Source of the DNA: Deltaproteobacteria bacterium GWA2_38_16
GTDB taxonomy: Bacteria; Bdellovibrionota; JACOXK01; 2-02-FULL-40-11
Assembly (NCBI GenBank): GCA_001797335.1
Contig: MGPE01000011.1
Coordinates: 13,154 to 77,153 of the forward strand
Direction of reading: 5' to 3'
Length of the DNA stretch: 64,000 nt
The position numbers and the translations under genes are program-made. The notes below the pieces were generated by a model. The model worked only from the letters and a program-made list of their open reading frames with translations, was not told the DNA's origin and did no database searches. This document shows, piece by piece, positions 1 through 64,000 of this stretch (position 1 is its first letter; each line of letters opens with the position of its first letter).

Positions 1-1
1 T

Positions 2-2245
2 GTTATTAAAGCCATTAAAGAAACGTTACATGCTATTACCCAAAAAGATCCCCGCCTAACGCTCACCTACTCTAAGGATGATTCCATTTATATTAAGACC
101 AGCCGATCGATTCTCATGTCTAACCTCTGGCAGGGATCTGTCTTGACCTTTATTGTGGTTCTTATTTTTTTAAGAAATCTCATCGCAACGTTAATTATTT
201 CAATTGCTATTCCAATTTCAGTCATTGGAACCTTTGCGCTCATGGAATTTTTTGGTGTCAGTCAAAATGTTTTTTCTCTGGCCGGATTTACCCTTGCAGC
301 CGGCATGGTGGTCGATGGCGCTATCGTGATCTTAGAAAATATTTATCGACATTGTCAGGAAGAAGGAAAATCTCCCTGGAGAGCAGCGGTGGAAGGAACC
401 GAAGAAATTGCGTTGGGCGTAGTGTCATCTGTCGTCACTACGATGGCTATTTTTATTCCTGTCGTGCTTTGCATTAAAGGTATTTTTGGAATTTTATTTA
501 AAGATATTGCTTTTACCTTTACTATTGCCTTAGCTTTGTCTTTAATTGTCGGTTTTTCTCTTATTCCTTGTGCCTGTGTTCTTTTTTTAAAACGAGAAGG
601 TGGAGTTAAAACTCTTTCTTTTTTAACTCATCCCTTTCTCACTAAACCCGCCCTTTGGGTACAACACTTTTTTTTAAATACGCTATCTCATCTCATCGAC
701 CATCCTAAAAAAGCTTTTTTCTCTATCACCTTTATTTATGGCATTTCTTTTGGATCTATAGCGCTGCTACCAGGATTGGATTTAGTTCCCTTAGGAGAAT
801 TTAAAAATTTTTTAATTCAACTTAAAGGTCCCAAAGGATTTCCCATCGATAAAATGGATCAAAAAACAATGATACTGGAAGAAAAATTATATCAACGCCC
901 AGAAATTAAAACCTTAGCCTCCGAGATTGGTCCTCAGACCTCATATCTCTTTGCCACATTAGCTCAGGGGGAAACCTCGTTACCCAAAGCTGATCAGTAT
1001 TTAAATACTCTCAGAAAAGAATTAAAACCGCCCGATATCGATACAAAAATTATAGAATTCCAAAAACTTGATACTACCGAAGGATATGGAAAGCCTCTTT
1101 CTCTCATTGTTCGGCACTCTGATCCACAGATTCGAAAATCTATTCTTCTTCAACTCACAGAGCAGTTTAAAAAAATTCCAGACCTCATTTATATTTCAAC
1201 GAGCGAAGAAAAAAATGAACCCGAAATTCATGTATCCCTAGACCATCAAAGATTAAAAGACCAGGGTCTAACTCCCAAAGAAATTTCCGCTTCTATTTAT
1301 GCCCATATGAAAGGATTAAAAGGAGGCGCGCTGGTTCAATCTGAAAAAAATGATATTCCTATTCGCATCATTGAAAAAGAAGAAAAAGAAAAAACGCTAG
1401 AAGACCTAAAGCATTTACCTTTTGTTTCCAAAACCTCTCCTTCTAAAATTATTCCTCTAGAAACATTTTCAGCTTTAAGTCTTTCAGAAGGAGAAACCAT
1501 TGTTGAGCATACCAATAGTCTTCCCTCTTCTACTCTTTCTTCCTATTTAAAAACCGATCGACGTTCTTTAGAGCACATTGTCTCTGATATCCATTCTGTC
1601 ATTAATCAACATCCCACCTGGAAAGATTCTATTTTAATTGAAAGCTCGCTTAAAGTATTTAAAGATACATTCTCAGATCTTTTTATTGCGCTCATTATTG
1701 CCATTCTTTTGGTCTATATGATTTTAGCCGCCCAATTTGAATCCTTTTCACAGCCCTTTATCTTAATGCTTACATTTCCTTTAGCCGCTGTGGGGGTTTT
1801 GATCGGAGTTAAACTCTGGGGATTGTATTTAAACGTCATTGTGATGGTGGGGATTATTTTACTGGTCGGGATTACGTGCGATTCTGGGATGCTTCTTATT
1901 GAATACACCAATATTTTAAGACGCCGGGGAATGGATCGAAAAGAAGCTATTTTAACCGCTCTAAAACATCGCATGCGTCCCATTTTTATTACGGTATTAA
2001 CCGATGTTTTTGGTACCGCTCCTATGGCTTTTAGCAGGGGCGCTGGGGCAGAGATGTATCAAGGATTTGGAGTTGTCACCATGTTTGGCCTAACAGCAGC
2101 CACGGCTCTTACCCTCATTGCCACCCCTATTTTATATATCTTAATTGAAGATGTTAGCGATACGATCCAGCTTAAATGGCTTTGGATGAAAACATTATGG
2201 ATCCCCGATCAGATCGGGGATGACAAAAAGGAGCAAACGTTATGA
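2..2245 (+). CDS. RND-family efflux permease, 5' end outside window
   Basis: The reading frame is open from the first bases, so this is the C-terminal ~747 residues of a larger (about 1000-residue) inner-membrane RND permease. The visible part starts just before TM2. It carries the TM4 motif GMVVDGAIVILENI with the acidic residue typical of heavy-metal/multidrug RND pumps, a periplasmic porter loop, and a second membrane block ending near ITCDSGMLLIEYTNILRRRG. Its stop overlaps the start of the PII-like gene (ATGA), which points to translational coupling. The last ~16 residues (LWIPDQIGDD...) are encoded by a dispersed palindromic repeat rather than by conserved RND sequence. Substrate cannot be told from sequence. 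The family call is firm. Confidence 0.93.
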   Translation, partial: VIKAIKETLHAITQKDPRLTLTYSKDDSIYIKTSRSILMSNLWQGSVLTFIVVLIFLRNLIATLIISIAIPISVIGTFALMEFFGVSQNVFSLAGFTLAAGMVVDGAIVILENIYRHCQEEGKSPWRAAVEGTEEIALGVVSSVVTTMAIFIPVVLCIKGIFGILFKDIAFTFTIALALSLIVGFSLIPCACVLFLKREGGVKTLSFLTHPFLTKPALWVQHFFLNTLSHLIDHPKKAFFSITFIYGISFGSIALLPGLDLVPLGEFKNFLIQLKGPKGFPIDKMDQKTMILEEKLYQRPEIKTLASEIGPQTSYLFATLAQGETSLPKADQYLNTLRKELKPPDIDTKIIEFQKLDTTEGYGKPLSLIVRHSDPQIRKSILLQLTEQFKKIPDLIYISTSEEKNEPEIHVSLDHQRLKDQGLTPKEISASIYAHMKGLKGGALVQSEKNDIPIRIIEKEEKEKTLEDLKHLPFVSKTSPSKIIPLETFSALSLSEGETIVEHTNSLPSSTLSSYLKTDRRSLEHIVSDIHSVINQHPTWKDSILIESSLKVFKDTFSDLFIALIIAILLVYMILAAQFESFSQPFILMLTFPLAAVGVLIGVKLWGLYLNVIVMVGIILLVGITCDSGMLLIEYTNILRRRGMDRKEAILTALKHRMRPIFITVLTDVFGTAPMAFSRGAGAEMYQGFGVVTMFGLTAATALTLIATPILYILIEDVSDTIQLKWLWMKTLWIPDQIGDDKKEQTL
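2201..2221 (+). repeat. Palindromic repeat half-unit inside RND 3' end
   Basis: Perfect 10-bp inverted repeat ATCCCCGATC / GATCGGGGAT around a single A, followed by GAC. Read on the minus strand it gives GTCATCCCCGATC..., the same GTCATYC...GRATCY anatomy as the copies at 35203 and 63837. It is translated as WIPDQIGDD and forms most of the C-terminal tail of the RND permease. Confidence 0.85.
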
Positions 2246-2535
2246 TGAAAGCATTTCTCATTATTTGCGACCAAGAACTTCAACCCGAAATGGATTTTTT
2301 ATTGCGTGCTAATAAAATTGAGCAGTTTTCTCTTTTTACCCACGTTCAAGGAAAAGGAGAATCTGGACTTAAAACTGGAGATTCCATTGGCCCTGGCTTA
2401 AACCATGCTTATTGGATTGTGGTGAAAGAAAGCCTGGCCACACCATTTTTAAAAGAACTTAAAGAGTTTAAACACAAAAAATTAAAAAATAAGGGCATTC
2501 AAGTGTTTATCTTGCCCGTTGAGGAATCGTTTTAA
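2242..2535 (+). CDS. Small PII-like transporter-associated protein
   Basis: A 97-residue cytoplasmic protein with no signal peptide and a ferredoxin-like pattern (MKAFLIICDQ strand, a loop with HVQGKGESGLKTGD, then a C-terminal IQVFILPVEE strand). It resembles the small PII-like proteins encoded beside RND transporters (the PG0541-type transporter-associated family). It overlaps both neighbours (ATGA with the upstream permease, TAATG with the downstream one), so it is made together with two RND permeases. Inference: a trimeric sensor or regulator of the pump. Ligand unknown. Confidence 0.7.
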   Translation: MMKAFLIICDQELQPEMDFLLRANKIEQFSLFTHVQGKGESGLKTGDSIGPGLNHAYWIVVKESLATPFLKELKEFKHKKLKNKGIQVFILPVEESF

Positions 2536-5500
2536 TGAAATTTATTTCATTTTGTGTCAACCGCCCCATTGCAACGATGATGATGCTTTCTATTCTTATC
2601 TTTTTTGGGCTTATCAGTTTATGGAGAATTCCCGTTGATTTATTTCCGAATGTTAGCCATCCCCAACTTTCCATCGTTACCAAATTTGAAAATGCATCGA
2701 GCGAAGAAATTGAAAAAAATATTACCAAACCTTTAGAAGAAGAACTCTCGTTTTTAAAAAACCTTGAATATATTCGCTCGCTCTCCCAAGAGGGAGAATC
2801 TCGTATTGAGCTTATGTTTCGATGGGGAACGCACATGGATTTTGCAGCTTTAGAAACCCGTGAAAAAATTGATTTGGTCAAATCCCGCCTTCCTGAGGAT
2901 GCCAACGATCCCATTCTAGAGCGCTATAATCCCAATGCTCAGGCCATTCTCATGATTCATGCAGCAGGAGAAACTCAATCTCAAACCGAAAATTTAAGAG
3001 AAATTTGTCATGCTCAAGTAAAGCCTATTTTAGAAAGAATTTTAGGCATTGCACAAGTTAAAATTTTTGGAGGAGAAGAAAAAGAAATTGAAGTGGCATT
3101 AAATCCTCATCACTTAAAATCTTATGGTCTCTCTTCTGAAGAGGTTATTCATGCCTTAAAAACATCAAACATAAGCTCTCGAGGAGGCACTTTACGAGAA
3201 GGCAACATTGATCTTCTCATTAAAACCTCTTCCAAGCTTACCTCCACAGAAGACATTTTAAATACTGTGGTCGGTGAAAAAAATAAAAAACTCATCTACT
3301 TAAAAAATTTAGGAACGGCTCAGGTTATTTCAAAAATTAAAAAAGACCATGCGTTTTTAAATGGGGAACCTTCCGTTACATTGGCCCTGTATAAAGAACC
3401 CTCTGGCAATACCCTATCTATTTCTAAAAAATTTCTGAAATTAAAATCTACTCTTGAAAAAGAATCTCACCTAAAACTTAAAGTCACCTATGACCAAGCT
3501 GATATTATCAAAGATTCTCTTTCCATGGTTAAAAGCAATGCCCTTCAAGGAGCGCTGCTCACGATTTTAATCTTATTTATATTCTTAAAAAATTTTTCAA
3601 CAACCTTTATTGTCGCTATTTCCATCCCTTTTTCCGTTATTTGTTCTTTTTTTCTTCTCTATACCAATGGGGTTACGCTCAACATCTTTTCTTTGGCTGG
3701 TATTGCTCTAGCTCTGGGGATGGTGGTAGATGCATCGATTGTCATCTTAGAAAATATTTTTGAACATCTCTCCCAAGATATTAAACCCAAAACTGCTGCC
3801 ATCAATGCAACGATTGAAGTGGGAGGAGCCGTCATTGCCTCCACCCTCACCACGCTGGCGGTGTTTGTTCCCATTCTCTTTGTCAAAGGCCCCTTAGGAA
3901 TTATTTTTAAAGATTTATCCCTTTCAATTATTTATGGGCTCATCTTTTCTATGATTATTTCTTTTTCTTTTATCCCCATGATTGCAGCCTTGATTTTAAA
4001 GCCTCCTTCAAAAGAAAAATTAGAAGATAGAATTGATCGGTGGAAAAATATTGTTTTACAAGGGCTTTCTATTTTAAACCAAGTCTATCATCTAGGAACC
4101 AAAATTGCCAAAATGTACGAAGATCTACTTCGACGGTTTACACTCACCCCCAAAGAACTGTACAAAAAAGCCCTAGAACAAACCCATATGGGAGAAAAAA
4201 CCATTGAAATTATTCAAACCACCGTTGAAAAACAATTTGAACGAACCTTAAAAGAAGCCATTCAAAGCTGGAAATCAAGAGTGAGCGTGATTGCCGTTGT
4301 TTTTATCCTCTTTTTTGTCTCACTTCTTTTTATTCCAAAAACAGAATTTCTCCCAGAAGCCCTGCAAAATCACTATGAACTCAATGTCCATTATCCTCCG
4401 GGAACTTCTCTACTAGCCACTCAAGAAGGATGTAAAGCAATCGACACCTATTTAAGAACACTCCCTAATATTTCACAAACCCATTTAAAAATTGTGGCCG
4501 CCCAAGGAACGTTTTTAATTTATTTTGTAAAACCCAAAAAAGCCCTAAAAACATTAAGTGACATGAGACACCATTTAAGGAAAATTCCAGACATTCACTT
4601 TTCTGTATCGGCTTTAAGCCCCTTAAATGCCATTACCTCAGGGCTTGAAACCAGAAGTTTAGATTTTAAAATGAAAGGCCCAGACATCGCTATTTTAAAA
4701 GCTAAAAGTAAGCTTTTTTCTGAGGAAATAAAAAAAATAGAAGGCGTCACAGCGGTTGCCATTTCCCATGAATCTTCTGCACCTGAAATGAAAGTAATCA
4801 TTGACCAAGATAAAGCCGCCGATATGGCCTTAACTTCTCAAATCATTGCAAGAAGCCTTAAAGATCAACTCTATGGCATTGAAGCCACAACGCTGAGCCA
4901 AGAAGGTAAAAAAGATATATCGGTAGTGGTGAGAAGTAAAACCGGTGCACTCGACACCCTTCAAAAATTAAAAGACCTCATGATCCCTTCTCCATTAAAT
5001 ATTCATGTTCCTCTTTCAAGTATTGCCACCTTTGAAGAAGTCTTCTCTCCCTCTATGCTTCCTCGAGAAGAAAAAGAAAGAACGCTCACCCTTCTCACCT
5101 CTATTGATTCTTCTACAGCACCAGACACAGTCATCCAGCACCTTCCCAACATCAAATTACCCTCTGATTATAGTTTTACAATTGGCCCTCAAATAAAACT
5201 TTTTAAGAAATCATTTTCGGACTTAAAAATTGCAATCATCGTAGCCATTATCTTGATCTACATGGTCATGGCTGCTCAATTTGAATCCCTTCTTCACCCC
5301 TTCACCATTTTATTTTCTGTCCCTCTTTCTCTCATTGGAGTTACGGCATCTTTAGTTCTTTTCCGAGAATATTTAAGTATTTCAGCTTATATTGGAATTA
5401 TTATTTTAGCGGGGATTGCCGTGAATAACGCCATTGTTCTTATTGACTACATCAATATTTTAAGACGCCGCGGAATTGACCGGGAAGAAGCCATTCTCCA

Positions 5501-5771
5501 GGCTGGGAAAAGAAGACTTCGCCCCATTCTCATGACCTCACTCACCACTATTTTTGGAATGATTCCCATGGCACTGGGGATTGGTTCTGGAGCAGAGCTC
5601 TATCAACCCTTGGCCATTGTGATGGTAGGAGGGATGATTAGCTCTACCCTTCTTACACTTCTTTTTATCCCCACAATTTATTGCTTTTTCGATGATCTTG
5701 GCGATATACTGGGTTTTGGATTATTAAAACTTCAAGTCTTATGGCAAAAAAAATCTTCATCGCCGTTATAA
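2535..5771 (+). CDS. RND-family efflux permease, complete
   Basis: 1078 residues, the usual RND length. TM1 is at residues ~10-30 (MMMLSILIFFGLISLW). The TM4 motif is GMVVDASIVILENI, and the C-terminal block GIAVNNAIVLIDYINILRRRG mirrors it. Two periplasmic porter loops lie between. The region between TM6 and the second half (about residues 495-590) is longer than in AcrB/CzcA and contains predicted amphipathic helices. The asymmetry of D in TM4 and NN in TM10 is normal for the family. It is the third gene of a pump operon and starts in the TAATG overlap with the PII-like gene. Two different permeases in one operon suggest a heteromeric pump or two pumps sharing an adaptor encoded upstream of the window. 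Confidence 0.93.
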   Translation: MKFISFCVNRPIATMMMLSILIFFGLISLWRIPVDLFPNVSHPQLSIVTKFENASSEEIEKNITKPLEEELSFLKNLEYIRSLSQEGESRIELMFRWGTHMDFAALETREKIDLVKSRLPEDANDPILERYNPNAQAILMIHAAGETQSQTENLREICHAQVKPILERILGIAQVKIFGGEEKEIEVALNPHHLKSYGLSSEEVIHALKTSNISSRGGTLREGNIDLLIKTSSKLTSTEDILNTVVGEKNKKLIYLKNLGTAQVISKIKKDHAFLNGEPSVTLALYKEPSGNTLSISKKFLKLKSTLEKESHLKLKVTYDQADIIKDSLSMVKSNALQGALLTILILFIFLKNFSTTFIVAISIPFSVICSFFLLYTNGVTLNIFSLAGIALALGMVVDASIVILENIFEHLSQDIKPKTAAINATIEVGGAVIASTLTTLAVFVPILFVKGPLGIIFKDLSLSIIYGLIFSMIISFSFIPMIAALILKPPSKEKLEDRIDRWKNIVLQGLSILNQVYHLGTKIAKMYEDLLRRFTLTPKELYKKALEQTHMGEKTIEIIQTTVEKQFERTLKEAIQSWKSRVSVIAVVFILFFVSLLFIPKTEFLPEALQNHYELNVHYPPGTSLLATQEGCKAIDTYLRTLPNISQTHLKIVAAQGTFLIYFVKPKKALKTLSDMRHHLRKIPDIHFSVSALSPLNAITSGLETRSLDFKMKGPDIAILKAKSKLFSEEIKKIEGVTAVAISHESSAPEMKVIIDQDKAADMALTSQIIARSLKDQLYGIEATTLSQEGKKDISVVVRSKTGALDTLQKLKDLMIPSPLNIHVPLSSIATFEEVFSPSMLPREEKERTLTLLTSIDSSTAPDTVIQHLPNIKLPSDYSFTIGPQIKLFKKSFSDLKIAIIVAIILIYMVMAAQFESLLHPFTILFSVPLSLIGVTASLVLFREYLSISAYIGIIILAGIAVNNAIVLIDYINILRRRGIDREEAILQAGKRRLRPILMTSLTTIFGMIPMALGIGSGAELYQPLAIVMVGGMISSTLLTLLFIPTIYCFFDDLGDILGFGLLKLQVLWQKKSSSPL

Positions 5772-6154
5772 GCCTTCTTCTCTTCTCACATTGCTCTTCT
5801 ATTAAAGTAGGGAAAGTAGAAAAAGAGAAGGCCTTATCGGGAACCTCCTCCCCAAGTTATGAAGAGCTGTGGCAAGCCGCCTATCAAGTTTCTTTAAAGT
5901 ATCCTCTACGTGACTTCTCCAAAGAAGAGGGAGCCATAGAATCCGATTGGATCACAGAAGGAGAATTTACGCGATATCGGTTTTTTATTTCCATTGATTC
6001 AGAATCCACTCCCATAGGATTTGATATTGATGTTCAAAGTCAAAGACGAAAAACATCCACCTTCCGATGGCAATGGGTGGAGCCCTCGTTAGATAAATCT
6101 GAAAATCTTAAAAACTCCATTCATGAGCATCTCAAAAAAATTAGAGCTACCTAA
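5741..6154 (+). CDS. Small secreted protein, possible lipoprotein
   Basis: 137 residues. The N-terminus (MAKKIFIAVISLLLFSHC) is a signal peptide ending at a cysteine, but the lipobox is atypical because His is at -1, so lipidation is uncertain. The mature part is mixed alpha/beta with a FTRYRFFISIDSES...FDIDVQSQRR stretch. It has no family I recognise. It begins 31 bases inside the RND gene without a clear Shine-Dalgarno and overlaps the next gene by 32 bases, so it belongs to the same transcript. A periplasmic accessory of the pump is possible but unproven. Confidence 0.7.
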   Translation: MAKKIFIAVISLLLFSHCSSIKVGKVEKEKALSGTSSPSYEELWQAAYQVSLKYPLRDFSKEEGAIESDWITEGEFTRYRFFISIDSESTPIGFDIDVQSQRRKTSTFRWQWVEPSLDKSENLKNSIHEHLKKIRAT

Positions 6155-6665
6155 ACTTATTTCTTTTTATGGGGCACTGTCTCTTATTGCCCTGCTTTGG
6201 ATAAAATTTGCACACTTTGACATTGCTTTTTTTGGGTGGAAAGGATTACCAGAGTCCTACCTCATTGCCTTTTCCCTATTTGCATTATCACAAGGAGCAA
6301 GTCATAAAACCAGCTGGGCTGAACAATTAGAAAAACTTTTCGCCTCGCTTCTTACTCCGCTTCCTTTGTCACTCATCTTTGGAATTTCTCTTTTCAGTAG
6401 TATTGGAGAAGAGCTTCTTTTCCGAGGGGCCATTCAAAATCAATTTGGACTTGTCGCTGCCAGTATTCTTTTTGGACTCGTTCATTTTCCGATGACAAAA
6501 CTCATGATTCCTTGGACAGTGATGGCTATGTTTATGGGATTCGTACTGGGAGGACTCTATATTTACTCTGGCAACCTCCTAGCCCCCATCATGCTTCACT
6601 TCCTGATTAATTTTTTAAACCTCTGGGCCCTCGATCAAAAATATGGGCAAAAATCTGACCTGTAA
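6123..6665 (+). CDS. CPBP-family intramembrane metalloprotease
   Basis: 180 residues with about six membrane segments. It shows the three CPBP/Abi motifs: EELLFRGAIQNQF (Glu-Glu...Arg), FGLVHFP with the metal-binding His, and a C-terminal HFLINFLNLW. The family covers Rce1-like CAAX proteases and bacteriocin-immunity proteins; the substrate cannot be predicted. The start overlaps the upstream lipoprotein gene, and the real start could be slightly downstream. It is the last gene of the RND operon by spacing. Confidence 0.85.
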   Translation: MSISKKLELPKLISFYGALSLIALLWIKFAHFDIAFFGWKGLPESYLIAFSLFALSQGASHKTSWAEQLEKLFASLLTPLPLSLIFGISLFSSIGEELLFRGAIQNQFGLVAASILFGLVHFPMTKLMIPWTVMAMFMGFVLGGLYIYSGNLLAPIMLHFLINFLNLWALDQKYGQKSDL

Positions 6666-6727
6666 ATACAAAAATACATTGCTTATCAAAGCAGCTTAAG
6701 TTAAATAAGATTTTAGGAGGTATCGTT

Positions 6728-7105
6728 ATGAAAACTTTAGTTTTCTCAATCTTATTTGGTCTTATATCTATGGTTGGATTGGCTGGGCATGATCCCAATA
6801 TTACCGTTACCGTCGATGGAAAAACCTATGCCTGTTCTGAATCGGGCACTCCGATCCCTTCCCCTACGAATTGCTCTGAGGCCACGGCTGTGTTTAAAAA
6901 CAAAATAAATACCTGTTTTAAGAATCGCCCTTATTCTGATAAAGCAGATTTTTGTCTCTCAGCAGAATGGCCTAAATTTAAATCTACTGCTAATGATAAG
7001 CAGTGCATTTATTTTGCATCGGAAACTTGTTTCAGTATGTGCGCAGAAAATTATAACTATTCCGACAAAGCAGACCATTGCAATAAGCTGTGCAACCTGG
7101 ATTAG
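6728..7105 (+). CDS. Small secreted cysteine-rich protein with internal repeat
   Basis: 125 residues. A signal peptide covers residues 1-19 (cleavage near GLA-GHD). The mature protein has nine cysteines and two copies of a motif, NRPYSDKADFC and NYNYSDKADHC, about 45 residues apart, so it looks like a duplicated disulfide-rich unit. The start is fixed by a strong Shine-Dalgarno (TTTTAGGAGG) seven bases before ATG. The stop is immediately followed by the tocopherol-cyclase-like gene with no gap. I recognise no family. Confidence 0.75.
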   Translation: MKTLVFSILFGLISMVGLAGHDPNITVTVDGKTYACSESGTPIPSPTNCSEATAVFKNKINTCFKNRPYSDKADFCLSAEWPKFKSTANDKQCIYFASETCFSMCAENYNYSDKADHCNKLCNLD

Positions 7106-8197
7106 TTGATTGTAAAAAGAAGACAGTTGGCAGTTCTTCTTCTATGGGGGCTTTTTTTTTCTACCTCCCAGCCTCTCTATGGTTTTTTCTATCATTTTTC
7201 AGAGGATCCCAACAATGCGTATCAATGGAATAGACAAAACCTGGATAATGGAAAAATCGACACCGGGGATTGGTATGAGTGGTGGTTTTATAAAGTTAAT
7301 GATCCCAAAACAGGAGATGCTTTCTTCTTTTGCTATGGGGTTGTAAATCCCTGGGACAAAGATGGAACCTCTGCCCATTCTCGTGCATTTGTAACTTTTG
7401 GTGATTTTAAAAAAAAAATAATCTTATCCTCCACACATCCCATCTCTCAATTTAACGCAAGCTATGACTCCGCATTTATTCAAGTAGGCAATCATACGTC
7501 CGACGGAAACCATCTTGAAGCCCAATTTAATGACCAAGGGCACACCGTCCAATGGAATTTAGAGATTCAAAAGAAAATAAGTTGGAATGCCATGGGATGG
7601 GGGATGGACCATCCCTCTCTTTTTAATATCTATTGGTATCCAGCACAAATGGATGCAGACATCTCGGGGACCTTAATTATTGATGGAAAAGAATATTTTT
7701 TTGAAAAAGCAGATGGCTATCAAGACCGAAACTGGGGAAGAACGTTTCCAAAATGGTGGTTTTGGATATCTGCAAATTCATTTCTAGAAAATCCCCAAAG
7801 TTCATTTGTAGGAGGTGGAGGAGATGCTCAAATTTCATATGGAGTACCCGTTCCCACAGCCATTCTCTTGGCCTTACATCACGAAGGTGAACTCTATGAA
7901 TTTCGTTCGTCTGAACCACACTATTTTTTTGAATGGAAAATAAATTTAGGTCACTGGGAACTCACCGCAACCAACTTAGATTACCGTCTAAAAGTATTGG
8001 CATCTGCCGATAGTAGCCAATTCATGGACATACAGTTTCCCACCCCTACCGGCGAAATATTTCATGATTATGAAACCCTGAACGGCCAACTTCATATTGA
8101 GCTCTATAAGAATAAATCCTGGCTTGGTTGGGAAAAAATAGTAGATTTATCAACGAAAAACACAGCCGGCCTTGAATATGGCCAAGATCACCCTTAA
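7106..8197 (+). CDS. Secreted tocopherol-cyclase-like family protein
   Basis: 363 residues. TTG is the likely start, directly after the upstream stop, and it supplies a KRR n-region followed by a signal peptide (AVLLLWGLFFSTSQPLYG). The body matches the lipocalin-like tocopherol cyclase family: an early DTGDWYEWWFYK motif and the diagnostic DRNWGRTFPKWWFW block at about residues 208-221 (plant and cyanobacterial VTE1 have NWG.xFP.xWFW). Plant VTE1 closes the chromanol ring of tocopherol. A secreted bacterial member is more likely a lipid- or hydrophobic-ligand-binding or -modifying protein. Its stop overlaps the stop of the convergent rsmB by three bases. Confidence 0.7.
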   Translation: MIVKRRQLAVLLLWGLFFSTSQPLYGFFYHFSEDPNNAYQWNRQNLDNGKIDTGDWYEWWFYKVNDPKTGDAFFFCYGVVNPWDKDGTSAHSRAFVTFGDFKKKIILSSTHPISQFNASYDSAFIQVGNHTSDGNHLEAQFNDQGHTVQWNLEIQKKISWNAMGWGMDHPSLFNIYWYPAQMDADISGTLIIDGKEYFFEKADGYQDRNWGRTFPKWWFWISANSFLENPQSSFVGGGGDAQISYGVPVPTAILLALHHEGELYEFRSSEPHYFFEWKINLGHWELTATNLDYRLKVLASADSSQFMDIQFPTPTGEIFHDYETLNGQLHIELYKNKSWLGWEKIVDLSTKNTAGLEYGQDHP

Positions 8198-9492
8198 GAT
8201 TTAATAAGCACAGCCGCAAAAAAACCATCCGTACCATGAAGGTGGGGATAGAGTCTTAAATAAGAGTCTTTCATAGATATAGGCATAGGCAACACAATCC
8301 CCTGCTTTTGAAGAATAGCAGATGCAGGTTCTACATGAAATTCCGAATGTTTTTTTAAAAAAGAGGCAATAATTTCTTCATTTTCTTCTGGCAGTAAAGA
8401 ACACGTTGAATAAACAAATCGTCCGCCTGCTTTTACAAACATGGAATACTGAGACAAAATGGCACTTTGTTGCATCGTTAACTCTCGAATACGCGCATAG
8501 GTAAGCCTAAGCGTTACATCTGGATTTCGTCGAAGTGTCCCCATCCCTGAACACGGAGCATCTACGAGAACCACATCAAACATATTTTTTAACTGTCTAA
8601 TCCCTTTTAAAGATTTCCCTGATAAAAATCGAGTGCGGATATTGGAAACCCCGGCCCGAACGGTTCTGGGTTTTAATTCCTTCAGTCGATATTCGGATGT
8701 ATCAGATGCATAAATCATCCCTTTATTATGCATGAGCGTTGCCAAATGAAGTGTTTTTCCCCCTCCACCGGCACAGGCATCCAATACTTTTTGCCCAGGT
8801 CTTACTTCAGTCAAATAAGAAATCAATTGGCTTCCCTCGTCTTGCACTTCAAAAAGCCCTTTTTGAAATAATTGGCTTTTAAAAACATGGGTTTTATTCT
8901 TAAATAATAATCCCACTGGGCTAAAATGCGTTTCTTGTGTTTCCCAGCCCTCAGCCGTGCGAAATCGTTTTTTTAACTCAGCTCTTGTTATTTTAAGTGT
9001 ATTGGTTCGAACAAAAAGAGGTGCCGGCTCTTGCAAAGAGCGACAAAGCGATTCCATATCTGCCATAGAAAAAAAAGTTGCCCATTTTTGCAATACCCAC
9101 ATTGGAATCGAATATTGAAGAGAGAGCCTAGACAGAGGGTCTTTAGAAGAAAGAAAAAATTTTGCCTTTTCCAAAGCCTTTTTCACCTCTCTAATCTCTT
9201 GCGCTTCTAAGGGAAGCTGATGTTTCCCCTCTTTATCTTGATAGGCGAGATACAGATAGACCATCGTACGAATGGGATAATCGTTATCGCAAAAATTTTG
9301 GGCACATTCTAAAAAGGAGCGATGGCGAAGCATTCCATAAACCGTCTCCGCTACAAAAGCACGATCTTGATTTTTCAAGGTGTGGTGATGCCTAAAAAAC
9401 TGACTCATCAAGCGATCGGCTGGATGATACGAATCAAGAATGATTTCATAAAGCTCAGCCGATGCCTGAATGCAATAGTATTGAATACGCAT
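8194..9492 (-). CDS. rsmB: 16S rRNA m5C967 methyltransferase RsmB
   Basis: 432 residues from the chosen ATG. The frame is open 81 bases further up, but that would overlap the upstream gene. It has an N-terminal NusB-like helical domain (residues ~5-130), a PUA/RRM-like linker (FVRTNTLKI) and a C-terminal SAM methyltransferase domain with LDACAGGGGKTLHLA (SAM site), DAPCSGMGTLRRNPD (motif IV Cys-Pro context) and YSTCSLLPEENE (TCS cysteine). The two-cysteine arrangement is that of RNA m5C methyltransferases. First member of its end of the minus-strand group, five bases from the flavoprotein gene. Confidence 0.9.
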   Translation of the reverse strand: MRIQYYCIQASAELYEIILDSYHPADRLMSQFFRHHHTLKNQDRAFVAETVYGMLRHRSFLECAQNFCDNDYPIRTMVYLYLAYQDKEGKHQLPLEAQEIREVKKALEKAKFFLSSKDPLSRLSLQYSIPMWVLQKWATFFSMADMESLCRSLQEPAPLFVRTNTLKITRAELKKRFRTAEGWETQETHFSPVGLLFKNKTHVFKSQLFQKGLFEVQDEGSQLISYLTEVRPGQKVLDACAGGGGKTLHLATLMHNKGMIYASDTSEYRLKELKPRTVRAGVSNIRTRFLSGKSLKGIRQLKNMFDVVLVDAPCSGMGTLRRNPDVTLRLTYARIRELTMQQSAILSQYSMFVKAGGRFVYSTCSLLPEENEEIIASFLKKHSEFHVEPASAILQKQGIVLPMPISMKDSYLRLYPHLHGTDGFFAAVLIKS

Positions 9493-9496
9493 AATT

Positions 9497-10687
9497 TTAA
9501 ACCACTTGCCCTGCCGCCCAGCCACTAGACCAAGCCCATTGGAAGTTATATCCCCCGAGTTGCCCCGTAACATCTACCACTTCTCCAATAAAATAAAGCC
9601 CTTTTACTTTTTTAGCTTCCATTGTTTTTGAAGAAAGCTCATGGGTATCTACCCCACCTCGAGTTACTTCCGCTTTTTGGTACCCCACTGTATCCCATGG
9701 AGTTATTTGCCAGGCATGAATTTTTTTAGAAAATAGTTCCAGCCCTTTATCTTTAATCTCTTGAAGAGGCCTGTGAGAAAACCCCTCTTCTTTACATTGA
9801 CCTTGACAAAAAAATTCTGAAAATCTCATAGGCCACATCTCAGAAAGAAGATTTTTTATTTCTAGGCGAGGCCTTAATTTTTTGTTTTTTAATAACCACT
9901 CATAAGAATTGAAAGCAGGCAAAAGATCCAACGTCACCACATCCCCTTTATTCCAATATAAAGACGCTTGAAGAGCCGCCGGGCCACTGACACCCTTATG
10001 CGTAAATAAAATATTTTCTCTAAAACTTTCTCCGTTACAAGAAACAATGCACTCCATAGAAACACCAGCAAGTTTTTCAAAAAAATTATTTTTTAAGGGG
10101 CCTAGCATAAAGCCATCGAGCGCTGGATGGGTTGGAATCATCTGTAGCCCAAATTGTTTGGCAATTTTATACCCAAAACCACTGGCCCCCAGTTTTGGAA
10201 TCGAAAGCCCCCCTGTGGCTATGACAAGAGAAGACGAGACGAAATCTCCTTGAGTTGTTTTGATTTCAAACTGCTCTTGATTTTTAGCAATGCCGCTAAC
10301 GCTGCACCCTAGCCCCATTTCAACATGGGCTCTATCACACTCACGAATCAACATCTGCACAATGTCTTTGGCCGTGTGATCACAAAAAAGCTGCCCCAGC
10401 TTTTTTTCATGAAATTTAATTTTATGCTTTTTAACCCATTCTATAAAGTCTTGAGGACTAAATCGAGAGAGAGCCGATGTACAAAAATGAGGATTATTGG
10501 AAACATACTGTTCACTCGTCACTTGCCTATTGGTAAAATTACATCGGCCACCCCCAGAAATGATGATTTTTGATCCAATTTTTTTTGCGTGATCGATGAT
10601 AAGCGTGCGTCTACCTCGCTTGCCTGCCTGGATGGCACACATAAGCCCAGCCGCCCCACCCCCAATCACAATCACATCATAAAACAT
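9497..10687 (-). CDS. BaiN/YhiN-type FAD-dependent oxidoreductase
   Basis: 396 residues from ATG; a TTG four codons upstream is also possible. The N-terminal dinucleotide-binding motif is VIVIGGGAAGLMCAIQAGKRG, followed by SGGGRCNFTN, the family hallmark. The C-terminus has TRGGVDTHEL and GLYFIGEVVDVTGQLGGYN, which closes the FAD site. This HI0933/YhiN family is annotated as aminoacetone oxidase or BaiN-like; the physiological substrate is unsettled. Cytoplasmic. It sits between rsmB and an aldehyde dehydrogenase, all co-directional, with no strong Shine-Dalgarno. Confidence 0.87.
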   Translation of the reverse strand: MFYDVIVIGGGAAGLMCAIQAGKRGRRTLIIDHAKKIGSKIIISGGGRCNFTNRQVTSEQYVSNNPHFCTSALSRFSPQDFIEWVKKHKIKFHEKKLGQLFCDHTAKDIVQMLIRECDRAHVEMGLGCSVSGIAKNQEQFEIKTTQGDFVSSSLVIATGGLSIPKLGASGFGYKIAKQFGLQMIPTHPALDGFMLGPLKNNFFEKLAGVSMECIVSCNGESFRENILFTHKGVSGPAALQASLYWNKGDVVTLDLLPAFNSYEWLLKNKKLRPRLEIKNLLSEMWPMRFSEFFCQGQCKEEGFSHRPLQEIKDKGLELFSKKIHAWQITPWDTVGYQKAEVTRGGVDTHELSSKTMEAKKVKGLYFIGEVVDVTGQLGGYNFQWAWSSGWAAGQVV

Positions 10688-10713
10688 CAAACATACCAAT
10701 TTTCGTCCAATTT

Positions 10714-12195
10714 TTAAAAAAGCAGTTTTATGTAATTTTTAAGGAAAGAAAAAAAGGCTTTCGCTTTTTTGAAGTAAGAAGGAGAGCCGATGATGTCAGC
10801 AAACGCTGTAGCCATTTCACCAGAACGCTCAGTATAGGGGAACCACCAAAAGGGTTTTAAAGAAATTCGATCAGAATTAATATGTTTTACTTGAACATAT
10901 TCTAAAAGCCCTAATGCAGAATGAGTTCTTCCCAACCCACTTTTTTTATATCCACCCCAGGGTGTTTCACAGAGCGCATGCGTATAGACACAATCGTTAA
11001 TGGTAATCGTTCCGGCCTCAATTTTACGGGCGAGATTTATTCCTCGAGAGACGTCTTTTGTCCAAATAGAAGCACAGAGTCCGAAGGAAGAATCATTCGT
11101 TAAGCGAATAGCCTCTTCTTCGGAATCAACCATCATGATGGGTAAAAAAGGACCAAACGTTTCTTCTTTCATGATCTTCATGTCTTGCGTTACATTTACA
11201 AGAACCGTCGGATAAAAATAATTTCCTTCTTGTCTTCCCCCCACTAAAATCTTTGCCCCACGCCTCACGGCTTCTTCTAACTGCAGCTCGTATCTTGTCA
11301 TTTGGCTTAAAAGCGTAATGGCTCCAATGTCTTTTTTAAGTTTTAATTTTTCCGTTTCTGCTACTACTTTCTCTGTAAATGCTTGAACCACACTTCGTGC
11401 CACATACACGCGTTGAACCGATGCACACACCTGTCCAGCGTTACTAAATGCTCCCCACACAATTCCTTGAGCTGCTTTTTTAAGATCGGCATCGTGGCAA
11501 ACAATAGCGGCATCTTTCCCACCCAATTCTAAAAGACACGGCGTCATATTTTTTGCCGCTTGTTCTAAGATTTTTTGACCCACTCCTGTAGATCCTGTAA
11601 AAGAAATTTTTTGAATCTGGGGGGAAGATACGATCAAAGAACCTATTTTCCCATCCCCAAAAGAAACATTAAGTACTCCTTTAGGTAAATGTGCTAATTC
11701 TCCTATTTCTTTAATAATTTTTGCAACTGGAAATACTGCCTCTGAAACCTTTAAAATCACGGTATTGCCCACTAAGAGTGCCAAAACCACTTCTCCCATG
11801 GCTATAGAAAAGGGATAATTCCATGGACTTAAGATGGCCACCACTCCATAAGGATCATAGGTTAAAAAACTTTTTTTATACTTTAAAAGATGAAGCGGAA
11901 GAGATTTGTCTTTTAAAATAGAAGGCGCTTTTTTAACAAAATAAGGAATAAAATCTAAAACCGGAATCACTTCTGCCGTTAACGCTTCTACTCTAGGTTT
12001 TCCACACGTTTTAGAAATAATCTCAGAAATCTCTTCTTTTTTTTGATAAACAATATCTCGAATGGCCAATAAATATTTTCCCCGTTCTTTCAGCGAAAGA
12101 TTTTTCCAAGATTGAAATGCATTTTGAGCTTCTGTTAAGAGATAAGAAATCCGCGCTTCATCGTCGATTGTAAATGTATTGTCAGGAGTTTCCAA
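10714..12195 (-). CDS. Aldehyde dehydrogenase family protein
   Basis: 493 residues, normal for the ALDH superfamily. FTGSTGVG is the NAD-binding turn, LELGGKDAA holds the general-base Glu, and [14 protein letters not shown] holds the catalytic Cys. The [12 protein letters not shown] and SIWTKD stretches are typical. The last ~55 residues ([11 protein letters not shown] onward, ending [13 protein letters not shown]) form a hydrophobic tail like membrane-associated aldehyde dehydrogenases. The start lies 14 bases inside the end of the aspartokinase gene. It is not homologous to aspartate-semialdehyde dehydrogenase, so the pairing does not by itself complete that pathway. Substrate unknown. Confidence 0.88.
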
Positions 12196-12913
12196 TGTAA
12201 GTTCCTAGGGAATCATCAAAACTAGAGGCAATATAGAGAGGCAGTGCATGTTTTTGGGCAAATCGCACGGCATCTGCATGCAAGAGCTTTGCTCCTTGTT
12301 CGGCCATCTCAAGCACTGCTTCGTAACGACAGGTTTTCATCTTTTGTGCATGGGGGTATTGTTTTGGGTCTTGGGTATAAACCCCATCCACATCTTTATA
12401 AAATTCACATTGATCGGCTTTAAGTTCCACCGCCAATGCTACGGCCGTAATATCAGAGCCCCCTCTTCCTAAAGTCGTCACTTCTTTTTCTATACTCACC
12501 CCTTGAAAACCGGCCACAATAACAATTTTCCCTCGGGCTAATTCTTCTTTAATTCGAGTAGCCCTAATTTCTAAAATCTTAGCCTCCGTATGAGAGGTGT
12601 CTGTTACAATTCCACTTTGAGATCCCGTAAAAGAAATAGAACATTGACCCAAATGATGAAGTGCCATCGATAAAAGAGACATCGATACTCTTTCACCAGA
12701 AGATAAGAGCATATCGAGCTCTCGTTTATGAGGATGAGGGGTAATTTCGGTGGCAAGTTTTAAAAGATCATCGGTAGTTTTTCCCATGGCAGAAACAACC
12801 ACCACCAAATCATTTCCCTCTTTTTTGGTTTGAGAAATTCGCCGAGCAACAGCTTGAATACATTCGATCGTCGCCAGTGAACTCCCTCCATATTTTTGAA
12901 CAATGAGTGCCAT
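12182..12913 (-). CDS. Aspartokinase catalytic domain without ACT domains
   Basis: 243 residues. [10 protein letters not shown] opens the amino-acid-kinase fold. [39 protein letters not shown] and [17 protein letters not shown] are the aspartokinase substrate and ATP motifs. Ordinary monofunctional aspartokinases are about 400 residues, with two C-terminal ACT domains that bind lysine/threonine. Here the protein stops right after the kinase domain ([16 protein letters not shown]) and the next gene begins in another frame within its last 14 bases, leaving no ACT remnant. It would phosphorylate aspartate (Lys/Thr/Met/DAP pathway) without the usual allosteric control. A related kinase function cannot be excluded. 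Confidence 0.85.
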
Positions 12914-12918
12914 CGCTA

Positions 12919-13341
12919 TTAGGGTAATATCACACTGGCAGAGGTTTTGTAAAATTTAGATAAAAACCACCCTGAAAGACCATAAGATACAAAACTGGAT
13001 ACAATTCCTGCCGCCGTATAAAGCTCTGGGGTACTGAGCGTAATATAAAACCAAAGTTCAGGAATAACGCCGGCTTGAATAAATAAAAGAAGAGAAACAA
13101 AAATCGCATAGCGCCCTTCTTTTCCTCGCCGCCGATCAATAATCAAAAGATAAAGGATCACTAAAATAAAAGCTTCAAGCCCTTTGAGGCTGGCCAGTTG
13201 ATAAATGGCTGCATCATTGAGCCTAGCCGGGGGGACCATTTTAAAAATTTTTTGAAATGAAGAATACGAAAACACGGGCACTCCAAAAAAAATAAGAAAC
13301 GTCACTAAAAGCGCTCCCACAGCTTTAAAAAAACGTGCCAT
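12919..13341 (-). CDS. Small multi-pass membrane protein, unknown
   Basis: 140 residues with about four hydrophobic segments ([65 protein letters not shown]) and a charged RRRGKEGR turn between TM2 and TM3. No motif I recognise. It lies five bases upstream of the aspartokinase gene and reads in the same direction, and it diverges from the ribbon-helix-helix regulator. Probably the first gene of the minus-strand group ending with rsmB. Confidence 0.65.
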
Positions 13342-13398
13342 ATATGCCTAAAAACATAGAAGATTTCAAATATAGAAGCAAGATAATTGAGCGAACCA

Positions 13399-13427
13399 TT
13401 GACAATACATGTAGTGTCATATATGAC
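13399..13427 (+). promoter_or_regulatory. Promoter with overlapping palindromic operator
   Basis: TTGACA at 13399-13404, a 17-base spacer, then TATGAC at 13422-13427 as the -10. A perfect 12-bp palindrome, GTCATATATGAC (13416-13427), covers the -10. It lies just before the gene of a ribbon-helix-helix protein, a family that commonly binds such short palindromes and represses its own promoter. The predicted transcription start falls at or next to the preferred ATG (13435), so the mRNA may be leaderless. Confidence 0.55.
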
Positions 13428-13434
13428 TGTGGCT

Positions 13435-13647
13435 ATGGGACGCAAAAAAATATCCACCACTGTGTATATCACAGAAGAACAAAACGAAAAATTAAAGCTG
13501 TTGCATTCCAAGACAAAGGTTCCGATAGCTGAATATATTAGACAGGGGATTGATCTGATCTTAAAATTACAAAGAGAGCATATTCCTGGCCAAATGTCCT
13601 TAGATGAAGACCAATTTGGCGAGAGTTCACCGACACCTTCTCTGTAA
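13435..13647 (+). CDS. Ribbon-helix-helix DNA-binding protein
   Basis: 70 residues from the preferred ATG. MGRKKISTTVYITEEQNEKLKLL gives the beta-strand followed by helix 1, and KVPIAEYIRQGIDLILK gives helix 2, the CopG/Arc fold. An acidic tail follows. The frame is open further upstream (TTG at 13387, ATG at 13423), but those starts would place the promoter inside the gene. No toxin partner is adjacent: the next gene is lepA, 18 bases away. Likely an autorepressor that may also affect lepA-lepB and the pyr genes. The fold call is firm; the target is inference. Confidence 0.78.
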   Translation: MGRKKISTTVYITEEQNEKLKLLHSKTKVPIAEYIRQGIDLILKLQREHIPGQMSLDEDQFGESSPTPSL

Positions 13648-13665
13648 TCTGATATCACCCCCTTT

Positions 13666-15465
13666 ATGACCGATCCTCAGTATATTCGTAATTTTTCTAT
13701 TGTTGCCCACATCGATCATGGCAAATCCACGCTTGCCGATCGCCTCATCGAAAAAACAGGCACGCTTCCAGCTAATAAAATCCAAGAACAAATGTTAGAT
13801 TCCATGGATATCGAGAGAGAACGAGGCATTACGATTAAAGCTCAAACCGTCCGGATGACCTATAAGGCCAAAAATGGACAAACATACCAACTTAATCTCA
13901 TCGATACTCCAGGACATGTCGATTTTAGCTATGAAGTGTCTCGAAGCCTGGCTGCCTGTGAAGGAGCACTGTTAGTCGTCGATACCACTCAAGGAGTTCA
14001 GGCCCAAACGATTGCCAATGCTTATCTTGCCATTAACAATAATTTAGAAATTATTCCCGTACTCAATAAAATTGATTTAAAAACGTCAGATCCTGTAAAA
14101 GCCGCTTTAGAAATTGAAGACGTCATTGGAATTGATGCAACGGGCGCCCTTCAGGCCAGTGCTAAAACAGGACAAGGGGTTGAAGATATTTTAGAAGCCA
14201 TTGTTAAAAAAATCCCTGCTCCAAAAGGATCCCCACAGAGCCCTTTAAGAGCGCTTCTTATCGATAGTTGGTTTGATCCTTTTTTAGGGGTCATTTGCGT
14301 CATTCGTCTTTTTGAAGGCTCCATTCGAAAAGGCATGCACATAGAACTCATGTCCAACAAAAAAACGTTTGAAGTACAAACGTTGGGAATTTTTACGCCC
14401 AGTCCTAAAGAAATTGACGAACTCATCAGTGGAGAAGTGGGTTTTTTTTCAGCTGCTATTAAAGAGGTCAGGGACACCCGAATTGGAGATACCGTAACCT
14501 TAAAAGATTCTCCTGCCACCTCTCCCCTGCCTGGTTTTCATGATATTAAACCCATGGTCTTTAGTGGATTTTTTCCAACAGAAACTTCGGGCTATGAACC
14601 CCTTAAAGAATCTTTGGAAAAATTAAGATTAAATGACGCCAGCTTTAATTACGAAGCCGATACTTCTTTAGCCCTGGGGTTTGGATTTCGCTGTGGCTTT
14701 TTAGGCCTTCTCCATATGGAAATTATTAAAGAACGCCTAGAAAGGCACTTTGGATTAAGCCTGGTCACCACCGCTCCATCTGTAATCTACAAAATTATAA
14801 TGAACGATGGGTCGACGTTAGTCATTGATAATCCTGCAAAGCTCCCGGATCCTCATTTGTTTGAGACGGTTCAAGAACCCTATATTAGAGCCTCTATTCA
14901 CTTACCCAGCAGTTATACAGGGGAAGTCATGAAACTCTGCGAAGAACGACGGGCCATACAAAGTAAAATGGAATATTTAAGTCCCACACATCTGCTCATG
15001 GAATATGAAATGCCTTTAAACGAAATGGTGTTTGATTTTTACGATAAATTAAAATCCGTAAGCCGTGGATATGCTTCATTTGATTATGAACTGTTAGATT
15101 ACAGACCTTCGGATCTTGTGAAACTCGACATTCTTTTAAATGGCGATCCGGTCGATGCATTGTCTTTAATTATTCACAAAGAAAAAGCCTATTATCGAGG
15201 GCGAGAACTGGCTAAAAAATTAAAATCCGTGATTCATAAACAAATGTTTGAAGTTGCCATCCAAGCGGCCATTGGATCTCGCATTATCGCCCGAGAAACC
15301 ATCGGTGCCATGAGAAAAGATGTTACGGCTAAATGCTATGGAGGAGATATTACTCGAAAGCGAAAACTCCTGGAAAAACAAAAAGAAGGCAAAAAGAAAA
15401 TGAAGATGATTGGTAAAGTGGAGGTCCCTCAAGAAGCTTTCTTAGCGGTATTAAAGATTGATTAA
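13666..15465 (+). CDS. lepA: Elongation factor 4 (LepA), back-translocase GTPase
   Basis: 599 residues, full length. It has the P-loop [14 protein letters not shown], switch [16 protein letters not shown]3 [12 protein letters not shown] and G4 NKIDL, then EF-G-like domains II, III and V and the LepA-specific C-terminal domain ([29 protein letters not shown]). It acts on ribosomes during stress or assembly. It is followed 35 bases later by lepB, the classical lepA-lepB order. The ATG has no recognisable Shine-Dalgarno. Confidence 0.97.
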
Positions 15466-15500
15466 GCGCGTCAAACGTGTTATAAGTGGAAAGTTTTGAT

Positions 15501-16229
15501 ATGACCCAGAAATATCATGTGAAATCTCATGTAAAGAAAGGCATTATTCGTGAATATGTTGAAGCCATTGTTGTTGCCGTTCTTATTGCTCTGTGTTTGA
15601 GATCTTTTGTCATTGAAGCCTTTAAAATCCCTTCTGGCTCCATGATTCCCACACTTAAAATTGGCGATCATATTTTTGTAAATAAATTCATTTATGGACT
15701 TCGAATTCCTTACACCAAAATCCGCTTTTTTCAGTTTCGCACCCCTAAACGAGGAGAAGTCATTGTTTTTATTTTCCCCAATGACAATAGCAAAGATTAT
15801 ATTAAACGAGTTGTGGGTACTCCCGGTGATACTCTGGAAATGAAACAGGGAACACTTTTTATCAATGGAGAGCCTGTTTCTAAAGTCGTTCAGGCAGAGC
15901 GAGCAATTTTAAAGGATATTGAAAATCAAGAAGCCTTAAATCTTTATAAAGAAACTACCGGCCAAACCACACATTACACATTATACTATACCCCCAGCTA
16001 CAAAGAGCCTGAAGATTTTGGTCCCATTACCATTCCACCCAATAAACTTTTTGTCATGGGGGATAATCGAGACAACTCTTCTGATTCTAGGGCCTGGCGA
16101 TTCGTTCCAATGGAAAACATCAAAGGAAAAGCATTATTTGTATGGCTTTCTTTAAATACAGAACACACATTTTCATTTTTAAGACTCCCAACTATTCGAT
16201 GGAAACGATTTGGGAAAATTATTAGATAA
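15501..16229 (+). CDS. lepB: Signal peptidase I
   Basis: 242 residues from ATG 15501, preceded by GGAAAG; a GTG at 15486 in the same frame is the alternative. One N-terminal membrane anchor (YVEAIVVAVLIALCLRSFVI) is followed by the catalytic Ser motif IPSGSMIPTL, the general-base Lys in YIKRVVGTPGD and the C-terminal box MGDNRDNSSDSR. It cleaves signal peptides at the periplasmic face. The window encodes many of its likely clients. Its end overlaps pyrB if pyrB uses TTG. Confidence 0.95.
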   Translation: MTQKYHVKSHVKKGIIREYVEAIVVAVLIALCLRSFVIEAFKIPSGSMIPTLKIGDHIFVNKFIYGLRIPYTKIRFFQFRTPKRGEVIVFIFPNDNSKDYIKRVVGTPGDTLEMKQGTLFINGEPVSKVVQAERAILKDIENQEALNLYKETTGQTTHYTLYYTPSYKEPEDFGPITIPPNKLFVMGDNRDNSSDSRAWRFVPMENIKGKALFVWLSLNTEHTFSFLRLPTIRWKRFGKIIR

Positions 16230-17148
16230 AAAAGTGAATCCGAAGCATATTCTAGGCATGCATGATCTCTCCCGCCCTGATATTCTTTCTATTTTGGCTT
16301 TAGCTAAAAAATTTAAAAACACGCCTAAAGCACCCACTCAAGCATTTTCCCACAAAACCGTTGTCAATTTATTCTTTGAACCCAGCACTCGCACCCGAAG
16401 TTCTTTTGAAATTGCCACCAAACGCCTAGGAGCCAGTTCTATTAATATTACTAGTTCTTCTTCAAGTACTATCAAAGGCGAAACCTTGATTGATACGGCT
16501 AAAAATCTAGAAGCCATGAATCCAGATGTTATTATTATTCGACATTTTTCTTCCGGCGCACCCTATGTATTATCTCAAGTATTAAAAACCCCCATTATTA
16601 ATGCGGGGGATGGATTTCATGAACACCCTACCCAGGCTCTTTTAGACATGATGACCATTGAGGAAGCCAAAGGAAAAATTTCAGGGCTTACCGTTTTAAT
16701 CGTTGGAGATATTGCCCATAGCCGGGTTGCTAGATCCAATATTTATGGCCTTCAAAAAATGGGCGCTAAAATTATTGTCTGTGGACCGCCTACCCTTATT
16801 CCGCCAGATATCCAAAAACTACATGTCGGCGTATCCCACTCTTTAAAAGAAGTTGTCTCAAAAGCAGATGTTATTATGATGCTTCGAATCCAAGAAGAAA
16901 GGCAAGACCGCATTCAATTTCCGTCGAAAAGAGAATATATAAAATATTTTGGGCTCACGTTAGATACCCTAAAACAAGCCAAAAAAGATGTCATTATTAT
17001 GCACCCTGGTCCTTTAAATCGAGGGGTAGAAATTGCTTCGGAAGTAGCAGATGGCCCCTATTCTGTTATTTTAAACCAAGTCACCAATGGAGTGGTGGTT
17101 CGAATGGCATTGCTGTCTATGCTCATGAAAGCCGGGAAAATAGAATGA
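16210..17148 (+). CDS. pyrB: Aspartate carbamoyltransferase, catalytic chain
   Basis: 312 residues from TTG 16210. A GTG at 16234, four bases after the lepB stop, is an equally good start and would give 304 residues. The carbamoyl-phosphate motif is FFEPSTRTRSSFE, and HEHPTQALLDMMTI and HPGPLNRGVEIASEV carry the aspartate and ATCase signatures. It condenses carbamoyl phosphate and aspartate in pyrimidine synthesis. No pyrI regulatory chain is nearby. Its stop overlaps pyrC (ATGA). Part of lepA-lepB-pyrB-pyrC-carA-orf-carB. Confidence 0.95.
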   Translation: MGKLLDKKVNPKHILGMHDLSRPDILSILALAKKFKNTPKAPTQAFSHKTVVNLFFEPSTRTRSSFEIATKRLGASSINITSSSSSTIKGETLIDTAKNLEAMNPDVIIIRHFSSGAPYVLSQVLKTPIINAGDGFHEHPTQALLDMMTIEEAKGKISGLTVLIVGDIAHSRVARSNIYGLQKMGAKIIVCGPPTLIPPDIQKLHVGVSHSLKEVVSKADVIMMLRIQEERQDRIQFPSKREYIKYFGLTLDTLKQAKKDVIIMHPGPLNRGVEIASEVADGPYSVILNQVTNGVVVRMALLSMLMKAGKIE

Positions 17149-18419
17149 AACTCGTTATTAAAAATGGCACGGTGATTGATCCTTCTCAAAAACTCAACGC
17201 TAAAAAAGATATTTTAGTTGAGGATGGAAAAATCAAAAAAATTGGGACTATCAATGAAAATATCACAACCACCATCGACGCGAAGGGGCTTATTGTTACT
17301 CCTGGTTTTATTGACATGCACACTCATCTTAGAGAACCGGGTGAAGAACATAAAGAAACCATTCGCACAGGATCCGAAGCAGCGGCCAGGGGAGGATTCA
17401 CCACTATTGTTTGTATGGCCAACACAAATCCTGTTAATGACAATGCCTATGTTACTCAATTTATAAAACTCAAAAGTAAAACCGATTCTCATATTAATAT
17501 CTATCCCATAGGCGCTCTTTCTAAAGGCATGCGAGGGGAAGAGCTTTCAGAAATTGGAAGTCTTAAAGAGGCAGGTTGCGTTGGCATTTCTGACGATGGA
17601 AATCCCGTCATGAATAGTTACCTCATGAGAAAAGCCCTGGACTATTGCCGACACTTTCATCTCCCTATTATTTCCCATTGCGAAGATCACTATCTCAAAG
17701 GAAAAGGCATGATCAATGAAGGCCTTCATTCAACCATTCTAGGATTAAGAGGAAATCCCTCTGCCTCAGAAGAAATTATGGTGGCTAGAGATATTGCCCT
17801 GGCTCACCTCACCAAAGCCCATGTACATTTAGCACACATTTCTACAGAAGCAGCCGTAAGACTTATCGCTGATGCTAAAAAAAGAAGAGTACCTGTCACC
17901 TGTGAAGTCACGCCTCATCATTTGTTTTTAACCGATGAAGCCGTAAAAAATTATGATACCCATTTTAAAATGGCTCCCCCTTTACGATCTTCTAAAGATT
18001 GCATCGCTTTAAAACGAGCTTTAAAAGAAAATATCATTGATGCCTTTGCCACCGATCACGCCCCTCACAGTACATTAGAAAAAAATATTGAATTTGAAGA
18101 AGCCGCTTTTGGAGTAATTGGGCTTGAAACGGCGCTTTCTATTACCTTTAAACTGGTCAAAGAAAAAGTTCTCACCCTTTCTCAATGGGTTGAAAAATGG
18201 ACCTTAAGACCTGCTCAGATTTTAAACCTTCCCAAAGGAACTTTAAAAATAGGCGCTGATGCGGACATTACCCTTTTTAATCCCACCCAAAAAATAAAAA
18301 TCAATAAAGAAACTTTTAAATCCAAAAGCCGAAATACTCCCTTTCACGGGTGGAATGTAGAAGGCAATGTATGCTATACCATCGTTGGAGGAAAAGTTGT
18401 CTACGCATACAAAAACTAA
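17145..18419 (+). CDS. pyrC: Dihydroorotase, type I
   Basis: 424 residues. DMHTHLREPGEEHKET holds the first metal ligands, ISHCED and LAHISTEAA supply further His ligands, and FATDHAPHSTLEK is the family signature with the catalytic Asp. Third step of UMP synthesis. It starts in an ATGA overlap with pyrB, and its 3' end contains the Shine-Dalgarno and start codon of carA. Confidence 0.95.
   Translation: MKLVIKNGTVIDPSQKLNAKKDILVEDGKIKKIGTINENITTTIDAKGLIVTPGFIDMHTHLREPGEEHKETIRTGSEAAARGGFTTIVCMANTNPVNDNAYVTQFIKLKSKTDSHINIYPIGALSKGMRGEELSEIGSLKEAGCVGISDDGNPVMNSYLMRKALDYCRHFHLPIISHCEDHYLKGKGMINEGLHSTILGLRGNPSASEEIMVARDIALAHLTKAHVHLAHISTEAAVRLIADAKKRRVPVTCEVTPHHLFLTDEAVKNYDTHFKMAPPLRSSKDCIALKRALKENIIDAFATDHAPHSTLEKNIEFEEAAFGVIGLETALSITFKLVKEKVLTLSQWVEKWTLRPAQILNLPKGTLKIGADADITLFNPTQKIKINKETFKSKSRNTPFHGWNVEGNVCYTIVGGKVVYAYKN
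18387..18391 (+). promoter_or_regulatory. Shine-Dalgarno that fixes the carA start
   Basis: GGAGG five bases before TTG 18397. The upstream in-frame ATG at 18367 lacks such a site and would add ten residues not typical of CarA. The site therefore supports a TTG start for carA inside pyrC. Confidence 0.7.
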
Positions 18420-19509
18420 AGCGGCCATCAAAGCTCTTTTGGTTCTTGAAAATGGCAGCGTATTTGAAGGATTTTCTTTTGGTTCTCTAGGAGAAAGAAC
18501 CGGAGAAATTGTTTTTAATACCGCCATGACGGGCTATCAAGAAATCATTACCGACCCATCTTATAAAGGCCAAATGGTTGTAATGACGTATCCTCAAATT
18601 GGGAATACCGGTATTAATCACTTTGATGATGAATCTGATTCCATTCATATCGAGGGGCTTATTGTTAAAGACTATTGCGATACTCCTTCAAGTTGGCGAT
18701 CTGAAAAAAACCTGCACCATTTTTTACAAGAATTTAATGTTCCTGGAATTTTTGGGATCGATACTCGCCAGCTCACCCGCATTTTAAGAACGGAGGGATC
18801 ACTTCGAGGGATACTGTCTACTCAAGATTTAAATCCCAATCAACTTCTTGCCAAAGCCAAAAATATTCCTCTCATGACTGGACAAAATTTAGCATCGAAA
18901 GTAACCACCTCTAAAATTCATGAATTTAAAGAACGCCCTGCTACCCTTAAACACCATGTGGTTGCCTTTGACTTTGGAATTAAAACTTCTATTTTAAAAA
19001 AATTAGTCCTTTGTGGTTCTCGGGTCACGGTTGTCCCCAGCCATACCACAGCCCAAGACGTTTTAGATCTCAATCCAGATGGCATTTTCTTATCTAATGG
19101 TCCAGGAGATCCTGCGGCCGTAACAGAAATGATCCCTACATTAAAAAGTCTCATTGGCATAAAACCCATTTTTGGAATTTGTCTGGGACATCAAATTTTA
19201 GCCCTTGCCTTGGGAGGAAAAACGCACAAACTTAAATTTGGGCATCACGGAGCCAACCATCCCGTTCGAAATGAAAAAACAAAAGCTATTGAGATTACCT
19301 CTCAAAATCATAATTTTGTTGTCGACATTAGTGCCATTCATAAAACCGTTCAGGTTACCCATATAAATTTAAACGATCACACGGTAGAAGGCTTTGAAGA
19401 TTTAGATCGGAAACTTTTTTCTGTCCAATATCATCCAGAAAGCTCTCCTGGCCCTCATGATTCCTATTATTTATTTGATCAATTTACAAAGCTCATGGAG
19501 GCACAGTGA
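18397..19509 (+). CDS. carA: Carbamoyl-phosphate synthase small subunit
   Basis: 370 residues from the TTG preceded by GGAGG; an ATG ten codons upstream is the alternative. The N-terminal domain has ALLVLENGSVFEG and TAMTGYQEIITDPSY. The C-terminal class I glutamine amidotransferase domain has GICLGHQILALALGG (nucleophile Cys) and QYHPESSPGPHDS (His-Glu). It supplies ammonia to CarB. It overlaps pyrC by 23 bases and the next gene by GTGA. Confidence 0.95.
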   Translation: MSTHTKTKAAIKALLVLENGSVFEGFSFGSLGERTGEIVFNTAMTGYQEIITDPSYKGQMVVMTYPQIGNTGINHFDDESDSIHIEGLIVKDYCDTPSSWRSEKNLHHFLQEFNVPGIFGIDTRQLTRILRTEGSLRGILSTQDLNPNQLLAKAKNIPLMTGQNLASKVTTSKIHEFKERPATLKHHVVAFDFGIKTSILKKLVLCGSRVTVVPSHTTAQDVLDLNPDGIFLSNGPGDPAAVTEMIPTLKSLIGIKPIFGICLGHQILALALGGKTHKLKFGHHGANHPVRNEKTKAIEITSQNHNFVVDISAIHKTVQVTHINLNDHTVEGFEDLDRKLFSVQYHPESSPGPHDSYYLFDQFTKLMEAQ

Positions 19510-20156
19510 TTACGTTTGATGAATATTTAAGCCGTATCATTGATACATATACCACCAAAGAATATGAGCATGAACTCATTCGCGCCAAAAAAGATTTTTT
19601 TGGTTTTATTGGTACCGTTCATGAAGAAGATTCTTTTTTTGAAACCTATATGACTGCTTTTATTGAATGGTATATTTTTGATCGCGATATGACTGATAAA
19701 GATCTTCCTCCTGTGCGCCTCTATTACCGATATAATTTTAAAAATTTTACTGAAGAAGATCAAAAAATCTATAACGACTTTACCAAATTTAGACATTCGT
19801 TGTTTGTTGCTAAAAAAGTCACTGCTTCTACACTCGTGATTCATAATCTTTATGAAGATAAAAAAATATCTATTGAAAATACCTTTCCCACCGCTGGATT
19901 TAATGTGGGAGATATTTTTGATGCCATTTTAGTTCCCTTCCAGGGACAATGGGCTTTTACCAAAACTTTTTTCTTCCACCCTCAAGAAGTAAAATCTTTT
20001 ATTATTAAAGAAGTTAAAAAAACAAGAAATCTGGAACTAAACGTATTGCTTAAAGTCATTATGAGATTACGGCGCTTAAGACTTAAAATGGATCGATACC
20101 CTTATGTTTCCCCTTCCCAAATCTATACTCCAGAGGAGTTTAATCGCAGTGCCTAA
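19506..20156 (+). CDS. Conserved-looking unknown protein between carA and carB
   Basis: 216 residues, GTG start overlapping the carA stop (GTGA). A soluble, mixed helical protein with no signal peptide, rich in aromatic and charged residues ([53 protein letters not shown]). The C-terminus has a basic helix ([19 protein letters not shown]). I do not recognise a family. Its position, coupled on both sides to the two carbamoyl-phosphate synthase subunits, suggests co-expression with pyrimidine enzymes or an unrelated passenger; the sequence does not decide. Confidence 0.75.
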
Positions 20157-23100
20157 AAGAACCGATATCCAAAAAATTTTAATTCTTGGAGCCGGACCTA
20201 TTGTGATTGGACAAGCGTGTGAATTTGATTATTCCGGCACCCAAGCCTGTAAAGCTTTAAAAGAAGAAGGCTATGAAATTATTCTCATGAATTCTAATCC
20301 TGCCACCATTATGACCGACCCAGAATTTGCAGATAAAACCTATATTGAACCTCTGACCCCTTTTTTCGTTGAAAAAGTCATTGAAAAAGAAAAACCGCAT
20401 GCCCTTCTTCCCACGCTCGGAGGACAAACGGCCCTAAATTTAGCCAAGACGCTGGCTGAAAACGGAATTCTTCAAAAGCATGGCGTAGAACTCATCGGGG
20501 CTAAACTTTCTTCTATTCAAAAAGCAGAGGATCGAGAACTGTTTAAAGAAGCCATGATTGAAATCGGCCTAGAGGTTCCTAAAAGTTCTGTCGTTTCTTC
20601 TCTTTCTGAGGCTTTATCTGTCATCCAATGGGTTGGATATCCTGCCATTATTCGACCTTCATATACGCTGGGAGGACAAGGCGGAAACATCGCCTATAAC
20701 TTAGAAGAATTTAGAGAAGCCATTGATTGGGGATTAAATTCAAGCCCTATTCATGAAGTCCTCATAGAGCAATCCGTTTTAGGATGGAAAGAATTTGAAC
20801 TCGAAGTAATGAGAGATTTAAAAGATAATGTTGTCATTATCTGCTCCATTGAAAATTTTGATCCCATGGGCATTCACACAGGAGATAGTATTACGGTAGC
20901 TCCCATCCAAACCTTAACCGATAAAGAATATCAACTCATGAGAGAGTCAGCGAAAAAAATTATTCGAAAAATGGGCGTAGATACGGGAGGCTCTAACATT
21001 CAATTTTCCGTACATCCTAAAACCGGAAAACAACTCGTCATTGAAATGAATCCAAGAGTTTCTAGAAGTTCTGCATTGGCTTCCAAAGCCACCGGGTTTC
21101 CGATTGCTAAAATCGCCGCTAAACTTGCCGTAGGATATACGCTGGATGAAATTCAAAATGATATTACGAAAGAAACCCCTGCTTCTTTTGAACCCACACT
21201 AGATTATGTGGTTACCAAAATCCCTCGCTTTGCTTTTGAAAAATTTCCTCAATCTGATACAGCACTCACTACTCAAATGAAATCGGTGGGAGAAGTGATG
21301 TCTATAGGAAGAACGTTTAAAGAATCTTTGCAAAAAGCCATTTGCTCTTTAGAAACAAACCATTTTGGATTTACCTCTCCCAAAGATGCTTCTTTTAGCA
21401 CAATCGTTAATCAACTTAAAAAACCAAATGCCGAAAGACTCTTATATATTGGAGAATCTCTGAGGCGTGGATTTACCATAGACCAAATATATGAACTGAC
21501 CCAGATTGATCCATGGTTTTTAAGGCACATCCAAGAAATTATTGAATCTGAAAAAGAAGTAAAAGACATAAAACAGGCTAAATCTCTTGGATTCTCGGAT
21601 TACAGGCTGGGGGTTTTGACCCAAACGTCTGAAGAGCAGATTCGAAAGTTACGGAAAGAACAAAACATTACGCCTCAATTTAAAACCGTCGATACCTGTG
21701 CAGCAGAATTTGAAGCCCACACCCCCTATTTTTATTCTACCTACGATGGAGAAGATGAAACAATGAGATCCTTCGCTTCGCTCAGGATGACATCACCAAA
21801 AAAGAAAATGATGATCTTGGGTGGTGGCCCTAATCGTATTGGTCAAGGCATTGAATTTGATTATTGTTGTGTTCATGCAAGCCTTGCCCTCCGAGAAGAT
21901 GGATTTGAAACCATTATGGTCAACTGCAATCCAGAAACGGTCAGTACCGATTACGATATTTCTGATAAACTTTATTTTGAACCTCTCACGATTGAAAATA
22001 TTTTGGCCATTTGTGAAAAAGAAAAACCCCAGGGAGTGATTGTTCAATTTGGTGGACAAACTCCTCTTAAACTCTGTAAAGCCTTGGAATATGCCGGTGT
22101 TCCCATTATTGGAACCCAACCCTCCTCTATTCATTTAGCTGAAGACCGGGAAGAATTTTCAAAACTCATTCAAAAACTCAATTTAAAACAGCCTCCGTAT
22201 TGCATTGCGAGAAATCTTGAGCAAGCCCGAGAGGTATCCAGAAAATTGGGATATCCTGTCTTGGTTCGTCCCTCATATGTTTTAGGGGGGCGCGCTATGG
22301 AAATCGTCTATGATGATGACGCCTTAGAAAAATTTGTTTTAAAAGCTTTAGAAATTTCAGATCAAAATCAACCCATTCTTCTTGATAAATTTTTAAAAAA
22401 TGCTCAAGAAATTGATGTCGATGCTATTTGTGACGGAAAAGATGTTTTTATTGGTGGCATTATGGAGCATATTGAAGAAGCCGGCATCCATTCAGGAGAT
22501 AGTACGTGTTCCATTCCTTCCTATACTCTAAGCCCAGCTCAACTCGATGAACTTCGGGAACACACCCAAAAAATAGCTTTTGCATTAAATGTCCGTGGAC
22601 TCATGAATGTTCAATATGCCATTCAAAATGGGGATATTTATGTTTTAGAAGTAAATCCCAGGGCTTCCAGAACTGTTCCTTTTGCCTCGAAAGCCACAGG
22701 TGCCCCCTTGGCAAAAATTGCCGCCCGAGTCATGGCGGGAAAAACATTAAAAGAACTGGGATACACAAAAGAAATCATCCCCAAAAAAGTCTCTGTCAAA
22801 GAAGTGGTATTCCCCTTTATCCGGTTTCCAGGATGCGATGTGCTTTTAGGCCCCGAAATGAGATCTACAGGAGAAGTGATGGGTTCTCACGAAACTTTTG
22901 CCTTAGCTTTTGCTAAAGCGTATATCGCTACCGGCTCTGAGCTTCCTTTAAAGGGCACCGCTTTTATCAGCGTAAAAGACGAAGATAAAGAGCGCGTATT
23001 TCCTTTAGCCAAAAAATTAAGCGACCTTGGATTTAAACTGATGGCCACAGGAGGGACCCATCAATTCTTAAGAGATAAGGGGGTCTTAAGTACCCGCGTT

Positions 23101-23349
23101 AAAAAAGTATTGGAAGGCCGCCCTAATGTGGTTGATAATCTTAAAAATAATGAAATCGATTTAGTCATCAATACAACCTCTGGCGCCAAAGAAATTTCAG
23201 ACTCTTATTCCATCCGTCGCACTGCTCTTCTTAAAAATATCCCCTACTTTACCGTACTTTCTGCAGCCAAAGTCGCCATGGATGCTATTGAGCATCTTCA
23301 ACAATATCCCTTAACCGTAGAATCCCTCCAAGAGCGCCTGTCATCGTAG
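20149..23349 (+). CDS. carB: Carbamoyl-phosphate synthase large subunit
   Basis: 1066 residues from GTG 20149, which gives the standard [22 protein letters not shown] start and is preceded by GAGGAG. Two homologous ATP-grasp halves (second half begins at [22 protein letters not shown]) and a C-terminal MGS-like domain ([15 protein letters not shown]) are present. The linker between the halves carries an extra [14 protein letters not shown] stretch encoded by a dispersed palindromic repeat, in frame, at a surface position where it should be tolerated. Makes carbamoyl phosphate for pyrimidines and arginine. Confidence 0.96.
21766..21792 (-). repeat. Palindromic repeat half-unit inside carB
   Basis: 27 bases identical, in reverse complement, to 30721-30747 (GTCATCCTGAGCGAAGCG...). 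Arms ATCCT/AGGAT flank a GC/GC inner stem. Translated in carB as RSFASLRMT in the linker between the two synthetase halves. Confidence 0.9.
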
Positions 23350-23366
23350 TGGGTAGTGGTTTTTTC

Positions 23367-23395
23367 TTGACGCTTATATCTTCTCTGACTAGACT
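23367..23395 (+). promoter_or_regulatory. Predicted promoter of the xylFGH-glucoamylase operon
   Basis: TTGACG (23367-23372), 17-base spacer, TAGACT (23390-23395). It lies between the carB stop and the strong Shine-Dalgarno TAGGAGG at 23414. Four of six matches at the -10; no operator is obvious. Confidence 0.4.
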
Positions 23396-23427
23396 TCTTT
23401 AAGTTTATTACAATAGGAGGTTTTGTT

Positions 23428-24420
23428 ATGAAGAAGGTATCGTTACTTATCCTTTCCTTGGTATGTATTCCTTTAACTCTCAGTGCCCTTCCTAAAAAAG
23501 TAAAAATAGGATTTATCTTAAGCACGATGCAAGAAGAGCGGTATCAAAAAGATAAAACTATTTTTGAAGAAACTGCCAAATCCCTGGGAGCCGATGTTAT
23601 TTTCGAATCCTGCAACAACAATGAACAAACTCAATCGGCCAAAGTAGAAAATCTATTGTCTCAAGGAGTCCAAGCTCTGGTTATTCAACCGGTTAATAGC
23701 GATGCAGCTGGATCATTTGTAAATCTGGCACATGACGATAAAATTCCTGTTATTGCCTATGATCGCATTATCAAAAATGCCGATCTTGATTTTTACGTCA
23801 CCCAAGATTCTTTTAAAGTGGGCGTACTTCAAGCCGAAGCCGCTGTAAAAGCCACGCATGGCAAAGGAAATTATGTGGTTCTGATGGGACAATCCGGACA
23901 TTCGGTCGCTCAAGAAATTACCAACGGAAATTTAAGTGTCTTAAACAAATATCCCAACATTAAAGTTGTGGTCCAACAAAGTCATGCCAGTTGGTCCCCT
24001 TCAGAATCCATGGCAACTGTTGAAAATGCTTTGACTAAATATAAAAATAAAATCGATGCTATTTTGGCTAATAATAGTGGAATGGCTCATGGCGCAGTTC
24101 AAGCCCTTAAAGAGCAAAATCTTTTGGGTAAAGTATTTGTGGCAGGAGCCGATGCTGATCTTTCGGCCATTCGAAATATCGTTTCAGGTCATCAACAATT
24201 TGAAGTATTAAAAGCCATTAAACCGTTGGCCGAAGCAGCGGCACGAACCGCTGTTCAATTAGCCAAAAATGAACCTCCAAAATTTGATGAGCTCATTTCA
24301 AATGGAAAAACAAAAGTAAAAACAATCAATACTCCTGTATATCCTGTCACCAAAGAGAATATTAAAACTCAAATTATAGATACGGGTTTTCACTCAGCCA
24401 AAGACATATATCAAAAATAA
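23428..24420 (+). CDS. xylF: Sugar ABC transporter substrate-binding protein, XylF-like
   Basis: 330 residues. Signal peptide MKKVSLLILSLVCIPLTLSA, then a periplasmic-binding-protein type 1 fold resembling D-xylose-binding XylF (KIGFILSTMQEERYQKD, LVIQPVNSDAAG, IPVIAYDRIIKNADLDFYV, GADADLSAIRNIVSGHQ). AGGAGG precedes the ATG. It is the first gene of a four-gene operon that ends with a secreted glucoamylase, so glucose rather than xylose may be the cargo; XylF-type systems are known to handle either sugar. The family call is firm; the ligand is inference. Confidence 0.88.
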   Translation: MKKVSLLILSLVCIPLTLSALPKKVKIGFILSTMQEERYQKDKTIFEETAKSLGADVIFESCNNNEQTQSAKVENLLSQGVQALVIQPVNSDAAGSFVNLAHDDKIPVIAYDRIIKNADLDFYVTQDSFKVGVLQAEAAVKATHGKGNYVVLMGQSGHSVAQEITNGNLSVLNKYPNIKVVVQQSHASWSPSESMATVENALTKYKNKIDAILANNSGMAHGAVQALKEQNLLGKVFVAGADADLSAIRNIVSGHQQFEVLKAIKPLAEAAARTAVQLAKNEPPKFDELISNGKTKVKTINTPVYPVTKENIKTQIIDTGFHSAKDIYQK

Positions 24421-24440
24421 AAGCCGTTAGGGAAATCAAG

Positions 24441-25973
24441 ATGGTCGCTCACCCTCTCTTAAGCGTCTCGAATGTTTCAAAATCATTCGGTTCTGTTTCT
24501 GTTTTGCACTCTATTACCTTCGAAGCCCACGCTGGAGAAATCATTGCTTTGGTTGGTGAAAATGGCGCAGGCAAATCAACGCTCATGAAAATTTTAAGTG
24601 GTGTATGGCCTCAGGGAAGTTTTACAGGGTCTCTTGCGATCTTGGGAGAACCTGTTTTTTTCTCTTCTACCAAATCAGCGCAAAAAAAAGGAATTTCTAT
24701 TATTCATCAAGAGCTTCATCTTATTCCTGAACTTTCAATTGCAGAAAATATTTTTCTCGGAAAAGAACCTCATCGTCTTGGAATCATTGATAAAGAAGCG
24801 CTTCATCAGTCCACACAAAAAATCTTACAAGAACTCGATATCTCTCTTTCTCCGACCATTCCGGTTAAATATTTGAGTGTCGGCGAAAAACAAATGATTG
24901 AAATTGCAAAAGCCTTAAGTCATAAAACACAAATTCTCATTTTAGACGAGCCTACTTCAGCCCTAACAGATAAAGAAATTAAAAAACTTTTTTTAGTGCT
25001 CAAAAAATTAAAATCGGAAGGGGTTTTGTGCCTTTATATTTCTCATAAACTTGAAGAAGTATTTGAAATATCTGATAAAATTTTTGTTTTAAGAGATGGA
25101 AAACTCGTGGCTCAAAAAATAACAACGTCCGCCACCTCTACCCAGATCATTACAGACATGGTGGGACGAGAAATTTCTGAAATGTATCCCCCCCGCACCC
25201 CTTCTTTTGGAAAAACAGTTTTAGAAGTATCGCATTTAACGTGCCGTACCGATAGAGGGAAAAAAATCTTAAACGATATCTCTTTTTCAGTGAGAGAAGG
25301 TGAAATCTTAGGATTTTCAGGACTCATGGGTGCTGGTCGGTCAGAACTTATCAATACCCTTTTTGGAGCAACAGATTTTGACCTCTTTGGAAATATTTTC
25401 TTACAGGGAAAAGAATTTAAGCCCTCTTCTCCAAGGCACGCCATTGAATCGGGTTTGTCTCTATTAACCGAAGATCGAAAGTTTTCTGGCATTATTCCCC
25501 AACGTTCTGTCAGAGATAATATGACTTTGGCCTCGCTCCATCACTATTCACATAAAAAAATTATTAATCTTCCCAAAGAAAAAGAAATTGTTAAAAATTT
25601 TGTTCAACAATTTAAAATTAAAACACAAAGCCTTCGGACAGACATGACTCACCTAAGTGGAGGCAATCAACAAAAAGTACTTTTGGCCCGATGGCTTCTC
25701 ACCAAACCTAAAGTATTATTTTTGGATGAACCCACCCGAGGCGTAGATGTCGGTGCTAAAGTTGAAATTTATACGCTGATGAATGAACTGGCTCGGAATG
25801 GAGTAGCTATTCTTCTCATTTCTTCTGATTTACCAGAAGTTCTTAAAATGTCAGACACCATAGCTATTTTAAACCAAGGATGCCTCACCGGAATTTTACC
25901 CTCTTGTGAAGCTTCTCAAGAAAAAGTAATGCATCTTGCCACTACCAAGGCAACCACGAGGATTGCCGCATGA
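24441..25973 (+). CDS. xylG: Sugar ABC transporter ATP-binding protein, XylG-like
   Basis: 510 residues made of two fused ABC domains. The first has Walker A GENGAGKSTLMK, signature YLSVGEKQMIEIAKAL and Walker B ILILDEPTSAL. The second has a degenerate Walker A (GLMGAGRSELIN), signature LSGGNQQKVLLARWL and VLFLDEPTRGVDVGAK. This pattern is that of the CUT2 class (XylG, RbsA, MglA). It starts 20 bases after xylF and overlaps xylH by four bases. Confidence 0.94.
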   Translation: MVAHPLLSVSNVSKSFGSVSVLHSITFEAHAGEIIALVGENGAGKSTLMKILSGVWPQGSFTGSLAILGEPVFFSSTKSAQKKGISIIHQELHLIPELSIAENIFLGKEPHRLGIIDKEALHQSTQKILQELDISLSPTIPVKYLSVGEKQMIEIAKALSHKTQILILDEPTSALTDKEIKKLFLVLKKLKSEGVLCLYISHKLEEVFEISDKIFVLRDGKLVAQKITTSATSTQIITDMVGREISEMYPPRTPSFGKTVLEVSHLTCRTDRGKKILNDISFSVREGEILGFSGLMGAGRSELINTLFGATDFDLFGNIFLQGKEFKPSSPRHAIESGLSLLTEDRKFSGIIPQRSVRDNMTLASLHHYSHKKIINLPKEKEIVKNFVQQFKIKTQSLRTDMTHLSGGNQQKVLLARWLLTKPKVLFLDEPTRGVDVGAKVEIYTLMNELARNGVAILLISSDLPEVLKMSDTIAILNQGCLTGILPSCEASQEKVMHLATTKATTRIAA

Positions 25974-27076
25974 AGTTTGAGTGGAAAAAATATACCACTC
26001 TTTTAGCCCTGGTGGGGCTTGCCATTCTTTTAACCTTTTTAACCGATGGCATTTTTATTACCCCTAGAAATTTAACCAATTTAGCCAGGCAAGTTTCGAT
26101 TAATGGCATTTTAGCCATTGGAATGACGTTTGTTATTTTAATTGCTGGCATTGATTTATCTGTGGGATCCGTCGTGGCTCTCACAGGAATTGTCATTGGC
26201 CTTTCACAAGTCAATTGGGGATTTTCCGAGATGGGAATTTTAGGAACGCTTTTATCCTGTGCATTAGCCATTGTGGCAGGAATCTTGTGCGGTCTTTTTA
26301 ATGCCTACTGGATTACAAAACAAAATATCACCTCCTTTATTACCACCCTTGGCATGATGGTCATTGCTCGGGGGCTAGCCCTTATTTTTTCAAACGGAAT
26401 TGCCATTGCCCCGATGAGCCCAGAGTTTCAATCCGTTGGGAATGGCTATATTTCTCCCATCGTCTCTCTCATCATCATGGGAGGGTTTTTATGTATCCCC
26501 GCTTTCGCTGAGATAACAAAAACAAAAACTGGGAAAATTTCTATTTCTGCTCTTTTTAATATTTCGCTCATTCTAGGATTAACGTACATATTTTTTAATT
26601 ATAAGGGTATTCCTATCCCCGTTCTTCTCTTAGCATTGGTCGCGCTCGGAGCAAATTTTGTTTTAAATCGAATGACCATTGGCCGGTATATTTATGCACT
26701 CGGAGGCAATGCTGAAGCCAGTCGCCTTTCCGGCGTTCCCACTCAAAAAGTAATGTTTTTTGTCTATGTGTTAATGGGAGCTTTATCGGGTTTAAGCGGG
26801 ATTATTTTAACTTCTCGTTTAAATGGCGCTATGCCCACGGCTGGAAATTTATTTGAACTCGATGCTATTGCCGCTGTGGTGATTGGAGGAACAAGCCTCA
26901 TGGGAGGCATTGGAACCATTACGGGTTCTATTTTAGGAGCCTTTATTATTGGAACTCTTAATAACGGCATGAGTCTTATGAATATTCCTACTTTTTATCA
27001 AATGGTTATTAAAGGAGCGATTATTATTCTTGCAGTATTTTTTGATTCAAACACCAAAAAACAATCTTCCACATGA
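25970..27076 (+). CDS. xylH: Sugar ABC transporter permease, XylH-like
   Basis: 368 residues with about ten membrane segments and the CUT2 permease signatures GMTFVILIAGIDLSVGSVVAL and ALGGNAEASRLSGV, ending with IAAVVIGGTSLMGGIGTITGSILGA in two runs. It forms the membrane channel with XylG. ATGA overlaps at both ends couple it to xylG and to the glucoamylase gene. Confidence 0.93.
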   Translation: MKFEWKKYTTLLALVGLAILLTFLTDGIFITPRNLTNLARQVSINGILAIGMTFVILIAGIDLSVGSVVALTGIVIGLSQVNWGFSEMGILGTLLSCALAIVAGILCGLFNAYWITKQNITSFITTLGMMVIARGLALIFSNGIAIAPMSPEFQSVGNGYISPIVSLIIMGGFLCIPAFAEITKTKTGKISISALFNISLILGLTYIFFNYKGIPIPVLLLALVALGANFVLNRMTIGRYIYALGGNAEASRLSGVPTQKVMFFVYVLMGALSGLSGIILTSRLNGAMPTAGNLFELDAIAAVVIGGTSLMGGIGTITGSILGAFIIGTLNNGMSLMNIPTFYQMVIKGAIIILAVFFDSNTKKQSST

Positions 27077-29331
27077 TGAAACTTATTCTACTCATTCTAT
27101 GTATTCTATGTTCGGCGGTACATGCCGGCGAAGCACCTGGAAAACCCGGCCAACCCCCTCATTGGGCCTCTGCTCAAAAAATTGCTGTAGGAACTTCATA
27201 TGAAGCCTATGATTTAGATGGCAATTACTCTCCTCTCTCAGAAACAGCTCCTATTTCAAAAGTATGGTTTACGATTGCTCAAGGAATTTTAACTGAAACC
27301 TATTTTCCAACCATTGACGCCGCCCAAACCCAATCTACAGAGCTTTTAATTTCCGATGGAAAAACATTTATTGAAGAAGAAAAAAATGGCATTCACTCCA
27401 TCGAGCGATTAGATGACGAAGCTCCTCTTTTTCGAGTCACAACTCAAGATCATGAAGGGCGCTATACGCTCATTAAAGATTTTTTTACGCATCCTGAAAG
27501 CCAGCATATATTTATTCAATATAGCATCCTTCCCAAAATCCCTGGCCTTCACTTTTATTTAGCACATAACCCCAGAGCCAATAACAGTGGCTACCACGAC
27601 ACGGGTCTTATTGAAGACAACCAATGGATTGCGCATGAAAAAAATTATTACCAAGTAATAAGCACTTCTCTGCCACTTACTTCTTCAGTGGGTTTTGTAG
27701 GAACTTCCGATGGACAAACAGAATTGTCACAAAAATTTTCATTCACCCCTTCTTATGACAAAGCCAAAGAAGGACACATCCGATTTGTCGGTGAAATTCC
27801 TCTTTCAAAAACTACTTCACCCACCTCTTTTACCATTGTCCTGGGATTTGGATTTTCAAAAGAAGAAGTCATTCAAAAAACAAAAGAGGCTCTTTCCCAA
27901 AACAGTGACGCTCTTAAAAAACAATATGTCCAAGAATGGCATTCTTATTTTAATAAACTCTTAAATTTAAGCTCTTTATCTCATGATCAAGGACAGGAAT
28001 TTTATACCTCTACACTTCTCCTCAAAAGCCATGAAGATAAGACCTATCCGGGTGCCATTGTGGCCTCTCTCTCCGTTCCCTGGGGAGATCAAAACAGTGA
28101 AAATTCTTTTTTAAAAAATTTATTTTTGTACGCCGAAGATCGGGGTACCGGAGGCTATCATTTGGTATGGCCCAGGGATCTTTTCCAAACAGCCAGAGCT
28201 TTGATGAGTCTTCATGATTTTGAAACAGCTAAAAATTGTTTAAAATTTTTAAAAAGGATTCAACATACTCAAGAAGACGGTCTGTGGTCCTTTGACGAAA
28301 GAAACCTCTCTAAAAAAGGATCCTTCCCTCAATCCACATGGGTAGATGGCACTTCTTTTTGGCAAGGGCTCCAAATGGACGAGGTGTCTTTCCCCATTAT
28401 TTTAGCCTGGCATTTGTGGCAAGCAGGAGAAATTGCCATCAGTGACTATTGGCCCATGATCGAACAAGCAGCCAATTTTATTACCCAATTTGGTCCTTGG
28501 ACATCTCAAGAACGATGGGAAGAAAATTATGGCATTTCTCCGTCGACCGTAGCCGCAGAAATTTCAGCTCTCGTATGCGCAGCCGATTTTGCCGAAGCTA
28601 AAGGAGCCCAAGAAGAATCTAGAATTTGGCTTCAAACCGCAGATCAGTGGAGTTTAACTCCGGGTAATAATATTGAAGCCTGGACCTTTACCACTTCTGG
28701 TCTGTGGGGCAATGGGCGGTACTATCTTCGTTTAGACGGAGCCAGTCGTTTTTCTGCCAGTGATCCCGATTATTTAGCGGTTTGGGACCCTAATGATAAT
28801 AAAAATATTTTTCTAGCCAATTTTAGTGGCACCTATCTTGAAAAAGAAATTATTGATGGAGGTTTTCTGGAATTGGTTCGCTATGGCGTCAGATCTCCTA
28901 CCAATGAATTCATTTTAGACTCTCTTGCTGAATTAGATGAAAAAATAAAAGTCATAACCCCTCAAGGCCCCGCCTGGTATCGCTATCTCTATGATGGATA
29001 TGGAGAAGAAGGCCGAGGCAGGCTTTGGACATTTTTAACGGGAGAGCGTGCCCAATATGAATTGGCACTACAACTTAAACGCAAAGCCAATCCCAAAGTT
29101 ATCATCAATACTCTGGATCAGTATATTAAAACTCTGGAAGGCTTTTCAAATGAAGGATATTTATTTTCAGAACAACTCTGGGATAAAGACACTCTTTTAG
29201 GGCATCCGACAGGCTCTGCCACGCCTCTTCTTTGGACCCATGCAGAGTACTTAAAACTTCTTCGCGCAAAGGCGGATCAAAAACCCTTTGAGCTTATCCC
29301 CATCGTCTATCAAAGATATAAAGATTACTAA
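27073..29331 (+). CDS. Secreted GH15 glucoamylase-like glycosidase
   Basis: 752 residues. Signal peptide (MMKLILLILCILCSAVHA), then the N-terminal beta-sandwich seen in bacterial glucan 1,4-alpha-glucosidases (GKPGQPPHWASAQKIAVGTS, SKVWFTIAQGILTETYFPT) and an (alpha/alpha)6 catalytic domain with GGYHLVWPRDLFQTARAL. General-acid Glu lies in RWEENYGISPSTVAAEI and general-base Glu in LLWTHAEYLKLL. It releases glucose from starch-like glucans in the periplasm or outside. It is coupled to xylFGH by an ATGA overlap, so hydrolysis and uptake appear to be one operon. Confidence 0.9.
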   Translation: MMKLILLILCILCSAVHAGEAPGKPGQPPHWASAQKIAVGTSYEAYDLDGNYSPLSETAPISKVWFTIAQGILTETYFPTIDAAQTQSTELLISDGKTFIEEEKNGIHSIERLDDEAPLFRVTTQDHEGRYTLIKDFFTHPESQHIFIQYSILPKIPGLHFYLAHNPRANNSGYHDTGLIEDNQWIAHEKNYYQVISTSLPLTSSVGFVGTSDGQTELSQKFSFTPSYDKAKEGHIRFVGEIPLSKTTSPTSFTIVLGFGFSKEEVIQKTKEALSQNSDALKKQYVQEWHSYFNKLLNLSSLSHDQGQEFYTSTLLLKSHEDKTYPGAIVASLSVPWGDQNSENSFLKNLFLYAEDRGTGGYHLVWPRDLFQTARALMSLHDFETAKNCLKFLKRIQHTQEDGLWSFDERNLSKKGSFPQSTWVDGTSFWQGLQMDEVSFPIILAWHLWQAGEIAISDYWPMIEQAANFITQFGPWTSQERWEENYGISPSTVAAEISALVCAADFAEAKGAQEESRIWLQTADQWSLTPGNNIEAWTFTTSGLWGNGRYYLRLDGASRFSASDPDYLAVWDPNDNKNIFLANFSGTYLEKEIIDGGFLELVRYGVRSPTNEFILDSLAELDEKIKVITPQGPAWYRYLYDGYGEEGRGRLWTFLTGERAQYELALQLKRKANPKVIINTLDQYIKTLEGFSNEGYLFSEQLWDKDTLLGHPTGSATPLLWTHAEYLKLLRAKADQKPFELIPIVYQRYKDY

Positions 29332-29375
29332 TTCTAAATAATCTCTTAAGAAATATTTAAGAGATTATTTAGAAT
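29331..29375. terminator. Strong hairpin between convergent genes
   Basis: 19-base arms (29331-29349 and 29357-29375, ATTCTAAATAATC.../...GATTATTTAGAAT) pair perfectly around a 7-base loop and begin directly after the glucoamylase stop. The stem is AT-rich, with short T runs on both sides, so it can end transcripts from both directions. Confidence 0.7.
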
Positions 29376-29390
29376 TTTATAATACAGTTA

Positions 29391-29915
29391 TTATTTTTTA
29401 TTATTAAAGATAGGCGGAATGGATTTAGATCTCACAATTTCTAATGTCCGAAAAGAATTCATCCACTCATGATTGGGATAAGACGTATTGGTATAACCGT
29501 AACTTTCTTTCGTCACCCAGTAAAAATTTCCCTCTGACCAGTGAGTGGTTTTTTGTGCCGAAGAATGATCGCTCACTCCCACCCCTACTTGATAAAGCCC
29601 TGTATTTAAAACAAAGGGAGCTAAATACACCGCATAAATATCATTATTCCCGTGATCCCCCACATACGTCATAGGAAAATATACGCCATGAGGTACATCT
29701 ACATAAAAACGAGCAAAAATCCCCTCTCCTTGCCCCTCAACTTCTGTCACTCCTGTTTTATAAACTTCCAGGGATACAGTAAAACCACCGTCTTGAGGTA
29801 AAGCAAATGGTTCTAAAGAAGGGGAAAAATTTCCAGCCCAATCAATATTGGCGAAGGCTGAACCGGAGACAAGAAAGATAAAAATACTTAAAAAAGAAAA
29901 AAAATGCTTAAACAT
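29391..29915 (-). CDS. Secreted protein of unknown function
   Basis: 174 residues from the ATG chosen (an ATG five codons upstream is possible). Signal peptide MFKHFFSFLSIFIFLVSGSAFA. The mature part looks like an all-beta domain (GGFTVSLEVYKTGVTEVEG, GIFARFYVDVPHGVYFPMTYVGDHGNNDIYAVYLAPF) rich in Gly, Tyr and Trp, reminiscent of an immunoglobulin-like or carbohydrate-binding fold, but I cannot assign a family. It converges on the glucoamylase operon and diverges from the next secreted-protein gene. Confidence 0.65.
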   Translation of the reverse strand: MFKHFFSFLSIFIFLVSGSAFANIDWAGNFSPSLEPFALPQDGGFTVSLEVYKTGVTEVEGQGEGIFARFYVDVPHGVYFPMTYVGDHGNNDIYAVYLAPFVLNTGLYQVGVGVSDHSSAQKTTHWSEGNFYWVTKESYGYTNTSYPNHEWMNSFRTLEIVRSKSIPPIFNNKK

Positions 29916-29944
29916 GCGTAAAAAATACACTAAAATTTTACAAA

Positions 29945-29965
29945 GTCAAGAAATCACTTCTTGAC
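29945..29965. promoter_or_regulatory. Perfect palindrome overlapping a -35 box
   Basis: GTCAAGAA (29945-29952) and TTCTTGAC (29958-29965) pair perfectly around ATCAC. The right arm contains most of the TTGACA at 29961-29966. It sits in the 84-99 base gap between two divergent secreted-protein genes and could be a shared operator. Confidence 0.5.
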
Positions 29966-29989
29966 AGTTTCACTTCTCCAAAGCATGAT
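29961..29989 (+). promoter_or_regulatory. Predicted promoter of the 30015 gene
   Basis: TTGACA (29961-29966), 17-base spacer, CATGAT (29984-29989). A GGGAGG Shine-Dalgarno and ATG follow 15-26 bases later. The -35 overlaps the 29945 palindrome. Confidence 0.45.
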
Positions 29990-30014
29990 ATTTTCTTAAA
30001 AAAGGGAGGTATTT

Positions 30015-30713
30015 ATGAATACTAAAAATCTCTATAAAGCTGGCCGAATGATGGCCATCTTAAGCTTAATTATCGTATTTGGAGGAGCCTGGAAATGTAA
30101 CTGGCTTAATCCAAAAATTAAATTACCCAATGTGAAAGTAACGTTTGGCGATCCTGTCACATTATCTTTACCCCTGTCAGGGCAAGAAATTACAGTCGGT
30201 GCTAAATTGGATGTTCCAGATTTAGAAGGTGCTTTTGTGGAACTGATTCCTCAAATTGGAAATGTTCCCGCCACTGTATTTTTGTCTGTCCCTGCAAAAG
30301 TATTTGATAATCCCGCTTTTAGATTAAGAGATCCTGGTACACTTCCGGGTGGACGTCCTCTGCCTAAAGTAGCCGAAGGAAAACTCCCAGCCGTAGCCCT
30401 TGAAGTTCCACAATGGAATAACATTGTTTTTTATCTGGGCTTAGAAGTAGCAGGCCTATTTGCTCCGACTACAGGAAAAGAACCCGATGTACAATTGACT
30501 CTGCCTATTTCGGATAACAGTGGAAGAAATATTGGTTTTATTACCCGTATTCCGCAAGAAAACGGAGCCAATGGAGGATATTTTGTCTCCTTTAACTGGA
30601 ACTTGGCTACGACAAATCCTGGAGAAGCGATTATTCATCGCTCAGATTTAGCGAATGCTTCTATTGAAGGAATTCCGTACGACTTAAGCGAAGTGTTTGA
30701 AACTTCCGAATAA
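30015..30713 (+). CDS. Secreted or membrane-anchored protein, unknown
   Basis: 232 residues. N-terminal hydrophobic segment (MMAILSLIIVFGGAWKC) with a Cys that could be a lipidation site, though the residues before it do not form a good lipobox. The rest is beta-rich, proline-rich and almost free of His/Cys (PNVKVTFGDPVTLSLPLSG, AVALEVPQWNNIVFYLGLEV, SGRNIGFITRIPQENGANGG). No family recognised. The start is fixed by GGGAGG. Single-gene unit, ended by a paired palindromic repeat. Confidence 0.68.
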   Translation: MNTKNLYKAGRMMAILSLIIVFGGAWKCNWLNPKIKLPNVKVTFGDPVTLSLPLSGQEITVGAKLDVPDLEGAFVELIPQIGNVPATVFLSVPAKVFDNPAFRLRDPGTLPGGRPLPKVAEGKLPAVALEVPQWNNIVFYLGLEVAGLFAPTTGKEPDVQLTLPISDNSGRNIGFITRIPQENGANGGYFVSFNWNLATTNPGEAIIHRSDLANASIEGIPYDLSEVFETSE

Positions 30714-30720
30714 GTTTATT

Positions 30721-30776
30721 TGTCATCCTGAGCGAAGCGAAGGATCTAGATTCTTCAGCTTCGCTTCAGAATGACT
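30721..30776. repeat. Paired palindromic repeat (two inverted half-units)
   Basis: First half GTCATCCTGAGCGAAGCG...GGATCT, second half an inverted variant ending GCTTCAGAATGAC. Each half is a hairpin (ATCCT-ga-GC-gaa-GC-ga-AGGAT and ATTCT-tca-GC-ttc-GC-ttc-AGAAT), and the two halves can also pair with each other. It lies between the 30015 gene and rpsT and may act as a terminator. Confidence 0.85.
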
Positions 30777-30783
30777 TGAAAAC

Positions 30784-30812
30784 TTGACTTAAAAATATAG
30801 AGGTGTTAAAAG
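30784..30812 (+). promoter_or_regulatory. Predicted rpsT promoter
   Basis: TTGACT (30784-30789), 17-base spacer, TAAAAG (30807-30812). The start would fall about three bases before the rpsT ATG, and no Shine-Dalgarno is visible, consistent with a leaderless or nearly leaderless mRNA. Confidence 0.4.
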
Positions 30813-30821
30813 TTTCTCCCT

Positions 30822-31085
30822 ATGGCAAATTTAAAATCCGCAATTAAACGCATCCGTCAAAATCGACGTAGAAACGAACGCAATAAATCCGCCAGGTCCA
30901 CAGTATCTACAGCAATTAAAGCTGTTCGTTTAGCTATTTCCAAGAAAGATAAAAATGCCGCTCAACTGGCGCTTAAAAAAGCCATCCCCCTTATTGATAA
31001 AGCTGCACAAACAAAACTCATTCATCCCAATAACGCGAGCCGTAAAATCTCTCGTCTCACTCAACAATTCAACACACTTTCTTAA
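30822..31085 (+). CDS. rpsT: 30S ribosomal protein S20
   Basis: 87 residues, full length. MANLKSAIKRIRQNRRRNERNKS is the highly basic S20 N-terminus and HPNNASRKISRLTQQFNTL the conserved C-terminal helix. It binds 16S rRNA early in assembly. It is a single-gene unit flanked by paired palindromic repeats on both sides (30721 and 31101). Confidence 0.96.
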   Translation: MANLKSAIKRIRQNRRRNERNKSARSTVSTAIKAVRLAISKKDKNAAQLALKKAIPLIDKAAQTKLIHPNNASRKISRLTQQFNTLS

Positions 31086-31100
31086 ATAAAACCTAAAAAA

Positions 31101-31161
31101 GTCATCCTGAGAACCAAAGGTTCGAAGGATCTCAGGGATTCTTCACTACGTTCAGAATGAC
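31101..31161. repeat. Paired palindromic repeat between rpsT and holA
   Basis: First half ATCCT-ga-GAACC-aaa-GGTTC-ga-AGGAT, second half ATTCT-tc-AC-tac-GT-tc-AGAAT, with outer GTCAT/ATGAC ends. Compared with 30721, the inner stem is changed on both strands, so pairing is kept. It sits between convergent genes and ends five bases before the holA stop, probably as a bidirectional terminator. Confidence 0.85.
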
Positions 31162-31165
31162 GTAA

Positions 31166-32146
31166 TCAAAGAGTATTGACAAAATTGATCAATATATCTT
31201 TCTTATTAATATTAACACTTTTGAGCAGATGATCTGTTTCCAGTGCTTTTTCCCAATAACGTTCAAAAGGCAGCTTTAATGCTTGATCCCGTTGTTTTCG
31301 AAATTCATTCCAAAAAAAGGGATGAATTCCCAACAATTTTTGTACCTCTACATCCGATTTTTGCGATTTCCATTCCACAGCCTTCCAAAGATTTCTTAAA
31401 TATCTTAAGACCATGGTAAAAATAAAAATTTCAGACTCTCCCTCTTCCAACATTTTATATAAAACAATGAGAGTCTTATCTTTTTTTCGATTTCCCAAAT
31501 AATCTAACAGTTCAAAAATAGAATGTGTTCGCGTTTCATACAAAAGATCCTTCACATCCTCTTCCGTAATATTCTTTTGATCTCCAACGTATATAGATAA
31601 TTTTTCAATTTCAGATTCTAACACCAAAAGATCCCCCCCTGCTTTTTCTTGTAATAAGACACTCGCCACTGGAGAAATCGTTTTTTGATAATACTTTCCA
31701 ATCCACTCAATCCAATGCCCAACTTGAGATTCATACGGTTTTTTAAACTCAAATAAGCATTCTTCTTTTTCACAAAAACGAGAAAGAGCATGAGAAGATT
31801 TTTTGGAAGCCACAAACACAAAACAATATTCTTTAATTTCCTTTTTAAAGAGCTCAGAAAACCAAAGAGCTGTATTTTTTAACATGCGATCAGCATCGGT
31901 AAAAATGAAAAGTTTTTGGGGAGTAAAAAGAGAAATAGCATTAATCTCTTCTTCTAAGGTTTCCAAAGAAATCGTTTCGCTGGAAAAAGTGCGACAATTT
32001 TCAGAAGTAACTTTTTTTAAAAATTTTTTCTTTACCTCTAAAATTAAATGTTTTGAAAAAAACTGAGTCTCATCAATCAAGAAATAAACGGGGCCTATTT
32101 TTTTTTGGATTCGATCTCGTAAAGACTCAAAAGAAGGTGACGCCAT
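31166..32146 (-). CDS. holA: DNA polymerase III subunit delta
   Basis: 326 residues from ATG 32146; a TTG three codons upstream, overlapping the lptE stop, is possible. The HolA pattern is seen: PVYFLIDETQFF at the N-terminus, ISLFTPQKLFIFTDADRML (strand before the lid), LQEKAGGDLLVLESEIEKLSIY (the G-x-D-L...E-x-E-K-L motif) and a C-terminal collar domain. It loads the beta clamp. Immediately downstream of lptE, as is common in Gram-negatives. Confidence 0.9.
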   Translation of the reverse strand: MASPSFESLRDRIQKKIGPVYFLIDETQFFSKHLILEVKKKFLKKVTSENCRTFSSETISLETLEEEINAISLFTPQKLFIFTDADRMLKNTALWFSELFKKEIKEYCFVFVASKKSSHALSRFCEKEECLFEFKKPYESQVGHWIEWIGKYYQKTISPVASVLLQEKAGGDLLVLESEIEKLSIYVGDQKNITEEDVKDLLYETRTHSIFELLDYLGNRKKDKTLIVLYKMLEEGESEIFIFTMVLRYLRNLWKAVEWKSQKSDVEVQKLLGIHPFFWNEFRKQRDQALKLPFERYWEKALETDHLLKSVNINKKDILINFVNTL

Positions 32147-32151
32147 GTTTT

Positions 32152-32682
32152 TCAAAAATTTTCAAACATCATGTCATGTGCTTGTTCCATGACATAGACA
32201 GCGATTTTTTCAAATGCTTCCCGTTGTTTAGTCTCATTTTGCAATAAATTCTCACCCGCAGAGTATCGTCTATAATCACTCACCGTTCTCGCCCACAACA
32301 CTTTTTGATCTTGTCTTCGGATAAGTGAAACATCCACACTCACATTTACATTATATTCCAACGCTAAAATTTTGGTTCCTCGAGAAGAAATTTGTTTCTC
32401 AGACTGAGCCGTAGGATCAATGGAAATCTGTTTTACTCGGCCAATAATTTCTGCCTCTGCTTTTTGAGAATCTACAATTTTTATAACTTTACTTTTAAAA
32501 AATTCATTTCTTAAAGCTGAGGTAAACGTATTCTCGATCCCTGCTTCATTCGTATCATTTTTAAAGGTCGCTATTGAAACGCGTTTAACCCCTCCGGGCA
32601 AAGACTCTTTGACACTATAAAAGTGATATCCACAAGCCACATGCCCTAAACAAATCATCATCACCAAAAGATAACGAACCAT
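32152..32682 (-). CDS. lptE: LPS-assembly lipoprotein LptE-like
   Basis: 176 residues from ATG 32682. Lipoprotein signal MVRYLLVMMICLGHVACGYHF with the cysteine followed by GYHF, the LptE hallmark; a LPGGVKRVSIATFKNDTNEAGIE strand follows, in two runs. The fold matches the LptE/RlpB alpha/beta sandwich. It plugs LptD, whose gene is at 49713, in the outer membrane. The order lptE-holA supports the call. A TTG at 32718 would extend the N-terminus by 12 residues. Confidence 0.82.
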   Translation of the reverse strand: MVRYLLVMMICLGHVACGYHFYSVKESLPGGVKRVSIATFKNDTNEAGIENTFTSALRNEFFKSKVIKIVDSQKAEAEIIGRVKQISIDPTAQSEKQISSRGTKILALEYNVNVSVDVSLIRRQDQKVLWARTVSDYRRYSAGENLLQNETKQREAFEKIAVYVMEQAHDMMFENF

Positions 32683-32750
32683 GGGAAGGACGCTAACATA
32701 GGGTTGCTTTTCGTTCAATCATTTGTTAGAGATATGGGAAAGGAGATTTT

Positions 32751-32954
32751 ATGGCACGCGTTACCGTTGAAGATTGTTTAGAAAAAGTAAATAACCGATT
32801 TGAGCTGGTTATTCTTGCAACTGAAAGAACAAAGCAACTCTTAAAAGGTTCTGAACCTTTAATTTCGATGACCGGTAATAAACCGGCCGTCATGTCCCTT
32901 CGAGAAATCGCCGCTGGGAAAATTTATTTTCTTGAGGATGATAAAGCAGCCTAG
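32751..32954 (+). CDS. rpoZ: RNA polymerase omega subunit
   Basis: 67 residues. [20 protein letters not shown] and [12 protein letters not shown] match the conserved omega helices that clamp the beta' C-terminus. The strong Shine-Dalgarno GGAAAGGAG precedes ATG. It diverges from lptE and is followed two bases after its stop by a DUF721-like gene. Confidence 0.93.
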
Positions 32955-32956
32955 GA

Positions 32957-33427
32957 ATGTCTAAAAGCCCTCCTCTCGCGTTGGTTGGAACTTTTCTTCA
33001 AGATTTTTTTTTCAAAAAACACTGGTCTTCTAAACTTCATGAATATCGAATTTGGACCCATTGGGAAACATTAGTAGGCCCTCAGATTTCAAAACGCTGC
33101 CAACCTTTAAAATTATCGAACCATCATCTTACGGTTACCGTTGCAAATTCAACGTGGCTCACTCAAATTCAGCTCATGAAATCTGAACTCATGCATAAAA
33201 TTTCTAAAGAGTTACGAATTCAATTAAATGATATTTATTTTAAAGTAGGAGAAATATCACAAGAATTAAAATCTTCGCTTCCGGCCAAAGCTCAAGAAAA
33301 AACGCCTCTTTCCGATAAAGAAGTGATGAGTTTAAATGTGTGGAAAAATTCAGAATCACACTTAAAAGATTCTGAGTTAAAAAAAATCATCCTAAATATA
33401 TTAAAACACTACACACCAAACTCTTGA
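32957..33427 (+). CDS. DUF721 / DciA-like protein
   Basis: 156 residues. The N-terminal half has the DUF721 pattern: a helix with W..LVGPQISKRCQPLKL, then HHLTVTVANSTWLTQIQLMKSELMHKI, in two runs, the KH-like core. In several phyla this family (DciA) helps load the replicative helicase. The C-terminal ~60 residues are a charged tail without recognisable features. Two-base gap from rpoZ, so probably co-transcribed. Confidence 0.75.
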   Translation: MSKSPPLALVGTFLQDFFFKKHWSSKLHEYRIWTHWETLVGPQISKRCQPLKLSNHHLTVTVANSTWLTQIQLMKSELMHKISKELRIQLNDIYFKVGEISQELKSSLPAKAQEKTPLSDKEVMSLNVWKNSESHLKDSELKKIILNILKHYTPNS

Positions 33428-33432
33428 AATAA

Positions 33433-33460
33433 TTGACAAAAACTGTCATCCTGTTAAAAA
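33433..33460 (+). promoter_or_regulatory. Predicted promoter upstream of the 33585 gene
   Basis: TTGACA (33433-33438), 16-base spacer, TAAAAA (33455-33460), in the 157-base gap after the DUF721 gene. It would give a ~115-base 5' leader. The rest of the gap shows nothing else clear. Confidence 0.4.
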
Positions 33461-33584
33461 TATAGCAGGTTAAAGGTTAAAAATGAAAATAAGGCATCAA
33501 AAAAAACACTGTAATTTTAAGCACTTAAGCAAAGAAATTCTATTAAAAACATGGCATTGTAATTGCATCCATAGGATAGTCGCT

Positions 33585-34247
33585 ATGAAGAACGTTCTTT
33601 TGATATGGGCCTTTTTGATGCCGATTGTATCTCCCTCTGCCTTCGGTCTATCGTCTGATATCGATTTTTCCTATACAAAACTTGATGAAAAAAATATAGA
33701 TTTTTCCGAAACCACTCTCCTTTACAAAAACATCTTAGGCTATTCTCAAAAAACCATTGCCCCTACCTTTAAGAATCTTTATGGATTTACCACAGACCAA
33801 GTTAGTACTTCTCTCACCAACCAGTCCAGAGCTCAAGAATTGATGAACCAGTCAACCCAAGCCAGTCTCTCTCAAGCCCTATCTCAAATAAAAAGATATT
33901 TTAAAAAGAATATTCGAAACTCTTTTCTCCCTGATCTTGAAGCTGCTCCTTCTACGCCGGTACAAGCCATACCCGTAATAACTTCTTCAGACATTCTTCT
34001 CGAAAAAAATAAATTCACCCCTAAGATTAATGTAGGAACGGATTATGTTAAACCGGTGCTCTCTATGGGAAACTCATTAAATTCGGGAGTTGACACGAAT
34101 GTTTCCTATCACAGCAAAGATAAAACTTTAGAAGCCATTGTTTCCAAAAAACTCTCTGAAAATACAAAAATCCTGATCGAGAATATGAATCTCTTTTCGG
34201 CCAATAATGAAAAGAGAGTTATCTTCGGAATTCAGTATCGCTTTTAA
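33585..34247 (+). CDS. Secreted protein, unknown, related in layout to the 34463 gene
   Basis: 220 residues from ATG 33585 (AGGAT before it, signal peptide right after); the frame is open 102 bases further up, but that extension has no signal peptide. Signal MKNVLLIWAFLMPIVSPSAFG. The middle is helical and Ser/Gln-rich. The last ~60 residues alternate like beta-strands and end KRVIFGIQYRF, an outer-membrane beta-signal-like terminus. The neighbour at 34463 ends KSVILGISVNLN after a similar NLHLINRNQF segment, so the two look like diverged paralogs. Confidence 0.65.
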   Translation: MKNVLLIWAFLMPIVSPSAFGLSSDIDFSYTKLDEKNIDFSETTLLYKNILGYSQKTIAPTFKNLYGFTTDQVSTSLTNQSRAQELMNQSTQASLSQALSQIKRYFKKNIRNSFLPDLEAAPSTPVQAIPVITSSDILLEKNKFTPKINVGTDYVKPVLSMGNSLNSGVDTNVSYHSKDKTLEAIVSKKLSENTKILIENMNLFSANNEKRVIFGIQYRF

Positions 34248-34462
34248 ACATCCCTTATAACCTCATAAAACTACTGTATTTTTATGAATCCTTTGTTTAG
34301 TGGCCATCATCGACGCTTAAAATATAAGCAACTATGATGATTTAATGATATTCTCATCTAAAATTAATCAAAAAAGCATAATAATTACATATACTTATTA
34401 ATAAAATAGATTTATGAAATGGCCCCTTCTTTGCACTATTTAAAGGTAGGAAGAGAAGGCCT
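34248..34462. other. Longest gene-free stretch (215 bases)
   Basis: Very AT-rich. A weak AT hairpin (CATAAAA 34264-34270 with TTTTATG 34280-34286) follows the upstream stop and could be a terminator. A Shine-Dalgarno-like AGGAAGAGAAGG precedes the next ATG. No good promoter match, RNA gene or open frame is visible. Confidence 0.5.
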
Positions 34463-35185
34463 ATGAAGACTATTTTTACCTTGTTACTCTGTATTCCCTT
34501 TTTGGGCATTGCCTATGGGCAAGATCTCAGCAACCAAAACATATCCCCATCTCCTTCTCAACCCAAAACGCCTTTGAGCTTTCTTATGTCTACGTTTAAT
34601 ACTCCTTCTTTTCGAGAAACATTGTTTCAAGAGCAAAACCGTTTTAAACTTTTAAATTTGAGCATTCCTCCCCTTCTGGGAGGAGCAGCAGAGAAAATCT
34701 ATGAAACAAAACTTCTTCAAGAATATACGTCTCACATGACACATCTTGTTTTTGATAATTTAAAAGATACGATGCAAGATAATGTAGCAGAAGCTCTCAA
34801 AGATTCTCCCTTTTCTAAGATTATGGAATTGGCTCATTACTCAAAAAAAATCACGAACACCCTCAAAAAAGAATCCAGTCGAAATATCGCAATGAGCTTT
34901 AGCCCTAATTTTCAAGAACCTTCCCTAGGGGTATCCAATCTGGTATTTGATAAAATGAAGGTCGGCTACAATATCGTATCCGAAAGACCTACTTTTTTTA
35001 TGGAACAAAAAATTGTCCAAGAACTCCGAAGCCAATTTTATTACAACATGTTTTTAAAAACCCTAGATACCGCTTTAAAACACCAACTTACTGAGAAAGT
35101 AAATCTTCACCTCATCAATCGAAACCAATTCACCCGCACACGAGACAAATCGGTTATTTTAGGTATTTCGGTAAATTTAAATTAA
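34463..35185 (+). CDS. Secreted protein, unknown
   Basis: 240 residues. Signal peptide MKTIFTLLLCIPFLGIAYG. The mature part is mostly amphipathic helix (YTSHMTHLVFDNLKDTMQDN, SPFSKIMELAHYSKKITNTL, in separate segments) with a beta-like C-terminal part ending KSVILGISVNLN. It has the same overall layout as the 33585 gene, suggesting a diverged tandem duplicate. Function unknown. A paired palindromic repeat follows its stop. Confidence 0.65.
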   Translation: MKTIFTLLLCIPFLGIAYGQDLSNQNISPSPSQPKTPLSFLMSTFNTPSFRETLFQEQNRFKLLNLSIPPLLGGAAEKIYETKLLQEYTSHMTHLVFDNLKDTMQDNVAEALKDSPFSKIMELAHYSKKITNTLKKESSRNIAMSFSPNFQEPSLGVSNLVFDKMKVGYNIVSERPTFFMEQKIVQELRSQFYYNMFLKTLDTALKHQLTEKVNLHLINRNQFTRTRDKSVILGISVNLN

Positions 35186-35202
35186 GAGACGAATCCAATT
35201 TT

Positions 35203-35266
35203 GTCATTCCCCGACTTGATCGGGGAATCTAGAAAAATGGATCCTCCGGTCAAGCCGGAGGATGAC
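35203..35266. repeat. Paired palindromic repeat with complementary loops
   Basis: Two hairpins: ATTCCCCGA-cttga-TCGGGGAAT and ATCCTCCGG-tcaag-CCGGAGGAT, joined by CTAGAAAAATGG and bounded by GTCAT...ATGAC. The loops CTTGA and TCAAG are exact reverse complements. It lies between convergent genes (34463 and DUF1015), three bases from the DUF1015 stop. Confidence 0.9.
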
Positions 35267-35268
35267 TA

Positions 35269-36483
35269 CTAGAGAATCCGGATCAGAGTACCTGAAAGAA
35301 GTTTGGGATAAAAATAGGTGCTTTTAGGGGGCATCACTTCTTGAACATCGGAAACTTTTTTAAGTTGTTGTACAGTCGGTTCCTTTACAAACCATAGAAC
35401 TTCACTTTTCCCTGATCGAATCAATTTTAATGCTTTTTGAAAAGGCTCTCCCACCCCTCTGATATATTCCAAAGATGATATATAGGGTCCAGGAATAATG
35501 ACCTGCTGAAGAATAGCCACATCCAATGCTTTGACTTCTTTAGAGCCCTTCATCTTTTCCAAAATTCTTTTTTTATCCTTTAATGAAAGCTCATAAAAAT
35601 AAGGATCTTTTGAAAACAGAATTCCCCACTGATGAGGTTTTAAATTTGAAATCTTTTTCTTTTTTTGAATATAAAATAAAGACTCTAACGTTTTAAGATA
35701 GTTTCCCTTATCAAAATCAGAAGTTTTAGGTAACAAGCGATAAATAGGATTAATAACCAAAGCTGGATCGCTCATATTGGCAAGCATCGTCAACACAAAG
35801 TCATGAGTACCGGACATTCCTTGGAGCTCTCGATATCGAAGCGCTGTCGCAAATCGATGATGTCCATCGACAATATAAAATATTTTGTTGGATAATTTTT
35901 TTTGGATTTGAGCTATGAGCCGATCATCCGCTATCTTCCAGACTTTATTCACCACTCCGTGGTGATCTCTGGCTTGAATCCATGGCCGATGGCAACCCTT
36001 TAAAATACTTTTTTCTAGAAATCGTGTCGAATCCTCGTACATCATAAAAACAGGGCTTAAATTTGCCTGACAGGCCTTAAGAATTTTTAGCCGATCTGAT
36101 TTAGGAGCTTCTAAAGTATGCTCATGAGGTCTAACATATCTCTTCTTAAAATCAGCCAGGCTCACCGTAAGCGCAATGCAATATCGATGAACCTTGTGCC
36201 CCTGATGAGGGAAACTTTGTTCCACAAAATAAAAGCACTCTTTAAAATCTTGGACAAGAATATTTTTTTTCTGCCATTCCCTAAACCGCCTAGCGACGGT
36301 TTTATACCCATCTTTTTTTGTTTTTCCTAAAATAATCCGAGCAAAATTATAGGGACTTTTTTTAAAAAATCTTTTTTTCTCATCATTAGAAATGACATCA
36401 TATGGGGGAACAAAAACATTTTCATATGTTTTTATTTTTTGAGGATTATAAAAGAAAGCTTTAAAGGGGCGAACCTTGGCCAT
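35269..36483 (-). CDS. DUF1015 family protein
   Basis: 404 residues, the family length. MAKVRPFKAFFYNPQKI with VPPYDVIS is the N-terminal signature. RPHEHTLEAPKSDRLKIL and FYIVDGHHRFATALRYREL are the conserved blocks; the His-rich VDGHHR motif suggests a ParB/Srx-like or hydrolase-type site. Function not established. The start overlaps tsaC by 23 bases, at the end of the purine operon. Confidence 0.88.
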   Translation of the reverse strand: MAKVRPFKAFFYNPQKIKTYENVFVPPYDVISNDEKKRFFKKSPYNFARIILGKTKKDGYKTVARRFREWQKKNILVQDFKECFYFVEQSFPHQGHKVHRYCIALTVSLADFKKRYVRPHEHTLEAPKSDRLKILKACQANLSPVFMMYEDSTRFLEKSILKGCHRPWIQARDHHGVVNKVWKIADDRLIAQIQKKLSNKIFYIVDGHHRFATALRYRELQGMSGTHDFVLTMLANMSDPALVINPIYRLLPKTSDFDKGNYLKTLESLFYIQKKKKISNLKPHQWGILFSKDPYFYELSLKDKKRILEKMKGSKEVKALDVAILQQVIIPGPYISSLEYIRGVGEPFQKALKLIRSGKSEVLWFVKEPTVQQLKKVSDVQEVMPPKSTYFYPKLLSGTLIRIL

Positions 36484-37084
36484 ATATTCTTTTAAGTTGC
36501 TCTAAAGTAACATCTCCCGAACGAATGAGCTGAATGGTATTGTCTCTCACAGAGACAATCGTAGATCCTCTCGAAAAAGAAAGTTCTCCACCGTCCACCG
36601 TATAATCAATGCCTTGAGGAAAATAAGTTTTAACATCCTTTAAAGATTGACTGCTCACAGCACCTCTTTTATTAGCACTGGTAGAAACAATCGGGAATCC
36701 ATAATAATTTAAAAAAGCACTCACCCATGGATGAGAAGAAATCCTAAGGGCAATGCTTTCATCATCTCGAATAAGCCAAGAAGGAATTTGAGAAGAAGCA
36801 TTTAAAACAAGAGTCAGGGGCCCCGGCCAAAATTGTTCAATAACCTGAAGGGCTGTCTTAGAAATATCTTTAGCCAGCCTTAACACCCATTCTTTATTGG
36901 GAATCAACAGAAGTGGAGATTGTTCCAACTTCCTCTCTTTAAGTTTAAATACTTTTTCAACGGCCGCCCGATTAAAAGGATCACATCCTAATCCATAAAC
37001 GGTTTCTGTGGGGTAACAGATAACTCCCCCTTTTTGCAAAACTTCTTTAATAGTTAGAAAATCACTTGGAATGGAGTTTTTCAT
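36461..37084 (-). CDS. tsaC: L-threonylcarbamoyladenylate synthase (TsaC/Sua5 type)
   Basis: 207 residues, the short single-domain form. KGGVICYPTETVYGLGCDP, then KLKERKLEQSPLLLI, the ATP/threonine-binding basic pocket (family KxR..P), WPGPLTLVL and STSANKRG are the YrdC-domain motifs. It makes threonylcarbamoyl-AMP for t6A37 in ANN-decoding tRNAs. It overlaps purE by 23 bases and DUF1015 by 23 bases. Confidence 0.93.
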   Translation of the reverse strand: MKNSIPSDFLTIKEVLQKGGVICYPTETVYGLGCDPFNRAAVEKVFKLKERKLEQSPLLLIPNKEWVLRLAKDISKTALQVIEQFWPGPLTLVLNASSQIPSWLIRDDESIALRISSHPWVSAFLNYYGFPIVSTSANKRGAVSSQSLKDVKTYFPQGIDYTVDGGELSFSRGSTIVSVRDNTIQLIRSGDVTLEQLKRIYGQGSPL

Positions 37085-37556
37085 TTTTTCTTAATACCTC
37101 TTGAGTCATTTTCTGACGATAATTTTGGAGACGATGCAATAAGGCACGATCTTGTAATGCTAAAATTTGTGCTGCAAATAAACAACCGTTAGCCGCACCT
37201 GTTTTTCCAATGGCCATGGTTCCCACAGGAATCCCTTTAGGCATTTGAACCGTCGATAACAATGCATCCAACCCTTGAAGCTTTCCTTCCATGGGAACTC
37301 CAATCACCGGAAGAAGCGTATGAGAAGCAATGACGCCCGCTAAATGCGCGGCCATCCCTGCTCCGGCAATAATCACTGAAATTCCCCTTTTTTGAGCCGA
37401 TTGAGAAAATTGGAGCGTTTCTTTGGGTGTACGATGGGCAGAGTAAATATGAAATTCATAGGGAATTTTTAATTCTTTTAGAATCTTTGTCCCTACCTGC
37501 ATGGTTACGACGTCTGAATCGCTCCCCACTAAAATGGCAATTTTTGCTTTTGACAT
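37062..37556 (-). CDS. purE: N5-carboxyaminoimidazole ribonucleotide mutase
   Basis: 164 residues from ATG 37556; the frame runs 42 bases further up, but MSKAKIAILVGSDSD is the standard start. GSDSD and SAHRTPKET bind the substrate phosphate, and GAGMAAHLAGVIAS plus GVPMEGKLQGLDALLSTVQMPKG (in two runs) are the PurE signatures. Class I PurE (needs PurK), though no purK lies here. It overlaps the end of purD by 28 bases. Confidence 0.95.
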   Translation of the reverse strand: MSKAKIAILVGSDSDVVTMQVGTKILKELKIPYEFHIYSAHRTPKETLQFSQSAQKRGISVIIAGAGMAAHLAGVIASHTLLPVIGVPMEGKLQGLDALLSTVQMPKGIPVGTMAIGKTGAANGCLFAAQILALQDRALLHRLQNYRQKMTQEVLRKNEKLHSK

Positions 37557-38821
37557 ACTCGATATCCTATATCTTTTCGATAATAAGCATCTTTCCAATG
37601 AATATTTTTAACCGCTTCATAGACCGCTTGAATGGCTTTATCGTAGGTTTCCCCCAAAGCCACTACATTTAATACTCGCCCTCCAGCCGTTAAAATTTTC
37701 CCATTCTTTAACACAGTTCCCGCATGAAATAAAGTAACATCCGATAAGGACTGAACTGCCTCTAGGCCACTAATTTCATATCCTGTCTGATATGCTCCGG
37801 GATATCCCCCGGATGTCATGACCACACCCACCGCCGGCCTTGGATCCCATTTCAATTGAAGCGTATTTAACTTTCCTTGCATCGTAGCAGTGAGAACAGA
37901 TAAAAGATCTGACTGCAATCGGCATAAAAGCACCTGAGCCTCAGGATCCCCAAATCGAACATTAAATTCTAAAACATAAGGAACTCCTTTAGAAATCAAT
38001 AAACCAATATATAAAATTCCTTGATACTCTATCCCTTCTTTTTTAAATGCTGATAGCAGAGGATTTACAATTTCTTTTTGAATTTTGGCTTCCCACGTAT
38101 CATTAAACCAAGAAACCGGAGAATAGGCTCCCATCCCTCCTGTATTGGGCCCTTGATCCCCTTCCAATATTTTTTTATGATCTTGAGAAGTTGCTAAGGG
38201 TAAAAAGTGATTCCCATCCATTAATCCCAAATAAGACAGTTCTTCTCCCTCTAAAAAATTTTCAATCACAACACTGTTTCCTGCACCCCCAAATTGTTTT
38301 TGTTTCATAAGCATATCCAACGTTTCTTTAGCTTCTTTTGCCGAGGAACAAATCACCACTCCTTTTCCCTGAGCTAAGCCATCGGCCTTAATGACTAAAG
38401 GATACGATACAGATGAAGAAGCAATAGTGTCACAAGCTTGATCATACGCATTAAAAATCTGTGCAAGAGCCGTTGGAATACGGTATTTTTGTAAGAGTTT
38501 TTTTGAAAAAACTTTACTGGCCTCTAATTGGCTTGCTTTTTGAGTTACCCCAAAAATAGAAAGCCCTGCCTTTTTAAATTGATCAACAATACCTAAACTT
38601 AAGGGGATTTCAGGGCCAACCACGGTAAAATCAATGGCATGCTCCAAAGCCCATGTTTTTAACCCCAAAACATCCTGAATACCTATAGAGACATTTTGGG
38701 CAATTTGAGCTGTCCCTGCATTTCCAGGGGAAGAAAATAACTCTGTCACCTGCTGACTTTGTTTTAACTTCCAACAAAGTGCATGTTCACGTCCACCATT
38801 ACCAATGATTAAAACTTTCAT
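37529..38821 (-). CDS. purD: Phosphoribosylamine-glycine ligase
   Basis: 430 residues. MKVLIIGNGGREHALCWKL is the N-terminal signature. The ATP-grasp domain follows (VIKADGLAQGKGVVIC, EEFLEGEELS-like VIENFLEGEELSYLGLMDG), and VLEFNVRFGDPEAQVLL gives the metal site. Second step of purine synthesis. ATGA overlap with the upstream TPR gene. Confidence 0.96.
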   Translation of the reverse strand: MKVLIIGNGGREHALCWKLKQSQQVTELFSSPGNAGTAQIAQNVSIGIQDVLGLKTWALEHAIDFTVVGPEIPLSLGIVDQFKKAGLSIFGVTQKASQLEASKVFSKKLLQKYRIPTALAQIFNAYDQACDTIASSSVSYPLVIKADGLAQGKGVVICSSAKEAKETLDMLMKQKQFGGAGNSVVIENFLEGEELSYLGLMDGNHFLPLATSQDHKKILEGDQGPNTGGMGAYSPVSWFNDTWEAKIQKEIVNPLLSAFKKEGIEYQGILYIGLLISKGVPYVLEFNVRFGDPEAQVLLCRLQSDLLSVLTATMQGKLNTLQLKWDPRPAVGVVMTSGGYPGAYQTGYEISGLEAVQSLSDVTLFHAGTVLKNGKILTAGGRVLNVVALGETYDKAIQAVYEAVKNIHWKDAYYRKDIGYRVCQKQKLPF

Positions 38822-40521
38822 TTTGAATATTGAAGGAGCATTTTTTTTGAAGGTAAATAGTTGGGATCATATTCCAACGTTTTATTAAACGCTTCTTGAG
38901 CTTCCCCTACTCGATCCAAATGAATCAAAGCCACCCCTAATAAATGATATGCGGCTCCATAAAAAGGATCAAAACTAAATACCTTTCGACAGTGCTCAAT
39001 AGCTTCTTGATAATATCCCAATCGAATATGAATATCTGCCATAAAAACATGCGTTAAACTATTTTCATACCGATACCGAAGAGACGTTTTAAGTTCCGAT
39101 AAGGCCCCCTCTAAATCCCCTTCTTTTTGCAGAACATAGCCATAGATCATGTGCACTGTCGCATCTTCTTTATTGGTTTGAATTGCTTTTTGAATCCATT
39201 CTTTGCCTTGAGCAATATTACCATCCAGATAATATAACAATCCCAATCCTGCCATCAGTGTCGGAGAAATTCCTTTTTCTTTCAGCATAAAAGAATAGGC
39301 CTGAATAATAAATCGATAGCTCAACTCTTCTTGAGTATATCGAAAATCCTTATAATAATTTTTCTCATAATCAGGATCTCGTTGAACCATTTTTTCTAAA
39401 AATGAAAAAGCCATCTTTCGTTGATTTAGTTTAAAATAAATAACACTTAAATAAAGATACGACTGAGGAAGATTAGGATTAATTCGATTAGCATTCATGT
39501 ATTCCCGAATGGCTTCTTCGTTTTTATTGAGTTTCTGAAGTGTTCTTCCCAAATACAAATAAATGAGAGGAAGGTTTGGCTGTAATTGAACCGCCCGTTC
39601 AAAATATTTCCGAGCATTATAATATTGTTTTTCATAAAAATAGCAGTAGCCTAAATTAAAATGTGCAGGAGAAAAATTAGAATCCTGTTGAATAGCCACT
39701 TGAAAATGAGGCAATGCTTTTGAAAAATTATTCTCTTTTAAATCTAATAGTCCTAAATAATTTTCTATTTCTACGACCCATGTTTTCGGCAATTGTCGAT
39801 CACTGAGAAGGGTTAAAAACTGCGTTCGCAGCTGATCACTATTTTTATTTTCCTGAAGATCTAAAGCCAAAAGCCTGACTTTGGCTCTGACATCCGCTGG
39901 ATTTAAGCTAAGCGCTTTTTGATAAAGCTCATGAGCTTTTTTATATTCTCCTGCCGACTCTTCTATTTTGGCCTGGTAAAATAAAACATTTACTTTTTGA
40001 AATACATCAGAAATTTCTTCTAGAGGAGGCGTTTTTTCTTTTTGATTGACAGAAACCGTAGATAGCTCAGACTCAAAAGGTTTTTTTATTTCTGGATGAG
40101 GAAGTATTCTCCAAATAACAACCATAAAGATCACCAATAAAGAACTCCCTCCTATCCAAGGCACCCATCTGCGTTTATAGAGAGGAACCATCTCAATGGG
40201 TTTTGGAGACAAGGGTACTTCTTTTAGTTTAGGAGGAAGTGGCTTTGAAGAAACAGGAGGAGCCGTATATCCCTTCACTCCCGGCTGTGTCACGGAGGTC
40301 ACTTCTTCCGGAGAGAGATTAACGGTTTTTTCTTCTTCTACATATTGTGAAAAAGGCGGGCAATCTTTAACATATCCCCAAGGTTGTTCAGAACGGGCAA
40401 TTTCATCATAGGCACCAATTTCTGCTTCTCGAATAAGTTTTTTAACGGTTTCTGTATCAAAGGGGCCAATATAGTGGCGCTTGGCTTTTCGAACCAACCA
40501 TTCTTTAGGAGAGGAAGCCAT
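38818..40521 (-). CDS. GYF_2-domain and TPR membrane protein
   Basis: 567 residues. Residues ~7-60 resemble the GYF_2 domain (EWLVRKAKRHYIGPFDTETVKKLI, in two runs, IGPF being typical). A proline-rich linker follows, with one membrane segment at about 128-148 (VPWIGGSSLLVIFMVVIW). From about 185 to the end there are roughly ten tetratricopeptide repeats (for example AHELYQKALSLNPADV, PAHFNLGYCYFYEKQYYNAR). The topology puts the GYF_2 domain inside and the TPRs in the periplasm. It lies between purH and purD with overlaps of one and four bases, so it is co-translated with purine enzymes for no obvious reason. Confidence 0.82.
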   Translation of the reverse strand: MASSPKEWLVRKAKRHYIGPFDTETVKKLIREAEIGAYDEIARSEQPWGYVKDCPPFSQYVEEEKTVNLSPEEVTSVTQPGVKGYTAPPVSSKPLPPKLKEVPLSPKPIEMVPLYKRRWVPWIGGSSLLVIFMVVIWRILPHPEIKKPFESELSTVSVNQKEKTPPLEEISDVFQKVNVLFYQAKIEESAGEYKKAHELYQKALSLNPADVRAKVRLLALDLQENKNSDQLRTQFLTLLSDRQLPKTWVVEIENYLGLLDLKENNFSKALPHFQVAIQQDSNFSPAHFNLGYCYFYEKQYYNARKYFERAVQLQPNLPLIYLYLGRTLQKLNKNEEAIREYMNANRINPNLPQSYLYLSVIYFKLNQRKMAFSFLEKMVQRDPDYEKNYYKDFRYTQEELSYRFIIQAYSFMLKEKGISPTLMAGLGLLYYLDGNIAQGKEWIQKAIQTNKEDATVHMIYGYVLQKEGDLEGALSELKTSLRYRYENSLTHVFMADIHIRLGYYQEAIEHCRKVFSFDPFYGAAYHLLGVALIHLDRVGEAQEAFNKTLEYDPNYLPSKKMLLQYSK

Positions 40522-42086
40522 TAGTGTTTAAAATGTCTAGTTTTTGTAAAAACCATGGTTATCTTTTTTTCTTTGGCGGCTTGAATCACTTCTTCATCTC
40601 GAATAGAGCCCCCCGGTTGCACAATAGCGGCCAAATGAGATCCCTCTAAAAGATCAATACTATCTCGGAAAGGGAAAAACCCGTCTGAAGCTAAAACCGC
40701 GCCCTTGGTTTTTCCTTGCGCTTTTTCTAAGGCTTGTTTCACTGCTTCCACTCGAGAAGTTTGCCCTACCCCCATTCCTACTGTATGCGATGCATTGGCA
40801 ATGACAATGGCATTGGACGTCATGTGCTTGGCGACTTTCCACGCAAACACCAATGACTCTTGAATAGAGTCTAACACTTTTTCACCTGTCACTACCGTCC
40901 AAGGCTTTGGATCTATGGTTCCTAGGTCCCGATGCTGCACCAGTAATCCACCCGTAATTTTTTTAAAATCCACTTTTTCTGGAGAAACATCTCCGTTAAA
41001 ATCCAACGTTAAAAGTCTTAGATTCTTTTTCTTTTCCAAAAGTGACAGTGCTTTTTTATCAAAAGAGGGTGCTAAAATAGCTTCTAAAAAAATCTTATTC
41101 ATGAGTAGCGCGCATTCCTCTGACACTTCTCGATTTAAAACCACAACCCCTCCAAAGGCTGACTGAGGATCTGAGTCCAAGGCAGCTTGAAACGCCTTGG
41201 TCATGCTATGCTTATCCCGTCCTACTCCACAGGGATTGGTGTGCTTAATAATGACACATATGGGTTCTTTAAATTCTTTGGCAATATCTAATCCATGGTG
41301 CAAATCATAAATATTATTAAAAGAAAGTTCTTTTCCCCCCAATATTTTTGCTTTAGGAATAGAGGGCTCTTGGGTAGTTTCATCCACATACAAAGCCCCT
41401 CCTTGATGAGGATTTTCCCCATACCGCAAATCTTGTACTTTTCGATAGCGTAATTGGAAACTGGGAGTAAAAAACTTATCCGTATCTTTTTGATTATCCG
41501 TGAGCCCATATAAATAATTAGAAATGTGGCGATCATAAGCGGCCGTCATAGAAAATGCTTTGACAGCTAATCGCATACGAGTTTCAGAAGAAATTTCATG
41601 ATTATTTTTATTCATTTCTTCTAAAATAAGCGCATAATCTTTGGGATCCGTAATCACAATGACATCTTGATAATTTTTGGCAGCTGCCCGAATAAGACTT
41701 ACCCCTCCGATATCAATATTTTCAATGGCATCTGAAAGCGTACAGTCCGCTTTTGCAATGGTTTGCTCAAAAGGATAAAGATTAATAACCACCATATGAA
41801 TTTCTGAAATCCCAAATTCTTTAAGCTGTTCTAATTGATGAGGATCGGCACGCCTCACCAACAGCCCTCCATAAATTTTAGGATGAAGCGTTTTAACCCG
41901 CCCCTGTAAAATTTCAGGAAATCCCGTGTAGTCAGACACAGACATGACTTTAATATTATTTTCTTCCAAAAGTTTAGACGTTCCACCCGTAGAAATAATT
42001 TCTATTTTTTGTTTTCGAAGCACTTTAACAAAATCAACAATGCCTTCTTTATTAGAGACAGAAACGAGGGCTCTTAAAATCTTCAC
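40521..42086 (-). CDS. purH: Bifunctional AICAR formyltransferase / IMP cyclohydrolase
   Basis: 521 residues, full length. The N-terminal MGS-like IMP cyclohydrolase domain (ALVSVSNKEGIVDFVKVL, STGGTSKLLEE, GRVKTLHPKIYGGLL) and C-terminal AICAR transformylase domain (LRYGENPHQGGALY, CVIIKHTNPCGVG, SDGFFPFRDSIDLL) are both present. Last two steps to IMP. The stop shares a base with the TPR gene (TAATG). Confidence 0.97.
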   Translation of the reverse strand: MKILRALVSVSNKEGIVDFVKVLRKQKIEIISTGGTSKLLEENNIKVMSVSDYTGFPEILQGRVKTLHPKIYGGLLVRRADPHQLEQLKEFGISEIHMVVINLYPFEQTIAKADCTLSDAIENIDIGGVSLIRAAAKNYQDVIVITDPKDYALILEEMNKNNHEISSETRMRLAVKAFSMTAAYDRHISNYLYGLTDNQKDTDKFFTPSFQLRYRKVQDLRYGENPHQGGALYVDETTQEPSIPKAKILGGKELSFNNIYDLHHGLDIAKEFKEPICVIIKHTNPCGVGRDKHSMTKAFQAALDSDPQSAFGGVVVLNREVSEECALLMNKIFLEAILAPSFDKKALSLLEKKKNLRLLTLDFNGDVSPEKVDFKKITGGLLVQHRDLGTIDPKPWTVVTGEKVLDSIQESLVFAWKVAKHMTSNAIVIANASHTVGMGVGQTSRVEAVKQALEKAQGKTKGAVLASDGFFPFRDSIDLLEGSHLAAIVQPGGSIRDEEVIQAAKEKKITMVFTKTRHFKH

Positions 42087-42121
42087 GCCCAGATTATGAG
42101 TATTTTTAAGGTGAATTGCAA

Positions 42122-43240
42122 CTACTTTAGCACTACTCTAGGCACTCGATATGATACGGCGCATAAAATTTCCCAAGGAATAGACTGAATACGTTCTGCC
42201 ATGTCTTCTACTGTTATTTGATTCTTCCCTTGTTTCCCAAGAATAACTACTTCATCTCCTATCCCAGCTTCAGGAATATGTGTCACTTCGACCATACAAA
42301 CATCCATGCATACTACTCCAACGATAGAAGCTTTTTTCCCCCGAATCAGTACCTCACCTTTATTTGAAAAATTTCTCATCAATCCATCGGCATACCCCAT
42401 GGGAATGGTTGCAACCCATCCATCTTGCGTAAAGCGATGCGTATATCCATAGCTAATATAATCTCCCTTTTTCACTTTCTTTAACTGAATCACTTTACTC
42501 TTTAACGTCATCACAGGCTTTAATTCCAATTTTTCTCGAAGTGCTTTGGTGGGATAGGCTCCATAAAGCGTAATTCCAGGGCGCACCAAATTTTCATTCA
42601 CCCCAAAATCATTTAAAATAGCTCCGCTATTGGCCAAGTGTGTATAGGGAAATGAAATGGGACTTATTTTTTTTAACTGACGAAATAGTTGAATTTGAGC
42701 TTCATTAAAATGACTATGACGCTCTCCATTGGCAAAATGAGTCATCATTCCTTGAAACTGTATATTTTTAAATTTATTAATTGATTTAAATAACTTATGA
42801 GCATTTTCTAAAGTAAATCCTAATCTATTCATTCCTGTATCTACTTTGATGTGCACCGTTCCTTTTTTATTTTTTTTCTTACAAAAAGCATTATACGCAT
42901 TTAAAAAATCCAGGTGATAAAATACAGGGGTTAAGTGATAGGCCCAAAGCTCTGAAAACGTTTTAGGATCTTGTCCACCCGTCAAAATAACAATGGGAGT
43001 TTTAATGCCATTTTCTCTTAAGCGAATCCCCTCTTCCAAATACGCCACCGCTAAAAAAGGTACTTTTAATTTTTCTAATCGCGCAGCAATAGCACTATCA
43101 CCATGGCCATAGGCATTGGCTTTCACCACCGCCATGATGGATACTTTAGGCCCAATTTTTTGTTGCAATTGTTTTACATTAAATTCCAAAGCAGATAGGT
43201 CAATCTCTGCAACAGTCGGACGAAGAAGATGTTGGGACAT
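42122..43240 (-). CDS. alr: Alanine racemase
   Basis: 372 residues. The PLP lysine is in MAVVKANAYGHGD; MNRLGF and MTHFANGE line the barrel. The C-terminal domain holds the catalytic Tyr in YISYGYTHRF, followed by ATIPMGYADGLMR and GVVCMDVCMVEVT. It makes D-Ala for peptidoglycan. It lies 35 bases upstream of purH on the same strand and may be the first gene of that operon. Confidence 0.95.
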   Translation of the reverse strand: MSQHLLRPTVAEIDLSALEFNVKQLQQKIGPKVSIMAVVKANAYGHGDSAIAARLEKLKVPFLAVAYLEEGIRLRENGIKTPIVILTGGQDPKTFSELWAYHLTPVFYHLDFLNAYNAFCKKKNKKGTVHIKVDTGMNRLGFTLENAHKLFKSINKFKNIQFQGMMTHFANGERHSHFNEAQIQLFRQLKKISPISFPYTHLANSGAILNDFGVNENLVRPGITLYGAYPTKALREKLELKPVMTLKSKVIQLKKVKKGDYISYGYTHRFTQDGWVATIPMGYADGLMRNFSNKGEVLIRGKKASIVGVVCMDVCMVEVTHIPEAGIGDEVVILGKQGKNQITVEDMAERIQSIPWEILCAVSYRVPRVVLK

Positions 43241-43267
43241 ATAAACACTTACTTAACTGAAAAAAGA

Positions 43268-43297
43268 TTGAAGTTTCAAGACTATTCTTGATATGAG
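43268..43297 (+). promoter_or_regulatory. Possible tRNA-Thr promoter
   Basis: TTGAAG (43268-43273), 18-base spacer, TATGAG (43292-43297). The predicted start falls just ahead of the mature tRNA 5' end at 43308. Weak match. Confidence 0.35.
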
Positions 43298-43307
43298 TAT
43301 TTTTTAG

Positions 43308-43380
43308 GCCGACGTAGCTCAGCTGGTAGAGCAGCTCATTCGTAATGAGCAGGTCACCGGTTCGATTCCGGTCGTCGGCT
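43308..43380 (+). tRNA. tRNA-Thr (anticodon CGT)
   Basis: 73 bases fold into a cloverleaf: acceptor GCCGACG/CGTCGGC with discriminator T, D-stem GCTC/GAGC, anticodon stem GCTCA/TGAGC around TTCGTAA (anticodon CGT, reading ACG), and T-arm ACCGG-TTCGATT-CCGGT. CCA is not encoded. The 3' end begins a 12-bp sequence repeated 585 bases downstream. Confidence 0.96.
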
Positions 43381-43389
43381 TACGATTTT
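43378..43389. repeat. Direct repeat at tRNA 3' end (left copy)
   Basis: GCTTACGATTTT, comprising the last three bases of tRNA-Thr and the next nine. The identical sequence recurs at 43963-43974. Together they bracket the DUF2442/DUF4160 pair, like attachment-site copies. Confidence 0.55.
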
Positions 43390-43662
43390 CTATGAGGCTT
43401 TCTTTTGAGGCATACTAAATCTTTCGGGATAAATTAAAAAAACGGCCGATAAATCTTCATCTAAATCAGGCCAATGAATCCCAATGCCACTCCCTAAAAT
43501 TTCAAAATTTAAAAGCTGTGCTTTAGTTGCATTTTCAAGCTTTGGAGAAATAGATTTATGCCGTTTTATAATTTTCCCAGATGTTGTTTTTATATGTAAA
43601 TAACCACCTATAATCCAAAATTTTTCTAATCTTATTTTATCTTCAAGTCTTAAAGAACTCAT
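43390..43662 (-). CDS. DUF2442 family protein
   Basis: 90 residues. LHIKTTSGKIIKRHKSISPKL and the C-terminal GIGIHWPDLDEDLSAVFLI match DUF2442, where the W-P-D-L-D-E-D-L motif is diagnostic. A near-perfect Shine-Dalgarno (AAGGAGGT, 43666-43673 on the minus strand) precedes ATG. It overlaps the DUF4160 gene by 20 bases. DUF2442 and DUF4160 commonly occur as a pair and behave in databases like a toxin-antitoxin-type cassette; which is which is not settled. Confidence 0.8.
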   Translation of the reverse strand: MSSLRLEDKIRLEKFWIIGGYLHIKTTSGKIIKRHKSISPKLENATKAQLLNFEILGSGIGIHWPDLDEDLSAVFLIYPERFSMPQKKAS

Positions 43663-43885
43663 ACCACCTCCTTAAAAAGATCTCTCTATTTTCCAAAACA
43701 ATGGCTTCAATTTTTCTTAATTCATGAAGTTTAAAACCACTATTATGAGCCAAACGAACTTTTGGTGCGAGCCAGAATTTACAAAGATGGGAACCTTTTT
43801 GAACATGAACATGTGGCTTTTCATTCCCCTCATTCGAGAAGAAGAAAAATCTGGCTCCATCAATAATAACTACAGTTGGACTCAC
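43643..43885 (-). CDS. DUF4160 family protein
   Basis: 80 residues. The start is GTG, chosen because AGGAGG lies six bases upstream. MSPTVVIIDGARFFFFSNEGN followed by KPHVHVQKGSHLCKFWL and LRKIEAIVLENREIFLRRWYEFF (in separate runs) is the DUF4160 pattern, with the conserved EKPHVHV. First gene of the two-gene cassette downstream of tRNA-Thr. Confidence 0.8.
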   Translation of the reverse strand: MSPTVVIIDGARFFFFSNEGNEKPHVHVQKGSHLCKFWLAPKVRLAHNSGFKLHELRKIEAIVLENREIFLRRWYEFFKT

Positions 43886-43962
43886 GCTATGCCTCCTAAA
43901 ACATATATAATATATATCAAATAATATAATTTGTCATCGGTTCGTATAACCTAGCCTCACCC

Positions 43963-43974
43963 GCTTACGATTTT
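43963..43974. repeat. Direct repeat, right copy
   Basis: GCTTACGATTTT, identical to 43378-43389. Just upstream, CGGTTCG also recurs, in the position of the tRNA T-loop, so this may be a decayed tRNA 3' remnant. The repeat contains the stop codon of the membrane-protein gene that follows. Confidence 0.5.
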
Positions 43975-44621
43975 AATCGTTTAAAGTAGACGATGAGGCA
44001 CAGGGCAAAATAGGAAAGTAAAATGGGGCAGAATAAAAGCTGAGTGATGACACGCCCTAGGAAAAACATTGCCAAAAGATACAGCACTACAAAAAATAAG
44101 AAAAAATAAAAAAGAGCCCAGGAGTTTTCTCCAACCACTTTTTCACTGCGAGCTAACACAACATCGGAAGTTAAATTTTCTTGATACTCTAACATAGAAA
44201 TAGGCCACACCATAAAATAGTGGAAGAATGTTTTAATACGAAAAAAAGCTTTTGCGGTTGTCACAAGATAGAGTTTAAGTCTCCCCCCTTCTTCTTGAAG
44301 TACATCTATACTCCATAAGGGAGTTTTCTTTTCTTCCCGTCTAGAAATATAAAATAAAACAAAAAATTCTTGAAAAACCACAAAGACAACCAGTAAGAAA
44401 AAATAAAACACATACAGAAATGGCAAGATCATCCACAAAATGACGGGGCGATCCCCCAATAACAAAGTCGTAGGACCAAAAATTAATACTCCTACTAAAA
44501 GACTTAAAATTCCAAGTCCCAAAGAAAAAACAAAGCTAATGAGCACTAAAATTCCCCCAAAGGGAGTGATGAGCTCTGTAAGACCTTCTTTTAGAATATT
44601 AAGGGGAAAGAGCTTATGCAT
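43965..44621 (-). CDS. Multi-pass membrane protein, unknown
   Basis: 218 residues with about five hydrophobic segments (GILVLISFVFSLGLGILSLL, ILPFLYVFYFFLLVVFVVF, LFYFFLFFVVLYLLAMFFLG and others) and one soluble loop (ISRREEKKTPLWSIDVLQEEGG, in two runs). No diagnostic motif; a general resemblance to EI24-like inner-membrane proteins is not strong enough to name it. Diverges from nadB with an 84-base gap. Confidence 0.68.
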   Translation of the reverse strand: MHKLFPLNILKEGLTELITPFGGILVLISFVFSLGLGILSLLVGVLIFGPTTLLLGDRPVILWMILPFLYVFYFFLLVVFVVFQEFFVLFYISRREEKKTPLWSIDVLQEEGGRLKLYLVTTAKAFFRIKTFFHYFMVWPISMLEYQENLTSDVVLARSEKVVGENSWALFYFFLFFVVLYLLAMFFLGRVITQLLFCPILLSYFALCLIVYFKRLKS

Positions 44622-44705
44622 ATATAGGTTTATGGTACGGGAGTTTCCAGCACAAAATCAAGCAGAATAAGACAGGCCCCATTGCGCTCTGTATCTACCT
44701 GAGAT

Positions 44706-46364
44706 ATGACAAAGAATATGAAAAAATGTGGCTTTCTGGTCATTGGCAGTGGCATTGCTGGCCTCTCTTATGCCCTAAAAGTAGCAGATCATGGAAACGT
44801 TCATCTCATCACCAAAGACCGGCTCGAAGAATCCGCCACTTCCTATGCCCAAGGTGGCATTGCTTCCGTATTTGACGAAAAAGATTCTTTTACACGACAC
44901 ATTCAAGATACTTTGAAATCTGGTGATGGACTCTGTGATCCTGCTATTGTTACTCTCTGTGTTACGGAAGGCCCTGCTCGAATCAAAGAACTCGTTCAAT
45001 GGGGAGTACAATTTACAAAGCAGCAAAAAAAAGAATTTCATCTCCATCAAGAAGGTGGTCATTCTCACCGACGTATTCTTCACGCTAAAGACACCACTGG
45101 AAAAGCTATCTCTTGCGCCTTAATTCAAAAAGTCAAACATCACCCCAATATTCATATTTTTGAATACCATGAGGCTATTGACCTTATCACTACTCGTAAA
45201 TTCTTAGATCCCTTGAAAAAAGATCATTGTTGGGGCGCCTATGCCTTAAATATCAAAACACAAAAAATCGAAAGTTTTTTGGCTCCTATTACCGTTCTTG
45301 CAACAGGAGGATCTGGAAAAGTATATCTTTATACCACAAACCCTGACACCGCCACCGGAGATGGTATTGCCATGGCATACCGAGCAGGAGTTGCCATTTC
45401 AAATATGGAATTTTTTCAATTTCACCCCACTTGCCTCTATCACCCTCAGGCAAAATCATTTTTAATTTCAGAAGCTGTCAGAGGTGAAGGCGGAGTTTTA
45501 ATTCGAAAAGATGGCACAGCCTTTATGAAACGATATACCAAAGATGGCTCTCTAGCCACGCGCGATATTGTGGCTCGTGCCATTGATAGCGAACTTAAGC
45601 GCACAGGCGATGATTGTGTTTTTTTAGATATCACCCATAAAGGGCCAAAATTTATTAAAGCACATTTCCCCCACATTTATAAAAAATGCTTTTCTCTTGG
45701 GATTGATATTACAAAAGACCCCATTCCCGTCGTTCCTGCTGCTCATTATCAGTGCGGGGGAATCATCACCAATTCCCATGGGCAAACTTCTTTAAAAGGA
45801 CTTTTTGCCATTGGAGAAGTTGCCTGTACAGGTCTTCATGGCGCCAATCGATTGGCCAGTAATTCTTTATTAGAAGGAGCTGTCTTTGCCCACCGAGCAG
45901 CATTGCAATCCCTTGAATCCCCTATTCTAAAATCTCAAAAAATTCCTTCTATTCCTCCGTGGAACTCCGGCCGTGCTAAAGATTCCGATGAATTGGTATT
46001 GATTGCCCATCTTTGGGATGAAATTCGGCGCTTCATGTGGAACTATGTCGGCATTGTTCGATCCAATAAACGATTGGAACGCGCCCATCGAAGAATAAAA
46101 ATTTTACAAGAAGAAATTAATGAATACTATTGGGATTTTATTTTAACCAAAGACCTCATTGAATTAAGAAATATCGCTGTCGTAGCCAAAATTATTATTG
46201 AACATTCTTTACGGCGCACGGAGAGTCGGGGGCTTCATTACACCATCGATTATCCTAAGAAAAATTCTTCTCTTTGTTCCAAGGACACACCTCTTGGCAC
46301 ACCTCACACCCAGGCGCCTCATAAGAGATACACCGTCTCGCATCCAATTCATAAGGAGCCATAA
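44706..46364 (+). CDS. nadB: L-aspartate oxidase
   Basis: 552 residues. FAD motif [17 protein letters not shown], then [33 protein letters not shown] and FHPTCLYHP, and the ending [12 protein letters not shown] typical of NadB. It oxidises aspartate to iminoaspartate for NAD synthesis; nadA and nadC are not in the window. ATG 44706 is used, with ATG 44718 equally possible. After the normal end the frame continues ~35 residues, antisense to the last 110 bases of queG, so the tail is probably non-functional. Confidence 0.94.
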
Positions 46365-46923
46365 AAGCTTTCGTAGGACATGCCTCTACGCATTTCTGAC
46401 AGGAACCACACTGATTGACGAGCAGAGGATCTCTTTCTAACTCTATATTGATTAAAATTTCTCCCAAGAAAACATGCGAACCATAATGGGGATGAATAAG
46501 AAGGGTATTTTTACCTATCCACCCTAAACCGGCACATTGGGCAAAACTTTTTTCTAAAAGAGGAGCCGTATCACAGCACACATACCCTTTTACCTCTGGG
46601 GCAAACTCTTGTATTTTATTAAAAAGTTCTTTTAGTTTTTTCTTCATCACCACATGATACTCATCTCCCCATTCACTGTATGTTTTATATTTCAATGCAC
46701 AGGAGATAATAGATTTCGCTTGAGGGAAAAGATGCCTAGGATCTTTTTTGATGGGTTCATGTTTTTTCAAATACATCATTTTCCCGTGATATCCTTTTTC
46801 TAACCACCGTTCATAAAAAGGAAAGTGGAAAGAAGGCAGGGCCAGTGAAATTCCTACTTCCTGGAAACCAATAGCTTTCCCTACTATTTTTATTTCCTGA
46901 GATAGCTCATACCTATCGAGCAT
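46255..46923 (-). CDS. queG: Epoxyqueuosine reductase-like protein, shortened
   Basis: 222 residues from ATG 46923, preceded by a GGGAGGGG stretch. [36 protein letters not shown] (in two runs; catalytic Asp) and the ferredoxin motifs [12 protein letters not shown] and [10 protein letters not shown] are all QueG. Typical QueG proteins are 310-380 residues. Here about 20 residues are missing between RCISY and GCEVC, and the protein ends right after the second cluster motif, lacking the C-terminal repeats. All eight cluster cysteines remain, so it may still reduce epoxyqueuosine. Its 3' end is antisense to the nadB tail. Confidence 0.82.
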
Positions 46924-48310
46924 ATACCACTTCCCCTCCCACAACCGTCATTTCTGTTTTTTCTTTGGATCGCACTGAAAAATCTGCCAACTTTCCTATC
47001 TCTAGGGTCCCTTTTGTATCTTCAGAAAATTCCGCATAGGCACCCCCCACCGTGTAAAAATGAACAAATTTTTTAACAAGCCGTGGATCATGCGGTTCAA
47101 TCGGCGTATCGGATCCTCCACATAAGGGAATCCCCTTTTTTTTCATTTTGTCAAAAATACCCACAGTGTTCATTCGTTTTTTACCCAAACGCTTTTCTAA
47201 CCAAGGACGATCAGAAACAATATGCCAGGGCTGGACAGAGGCAATAATTCCAAATTTTTTCATTAAAGGCAAAACCTTCGGATGACACACTTCTAAATGT
47301 TCAAAACGAAATCGCCTGTCTCGAACTTCTTTGGGCGAAAAATAGGTATTTAAAATCTCTAATACAAAAATTGATGCTTGATCTCCCAATACATGAAAAA
47401 TAAGTTGAAATTGGTTTTGAAGCGCTTTTCGAATAGTGGATACGAGTTCTTTTTCAGTACTGAGCGGCGTACCACAATGACCTGGACTATCTTCATAGGG
47501 AGATGAAAGCCATGCCCCTCTCGATCCCAAAGCCCCATCGATAAATATCTTTTTAGCTCGAATATTTAAATGATGATTAAAAAGATTAACCTGTGGCTTT
47601 GGAAAAGCATTACACGCTTCTTTCCCATACAAAGCACAAGACACTCGAAGATTCATTTTTTTTTGCTGCATGAGCGTTATTAAAGTTTTTAAGGGAAGAA
47701 GTTCAGTCGCCATATCATGCACGGAAGTAATGCCATCAGATAATAACTGGATTTCGGCTTCCATCAATGCTGCCTCTATTTCATGAGGGGATACTTTAGG
47801 TCTAAAAGGCTCGAGATGTTTCATGGCTTTATCTGCCAAAAAACCCGTAGGATATTTTTTTAAAATATTTGCCTTTTTTAAAAGACACGTATTGACCCAC
47901 ACCGCATGTTCATCCACACGTCGAACTATAATAGGAATACAAGAAGAGACTTGATCTAAAAGAAAAAGAGATAACTCAGACCCTTTCCATCCACACACTT
48001 CTAACCCAGATGTTTTTGGCGTCACTTCTCCCTTTAATATTTCTAAAAGCTCATCTTGAGAGGAGCAAAAACCAACATCCAATTCATATTTTTTGGACCC
48101 TAAAAGATACAGATGCACATGAGAATCAATCCATCCTGGAAAAATCTCATGCCCCTCCAGATTTATTTTTTTCTTGGCTAAAAGATGTTTAGGAGGTTTT
48201 CCAGTACCTAAATCCTGAATCCACCCCCTACTTGAGGCTAACCAATGGATGCGCCCTTTTCCATTATAAAATAAGGTATCGATAAGCAGCTCCCAACATG
48301 CCTGCATCAT
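46913..48310 (-). CDS. YtcJ-like amidohydrolase
   Basis: 465 residues. GHEIFPGWIDSHVHLYLLG supplies the metal-binding HxH, KIFIDGALGSRGAWLSSPY and FHVLGDQA supply further ligands, and CGGSDTPIEPHDP the metal Asp. It ends with the usual GKLADFSV...[10 protein letters not shown]. This is the amidohydrolase-3/YtcJ group; the substrate is unknown. The start overlaps the ROK kinase gene by 47 bases and could be a little downstream. Cytoplasmic. Confidence 0.87.
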   Translation of the reverse strand: MMQACWELLIDTLFYNGKGRIHWLASSRGWIQDLGTGKPPKHLLAKKKINLEGHEIFPGWIDSHVHLYLLGSKKYELDVGFCSSQDELLEILKGEVTPKTSGLEVCGWKGSELSLFLLDQVSSCIPIIVRRVDEHAVWVNTCLLKKANILKKYPTGFLADKAMKHLEPFRPKVSPHEIEAALMEAEIQLLSDGITSVHDMATELLPLKTLITLMQQKKMNLRVSCALYGKEACNAFPKPQVNLFNHHLNIRAKKIFIDGALGSRGAWLSSPYEDSPGHCGTPLSTEKELVSTIRKALQNQFQLIFHVLGDQASIFVLEILNTYFSPKEVRDRRFRFEHLEVCHPKVLPLMKKFGIIASVQPWHIVSDRPWLEKRLGKKRMNTVGIFDKMKKKGIPLCGGSDTPIEPHDPRLVKKFVHFYTVGGAYAEFSEDTKGTLEIGKLADFSVRSKEKTEMTVVGGEVVYAR

Positions 48311-49142
48311 CTCCCAATTGAGACTGAAGAATCTCGAGATGTTCTGCGGGCCCCTTCATTGAGGAATGCTTGGCCATATCAATGGCGGAAGGATAAAAAT
48401 AAGGAAAAGCTCCTGACAACCTTCCCCCTAAAATAAAACATTCAATATTGAGCAAATTAGAAACCGAGGCAATTCCCCTTCCCAATTTTTTCCCCATTTC
48501 TTTAAAAAGCGCCAATGCCTCCGGATCTTCTTTTTTAGCTTTTTCATAGAGATCTTTTGAAGTAATCCCAGTTCTTTTTTGAAGAGCAGAGCTCGAAGCA
48601 AACGCTTCCAAGCATCCATAATCACCACAAGAACAGGGGAACTGATTTGAAAAATCAATTTTAATATGCCCAATTTCACAGGCCATCCCCCGAACTCCCT
48701 TCCAAAGCTTTCGGTTTAAAATCAATCCTCCCCCCACACCTGTTCCTAAAGTTAAAAAACAAAAAGAATCAATTTCTTTTCCATGCCCCAACCAGGCTTC
48801 TCCCAATGCGGCGCAATTGGCATCATTCTCTAACACCCAAGGAACTTTTAAAGAGGAAAAACGCTGATAAATATTTTGTCCTCTTAAAAAAGGTAAATTC
48901 GGAGCATCATAGACAACCCCCATTTTTTCATCCATCACAATGGGCAATGCCATAGCTACGGCTCGACAGGTATGCGCTGAAATCCACTGATTGATTTTTT
49001 GATCGAGATCTTTAAAAAAATCATCTCTGCTAAGAGTAGCATGTGCATAGGTTTCTTTTTTTAAAATATGGCCAGAATCATCTATAGAAGCAAATCTAAG
49101 ATGAGTTCCTCCAATATCAATGGAGAGGATGGGCTTTGTCAT
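48264..49142 (-). CDS. ROK-family sugar kinase (glucokinase-like)
   Basis: 292 residues. LSIDIGGTHLRFASID is the phosphate-binding loop, ENDANCAALGEAW holds the catalytic Asp, LGTGVGGGLI and EIGHIKID are the sugar site, and CSCGDYGCLEAFAS is the ROK zinc motif. Most likely glucokinase, which would suit glucose delivered by the glucoamylase/XylFGH system in the same window; that link is inference. It overlaps pabA by 26 bases. Confidence 0.88.
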   Translation of the reverse strand: MTKPILSIDIGGTHLRFASIDDSGHILKKETYAHATLSRDDFFKDLDQKINQWISAHTCRAVAMALPIVMDEKMGVVYDAPNLPFLRGQNIYQRFSSLKVPWVLENDANCAALGEAWLGHGKEIDSFCFLTLGTGVGGGLILNRKLWKGVRGMACEIGHIKIDFSNQFPCSCGDYGCLEAFASSSALQKRTGITSKDLYEKAKKEDPEALALFKEMGKKLGRGIASVSNLLNIECFILGGRLSGAFPYFYPSAIDMAKHSSMKGPAEHLEILQSQLGDDAGMLGAAYRYLIL

Positions 49143-49710
49143 AGGATATCTCTAAAAAATTTTTTAAAATTTTCTTTCCTTCTGGAGTCAAAATAGATTC
49201 TGGATGAAATTGGACACCAAAAACAAAATATTTTTTATGCTGAATGGCCATGGGAATGTTATCCTCTGTATAAGCGATAGTTTCAATATCAGAATGAATG
49301 GGCTTTTCATGATCAATAATCCAAGAATGGTATCGCATGGCGCAAAAAGGATTTTCCACATTTTTTAAAATACCTTTTCCCTCATGATAAATGCGAGAGG
49401 TCTTTCCATGAAATAATGTTGGTGCTTGTTTTAAGGATCCCCCGAAAACCATCGCCATGGCTTGATGCCCCAAACACACTCCTAAAATAGGAAATTTTTG
49501 ATAAAAATGCTCAATAAGCTTAAGACTCATCCCTGCTTTTTGAGGAAGTCCCGGCCCTGGAGAAATAACCATATGGGTAGGATGTAATGCTTCTACCTCA
49601 GCAAACGAAAGTTCATCATTTTTAACAACATGAATATCTGAACGCAATTCTCCTAAATATTGAACCAGATTAAAGGTAAAAGAATCATAATTATCAATCA
49701 CTAAAATCAT
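49117..49710 (-). CDS. pabA: Glutamine amidotransferase of anthranilate/ADC synthase
   Basis: 197 residues. MILVIDNYDSFTFNLVQYL start, HMVISPGPGLPQKAG, nucleophile Cys in ILGVCLGHQAMAMVFGG, and FGVQFHPESILTPEGKKIL with His-Glu. TrpG and PabA cannot be separated by sequence. The neighbourhood with folC favours folate (PabA). No synthase large subunit is in the window. Two bases separate it from lptD. Confidence 0.9.
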   Translation of the reverse strand: MILVIDNYDSFTFNLVQYLGELRSDIHVVKNDELSFAEVEALHPTHMVISPGPGLPQKAGMSLKLIEHFYQKFPILGVCLGHQAMAMVFGGSLKQAPTLFHGKTSRIYHEGKGILKNVENPFCAMRYHSWIIDHEKPIHSDIETIAYTEDNIPMAIQHKKYFVFGVQFHPESILTPEGKKILKNFLEISYDKAHPLH

Positions 49711-49712
49711 CG

Positions 49713-51959
49713 TTATAAATCATCTCCCTGGCCTGACAGTAATCTTAAATTTTGTTCTTCTCCTTGCTGGTAAAGCCTAGCCAGAGAAAGATGGTCCTCT
49801 CCAAAAAGCACACTCACCCCCGCACTAAATGCAAAACCACTATCTCTTTTATCTTCAAAATTTAAATTAAGTGCCCAACATTTTGACTTTGGAAAATATG
49901 TGGCCTGATATATTTTTTCTAAAAACCGATCATTAAAAAGATCGTAGTTTAATGAAAAATTAAATTTTAAAATATCAATAAAATGAAATCCTGCTCCGCC
50001 ATTCACGGTATGAGAAGGTTCTTTTCGTTTTCGGACATAATTTAAACGATACACATTGGCCCAAGGATCATTATATTGCATACCATGAGAAATACGCGTT
50101 ACCCAATGTCTATAAACATCATAATCGGTTTCAGAGGTCGCTGTGAAGCCTGCCAACGAAGCTCCCAAAACTCCCCGCACATCACCCCAGGGACGACGAT
50201 CAGATACATTACTACTCTGGGCTGTTAAAATATTATAATCTTGATTAAACGCAAGCCTTAAGCCATCCCAATAATTAATAGCAGATGTTTTTTTATCCCT
50301 AGTTCTAAAAATAAATCGATTCTGAAATTCCCAAGACGCTGTATGAACGGTGGCCAACTGATCCAATCCATCAAAAACAGGAATGGTGTCATCTAAGATA
50401 ACAAAAGGAGAATAGTGATACGTTACTTTAGGTTCAATCAAATGCTTTATTTTCTGAACAACTTTTCCTCCATAATTAAAAATGCGGTTAATATTGGTAG
50501 AAATGGCTGGCGTAATATCGAGCATCAATCTATTTTTATTGTGATCTCCTTCAGAAAGCCACCAATGGGTTTGTCTGGCTCCCATCTGTGGAACCAGTTC
50601 AAAATATCTTCCCACTTTAAAGGGCATTGAAATAGAGGGGAAAATATCCGTCCGATGAGCTCTCAGTAATGAATCTGTTCCTTCATCGTAAACACCATTA
50701 TTATTGGTATCTTTAAATTCTCCTCCGAGAGCATAAAAATTAACATATGAAAAACTGGTCCCAAAAAGAAAGGGTACTCCTATTTTGTCGTCTAATCCCA
50801 AATAATCGGATTGATTCATCGCCATCGTAAATTCAGGAAGTCGATGAATAATATCCCTACTTGTTTTTCGAGGATCGCTATTTAATAAGCTTTGATAATA
50901 GGTTCCTTCGAGGTTAAAAGAAAAATTTTCTGTGGTAAGACCTTGAAGCAATTTTGTTTCTAGCCCTGCATCTTGACGCCCTGTAATATCTTTTTGAAAA
51001 TCCTTCACATACTCACTATCGCTGGATACTCTCACTGTCGCCTTATTAAAAAGATTTGGAGTTGAGTAAATGGCATGATCATAGGTGAGGACATAGCGTT
51101 CCCGATATCCAAAATCACGCACGAATTCTCGATCTTGTAAATAATAAGCATTTAATTTTCCAGAACTTAAGGGATTTAACATATACCGATATTCTAATCC
51201 CTCTTTAAATCCTCGCTTGGTTAAATATTCCAAAGAAGTCGTGGCATCATGCGACCGCCCCAGGGCTAAAAACAAAGAATTTCGAAGTTGAAATCCAGAA
51301 ATATCGGATCCCCCAAATTCTGGCAGTAAAAATCCAGATTGTCGTTCTGATTTCACGGGAAAGAAGAGAAAAGGAGAATAAAAAATGGGGACACCTCCTG
51401 CTAAAAAAACAGGATGTGCAGCGGTAGCATATCCTCCCATGGTAACATCCGCTTTGTAACTCCAAATTTGCCAAGGGCAGGTTTCATCTTCTTTCACTTC
51501 ACAGGTGGAATATGTCCCTTTATAAAAATTATATTTTTTATCCCCCACTTTATTGATTTTTTCAGCACGAAGCCTGGAATAGCCACTTTTTACTTCCCCA
51601 TTAATAATTTCGCCCAAGCGGGTTTTATAATTGTAAGAAATCTCATGCGCCTTCACAAAAGTTTCTTCAGAAGGAATACTTAAATGCACATTATCCGTAG
51701 CAGTAAGATGATTTTTTTTCTTATCTACTGTCACTTTCCCTGCCGTTAGCACTGTATCGCCATAGGTCAATGTCACATTGCCTTCTAAAATAATCAGATC
51801 TTTTTCTACATCTTGAAAATGGCGCTTGGCCACAAAGTGAAGTGGAAGTTTTTCTTCCATCTGTTCTTTAAGACTTTTAGTGGGTGTTTTTGGCTCTTCT
51901 TCTTCTGAAAAAACAGGAAAGTTCATCATAAGAATCAGCATGAAAAATATTAATTTCAT
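49713..51959 (-). CDS. lptD: LPS-assembly protein LptD
   Basis: 748 residues. Signal peptide (MKLIFFMLILMMNFPVFS), an OstA/LptA-like N-terminal domain (VEKDLIILEGNVTLTYGDTV, LTAGKVTVDKKKNHLTATDN) and a large C-terminal barrel (AHPVFLAGGVPIFYSPFLFFPVKSERQSGFLLPEFG spread over several runs is the conserved LptD segment). It inserts LPS in the outer membrane with LptE (gene at 32152). Cys residues at CEVKEDETC could form disulfides. The start overlaps folC (ATGA). Confidence 0.93.
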   Translation of the reverse strand: MKLIFFMLILMMNFPVFSEEEEPKTPTKSLKEQMEEKLPLHFVAKRHFQDVEKDLIILEGNVTLTYGDTVLTAGKVTVDKKKNHLTATDNVHLSIPSEETFVKAHEISYNYKTRLGEIINGEVKSGYSRLRAEKINKVGDKKYNFYKGTYSTCEVKEDETCPWQIWSYKADVTMGGYATAAHPVFLAGGVPIFYSPFLFFPVKSERQSGFLLPEFGGSDISGFQLRNSLFLALGRSHDATTSLEYLTKRGFKEGLEYRYMLNPLSSGKLNAYYLQDREFVRDFGYRERYVLTYDHAIYSTPNLFNKATVRVSSDSEYVKDFQKDITGRQDAGLETKLLQGLTTENFSFNLEGTYYQSLLNSDPRKTSRDIIHRLPEFTMAMNQSDYLGLDDKIGVPFLFGTSFSYVNFYALGGEFKDTNNNGVYDEGTDSLLRAHRTDIFPSISMPFKVGRYFELVPQMGARQTHWWLSEGDHNKNRLMLDITPAISTNINRIFNYGGKVVQKIKHLIEPKVTYHYSPFVILDDTIPVFDGLDQLATVHTASWEFQNRFIFRTRDKKTSAINYWDGLRLAFNQDYNILTAQSSNVSDRRPWGDVRGVLGASLAGFTATSETDYDVYRHWVTRISHGMQYNDPWANVYRLNYVRKRKEPSHTVNGGAGFHFIDILKFNFSLNYDLFNDRFLEKIYQATYFPKSKCWALNLNFEDKRDSGFAFSAGVSVLFGEDHLSLARLYQQGEEQNLRLLSGQGDDL

Positions 51960-53179
51960 AAGAAGTATTTTTTTGCCTCAGACACGGTATACAAAGACCC
52001 CGTCACACACACAAGATCATTCCTCCCTGCTTTAGAAATTACGGATGATAGCGCTCCCGGGATTTCGCTACAAAACTCAATTTTATGTTTAAGTTCTGGC
52101 ATCGTCTCTAAAAGAAGCGGCTTTTGCAATGCGCGTTTAATGGGAGGTTCTACAAAATAAAAAGAATCTGCATGCGGCAAAAGCATTCTAAACATTTTTT
52201 GATAATTTTTATCGGCCATGACCCCAAAGACCACATGTAATTTATCATACTGAAAATCTGTCTTCAGCGCTCGAAGCAATACCCGAACTCCCGCTGGATT
52301 ATGCGCACCGTCTAAAAGCACTTTTGGTTTTTTCTGAACTACTTCTAGCCTTCCTGGCCAAACGGTTTTTAAAAGCCCTTTTTGAATGGCTTCTTTAGAA
52401 ACCTCCCACTTCTTTTGTAATAACCGAATAACCTCCAACACGCAGGCTGCATTTTTTTGCTGATGATACTTCCCGGGTAAAGATAAGGATAGTGTTGGAT
52501 CACTCAAAAAATCTTTCCCCAAAATATAAATAGGCGATTGTTTCTGATGGCAAATTTTTTGAAAAAGTTTTTGAATTTTTTTCTGTGCCACAGCCGTCAC
52601 CAGAGGAGTTTTGGGTTTAATAATACCTGCTTTTTCTAGAGCAATCTTCGTTAAGGTATTTCCAAGAAGTCTTTGGTGATCAAAATCAATAGACGTAATC
52701 ACTGAAGCCAGAGGGCTTAAAACATTGGTAGAATCCAACCGGCCTCCCAACCCCACTTCGACAACTGCAAAATCCACTTTTTCTCGTTCAAAATATCGAA
52801 AGGCAATGACTGTCATGAGCTCAAAAAAAGAAAGTTTTATAGATGTAAAAGCAAGCATCCGATTTGTGTCATTGATAAAATAAATAAGCTCTTTTTTAGA
52901 AATCATTTTTTGATTGAGCTGAATTCTTTCTCGAACATCCAATAAATGCGGTGAAATATACGTACCCACTTTATATCCTGCTTGAACAAGAATCGATGTC
53001 AGCATGGCTACGGTGGATCCTTTTCCATTGGTCCCAGCTACTAAAATTGATTTAAATTTTTGATGCGGATTTTTAAAATAGGTTAGTGCTTCTTGGGTAG
53101 ACTCAATACTGAGCGTAATTCCTTTTTTCTCTAGAGAGAAAAGATATGAAAGAGCGTGCTCATACGTATAGATGGGCAT
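51956..53179 (-). CDS. folC: Folylpolyglutamate / dihydrofolate synthase
   Basis: 407 residues. Mur-ligase-type P-loop SILVAGTNGKGSTVAML at ~44-60, YISPHLLDVRERI, VEVGLGGRLDSTN, SIDFDHQRLLG and LDGAHNPAGVR are the FolC signatures. It adds glutamates to folate, consistent with pabA two genes on. Eight bases after dcd. Confidence 0.95.
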   Translation of the reverse strand: MPIYTYEHALSYLFSLEKKGITLSIESTQEALTYFKNPHQKFKSILVAGTNGKGSTVAMLTSILVQAGYKVGTYISPHLLDVRERIQLNQKMISKKELIYFINDTNRMLAFTSIKLSFFELMTVIAFRYFEREKVDFAVVEVGLGGRLDSTNVLSPLASVITSIDFDHQRLLGNTLTKIALEKAGIIKPKTPLVTAVAQKKIQKLFQKICHQKQSPIYILGKDFLSDPTLSLSLPGKYHQQKNAACVLEVIRLLQKKWEVSKEAIQKGLLKTVWPGRLEVVQKKPKVLLDGAHNPAGVRVLLRALKTDFQYDKLHVVFGVMADKNYQKMFRMLLPHADSFYFVEPPIKRALQKPLLLETMPELKHKIEFCSEIPGALSSVISKAGRNDLVCVTGSLYTVSEAKKYFL

Positions 53180-53187
53180 AGGATGAT

Positions 53188-53742
53188 TTAGAGTTTTGGC
53201 AATGTAATCCCACGTTGGCCTTGATATTTTCCTTTGCGATCCTTATATGAAATCGCACAGGGCTCATCACTTTCGTAAAATAAAAGTTGGGCAATGCCTT
53301 CATTAGCATAAATTTTTGCGGGGAGTGGCGTAGTATTAGAAATCTCAAGTGTCACATGCCCTTCCCACTCGGGTTCCAAGGGCGTTACATTAATAATGAT
53401 ACCGCAGCGGGCATAGGTGCTTTTACCCAGTGTCACCACCAATACATTTCTAGGGATTCGAAGATATTCCAAGGTTCTGGCCAGAGCAAAAGAATTGGGA
53501 GGGACAATACACATATCCCCTTTAAAATCGACAAACGATTTTGAATCAAAATTTTTGGGATCCACCATGGAATTATTGACATTGGTAAAAATTTTAAATT
53601 CATCAGACACACGAATATCATATCCGTAGGAAGAAACCCCATAAGAAATCACTCCCGTTTTTACTTGATTTTCATGAAAGGGTTCGATCATCTGATGTTC
53701 TAAAGACATTCTTCGAATCCATTTATCTGATTTAATAGACAT
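53188..53742 (-). CDS. dcd: dCTP deaminase
   Basis: 184 residues. [65 protein letters not shown] (in several runs; catalytic Glu in the last) and the C-terminal [13 protein letters not shown] are the dCTP deaminase blocks. It makes dUTP for dTTP synthesis. The ATG is only eight bases after a stable palindromic-repeat hairpin, leaving no room for a Shine-Dalgarno. Confidence 0.95.
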
Positions 53743-53750
53743 AATATTTT

Positions 53751-53787
53751 GTCATCCCGGAAGTGCGAAGCACTATCCGGGATCCAG
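53751..53787. repeat. Palindromic repeat half-unit just upstream of dcd
   Basis: ATCCCGG...GTGC-gaa-GCAC...CCGGGAT hairpin with GTCAT at one end and GGATCCAG at the other, the same ends as the copy at 63837. A single unit lying between the 53805 gene stop and the dcd start, eight bases from the dcd ATG. Confidence 0.85.
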
Positions 53788-53804
53788 TGTTAGTTTTAAA
53801 TGAG

Positions 53805-54887
53805 CTAAAAAGGTTTGTAAAGAAGAAATACAATCACATACGGCTGGCTAGACAACTCATCATTTAAACGACTGACAATTTGGACTTTCCCAAATTCAGG
53901 CTGAATAACATACACCGTTTCCGCATCCCAGTGTTCCAATTTTAATTTTTTCTTTAAAGCAAGCGTAGCTTCATAATTTTCATCCGATCCTCTTACATAC
54001 AAAGAAAGATATTCTTTGGATTTAAAATTTTCGGGCAATGCTTCCAGTGGTACCACTTTTCCATAGAGCGGTTTTAAGGAATAATGTTTCTGGTCATGTA
54101 CGTAAATGGTATTTAAGAGTTTTGCGATTGAAAATTCTTGAAGCACTGTCTTCCACTGGTCTTCTTCAAATAATTCTTTGGGATGGCTCATCGAAATAAA
54201 CCGCTTAAAATCCCCTTTTTCCGGAAAATAATGAAGATAAAGATAATAATAAAAGAGAAAGCTATTCCCATAGTATTTGGCTTGGGAATCGGGAAATTCT
54301 TCTAAAGCAACATCTGGATTTTCAAAATATTTGGTTATCTGAAACTGAGGAATAAAATGGGTTAATTGATACGCAAAAAATTGCGCCAACCCTTCATCCA
54401 TCCACCGATGGATTTCTCTATTTTGCAATCGATAATACAGGTGAAACAGCTCATGAGCGATATAAAAATGAAGCTCCTCTTCTTTAATTCCAAAGGGATT
54501 TACTAAAATCGCTTCATACCCATGCTTATCCTTATATAAAGCCGCATAAAATGCCTGATATACATAGGAAGCATTACCCTGGTTAGAAAGCCGATCGGTA
54601 AAGATAAAATGAATAGGAGTTTTTATTTTTTGACCACTCTGGGAAAATAAAAAATCATACTCTAGCATAAAGCCATTCTCTATTTTTTGAGCCAAGCGTT
54701 TATAAAATTCAATAGGCCAAGGTTTGGCATTTTGGCTATCTTCAAAAAACATAACTCTATCTGAAGAAAGGGTTGGTTTCCCTTCTATGGTTTCAAAAGT
54801 TTCTAAGTAAGGATTAAAGTAAGGCAGTTCTTCTGCAATGCCGCCTATGGATATGACCAAAAAAATAAAGATGCTACATAGTTTCAT
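53805..54887 (-). CDS. Secreted HExxH metallopeptidase-like protein
   Basis: 360 residues from ATG 54887, which starts a signal peptide (MKLCSIFIFLVISIGGIAEE); the frame is open 60 bases further up. FYIAHELFHLYYRL holds HExxH, and 24 residues on HRWMDEGLAQFFAYQL gives the third-ligand Glu, the gluzincin arrangement (peptidase MA-like). The C-terminus is a mixed domain with no other motif. Likely a periplasmic or extracellular peptidase. It diverges from the TIGR02147 regulator. Confidence 0.75.
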   Translation of the reverse strand: MKLCSIFIFLVISIGGIAEELPYFNPYLETFETIEGKPTLSSDRVMFFEDSQNAKPWPIEFYKRLAQKIENGFMLEYDFLFSQSGQKIKTPIHFIFTDRLSNQGNASYVYQAFYAALYKDKHGYEAILVNPFGIKEEELHFYIAHELFHLYYRLQNREIHRWMDEGLAQFFAYQLTHFIPQFQITKYFENPDVALEEFPDSQAKYYGNSFLFYYYLYLHYFPEKGDFKRFISMSHPKELFEEDQWKTVLQEFSIAKLLNTIYVHDQKHYSLKPLYGKVVPLEALPENFKSKEYLSLYVRGSDENYEATLALKKKLKLEHWDAETVYVIQPEFGKVQIVSRLNDELSSQPYVIVFLLYKPF

Positions 54888-54991
54888 TAAAGCGCCCTTA
54901 CCAAACGGTAATAAAAAATACTTAAAATCCAAAATTGAGGTTGACATATAAACGATTCTCTTTTACTTAGCAAGCACTGATTTTAAAAAAT

Positions 54992-55846
54992 ATGGAAGTC
55001 AATCTCTACCAATACAAAGACTATAGAAATTTTTTGAAAGATTTTTATGTCGAAAAAAAGAAAACCAATCATTCCTATTCTTATTCCGTTTTCTCCCGAA
55101 AAGCGGGGCTCCAATCTCCCAATTACTTAAAACGGGTCATGGATGGTTCACGCAACCTAACCCACAGAAATTTAAGAAATTTTGTTGTGGGGCTGGGGCT
55201 TAGCAAAAAAGAATCTCACTATTTTGAAAATCTCGTTATGTTTAATCAAAGCATTCAATCGCAGTCCAAAGACTTCTACTTTGGCGAACTTAAAAAAATA
55301 TCTGATAAAAATGATGCTGCCTTTAAAATTGATGGGGCTTATTATGAATACCTTTCTCATTGGTATTATGTAGCCATCCACGAAATGGTCAATCTTAAAG
55401 ATTTCAAAGAAGATCCAGAGTGGATTTGCCAACATCTCAAAAATAAAATTACCAAATCCCAGGCCAAACACGCCCTTTCCTTTTTACTTTCCACTGGGCT
55501 TTTAAAACGAGAACCCTTAAAAGGCACAAAAGGAAAACTCACCCAAGTTCACCCAAAATTAAAATATTTAAAAGATGTTAAAAATATTGCCATACAAAAA
55601 TTTCATGAGCAAATGATGGATCTAGCAAAAGAATCTATTGATCAAGAAGACATTACCAAACGAGAGCCCAGCTCTCTTACCCTCTGTGTAACTGAAAATA
55701 ATTACGAAGAAATAAAAAAGTTTATCCAAGAGTTCCGAGCGGAACTGAACGATAAATTTAGTTGTCAACCAGGGACAGGAAAAGAGGTTATTCAAATTAA
55801 TTTTCAACTCTTTTCTTTAACCCCCAAGGAAAGGAGTCAATCATGA
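54992..55846 (+). CDS. TIGR02147 family regulator
   Basis: 284 residues, the family length. YQYKDYRNFLKDFYVEKKKT followed by SVFSRKAGLQSPNYLKRVMDG (separate runs) is the TIGR02147 N-terminal signature, which includes a helix-turn-helix. The C-terminal half matches the family's DUF4423-like region (LTLCVTENNYEEIKKFIQEF). The family is best known from Bdellovibrio and Fibrobacter. No membrane segment. The stop overlaps the first secreted-protein gene (ATGA), so regulator and secreted proteins are one operon. No Shine-Dalgarno is visible before ATG. Confidence 0.88.
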   Translation: MEVNLYQYKDYRNFLKDFYVEKKKTNHSYSYSVFSRKAGLQSPNYLKRVMDGSRNLTHRNLRNFVVGLGLSKKESHYFENLVMFNQSIQSQSKDFYFGELKKISDKNDAAFKIDGAYYEYLSHWYYVAIHEMVNLKDFKEDPEWICQHLKNKITKSQAKHALSFLLSTGLLKREPLKGTKGKLTQVHPKLKYLKDVKNIAIQKFHEQMMDLAKESIDQEDITKREPSSLTLCVTENNYEEIKKFIQEFRAELNDKFSCQPGTGKEVIQINFQLFSLTPKERSQS

Positions 55847-56757
55847 AAACAAAAAATATTTGGCTTATGCTCATCTTAACATTTTTAAGCATGCCTATTA
55901 TCACGTGGGCAGGCATTGGAACCGATGTTGGAGGAGGCGGCGGCGGAGTGGATGAAGAATATCATCCTCACAGACATCCTTCAGATACTCCAAAAATTCC
56001 AGCAGATGCTCCTTGGGAAGGACTCACTACCTGGTGTTCCTCGACAGAAGCAACGCTCAGGGATTACAAATCCTACGCCCGAATGGTCAGCGGCAATTAC
56101 GCCAGAGTTCGAGAAACGTTGGTCACAGGTTTACAAATTGCCCGAGACAATTATCAAAGACCGGGCCCAGAACCCATGCCTTTTGAACTTTTGACCTTGC
56201 GATCCATTCACAGAGCCTTGGAACTCAATGACGTTTTATTTGAAAATGGTGGAGAATTTGAAAACCAAGTGGTTTCAAATCTCCTCTCTCATTTTTATAA
56301 TTTCATCATCGATGTAAATTTGAATTTTGATAGAACCTACACCATCCCATACTTTCAGCACCACCATTTATGTCCAGACCCTTCACGGCACGCACCCAAT
56401 TGTCCCTATCGCCCAGTCTCTGAAGATAATTTCTATGCAGAATTTGGGAAATATGCCCTTAAGCTCCTCTCTCTGGCGCTGGATCGAATGGAAGCCATGG
56501 GATCCGATAAAAACGAACTTATTTTATTTGAAGCCATTACGGGTTGGGCACAGGTGGATTTGGCAAACTCTATCTTTAGAAGATACTACGATTGCCAAAG
56601 AGCTTCTCTTTGGGATTTAAACCAAATTATTCACAATTTCTTAAATGAGCGAAAAAGTTATTTTCCCGATAGCCGAATGCTTATTCTTCACACACGGCAA
56701 CGGGTAAAAGAAATCAAAGAATCCCTCGTCAATATTGAATATGGAAGGAGAAGATAA
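55843..56757 (+). CDS. Secreted helical protein, divergent member of the array family
   Basis: 304 residues. Signal peptide MKTKNIWLMLILTFLSMPIITWA, a Gly-rich stretch with DVGGGGGGVDEE, then helices. The order W..xT...L...M...R...ARxN, PFELLTLRSIHRALELND, FYAEFGKYALKLLSLALDRM lines up with WAQNT, RELLLMRFALNRALDLN and YAAFTKNNISYLLNISN of the 57588 protein, so it appears to be the same helical domain, without a barrel. A Cys-His-rich loop (HHHLCPDPSRHAPNCP) is unique to it. GGAG precedes ATG. Function unknown. Confidence 0.72.
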   Translation: MKTKNIWLMLILTFLSMPIITWAGIGTDVGGGGGGVDEEYHPHRHPSDTPKIPADAPWEGLTTWCSSTEATLRDYKSYARMVSGNYARVRETLVTGLQIARDNYQRPGPEPMPFELLTLRSIHRALELNDVLFENGGEFENQVVSNLLSHFYNFIIDVNLNFDRTYTIPYFQHHHLCPDPSRHAPNCPYRPVSEDNFYAEFGKYALKLLSLALDRMEAMGSDKNELILFEAITGWAQVDLANSIFRRYYDCQRASLWDLNQIIHNFLNERKSYFPDSRMLILHTRQRVKEIKESLVNIEYGRRR

Positions 56758-56759
56758 TC

Positions 56760-57584
56760 ATGAAAACTAAAATCATTATATTTCTATGGAGCATCCTCAT
56801 ACTACCCTCACTCGTAGCACATGCAGACTTACAAAACTTTGTCAGGCTACATGATTACTTTGATAATACGCTTAAAATTCAAGCCGGTAGTTTTGTGGGG
56901 CGTGGGTTAACGTCAAACACAGAATATCAAATGACGCTTCTTCAATATTCCAATGAAGCCAAAGAAACCTTTGTAGTCGTTCTTGAAAAGCTCGATAACA
57001 ATCTGAACATCGTACATACTCGAGCTTATTTTGCGACTCCCATCACTGACACTCAAAGCGATTTATTTGAATTCGTGTTGGATCGAGAAAAAACCATGCT
57101 TCTTCCACCTTTCGAAGGAAAAGCGCCCATGACGCTAAACCTCAGTAAAGTTGAAAAAGATCACATGATGTTAGAGCTAAAACCCTTGGTAAGCGATCCA
57201 CAGTTTAGTGAAATTATTCGATTTCATTGGGGCAGAACCCCTCAAGTGTATGTGGGGCTAAGAGATACCCGATTTATCGCTGGAAAAAATGAAGTCCGCT
57301 TGTGGAGTGATAACGAAGGCTCTTGGGCAGACCTCACGATTGCAGACACTCCAAACGCCGGAGGAACTTTCCGAGTTTCTGACGAAGGAATTCCAGGGCT
57401 TTTTGTTTTAAGACGCATTGTGAAAGACCGCTATAGCCAAGAAGAAAGTGAACAAATTGCCTATGTTCTTTATTTCTCACGGCGTGTTTCCACCGCATTT
57501 TTAGGAATGGGACGAAGCAGCACAAAATTTGTAACTACACTTCCCACACTTTCAGAAAATAGCTGGGAACTCAATCAGGATTAA
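56760..57584 (+). CDS. Secreted beta-rich protein, unknown
   Basis: 274 residues. Signal peptide MKTKIIIFLWSILILPSLVAHA, then an all-beta pattern (LKIQAGSFVGRGLTSN, KETFVVVLEKLDNNLNI, TPQVYVGLRDTRFIAGKNEV, QIAYVLYFSRRVSTAFLGMG). Not related to the helical family. Two bases after the preceding gene, with AAGGAG before ATG, and three bases before the next gene. Probably a periplasmic partner of the array proteins. Confidence 0.68.
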   Translation: MKTKIIIFLWSILILPSLVAHADLQNFVRLHDYFDNTLKIQAGSFVGRGLTSNTEYQMTLLQYSNEAKETFVVVLEKLDNNLNIVHTRAYFATPITDTQSDLFEFVLDREKTMLLPPFEGKAPMTLNLSKVEKDHMMLELKPLVSDPQFSEIIRFHWGRTPQVYVGLRDTRFIAGKNEVRLWSDNEGSWADLTIADTPNAGGTFRVSDEGIPGLFVLRRIVKDRYSQEESEQIAYVLYFSRRVSTAFLGMGRSSTKFVTTLPTLSENSWELNQD

Positions 57585-57587
57585 GTC

Positions 57588-59642
57588 ATGAAGCACATTC
57601 GCATTATCCTTGTCATTTTTGTCATTCTGAGTGCCGTAGGCACGAAGAATCTCTACGCCCAAAATTCCATCTTCGACGAAGGGGTCGATACCACCATCCG
57701 CCCAGAAGATATCACTCAAGATCTCTACCAGTGGGCACAAAACACTGCTTTAAAACTTAAAAAAGTCCTAGAAGATATGCGAAATTTCGACCTTCCTGAA
57801 AAAAGAGCATTCTTGATTAAACACATTCAAGAAAGTGTCGAAGAAGCTCAAAATATTAGAGAGCTTCTCCTCATGCGCTTTGCTTTAAATCGCGCTCTAG
57901 ATTTAAATAAATCTTTTTCTGATCAAGACGATGAACTTTCTGTAAACTATGTTTTAATCCCTGCAATTAGACAAGCTATTGCGCTCTATGAAAGAGAAGA
58001 TCTCCCCTATTTAACAGCCACCCTCAATCAACAAAATATCCAAGACATTCCTGTCCCCTCTTATGCTGCTTTTACTAAAAATAATATTAGCTATTTACTG
58101 AATATCTCAAACCTTACTCCTTCTTATGTGAGCCAATTTGAAATTTTAAAAAATACAATTGTTTGGGTAGTTAATGACTTACTTCGATCTTCTGAAACCA
58201 AAAGAAATCCTACAAACTCTACTTTAATTTTAAATCTTGAAGAACTCTATTTTAAATATGAAAACACACCTATTGAAAACATCGATTATGTTCTCAATAA
58301 TAAAATCAGAAGTGCTCTTTTAAAAACTCAACATACGATGGCCATTGAAAAAAATGCCAAAGAAATGCCTCCGTTTATTCTCTACACCGCCCCTAATCAC
58401 ACATCGGATTCCACAAATTCCCCCTTTACTCATCAACTCCCCGAAAAACCCAAAGAACCTGGGATTCTTCAAAGAATTTTTGAAGAACGGTCTATTGAAA
58501 GAAGATACGAAGACATATCCATAGAACATCTGAGCATTGGAGCAGGCTTGAGACAGATTCAAGCAGAAAGCTCTCAAGGTAAAACTGAAACCAGAAATGT
58601 TCTCCATATTCCACTCAATATTCTCCGAGTAAAACATCCTAATAAAGGAGAGTTTTATGTTTTAAAATCAGAATTCGACATGACTCAAAATCAAGAATTT
58701 CTCCAACACAACCTAAAACTTTTAGGCGGACATTATCTTTGGAATATTGATAATGGCCCTATCTCCCTTGGCCCTTATGCCAATCTTGTCACCTTTAAAC
58801 GAGATGAACTGAGAAATTTAGAATTTGGACATTGGCTAGAATTGGGGCTGGCTTTAAACATCCAACCTTTTAAAAACAAACGTTTTTTTATTCATGCCAA
58901 AGCCTATGCACACCCATCTTTCAATGCACAAGACAGTCAATATTCAGAGCTGAATCATATGAATCTTCCCCAAGATGCCTCTCCCGAGTGGAAAGAAGAA
59001 CTAAAACAACTAGAGGCCAAACACTATAATGCTGAAACGGCCGCCATTAAAGCCTCTGAAGCCAAAAGAGATTCTCTCATGGCCACGGGAGAATATTATA
59101 TTTATACAGAACTGAATGGTAACCAATGGGTAGCTCACAATGGAGAGAGATACTGGAGAACCTACGGCCACAAAGTTTTAAATGACTCTGATCGCACAAC
59201 ACTCTTAAAGACAGATAAAATAAATGATTTCAAAGAGTATGGATTTATGACGTTAGAAATGGATGCCGAATGGATAAAGTCTATTAAAAGACAAGATGAT
59301 CTTATTTTACAATTTGGAGGACGCATTACCAATATGCACGTAGATGGTTATGATAACAACACCTTACCCCAAGTTCATCGAGATCGTTATAGCAATAAAG
59401 CCACAGAAACCAGCTCATTTTTCACATTACAGTACAGACTTTACGATATAGGCAGTCGAGACTTTCTGGACTCATATAACGACAGCAAGCTCTTTAATAT
59501 GGGCCCTGTTCTTGTCATTTCTTATGAAACCCTAGATAACCCTCTAGCTAAAAATCTCATGAGCTTTTTTAATCCTGACGCCGCCTCCCATGCGATCACG
59601 AAAACTGAAACATGGAGTATGTATGTTAAATTCGATTGGTAA
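57588..59642 (+). CDS. Array paralog 1: helical domain plus outer-membrane barrel-like domain
   Basis: 684 residues. Signal peptide with VILSAVGTKNLYA encoded by a palindromic repeat, cleavage before Q. Then SIFDEGVDTTIRPEDI and a helical domain (to ~residue 280; RELLLMRFALNRALDLN, LPYL, YAAFTKNNISYLLNISN). From ~310 there are about twelve amphipathic strands interrupted by a charged helical insertion (PEWKEELKQLEAKHYNAET), ending SMYVKFDW, an outer-membrane beta-signal with aromatic last residue. Probably an outer-membrane protein with a periplasmic helical domain. No family recognised. Confidence 0.75.
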   Translation: MKHIRIILVIFVILSAVGTKNLYAQNSIFDEGVDTTIRPEDITQDLYQWAQNTALKLKKVLEDMRNFDLPEKRAFLIKHIQESVEEAQNIRELLLMRFALNRALDLNKSFSDQDDELSVNYVLIPAIRQAIALYEREDLPYLTATLNQQNIQDIPVPSYAAFTKNNISYLLNISNLTPSYVSQFEILKNTIVWVVNDLLRSSETKRNPTNSTLILNLEELYFKYENTPIENIDYVLNNKIRSALLKTQHTMAIEKNAKEMPPFILYTAPNHTSDSTNSPFTHQLPEKPKEPGILQRIFEERSIERRYEDISIEHLSIGAGLRQIQAESSQGKTETRNVLHIPLNILRVKHPNKGEFYVLKSEFDMTQNQEFLQHNLKLLGGHYLWNIDNGPISLGPYANLVTFKRDELRNLEFGHWLELGLALNIQPFKNKRFFIHAKAYAHPSFNAQDSQYSELNHMNLPQDASPEWKEELKQLEAKHYNAETAAIKASEAKRDSLMATGEYYIYTELNGNQWVAHNGERYWRTYGHKVLNDSDRTTLLKTDKINDFKEYGFMTLEMDAEWIKSIKRQDDLILQFGGRITNMHVDGYDNNTLPQVHRDRYSNKATETSSFFTLQYRLYDIGSRDFLDSYNDSKLFNMGPVLVISYETLDNPLAKNLMSFFNPDAASHAITKTETWSMYVKFDW
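57621..57652 (+). repeat. Palindromic repeat half-unit in signal peptide of paralog 1
   Basis: ATTCT-ga-GTGCC-gta-GGCAC-ga-AGAAT with GTCAT before and CT after. Encodes VILSAVGTKN of the signal peptide. The copies at 59662 and 61737 differ only in the loop. Confidence 0.88.
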
Positions 59643-61701
59643 AACACTCTTTCTTCTTCTGGTCATTCTGAGTGCCATCGGCACGAAGAATCTCTATGCA
59701 CAAGAAGCATCTTCTATCTTCGACGAAGGCGTCGATACCACGATTCGCGCAGAAGACATTGGGGATGATGTACGCATGTGGGCACAGAATACGGCAATTC
59801 AACTGACTAAAGCCCTTAGAAAAGTAAAACAACTGAGTAGCGATCAAAAAAGAAAATTCTTAGAAGAGGCCATCCAAGAATCTGTTGAAGAAGCACAAAC
59901 TCAAAGAGAGTTGCTTTTAATGCGCTTTGCTTTAAATCGCGCCCTGGCTATCAATAAATTTTTTGATGATACGAGTTCAGAACTGGCATACCAATATGTT
60001 TTAATCCCCAGTATTAAAGAAGCTATCGCTCTTTATAATGAAGCGGATCTCCCCTACTTAAATGCCAATCAAGATAGAGAGATCCCTACTCAAGAAATTG
60101 GAGTTCCACCCTATGCCGCCTTTACTCGAGCTAACATGCATTACCTTTTAAATATCTCTAACATTCACCCATCTTATAAAACACAATTTGAACTATTAAG
60201 GCTTTCTATTGTGTGGATGGTAAATGATATTTTGCGCTCCCCTCAAGCCAAAAGAAACTCTACTAATGCCAATATTATTTTAGATTTAAAAAAAATCTAT
60301 TCTAAATATGAAAACACACCTGAAAGCGACATTACCTATACGCTCAATAACAGCTTAAGAGCAGAAATCTTAGAAGCCTATAAAACATTAGTTGTAGAAA
60401 GTAATGCGGCAAAAATCCCGGCCTTTATGGTATATTCCGCTCCAAACCATCCTCACGAAAATATTGAAATAGCTGCGCCAAAACCTAAAGAAGAAAATAG
60501 CCTTCTCACCCGAATGCTTGCAATGAAAAAAGACGCCAAAGAATATTCCGCCACTCGCTATGGCTATTTTAATACAGGCATTGGGGGGGGAACATATACG
60601 CAGACAAGCGACAATGAAGAAAAAACTCAAGGAATGATTGCTCTTCAATTTAAAGTTTTTCATTATGAAACACCCGAAGCGGGGCAAGAAGCCTATGGTG
60701 CAAAAGGGGATTTTATTCGAGTGGGCACAGAATTCCCCAGACAAAATATAGAAATTTTAGGTGCAAAATGGGCTTGGCCTGTGAGTGACCATCTTGCTCT
60801 AGGCCCTTATATTAGAATTCTTAAACGCACACGAGATAATACACGCTTAACAGAAGATACCCGCTGGTTAAATGCAGGAATCAATTGGCAAATTCAACCG
60901 TTTGATTCTAAAAAATTAACAATTAATATTGCTACCTATTATGTACCAGATCCAAAATGGGGCGCGGTAACATTAAAACATTTCACAATGGGGGATGTAT
61001 CTGAAGGATGGAGAAATGATTTAGCCGCTCGTGAGGCTCAGTATCAAGATGAATGGACACAACAAATTCAATCTTCACAACAAAGGGCTACTCAACTCCA
61101 AGGCGTGGGATATAGACGTTACACAGATGAACAAGGGCGCGAGTGGATAGATGTCCCTGGTGCAGGAAGAGAAAACGATCATAAAATTCTTACTGATGGT
61201 GATCGAAACACCCTCATTAGCCAAGAAAATATGTTTGAAAGGCGACGTCGCGCTTTTGTTGTAGAAGCCGATGCACGGCTCGTTGGATCTTTTAAAAGAT
61301 ATAATGACATTGCGTTAACCCTGGGGGGTTATTACGAAAACATGATGATGGAAGATTTTAAGCGTAATTTGCCACAAACAAATGCTCAGATCTATAAAAC
61401 ACGTTTTGAAAATCATGGACTCCATGGCACTCTTGAATTTCGTCTATGGGACTCCGAAAGAAAAGGAATAAATCATTACTGGGATAGACCTACCTATTCC
61501 TATCGAGACGAAGAATATACCTGGTCTGCCCCCGATTATGACAAAAAAGATGTTACGTTTGGCCCAACCCTTGTTATTTCCTATGACATGGATGATAACC
61601 AAATTGGAAAAAACTTTGTAAGTTATTTTAACGCTGACAGAGCCAAAGACATACCTTCTCAAACAGAAGTTCTTCAAGTGTACATAACATTCGATTGGTA
61701 A
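59623..61701 (+). CDS. Array paralog 2: helical domain plus outer-membrane barrel-like domain
   Basis: 692 residues from ATG 59623 (GGAG five bases before it), inside the end of paralog 1. Signal peptide with VILSAIGTKNLYA from a palindromic repeat, then SIFDEGVDTTIRAEDIGDD, the shared helical domain (RELLLMRFALNRALAIN, YAAFTRANMHYLLNISN) and a barrel-like C-terminal half with the same charged insertion (AREAQYQDEWTQQIQSSQQR), ending QVYITFDW. Same architecture as paralog 1, with clear divergence in the middle. Confidence 0.75.
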   Translation: MLNSIGKTLFLLLVILSAIGTKNLYAQEASSIFDEGVDTTIRAEDIGDDVRMWAQNTAIQLTKALRKVKQLSSDQKRKFLEEAIQESVEEAQTQRELLLMRFALNRALAINKFFDDTSSELAYQYVLIPSIKEAIALYNEADLPYLNANQDREIPTQEIGVPPYAAFTRANMHYLLNISNIHPSYKTQFELLRLSIVWMVNDILRSPQAKRNSTNANIILDLKKIYSKYENTPESDITYTLNNSLRAEILEAYKTLVVESNAAKIPAFMVYSAPNHPHENIEIAAPKPKEENSLLTRMLAMKKDAKEYSATRYGYFNTGIGGGTYTQTSDNEEKTQGMIALQFKVFHYETPEAGQEAYGAKGDFIRVGTEFPRQNIEILGAKWAWPVSDHLALGPYIRILKRTRDNTRLTEDTRWLNAGINWQIQPFDSKKLTINIATYYVPDPKWGAVTLKHFTMGDVSEGWRNDLAAREAQYQDEWTQQIQSSQQRATQLQGVGYRRYTDEQGREWIDVPGAGRENDHKILTDGDRNTLISQENMFERRRRAFVVEADARLVGSFKRYNDIALTLGGYYENMMMEDFKRNLPQTNAQIYKTRFENHGLHGTLEFRLWDSERKGINHYWDRPTYSYRDEEYTWSAPDYDKKDVTFGPTLVISYDMDDNQIGKNFVSYFNADRAKDIPSQTEVLQVYITFDW
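59662..59693 (+). repeat. Palindromic repeat half-unit in signal peptide of paralog 2
   Basis: ATTCT-ga-GTGCC-atc-GGCAC-ga-AGAAT. Encodes VILSAIGTKN. Identical to the copy at 61737. Confidence 0.88.
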
Positions 61702-61706
61702 AATAT

Positions 61707-62936
61707 ATGAATAAAAATATTTTTATACTCTTTTTCGTCATTCTGAGTGCCATCGGCACGAAGAATCTCTATGCGCAGGACTCCATCTTCGACGAGGGGG
61801 TAGATACCACCATTCGCGCAGAAGACATTGGCGATGATGTACGCATGTGGGCACAAAATACGGCATTGAAACTTAAAAAACTTTTGAAAGAAGTTAAAAA
61901 AGGCACTTTTCTAGAAAAAAGAGTCCTGATTCTTCAAACCATTCAAGAAAGCGTTGAAGAAGCTAAAGATAGACGAGAGCTTCTCTTAATGCGCTTTACC
62001 TTAAACCGGGCGCTAAAACTGGAAGAAGAATTTAATAATCAACATGATGCCTTGGTGGTTCACCACATTTTACTCCCTGCTGTAAAACAAGCCATTTCTC
62101 TTTATGAACAAAGCGATCTGCCTTATTTACAATTTAACAGTGGAAAACCGGAGGCCGAAATTGAGCCCCCTAATTATGCAGCCTATACCAAAACCAATAT
62201 TGGATATCTTTTAAATGCTTCTAATATGAATAAGACTTTAGAGGGCCAATTTAACATTGCCAAAATATCTTTAGCCTGGGTGGCCAAAGACATTCTTCGC
62301 TCCCCTAAAGCCAAAAGAAACTCTGCTAATGCTGATATTGTCATCCAACTTCAAAAACTTTTAACGGAACTAGAACCTATTCAAAAATGCAACATTAATT
62401 ACAAACTTAACAACAAACTCAGAAACACACTCTTAGATCTTTTAGAAAAAATTGTCCCAGAAACATCCTCCGAACATATTGTTCCCCCACTGTGTTATCT
62501 AACACCCAAAGATCTTGTAGTAGATTTAGAAAAAGAGCTTGAAAAGATCCTTGATCTTACGACGTATATAAATAGCATTTCAGAACGCGATGGAATACTG
62601 CGTCAGTGGTATTATCAACATCAACCTCAAATAACCATACCGACAATAAGCACTCTTTGTTGCTATTTGAACAGTTCAGAAATAAAAAATGAACTTATAC
62701 GAGATTGGTTTGATATAAAGTATCAATCTTTGAATTTAAAACAACTACTGAACTTATGCGAACAATCTAATTACCATAGCACAAGAGATTACATGATTAA
62801 AAAATATTTTAATGCTAAATATGAAACTCTATCCACAGAAGAAACAAAAACATTAGCCGCCTGGTCAAATAGCTATGAACTAAAAGATTATATCTTAAGC
62901 AAAAAAGTACAATTAAATATGTCACAAAATAAATGA
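61707..62936 (+). CDS. Array paralog 3: helical domain with replaced C-terminus
   Basis: 409 residues from ATG 61707, five bases after paralog 2. Repeat-encoded signal peptide (VILSAIGTKNLYA), SIFDEGVDTTIRAEDIGDDV and the shared helical domain (RELLLMRFTLNRALKLE, YAAYTKTNIGYLLNASN). After ~residue 280 the barrel is absent. Instead there are about four imperfect ~30-residue helical units (for example YLNSSEIKNELIRDWFDIKY, RDYMIKKYFNAKYETLS, SNSYELKDYILSKK). Likely periplasmic rather than outer-membrane. No family recognised. Confidence 0.72.
   Translation: MNKNIFILFFVILSAIGTKNLYAQDSIFDEGVDTTIRAEDIGDDVRMWAQNTALKLKKLLKEVKKGTFLEKRVLILQTIQESVEEAKDRRELLLMRFTLNRALKLEEEFNNQHDALVVHHILLPAVKQAISLYEQSDLPYLQFNSGKPEAEIEPPNYAAYTKTNIGYLLNASNMNKTLEGQFNIAKISLAWVAKDILRSPKAKRNSANADIVIQLQKLLTELEPIQKCNINYKLNNKLRNTLLDLLEKIVPETSSEHIVPPLCYLTPKDLVVDLEKELEKILDLTTYINSISERDGILRQWYYQHQPQITIPTISTLCCYLNSSEIKNELIRDWFDIKYQSLNLKQLLNLCEQSNYHSTRDYMIKKYFNAKYETLSTEETKTLAAWSNSYELKDYILSKKVQLNMSQNK
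61737..61768 (+). repeat. Palindromic repeat half-unit in signal peptide of paralog 3
   Basis: Identical 32 bases to 59662-59693. Encodes VILSAIGTKN. The surrounding coding sequence is less similar than the repeat itself. Confidence 0.88.
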
Positions 62937-62951
62937 ACAAAAATATTTGTT
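62936..62951. terminator. Weak hairpin after paralog 3
   Basis: AACAAA-aata-TTTGTT followed by AATTTT, between paralog 3 and the small partner gene. A short AT stem, so termination would be inefficient. Confidence 0.3.
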
Positions 62952-62975
62952 AATTTTCGCGGTGAGGACAAAAAA

Positions 62976-63233
62976 ATGAGGACGCAATCTATCGATACAA
63001 ATTCCAAAGTTGAAGAGATTCAAGTTAAGCTTTTGCATAACATGAAAAGCTCACTTCGTTTCAAAAAAACATTAGAGATGTCCTCATGGATTTTATGGCT
63101 TGGGAAGAAAGCTATTTCAAAAGCACATCCTGGGTGGGATCAAAAGCAGAAGGACTTATTTTTTGTTGAAACTCATTATGGAAACTCTTTGGCTCAAAAA
63201 CTGAGAAATTATTTAGAAAAAAAACATTTATGA
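62976..63233 (+). CDS. Small partner of an AbiEii-like nucleotidyltransferase
   Basis: 85 residues, soluble. The pattern (Q.KLL..M..S.RF..TLEMSS....GKKAISKAHPGWDQ, FVETHYGNSLAQKLRNYL) matches the short proteins commonly encoded before nucleotidyltransferase-domain proteins in putative toxin-antitoxin pairs. GTGAGG lies before ATG. ATGA overlap with the next gene. Antitoxin role is inference from context. Confidence 0.7.
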   Translation: MRTQSIDTNSKVEEIQVKLLHNMKSSLRFKKTLEMSSWILWLGKKAISKAHPGWDQKQKDLFFVETHYGNSLAQKLRNYLEKKHL

Positions 63234-63811
63234 AACAAGAATCGGATATTATTTTAGCCCTTAAACCATTTCTTAAAGTTCTCGACCGTCTTGGGATTTC
63301 CTATTATGTGGGGGGTTCCATTGCCAGTTCAACCTATGGGGCCTTTCGTGCCACAAGAGATATTGATATGGTGTTGAATTTAAATCCAACCCATATAGAC
63401 GAACTCGTTCATTCTTTAAAAAATGAATATTATATTGATCGAGATATGATATTGGATGCCATAAAACACAAGATCTCTTTCAACCTCATTCATTTAAAGA
63501 CAATGTTTAAAATTGATGTTTTTCTTCTAAAAGAAAGAGCATTTGATCAAGAAGCGTTTCGAAGAAAAAAAGAAAATAAAATTGAAGAGTCAGATCGTTT
63601 AACCGTTTTTTGTTTATCTCCAGAAGACATTATTTTGCATAAATTAGAGTGGTATAAAGAAGGAAATTTTGTTTCAGAAAGGCAGTGGCAGGACGTGGCA
63701 GGAGTTTTAAAAGTTCAAGGAGACCAGTTAGATAAAAATTATATGAAAAAATGGGCCAAAGAAATAGGTGTTTTAGATCTTTTGGAAAAAGCCCTTCAGG
63801 AGGTACAATGA
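63230..63811 (+). CDS. AbiEii-like nucleotidyltransferase
   Basis: 193 residues. YYVGGSIASSTYGAFRATRDIDMV gives the GGS...RxTxDID motif, in two runs; the third carboxylate is in FKIDVF. SPEDIILHKLEWY is the family's C-terminal block. Minimal nucleotidyltransferases of this type act as toxins (AbiEii/MenA-like, tRNA targets) or are uncharacterised. Overlaps its small partner at the start and paralog 4 at the stop, so it is translationally coupled into the array. Confidence 0.8.
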   Translation: MKQESDIILALKPFLKVLDRLGISYYVGGSIASSTYGAFRATRDIDMVLNLNPTHIDELVHSLKNEYYIDRDMILDAIKHKISFNLIHLKTMFKIDVFLLKERAFDQEAFRRKKENKIEESDRLTVFCLSPEDIILHKLEWYKEGNFVSERQWQDVAGVLKVQGDQLDKNYMKKWAKEIGVLDLLEKALQEVQ

Positions 63812-64000
63812 AAAAACTATTTATTTTATTTTTTCTCTGGATCCTCGCTTTCGCGGGGATGACTATTGTCGCTCAGGATCTCTTTGCCCAAGACTCTATC
63901 TTCGACGAAGGGGTCGACACCACCATCCGTCCAGAAGATATCACTCAAGATCTCTACCAGTGGGCACAAAACACTGCTTTAAAACTTAAAAAAGTCCTAG
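63808..64000 (+). CDS. Array paralog 4, 3' end outside window
   Basis: First 64 residues only. ATG overlaps the nucleotidyltransferase stop (ATGA) with AGGAGG four bases before it. Signal peptide MKKLFILFFLWILAFAGMTI..., cleavage near LFA-QD, then SIFDEGVDTTIRPEDITQDL as in paralog 1. Over the last ~100 bases it is almost identical to paralog 1 (two differences seen), while its signal peptide comes from a different member of the palindromic-repeat family. Confidence 0.78.
   Translation, partial: MKKLFILFFLWILAFAGMTIVAQDLFAQDSIFDEGVDTTIRPEDITQDLYQWAQNTALKLKKVL
63837..63863 (-). repeat. Palindromic repeat half-unit in signal peptide of paralog 4
   Basis: On the minus strand GTCATCCCCGC-gaaa-GCGAGGATCCAG; on the plus strand it encodes WILAFAGMT of the signal peptide. 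The inner and outer ends match the dcd-upstream copy (53751), not the GTGCC/GGCAC type of paralogs 1-3. Confidence 0.85.

Follow-up and report, generated by a model that had tools for sequence, protein, structure and literature searches.

A unit of 585 bp, the contents of which are a single toxin-antitoxin-type gene pair, separates the 3' end of tRNA-Thr(CGT) from a gene for a 218-aa protein in the genome of Deltaproteobacteria bacterium GWA2_38_16 (2.0 Mb, 19 contigs). It is located on contig 11, a part of which constitutes the window, i.e. the whole stretch of 64,000 nucleotides that was analysed and to which all coordinates refer. The locus and its borders comprise the following features:

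42122..43240, minus strand: flanking alanine racemase gene (alr), syntenic with tRNA-Thr in the relatives G003 and G005
43308..43380, plus strand: tRNA-Thr(CGT), the presumed attachment gene (ARAGORN 43307-43381; exact ends from the sequence, with the acceptor end at 43379 and the discriminator base at 43380 by eye)
43353..43389, plus strand: proximal repeat copy, composed of the T-arm, the acceptor 3' strand and 9 nt beyond the tRNA, GTCACCGGTTCG...GCTTACGATTTT (gapped alignment, 12-mer)
43390..43662, minus strand: DUF2442 protein, 90 aa, antitoxin-like, corresponding to DhiA and the second PEM gene (Pfam PF10387, E 9.1e-13)
43643..43885, minus strand: DUF4160 protein, 80 aa, toxin-like, corresponding to DhiT and the first PEM gene (Pfam PF13711, E 4.4e-18)
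43666..43674, minus strand: Shine-Dalgarno sequence TAAGGAGGT of DUF2442
43892..43897, minus strand: Shine-Dalgarno sequence AGGAGG of DUF4160
43909..43937, minus strand: promoter-like site of the DUF4160/DUF2442 pair (ATGACA, 17 nt, TATATT), which abuts the distal repeat (consensus scan)
43933..43974, plus strand: distal repeat copy, interpreted as the decayed 3' end of a tRNA-Thr (GTCATCGGTTCG, 18 nt, GCTTACGATTTT)
43965..44621, minus strand: flanking 218-aa membrane-like protein, the stop codon of which lies inside the distal repeat; syntenic in G005

The next gene beyond the 218-aa protein is nadB. At the opposite border the cassette starts directly after the tRNA gene, which is intact; both genes of the pair point at the tRNA, and the stop codon of DUF2442 is only 9 bp away from it. 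The GC content of the cassette amounts to 33.0% vs 38.4% for the window. The promoter-like site constitutes weak evidence by itself, since the consensus scan yielded 4 sites where 2.9 were expected.

A preliminary description, made from the letters alone, had placed only two overlapping genes of a toxin-antitoxin-like pair between the repeats, with very strong Shine-Dalgarno sequences unlike most neighbours. All of this holds: the genes overlap by 20 bp, Pfam assigns their products to DUF2442 and DUF4160, and the 9-nt Shine-Dalgarno sequence of DUF2442 is the longest among 39 ORFs, 22 of which have none. The DUF4160 protein carries the conserved residues F15, H25, H27, K36, W38 and W74. Two described systems share the order seen in the window, with DUF4160 first and an overlapping DUF2442 second. 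According to excerpts of the respective reports, dhiTA of Dickeya dadantii is a toxin-antitoxin pair for which growth inhibition, neutralisation and toxin co-repression are described (PMC8198452), while in the Persistence Enhancing Module (PEM) of Thermus plasmids deletion of the second gene blocked transformation and plasmids were stabilised by the pair (PMC12724237). PEM was without effect in E. coli. Of the two systems, dhiTA is a chromosomal operon and PEM are plasmid modules; tRNA association is described for neither in these excerpts, whereas the pair in the window is tRNA-adjacent. With respect to DhiT/DhiA, the genes agree in family membership and in being adjacent and overlapping with the toxin gene first. 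By analogy, DUF4160 and DUF2442 are predicted to act as toxin and antitoxin, respectively.

The AlphaFold model of the DUF4160 protein is confident (pLDDT 92.7), but Foldseek returned no match to it at E <= 0.001 and VIA-align gave only middling Z-scores, of at most 5.9, to unrelated folds. Because the model is without a convincing fold match, no toxin mechanism is put forward. Likewise, PADLOC and NCBIfam gave no match for either protein of the pair. The closest relatives of the pair (L162 and L210; 64-65% and 47-53% at the amino acid level) are not beside a tRNA, hence tRNA sites are not obligatory for it. At four further loci (L021, L029, L033 and L227), the second protein next to DUF4160 is BrnA/CopG-like and takes the place of DUF2442, so that DUF4160 partners appear to be exchanged. 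Two conceivable sources of the pair were considered and rejected. As regards phage cargo, a single Erwinia phage match reached 38%, a single-protein scan of viral contigs was empty, and a profile scan of the same kind of contigs recovered 19 relatives (31-53%), none of which lies beside a tRNA. As regards a plasmid origin, the best match, on a Legionella plasmid, amounts to 52.6%, which argues against a recent plasmid donor.

The claim that the 12-mer GCTTACGATTTT at the end of the tRNA recurs exactly 585 bp further on is correct (43378-43389 and 43963-43974), and the 218-aa gene has its stop codon within the second copy, a detail absent from the earlier account. Throughout the 2.0 Mb, the 12-mer occurs five times, as opposed to zero times for a control in which the pattern was read backwards; the other three copies lie elsewhere in the genome and none of them abuts a tRNA end. 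The additional recurrence of CGGTTCG upstream of the second copy, taken for a decayed T-loop, stands as to its presence (43358 and 43938) but fails as to its register, the distance being 580 rather than 585 bp. The actual T-arm match is GTCAYCGGTTCG (11/12): upstream of the far copy stands GTCATCGGTTCG, which agrees with the T-arm stretch of tRNA-Thr(CGT) at 11 of 12 positions, is 5 nt out of register, and is identical to tRNA-Thr of the relative G005. The putative displaced tRNA 3' fragment at the far boundary would be decayed rather than clean, combining 12 exact bp with this shifted T-arm part.

The 12-mer lies inside the tRNA with only 3 nt and is short, hence the repeat alone is insufficient for claiming an island. 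Nevertheless, the longest exact repeat spanning the tRNA-Thr(CGT) 3' end within 1.5 kb has a p-value of 0.003, so that about 0.1 such matches would be expected by chance over the 43 tRNAs tested. Stronger 3'-end repeats are present at only two tRNAs of the genome, namely tRNA-Gly(CCC) with 21 bp at +143 and tRNA-Ser(TGA) with 22 bp at +169. When the tRNA 3' half was aligned with gaps to the 100 bp of the distal flank, a Markov simulation gave p of about 0.0002, a value that is indicative only because the gap scoring was picked after the finding had been seen; none of the window's 2547 other segments of this length scored as high. Statistically, a reading of the distal repeat as a decayed rather than clean tRNA 3' end, beyond chance, is thus supported by the sequence comparison.

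No integrase is encoded inside the 585-bp cassette, where the two ORFs are the only ones between the repeats. Genome-wide, a search for tyrosine-type recombinases (PF00589) retrieved two genes and no dedicated tyrosine integrase; one of the two is XerD, which exceeds its NCBIfam cut-off, and the other encodes an XerC-like protein that falls just short of its own. The plain options for placing the cassette are a trans-acting integrase that has since vanished or the deletion of an integrase; insertion mediated by Xer is speculation. An integron cassette was tried as a further candidate and discarded: both tyrosine recombinases scored far below the TIGR02249 cut-off (157.6 and 120.7 bits vs 265), and visual inspection revealed no hairpin site ahead of the distal repeat.

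A search for the same type of cassette at other tRNAs, proposed in the preliminary description, revealed that toxin-antitoxin pairs cluster on the 3' side of tRNAs across the phylum. DUF4160 is present in 126 of 324 genomes, and 120 of its loci were sampled with flanks of up to 7 kb. Closest to DUF4160, at up to 250 bp, tRNAs number 13.4 per 100 kb; their density declines to 8.7, 4.6 and 3.8 in the next bins, while between 2 and 7 kb only three tRNAs were encountered in about 805 kb (0.4 per 100 kb). Within 500 bp of the 120 loci, 13 tRNAs were seen vs about 2.5 expected from the average of 43 tRNAs per 2.0 Mb in the window's genome; four of the 13 belong to one tRNA-Met lineage, and counting it once leaves 10 (Poisson p about 3e-4). 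For 20 of 23 tRNAs within 2 kb, the toxin is on the 3' side. Regarding other toxins, BrnT has a tRNA within 1.5 kb in 11 of 30 loci, invariably with the toxin on the 3' side (11/11), and ParE in 4 of 30 loci with mixed sides. Sidedness alone is no proof of integration, since 3' spacers are generally longer than 5' spacers (medians of 259 vs 78 bp in the window's genome). A RelE/RelB-like pair (L332, G000:C3:3500-13000) was also seen flush with the 3' end of tRNA-Leu(TAA), pointing at the tRNA like the pair in the window.

At 35 loci the pair lies 3' of a tRNA, and their tRNA-end repeats were scored against swapped controls. Five loci exceeded every control, and most tRNA-adjacent pairs are without a significant repeat. 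The closest counterpart is L129, which displays tRNA, DUF2442 and DUF4160 in the order and orientation of the window, both genes pointing at the tRNA, and which is closed at +1062 by an 81-bp copy of the tRNA-Met 3' end plus terminator, again without an integrase. Further repeats comprise 14 bp of the tRNA end beyond the toxin-antitoxin genes at L227, 22 bp about 3.4 kb past the pair at L171, with an IS-like insert in between, and a 19-bp copy of the tRNA 3' end between tRNA-Ser(CGA) and BrnT at L266 (G278:C31). An integrase was encountered in the sampled flank 3' of the tRNA at only 2 of the 35 loci: L166 bears a truncated one beside the pair, while at L212 the pair next to tRNA-Ser is followed by a small HTH gene and by a tyrosine integrase, which is intact and precedes a 13-bp tRNA repeat. 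The latter arrangement plausibly represents an autonomous parent form of such cassettes. The region 3' of tRNA-Ser(CGA) at L266 has an array-like arrangement, in which a 145-bp structured block occurs twice with 99% identity, a small gene lies between the blocks, the second block ends in the 19-bp tRNA copy, and BrnTA follows.

A short insert in the window's genome is found beside serS (L337, G000:C14:9500-18500), where tRNA-Ser(TGA) is followed by 169 bp, at the end of which its terminal 22 bp are repeated. G001, a member of another genus, has the exact empty site with one copy (L352), the only clean empty site encountered. Subsequently, both genomes carry a DUF433/DUF5615 pair, for which DNA identity is 94.3% vs 70.1% for serS, while G003 and G002 are devoid of this pair at tRNA-Ser(TGA). 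Within the family, though at a tRNA other than tRNA-Thr, the empty site and these identities demonstrate short inserts with tRNA-end duplication as well as pairs crossing genera at tRNA 3' ends.

Structured noncoding pieces of about 145-165 bp were observed at the 3' ends of tRNA-Arg(TCG) (L316), tRNA-Val(CAC) (L318) and tRNA-Ser(TGA) (L337). The Arg and Val pieces are 79% identical and the Ser piece has the same layout by eye; all feature strong hairpins, the 3' strand of which resembles the copied tRNA end. Rfam matched only tRNAs at the tRNA loci and none of these three pieces. A second family consists of imperfect hairpins of about 120 nt, CTCAACGTAC..GTACGCCT, at or within about 100 bp of the 3' ends of tRNA-Gly(CCC) (L317), tRNA-Val(TAC) (L311) and tRNA-Cys(GCA) (L313), with similar-looking hairpins in L227 and L266; the tRNA-Gly(CCC) copy is closed by the 21-bp repeat at +143.

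Several of these observations would also suit a pair that had reached an intergenic safe haven through homologous or illegitimate recombination, with no site-specific recombinase involved, given that the 3' spacer tolerates insertions while the 5' side carries the tRNA promoter; the 12-bp repeat would then be a chance match or a microhomology scar. The short 12-mer, barely inside the tRNA, the tRNA-distant nearest relatives L162 and L210, the longer 3' spacers and the many tRNA-adjacent pairs without a clear repeat are all consistent with this explanation. On the other hand, almost all of the repeats at comparable loci, the longest being 81 bp, run across the tRNA 3' end, the 169-bp insert in the same genome combines a 22-bp tRNA duplication with an exact empty site, and integrases, intact or truncated, occur at two loci. 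Hence, we consider an entry of this kind unlikely, albeit not negligible.

The relatives compared for the tRNA-Thr locus all fall outside the window's genus. The only syntenic one, G005, features purH, alr, tRNA-Thr, the 218-aa gene and nadB in the order of the window, but its scaffold is interrupted by exactly 100 N directly at the tRNA-Thr(CGT) 3' end (L058 9645-9744), the site of the cassette. In G003, which represents another genus of the same family, purH, alr and tRNA-Thr are followed by BrnT/BrnA in the orientation of the window's pair, and no tRNA repeat was found there. An alr homologue and tRNA-Thr(CGT) were not found in G001, G002 and G004; in G006, which belongs to the same class, the surroundings of tRNA-Thr(CGT) differ, with a glutaredoxin-like gene 18 bp on and no toxin-antitoxin pair. 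A scan of genome contigs in which the alanine racemase served as the query returned only a distant Chryseobacterium MAG. An empty site joining 43389 to 43975 was seen in none of these relatives. The DUF4160/DUF2442 cassette is not a fixed neighbour of tRNA-Thr(CGT).

Different pairs at one tRNA in different genera could result from replacement by homologous exchange, in which the conserved tRNA gene serves as one anchor and the neighbouring modules are swapped. BrnTA in G003 and DUF4160/DUF2442 in the window, at the same tRNA and in the same orientation, would conform to this process, as would the DUF433/DUF5615 pair exchanged between genera at tRNA-Ser; however, exchange by itself does not account for the tRNA end being present again at the distal border, and we deem it improbable. 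Least credible is vertical inheritance of an old resident pair beside tRNA-Thr with a coincidental repeat, for although all relatives compared belong to other genera and the gap of G005 falls at this very point, G003 of the same family has BrnT/BrnA instead, DUF4160 is confined to 126 of the 324 genomes of the phylum, and the repeat exceeds chance.

The segment from 43381 to about 43965 is thus probably a horizontally acquired, non-autonomous cassette at a tRNA 3' end. The original suggestion of a minimal, integrase-less tRNA island is supported in part, by the decayed repeat and mainly by the class of loci rather than by an empty site at tRNA-Thr; a small tRNA-associated island without an integrase of its own is the best-supported reading. 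In favour of acquisition stand the statistically supported distal repeat, the order and long repeat of L129, the repeats at L227, L171 and L266, the integrases at L212 and L166, the crowding of DUF4160 and BrnT on the 3' side of tRNAs, BrnT/BrnA of G003 at the same tRNA-Thr, the tRNA-Ser(TGA) insert with its empty site in G001, and the restriction of the genome's tyrosine recombinases to XerD and the XerC-like protein. Against it stand the gap of G005 where the empty site would lie, the brevity and shifted T-arm of the repeat, the pairs L162 and L210 away from tRNAs, BrnTA of G003 without a tRNA repeat, and the small share of loci above controls (5/35).

In the acquired-cassette reading, an element with a dhiTA-type toxin (DUF4160) and antitoxin (DUF2442) would have integrated at the 3' end of tRNA-Thr(CGT), so that the tRNA stayed intact at one border while the tRNA 3' end that it displaced, decayed by now, came to lie at the opposite border. 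The joined site prior to insertion would read tRNA...GTCGTCGGCTTACGATTTT followed directly by AATCGTTTAAAG. The element may never have had an integrase, with a passing phage or island providing one in trans; alternatively, an integrase could have been lost through internal deletion. The pair would be retained because its loss is penalised. Site-specific integration, activity of the pair as toxin-antitoxin and addiction-based retention are what we infer from this picture. A broader and rather doubtful extension would make tRNA 3' ends a general landing platform for micro-cassettes in the lineage, with the enzyme acting in trans and duplication of the tRNA end. The cargo would comprise toxin-antitoxin pairs of 0.6-1.2 kb as well as structured noncoding pieces of about 140-170 bp, and the enzyme might be housekeeping XerC/XerD or a transient phage integrase, amounting to an integron-like economy without an integron.

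Cis-mobilizable elements (CIMEs) typically derive from ICEs and span kilobases. The cassette shares with them the absence of recombination and transfer genes and may resemble them in its attachment-like flanking repeats, the distal site being decayed; it differs in its size of 585 bp and in that no parent element was identified. The tRNA-gene islands mapped by Islander pair an intact tRNA, as seen here, with a displaced tRNA 3' fragment at the opposite border, for which the decayed distal repeat is a candidate in the window; they are attributed to a tyrosine integrase, which the unit in the window, 585 bp as a whole, does not contain (PMC4383910). Tycheposons measure 4-200 kb, carry their own tyrosine recombinase and border on a tRNA gene; the last trait is shared by the cassette, which with two genes and no recombinase falls outside their definition (PMC10872708). 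The class of cassettes is further reminiscent of the additive flexible genomic islands of Ca. Methylopumilus, which range from 330 bp to 42 kb, lie beside a tRNA and possess direct repeats of its last 20 bp; those, however, occupy one tRNA-Lys site and contain mostly unknown genes, whereas many tRNAs and toxin-antitoxin pairs are involved here (PMC10872708). In kind, the cassette is probably an integrase-less tRNA-associated insertion with a known toxin-antitoxin pair in an extremely compact form, unusual for its small size and its recurrence at many tRNAs across the phylum.

Genes for tRNAs are the classic docking sites of large islands that bring along their own integrase. If confirmed, the cassette would indicate how far an integrative element can shrink and what stays last, and toxin-antitoxin pairs would obtain a chromosomal niche that is predictable from the list of tRNAs. 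Moreover, it raises the question of which recombinase places such pairs, and the phylum-wide pattern merits a proper survey.

Follow-up and report, generated by a model that had tools for sequence, protein, structure and literature searches.

The window, that is, the whole stretch of 64,000 nucleotides that was analysed, closes with a cluster of four paralogous genes on the forward strand: paralog 1 (positions 57588–59642, 684 residues), paralog 2 (59623–61701, 692 residues), paralog 3 (61707–62936, 409 residues), and paralog 4 (63808–64000), which is incomplete because the end of the window is also the end of the contig (C11). Paralog 1 consists of a helical N-terminal domain and a strand-rich C-terminal half that ends in YVKFDW, and its AlphaFold model is confident mainly at residues 40–255. 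A Pfam search of the paralog family returned no family above the cut-off, and a fold search with a protein of this family gave no match below an E value of 0.001. The interval between paralogs 3 and 4 (62976–63811) contains a small ORF and, downstream of it, a nucleotidyltransferase-like ORF; the pair resembles a two-gene insertion, such as a toxin–antitoxin pair.

The predicted signal peptide of paralog 1, MKHIRIILVIF-VILSAVGTKNL-YA with cleavage before Q, includes a segment (VILSAVGTKNL) encoded by a palindromic repeat (REP) at 57621–57652 on the forward strand. Forward-strand REPs also encode VILSAIGTKNL in the signal peptides of paralog 2 (59662–59693) and paralog 3 (61737–61768). As the first-pass annotation had proposed, these three REPs encode signal peptide residues: they match one common pattern exactly, all lie in frame with the signal peptide codons, and have no counterpart in 100 shuffled sequences. 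They belong to the tandem-G·A class described below. The REP of paralog 4 belongs to the perfect-hairpin class, is CGTC-1-like with a single stem change that leaves a G-T pair, and lies on the reverse strand, its reverse reading being WILAFAGMT; shuffled controls were likewise 0. The annotation had recognised this variant and its opposite orientation; the repeat occupies positions 63839–63863. Sequence comparison suggests that GCTCAGGATCTC (63864–63889, forward strand), which is located between this newer REP and the cleavage region, may be the right-end remnant of an older REP. The repeat had been said to form the hydrophobic part of the signal peptides. In fact, the first 6–10 hydrophobic residues are not repeat-derived; the repeat encodes only where the hydrophobic region ends, together with most of the pre-cleavage region.

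REPs inside ORFs, including at N-termini, are known, and Di Nocera et al. argued that many of the N-terminal ones are untranslated (PMC3733652). If this applied here, the REPs would be 5′ untranslated DNA and translation would begin downstream; REPs do lie directly upstream of a better start in L039, L049, L064, and L119. However, in paralogs 1–3 the stretch from the REP to the mature domain offers no usable start, and a downstream start in these genes would abolish any signal peptide. We therefore consider a misplaced start site to be very improbable.

In this genome (2.0 Mb, 19 contigs), 185 sites fit the pattern GTCATYCY..GRATCY, versus 1 match for the reversed-pattern control; the repeat family, which had been noted between unrelated genes elsewhere in the window, is thus abundant and dispersed throughout the genome. 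The copies were examined as stretches around the pattern sites rather than as an annotated whole genome, and 172 of the copies read form clear palindromes. They fall into the two subtypes that the first-pass annotation had distinguished, a perfect-hairpin class (75 copies) and a tandem-G·A class (97 copies). The typical perfect hairpin has a stem of 8 bp and a loop of 4 nt (stem/loop 8/4 in 19/75, 8/5 in 18/75, and 9/5 in 15/75 copies) and a tail of CCA (34/75) or CTA (27/75). In the G·A class, a GA/GA tandem mismatch follows the first 5 bp in 95 of 97 copies and the tail is mainly CTC (65/97). A TGTC or CGTC tag is present in 57 of the 75 perfect copies and 68 of the 97 G·A-class copies, GTC itself being part of the search pattern. 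The mismatch is retained at the same place of the stem in 95 of 97 copies (from the window and loci L036–L130), a hint that some factor recognises it.

Comparison with the CGTC-tagged REPs of Di Nocera et al. (2013), which include dRS3 of Neisseria and RPE-4/RPE-6 of Rickettsia (PMC3733652), revealed that (i) the perfect class shares the unpaired (C/T)GTC tag, the AT-starting stem of 8–9 bp, the loop of 4–5 nt in the combinations 8/4, 8/5, or 9/5, and the CCA-type tail; (ii) the repeats are likewise dispersed, occur as close opposite pairs, and lie in some cases within ORFs; and (iii) over half of the copies here, unlike the published ones, belong to the class interrupted by the tandem G·A mismatch, mostly with a CTC tail. 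The stem of this latter class, which includes the repeats of paralogs 1–3, departs from that of CGTC-tagged REPs; because of the GA/GA mismatch in 95 of 97 copies, we designate it a sister class rather than CGTC REPs proper. The published class is without a dedicated transposase (PMC3733652). A PF01797 search of this genome found a single Y1 transposase gene, which is split and IS200-like, and no intact mobilising transposase (RAYT); no Y1 transposase was detected in the relative G001. About one third of the REPs fall in coding sequence, across many kinds of gene. One, at window positions 21766–21791, lies in frame and encodes RSFASLRMT at residue 554 of 1081 of a gene that is carB-like (carbamoyl-phosphate synthase large subunit) by its sequence motifs alone. 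Another, at 2199–2224, encodes WIPDQIGDD at residue 694 of about 709, near the C-terminus of another ORF.

Homologs of the paralog family occur in the genomes G001, G003, G004, and G005, which are relatives of the same taxonomic family. Across the signal peptide parts of the 20 family members (578 codons), a REP is present in 11, versus one pattern match, judged to be due to chance, in the 8,902 codons of the mature parts (Fisher 4e-13, with shared ancestry ignored). The encoded pieces include VILSAVGTKNL, WILAFAGMT, WIPAFAGMT, VIPSTARNL, VIPSVARDL, VIPSIARDL, and VILSAAKNL. The relatives' members carry other REP copies in the signal peptide (WIPAFAGMT, VIPSTARNL, VIPSVARDL, VILSAAKNL) or no repeat; in none of these orthologs are the residues conserved over unrelated DNA. 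By inspection and a crude rule-based score, the peptides have the features of Sec signal peptides, namely a positive start, a hydrophobic core, and small pre-cleavage residues, from which we infer that the leaders are cleaved and the proteins exported. REP-bearing signal peptides are 21–32 residues long, and 11–18 without the REP residues (ten signal peptides measured), whereas those of repeat-free homologs have 19–22 residues, a comparison that leaves out G005_a and two repeat-free members. The crude score, which missed one member (L009), often remained plausible after the repeat was deleted. A phylum-wide test for ATGA followed by WIPAFAGMT hit few genomes, the only clear signal peptide match being a member of the paralog family, with a gap limit that also missed L121 (see below).

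Closely related members differ in the REP that they carry at the same site. In a tree of the mature domains, G001_b and G001_c are sisters (support 100/98), and their signal peptides contain WIPAFAGMT and VIPSTARNL, which are encoded by different REPs in opposite orientations; the DNA directly downstream of the two REPs is closely similar, and the identity over the whole mature part is 79%. Paralogs 1 and 4 also carry different REPs in opposite orientations, yet their mature starts are nearly identical: their DNA is 94% identical over 126 nt, starting inside the REP tail, and identical near the contig end. G001_d, with a REP, is the sister of G005_b, without one (support 95/89). The inner branches of the tree are weakly supported, so that no exact number of replacement events is given.

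Remnants of older repeats are shared as well. The 17-mer GTCATTCTGAGTGCCAT occurs three times in 8 genomes, only in the signal peptides of paralogs 2 and 3 and of G005_a, and connects signal peptides of two genera; in G005_a it is a truncated half, with a newer REP directly behind it. In the loci retrieved, GCACGAATCTCTTCGC was confined to the signal peptides of G001_a and G001_b. Because GTCATTCTGAGTGCCAT is shared and is truncated before the newer REP, one REP acquisition probably predates the split of the genera, spread by duplication, and was then overwritten. The idea that repeats were recruited independently by subtype and orientation thus survives in part: there are two subtypes and two orientations, and the shared remnants indicate that not all recruitments were independent, at least one being ancestral. 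The proposal that the repeats were either domesticated or swapped in from other copies was largely right, since the relatives display both retention and replacement.

Alternatively, the nucleic acid, rather than the peptide, may have been selected. An early hairpin in the mRNA (or DNA) might, for example, slow translation or regulate expression, with the residues being incidental; the hairpins in the signal peptides are mostly intact, and an action at the RNA level has been proposed for intergenic REPs (PMC3733652). Nevertheless, the peptide remains signal peptide-like while hairpin, orientation, and class vary, and the family members without the repeat do without a hairpin. A role at the nucleic acid level therefore seems improbable to us.

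REPs were also found in the leaders of four other putative exported proteins in this genome (L036, L083, L124, and L121) and of two in G001 (L162 and L207); the leader genes were selected visually among the listed ORFs, with start sites inferred. The L083 leader has a lipobox, and in L066 a REP is possibly located in a prepilin leader. The orthologs of L083 have repeat-free signal peptides in five relatives, as does the ortholog of L121 in one relative; therefore, both insertions look lineage-specific. Acidic residues are encoded by none of the six REPs in unrelated leaders, but by 55 of the 63 REPs located elsewhere in coding sequence (Fisher 2.5e-5). In three of these unrelated genes, the REP forms the positively charged start, R-x-F-T-x-F-R-M-T. 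The positional enrichment in these leaders, about 3- to 5-fold (P 0.001–0.026, according to the proportion of proteins taken to be exported), is modest and suggestive.

This modest enrichment, together with the third of REPs that lie in coding sequence of many kinds, would suit a passive origin, in which REPs insert everywhere, signal peptides accept nearly any non-acidic hydrophobic insert, and the genes do not rely on the repeat. Such neutral tolerance would not readily explain why the family signal peptides shrink to just 11–18 residues without the REP, or why the REP segment has been retained across two genera despite widely diverged mature regions, and we regard it as unlikely.

We consider it probable that these are REP-derived Sec signal peptides, in which REPs were acquired in frame and then overwritten by later copies. 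CGTC-type REPs and the tandem-G·A sister class have become dispersed across the genomes of this bacterial family, partly in frame into genes. Two readings of a REP encode non-polar segments that contain small residues: V-I-L/P-S-x-x-K/R-N/D-L, in which the tail codon CTC gives the final L, and W-I-P-A-F-A-G-M-T. A copy that inserted downstream of the hydrophobic core and ahead of the A-Q cleavage region in the secreted-protein family could serve as part of the signal peptide, the copies in signal peptide regions being those in hydrophobic, mostly non-acidic frames. Once the original signal peptide sequence was lost, the REP would be needed, and gene duplication would hand the REP-bearing signal peptide on to paralogs. 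Later REPs may land on, or recombine with, the resident REP, which would leave close paralogs different at the same site. A broader proposal, to which we give less than even credence, is that REPs in this lineage land preferentially in signal peptides, that REP turnover is an ordinary route to new or replacement signal peptides, and that secretion tags are drawn from a common pool of noncoding repeats.

Signal peptides are fast-evolving sequences, and where they come from can seldom be traced. In this case, the DNA source can be recognised, and close paralogs have had one and the same site rewritten by different repeats, with remnants of older repeats persisting, so that the origin of a new secretion signal becomes directly testable and dispersed palindromes gain a concrete use at the protein level. 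Recurrent use of such repeats as secretion signals had been taken to be undescribed. This is only partly right, since one case is known: the RU-2/YPAL repeat of Yersinia forms part of the predicted signal peptide of YPO1552, whose orthologs have unrelated signal peptides (Delihas 2007, PMC2759123). Common to both systems are a repeat within a predicted signal peptide and orthologs without the repeat (those of L083 and L121, and the repeat-free family members). By contrast, the Yersinia cases are isolated loci with a 168-bp element, and successive replacements among members of a gene family are not described for them. The palindromic elements of Rickettsia and Wolbachia (Ogata, Claverie) are also in-frame repeats in otherwise conserved genes, as is the REP in the carB-like gene; according to a review, they are added segments inside mature proteins, unlike the recurrent secretion signals here (PMC2229807). 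The study on CGTC-tagged REPs was not seen to report signal peptide use or serial overwriting (PMC3733652). A literature search by the encoded peptide gave no match, and a search by the repeat DNA gave seemingly unrelated papers, except for one Neisseria paper with the CCCGCGAAAGCGGG core. Within the open-licence literature searched, the repeated use and replacement of REPs in signal peptides, both among members of a single family and in exported proteins unrelated to it, is new.

Further copies were observed or suspected. The leader of a Sco1-like copper protein (L125, 2991–3018) may hold a REP (VIPRLDRGIC), its start codon being ambiguous. The exported protein of 602 residues encoded at L124 contains a second in-frame REP (1776–1801), which encodes SHPEQSEGS at residue 160. 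At the start of a 514-residue ORF of G001 (L179), the ATG that ends a REP of the GGAATGAC type is a possible start codon of an exported protein (MTRFRITFFQKLFIIVAILLFPYVSYA).
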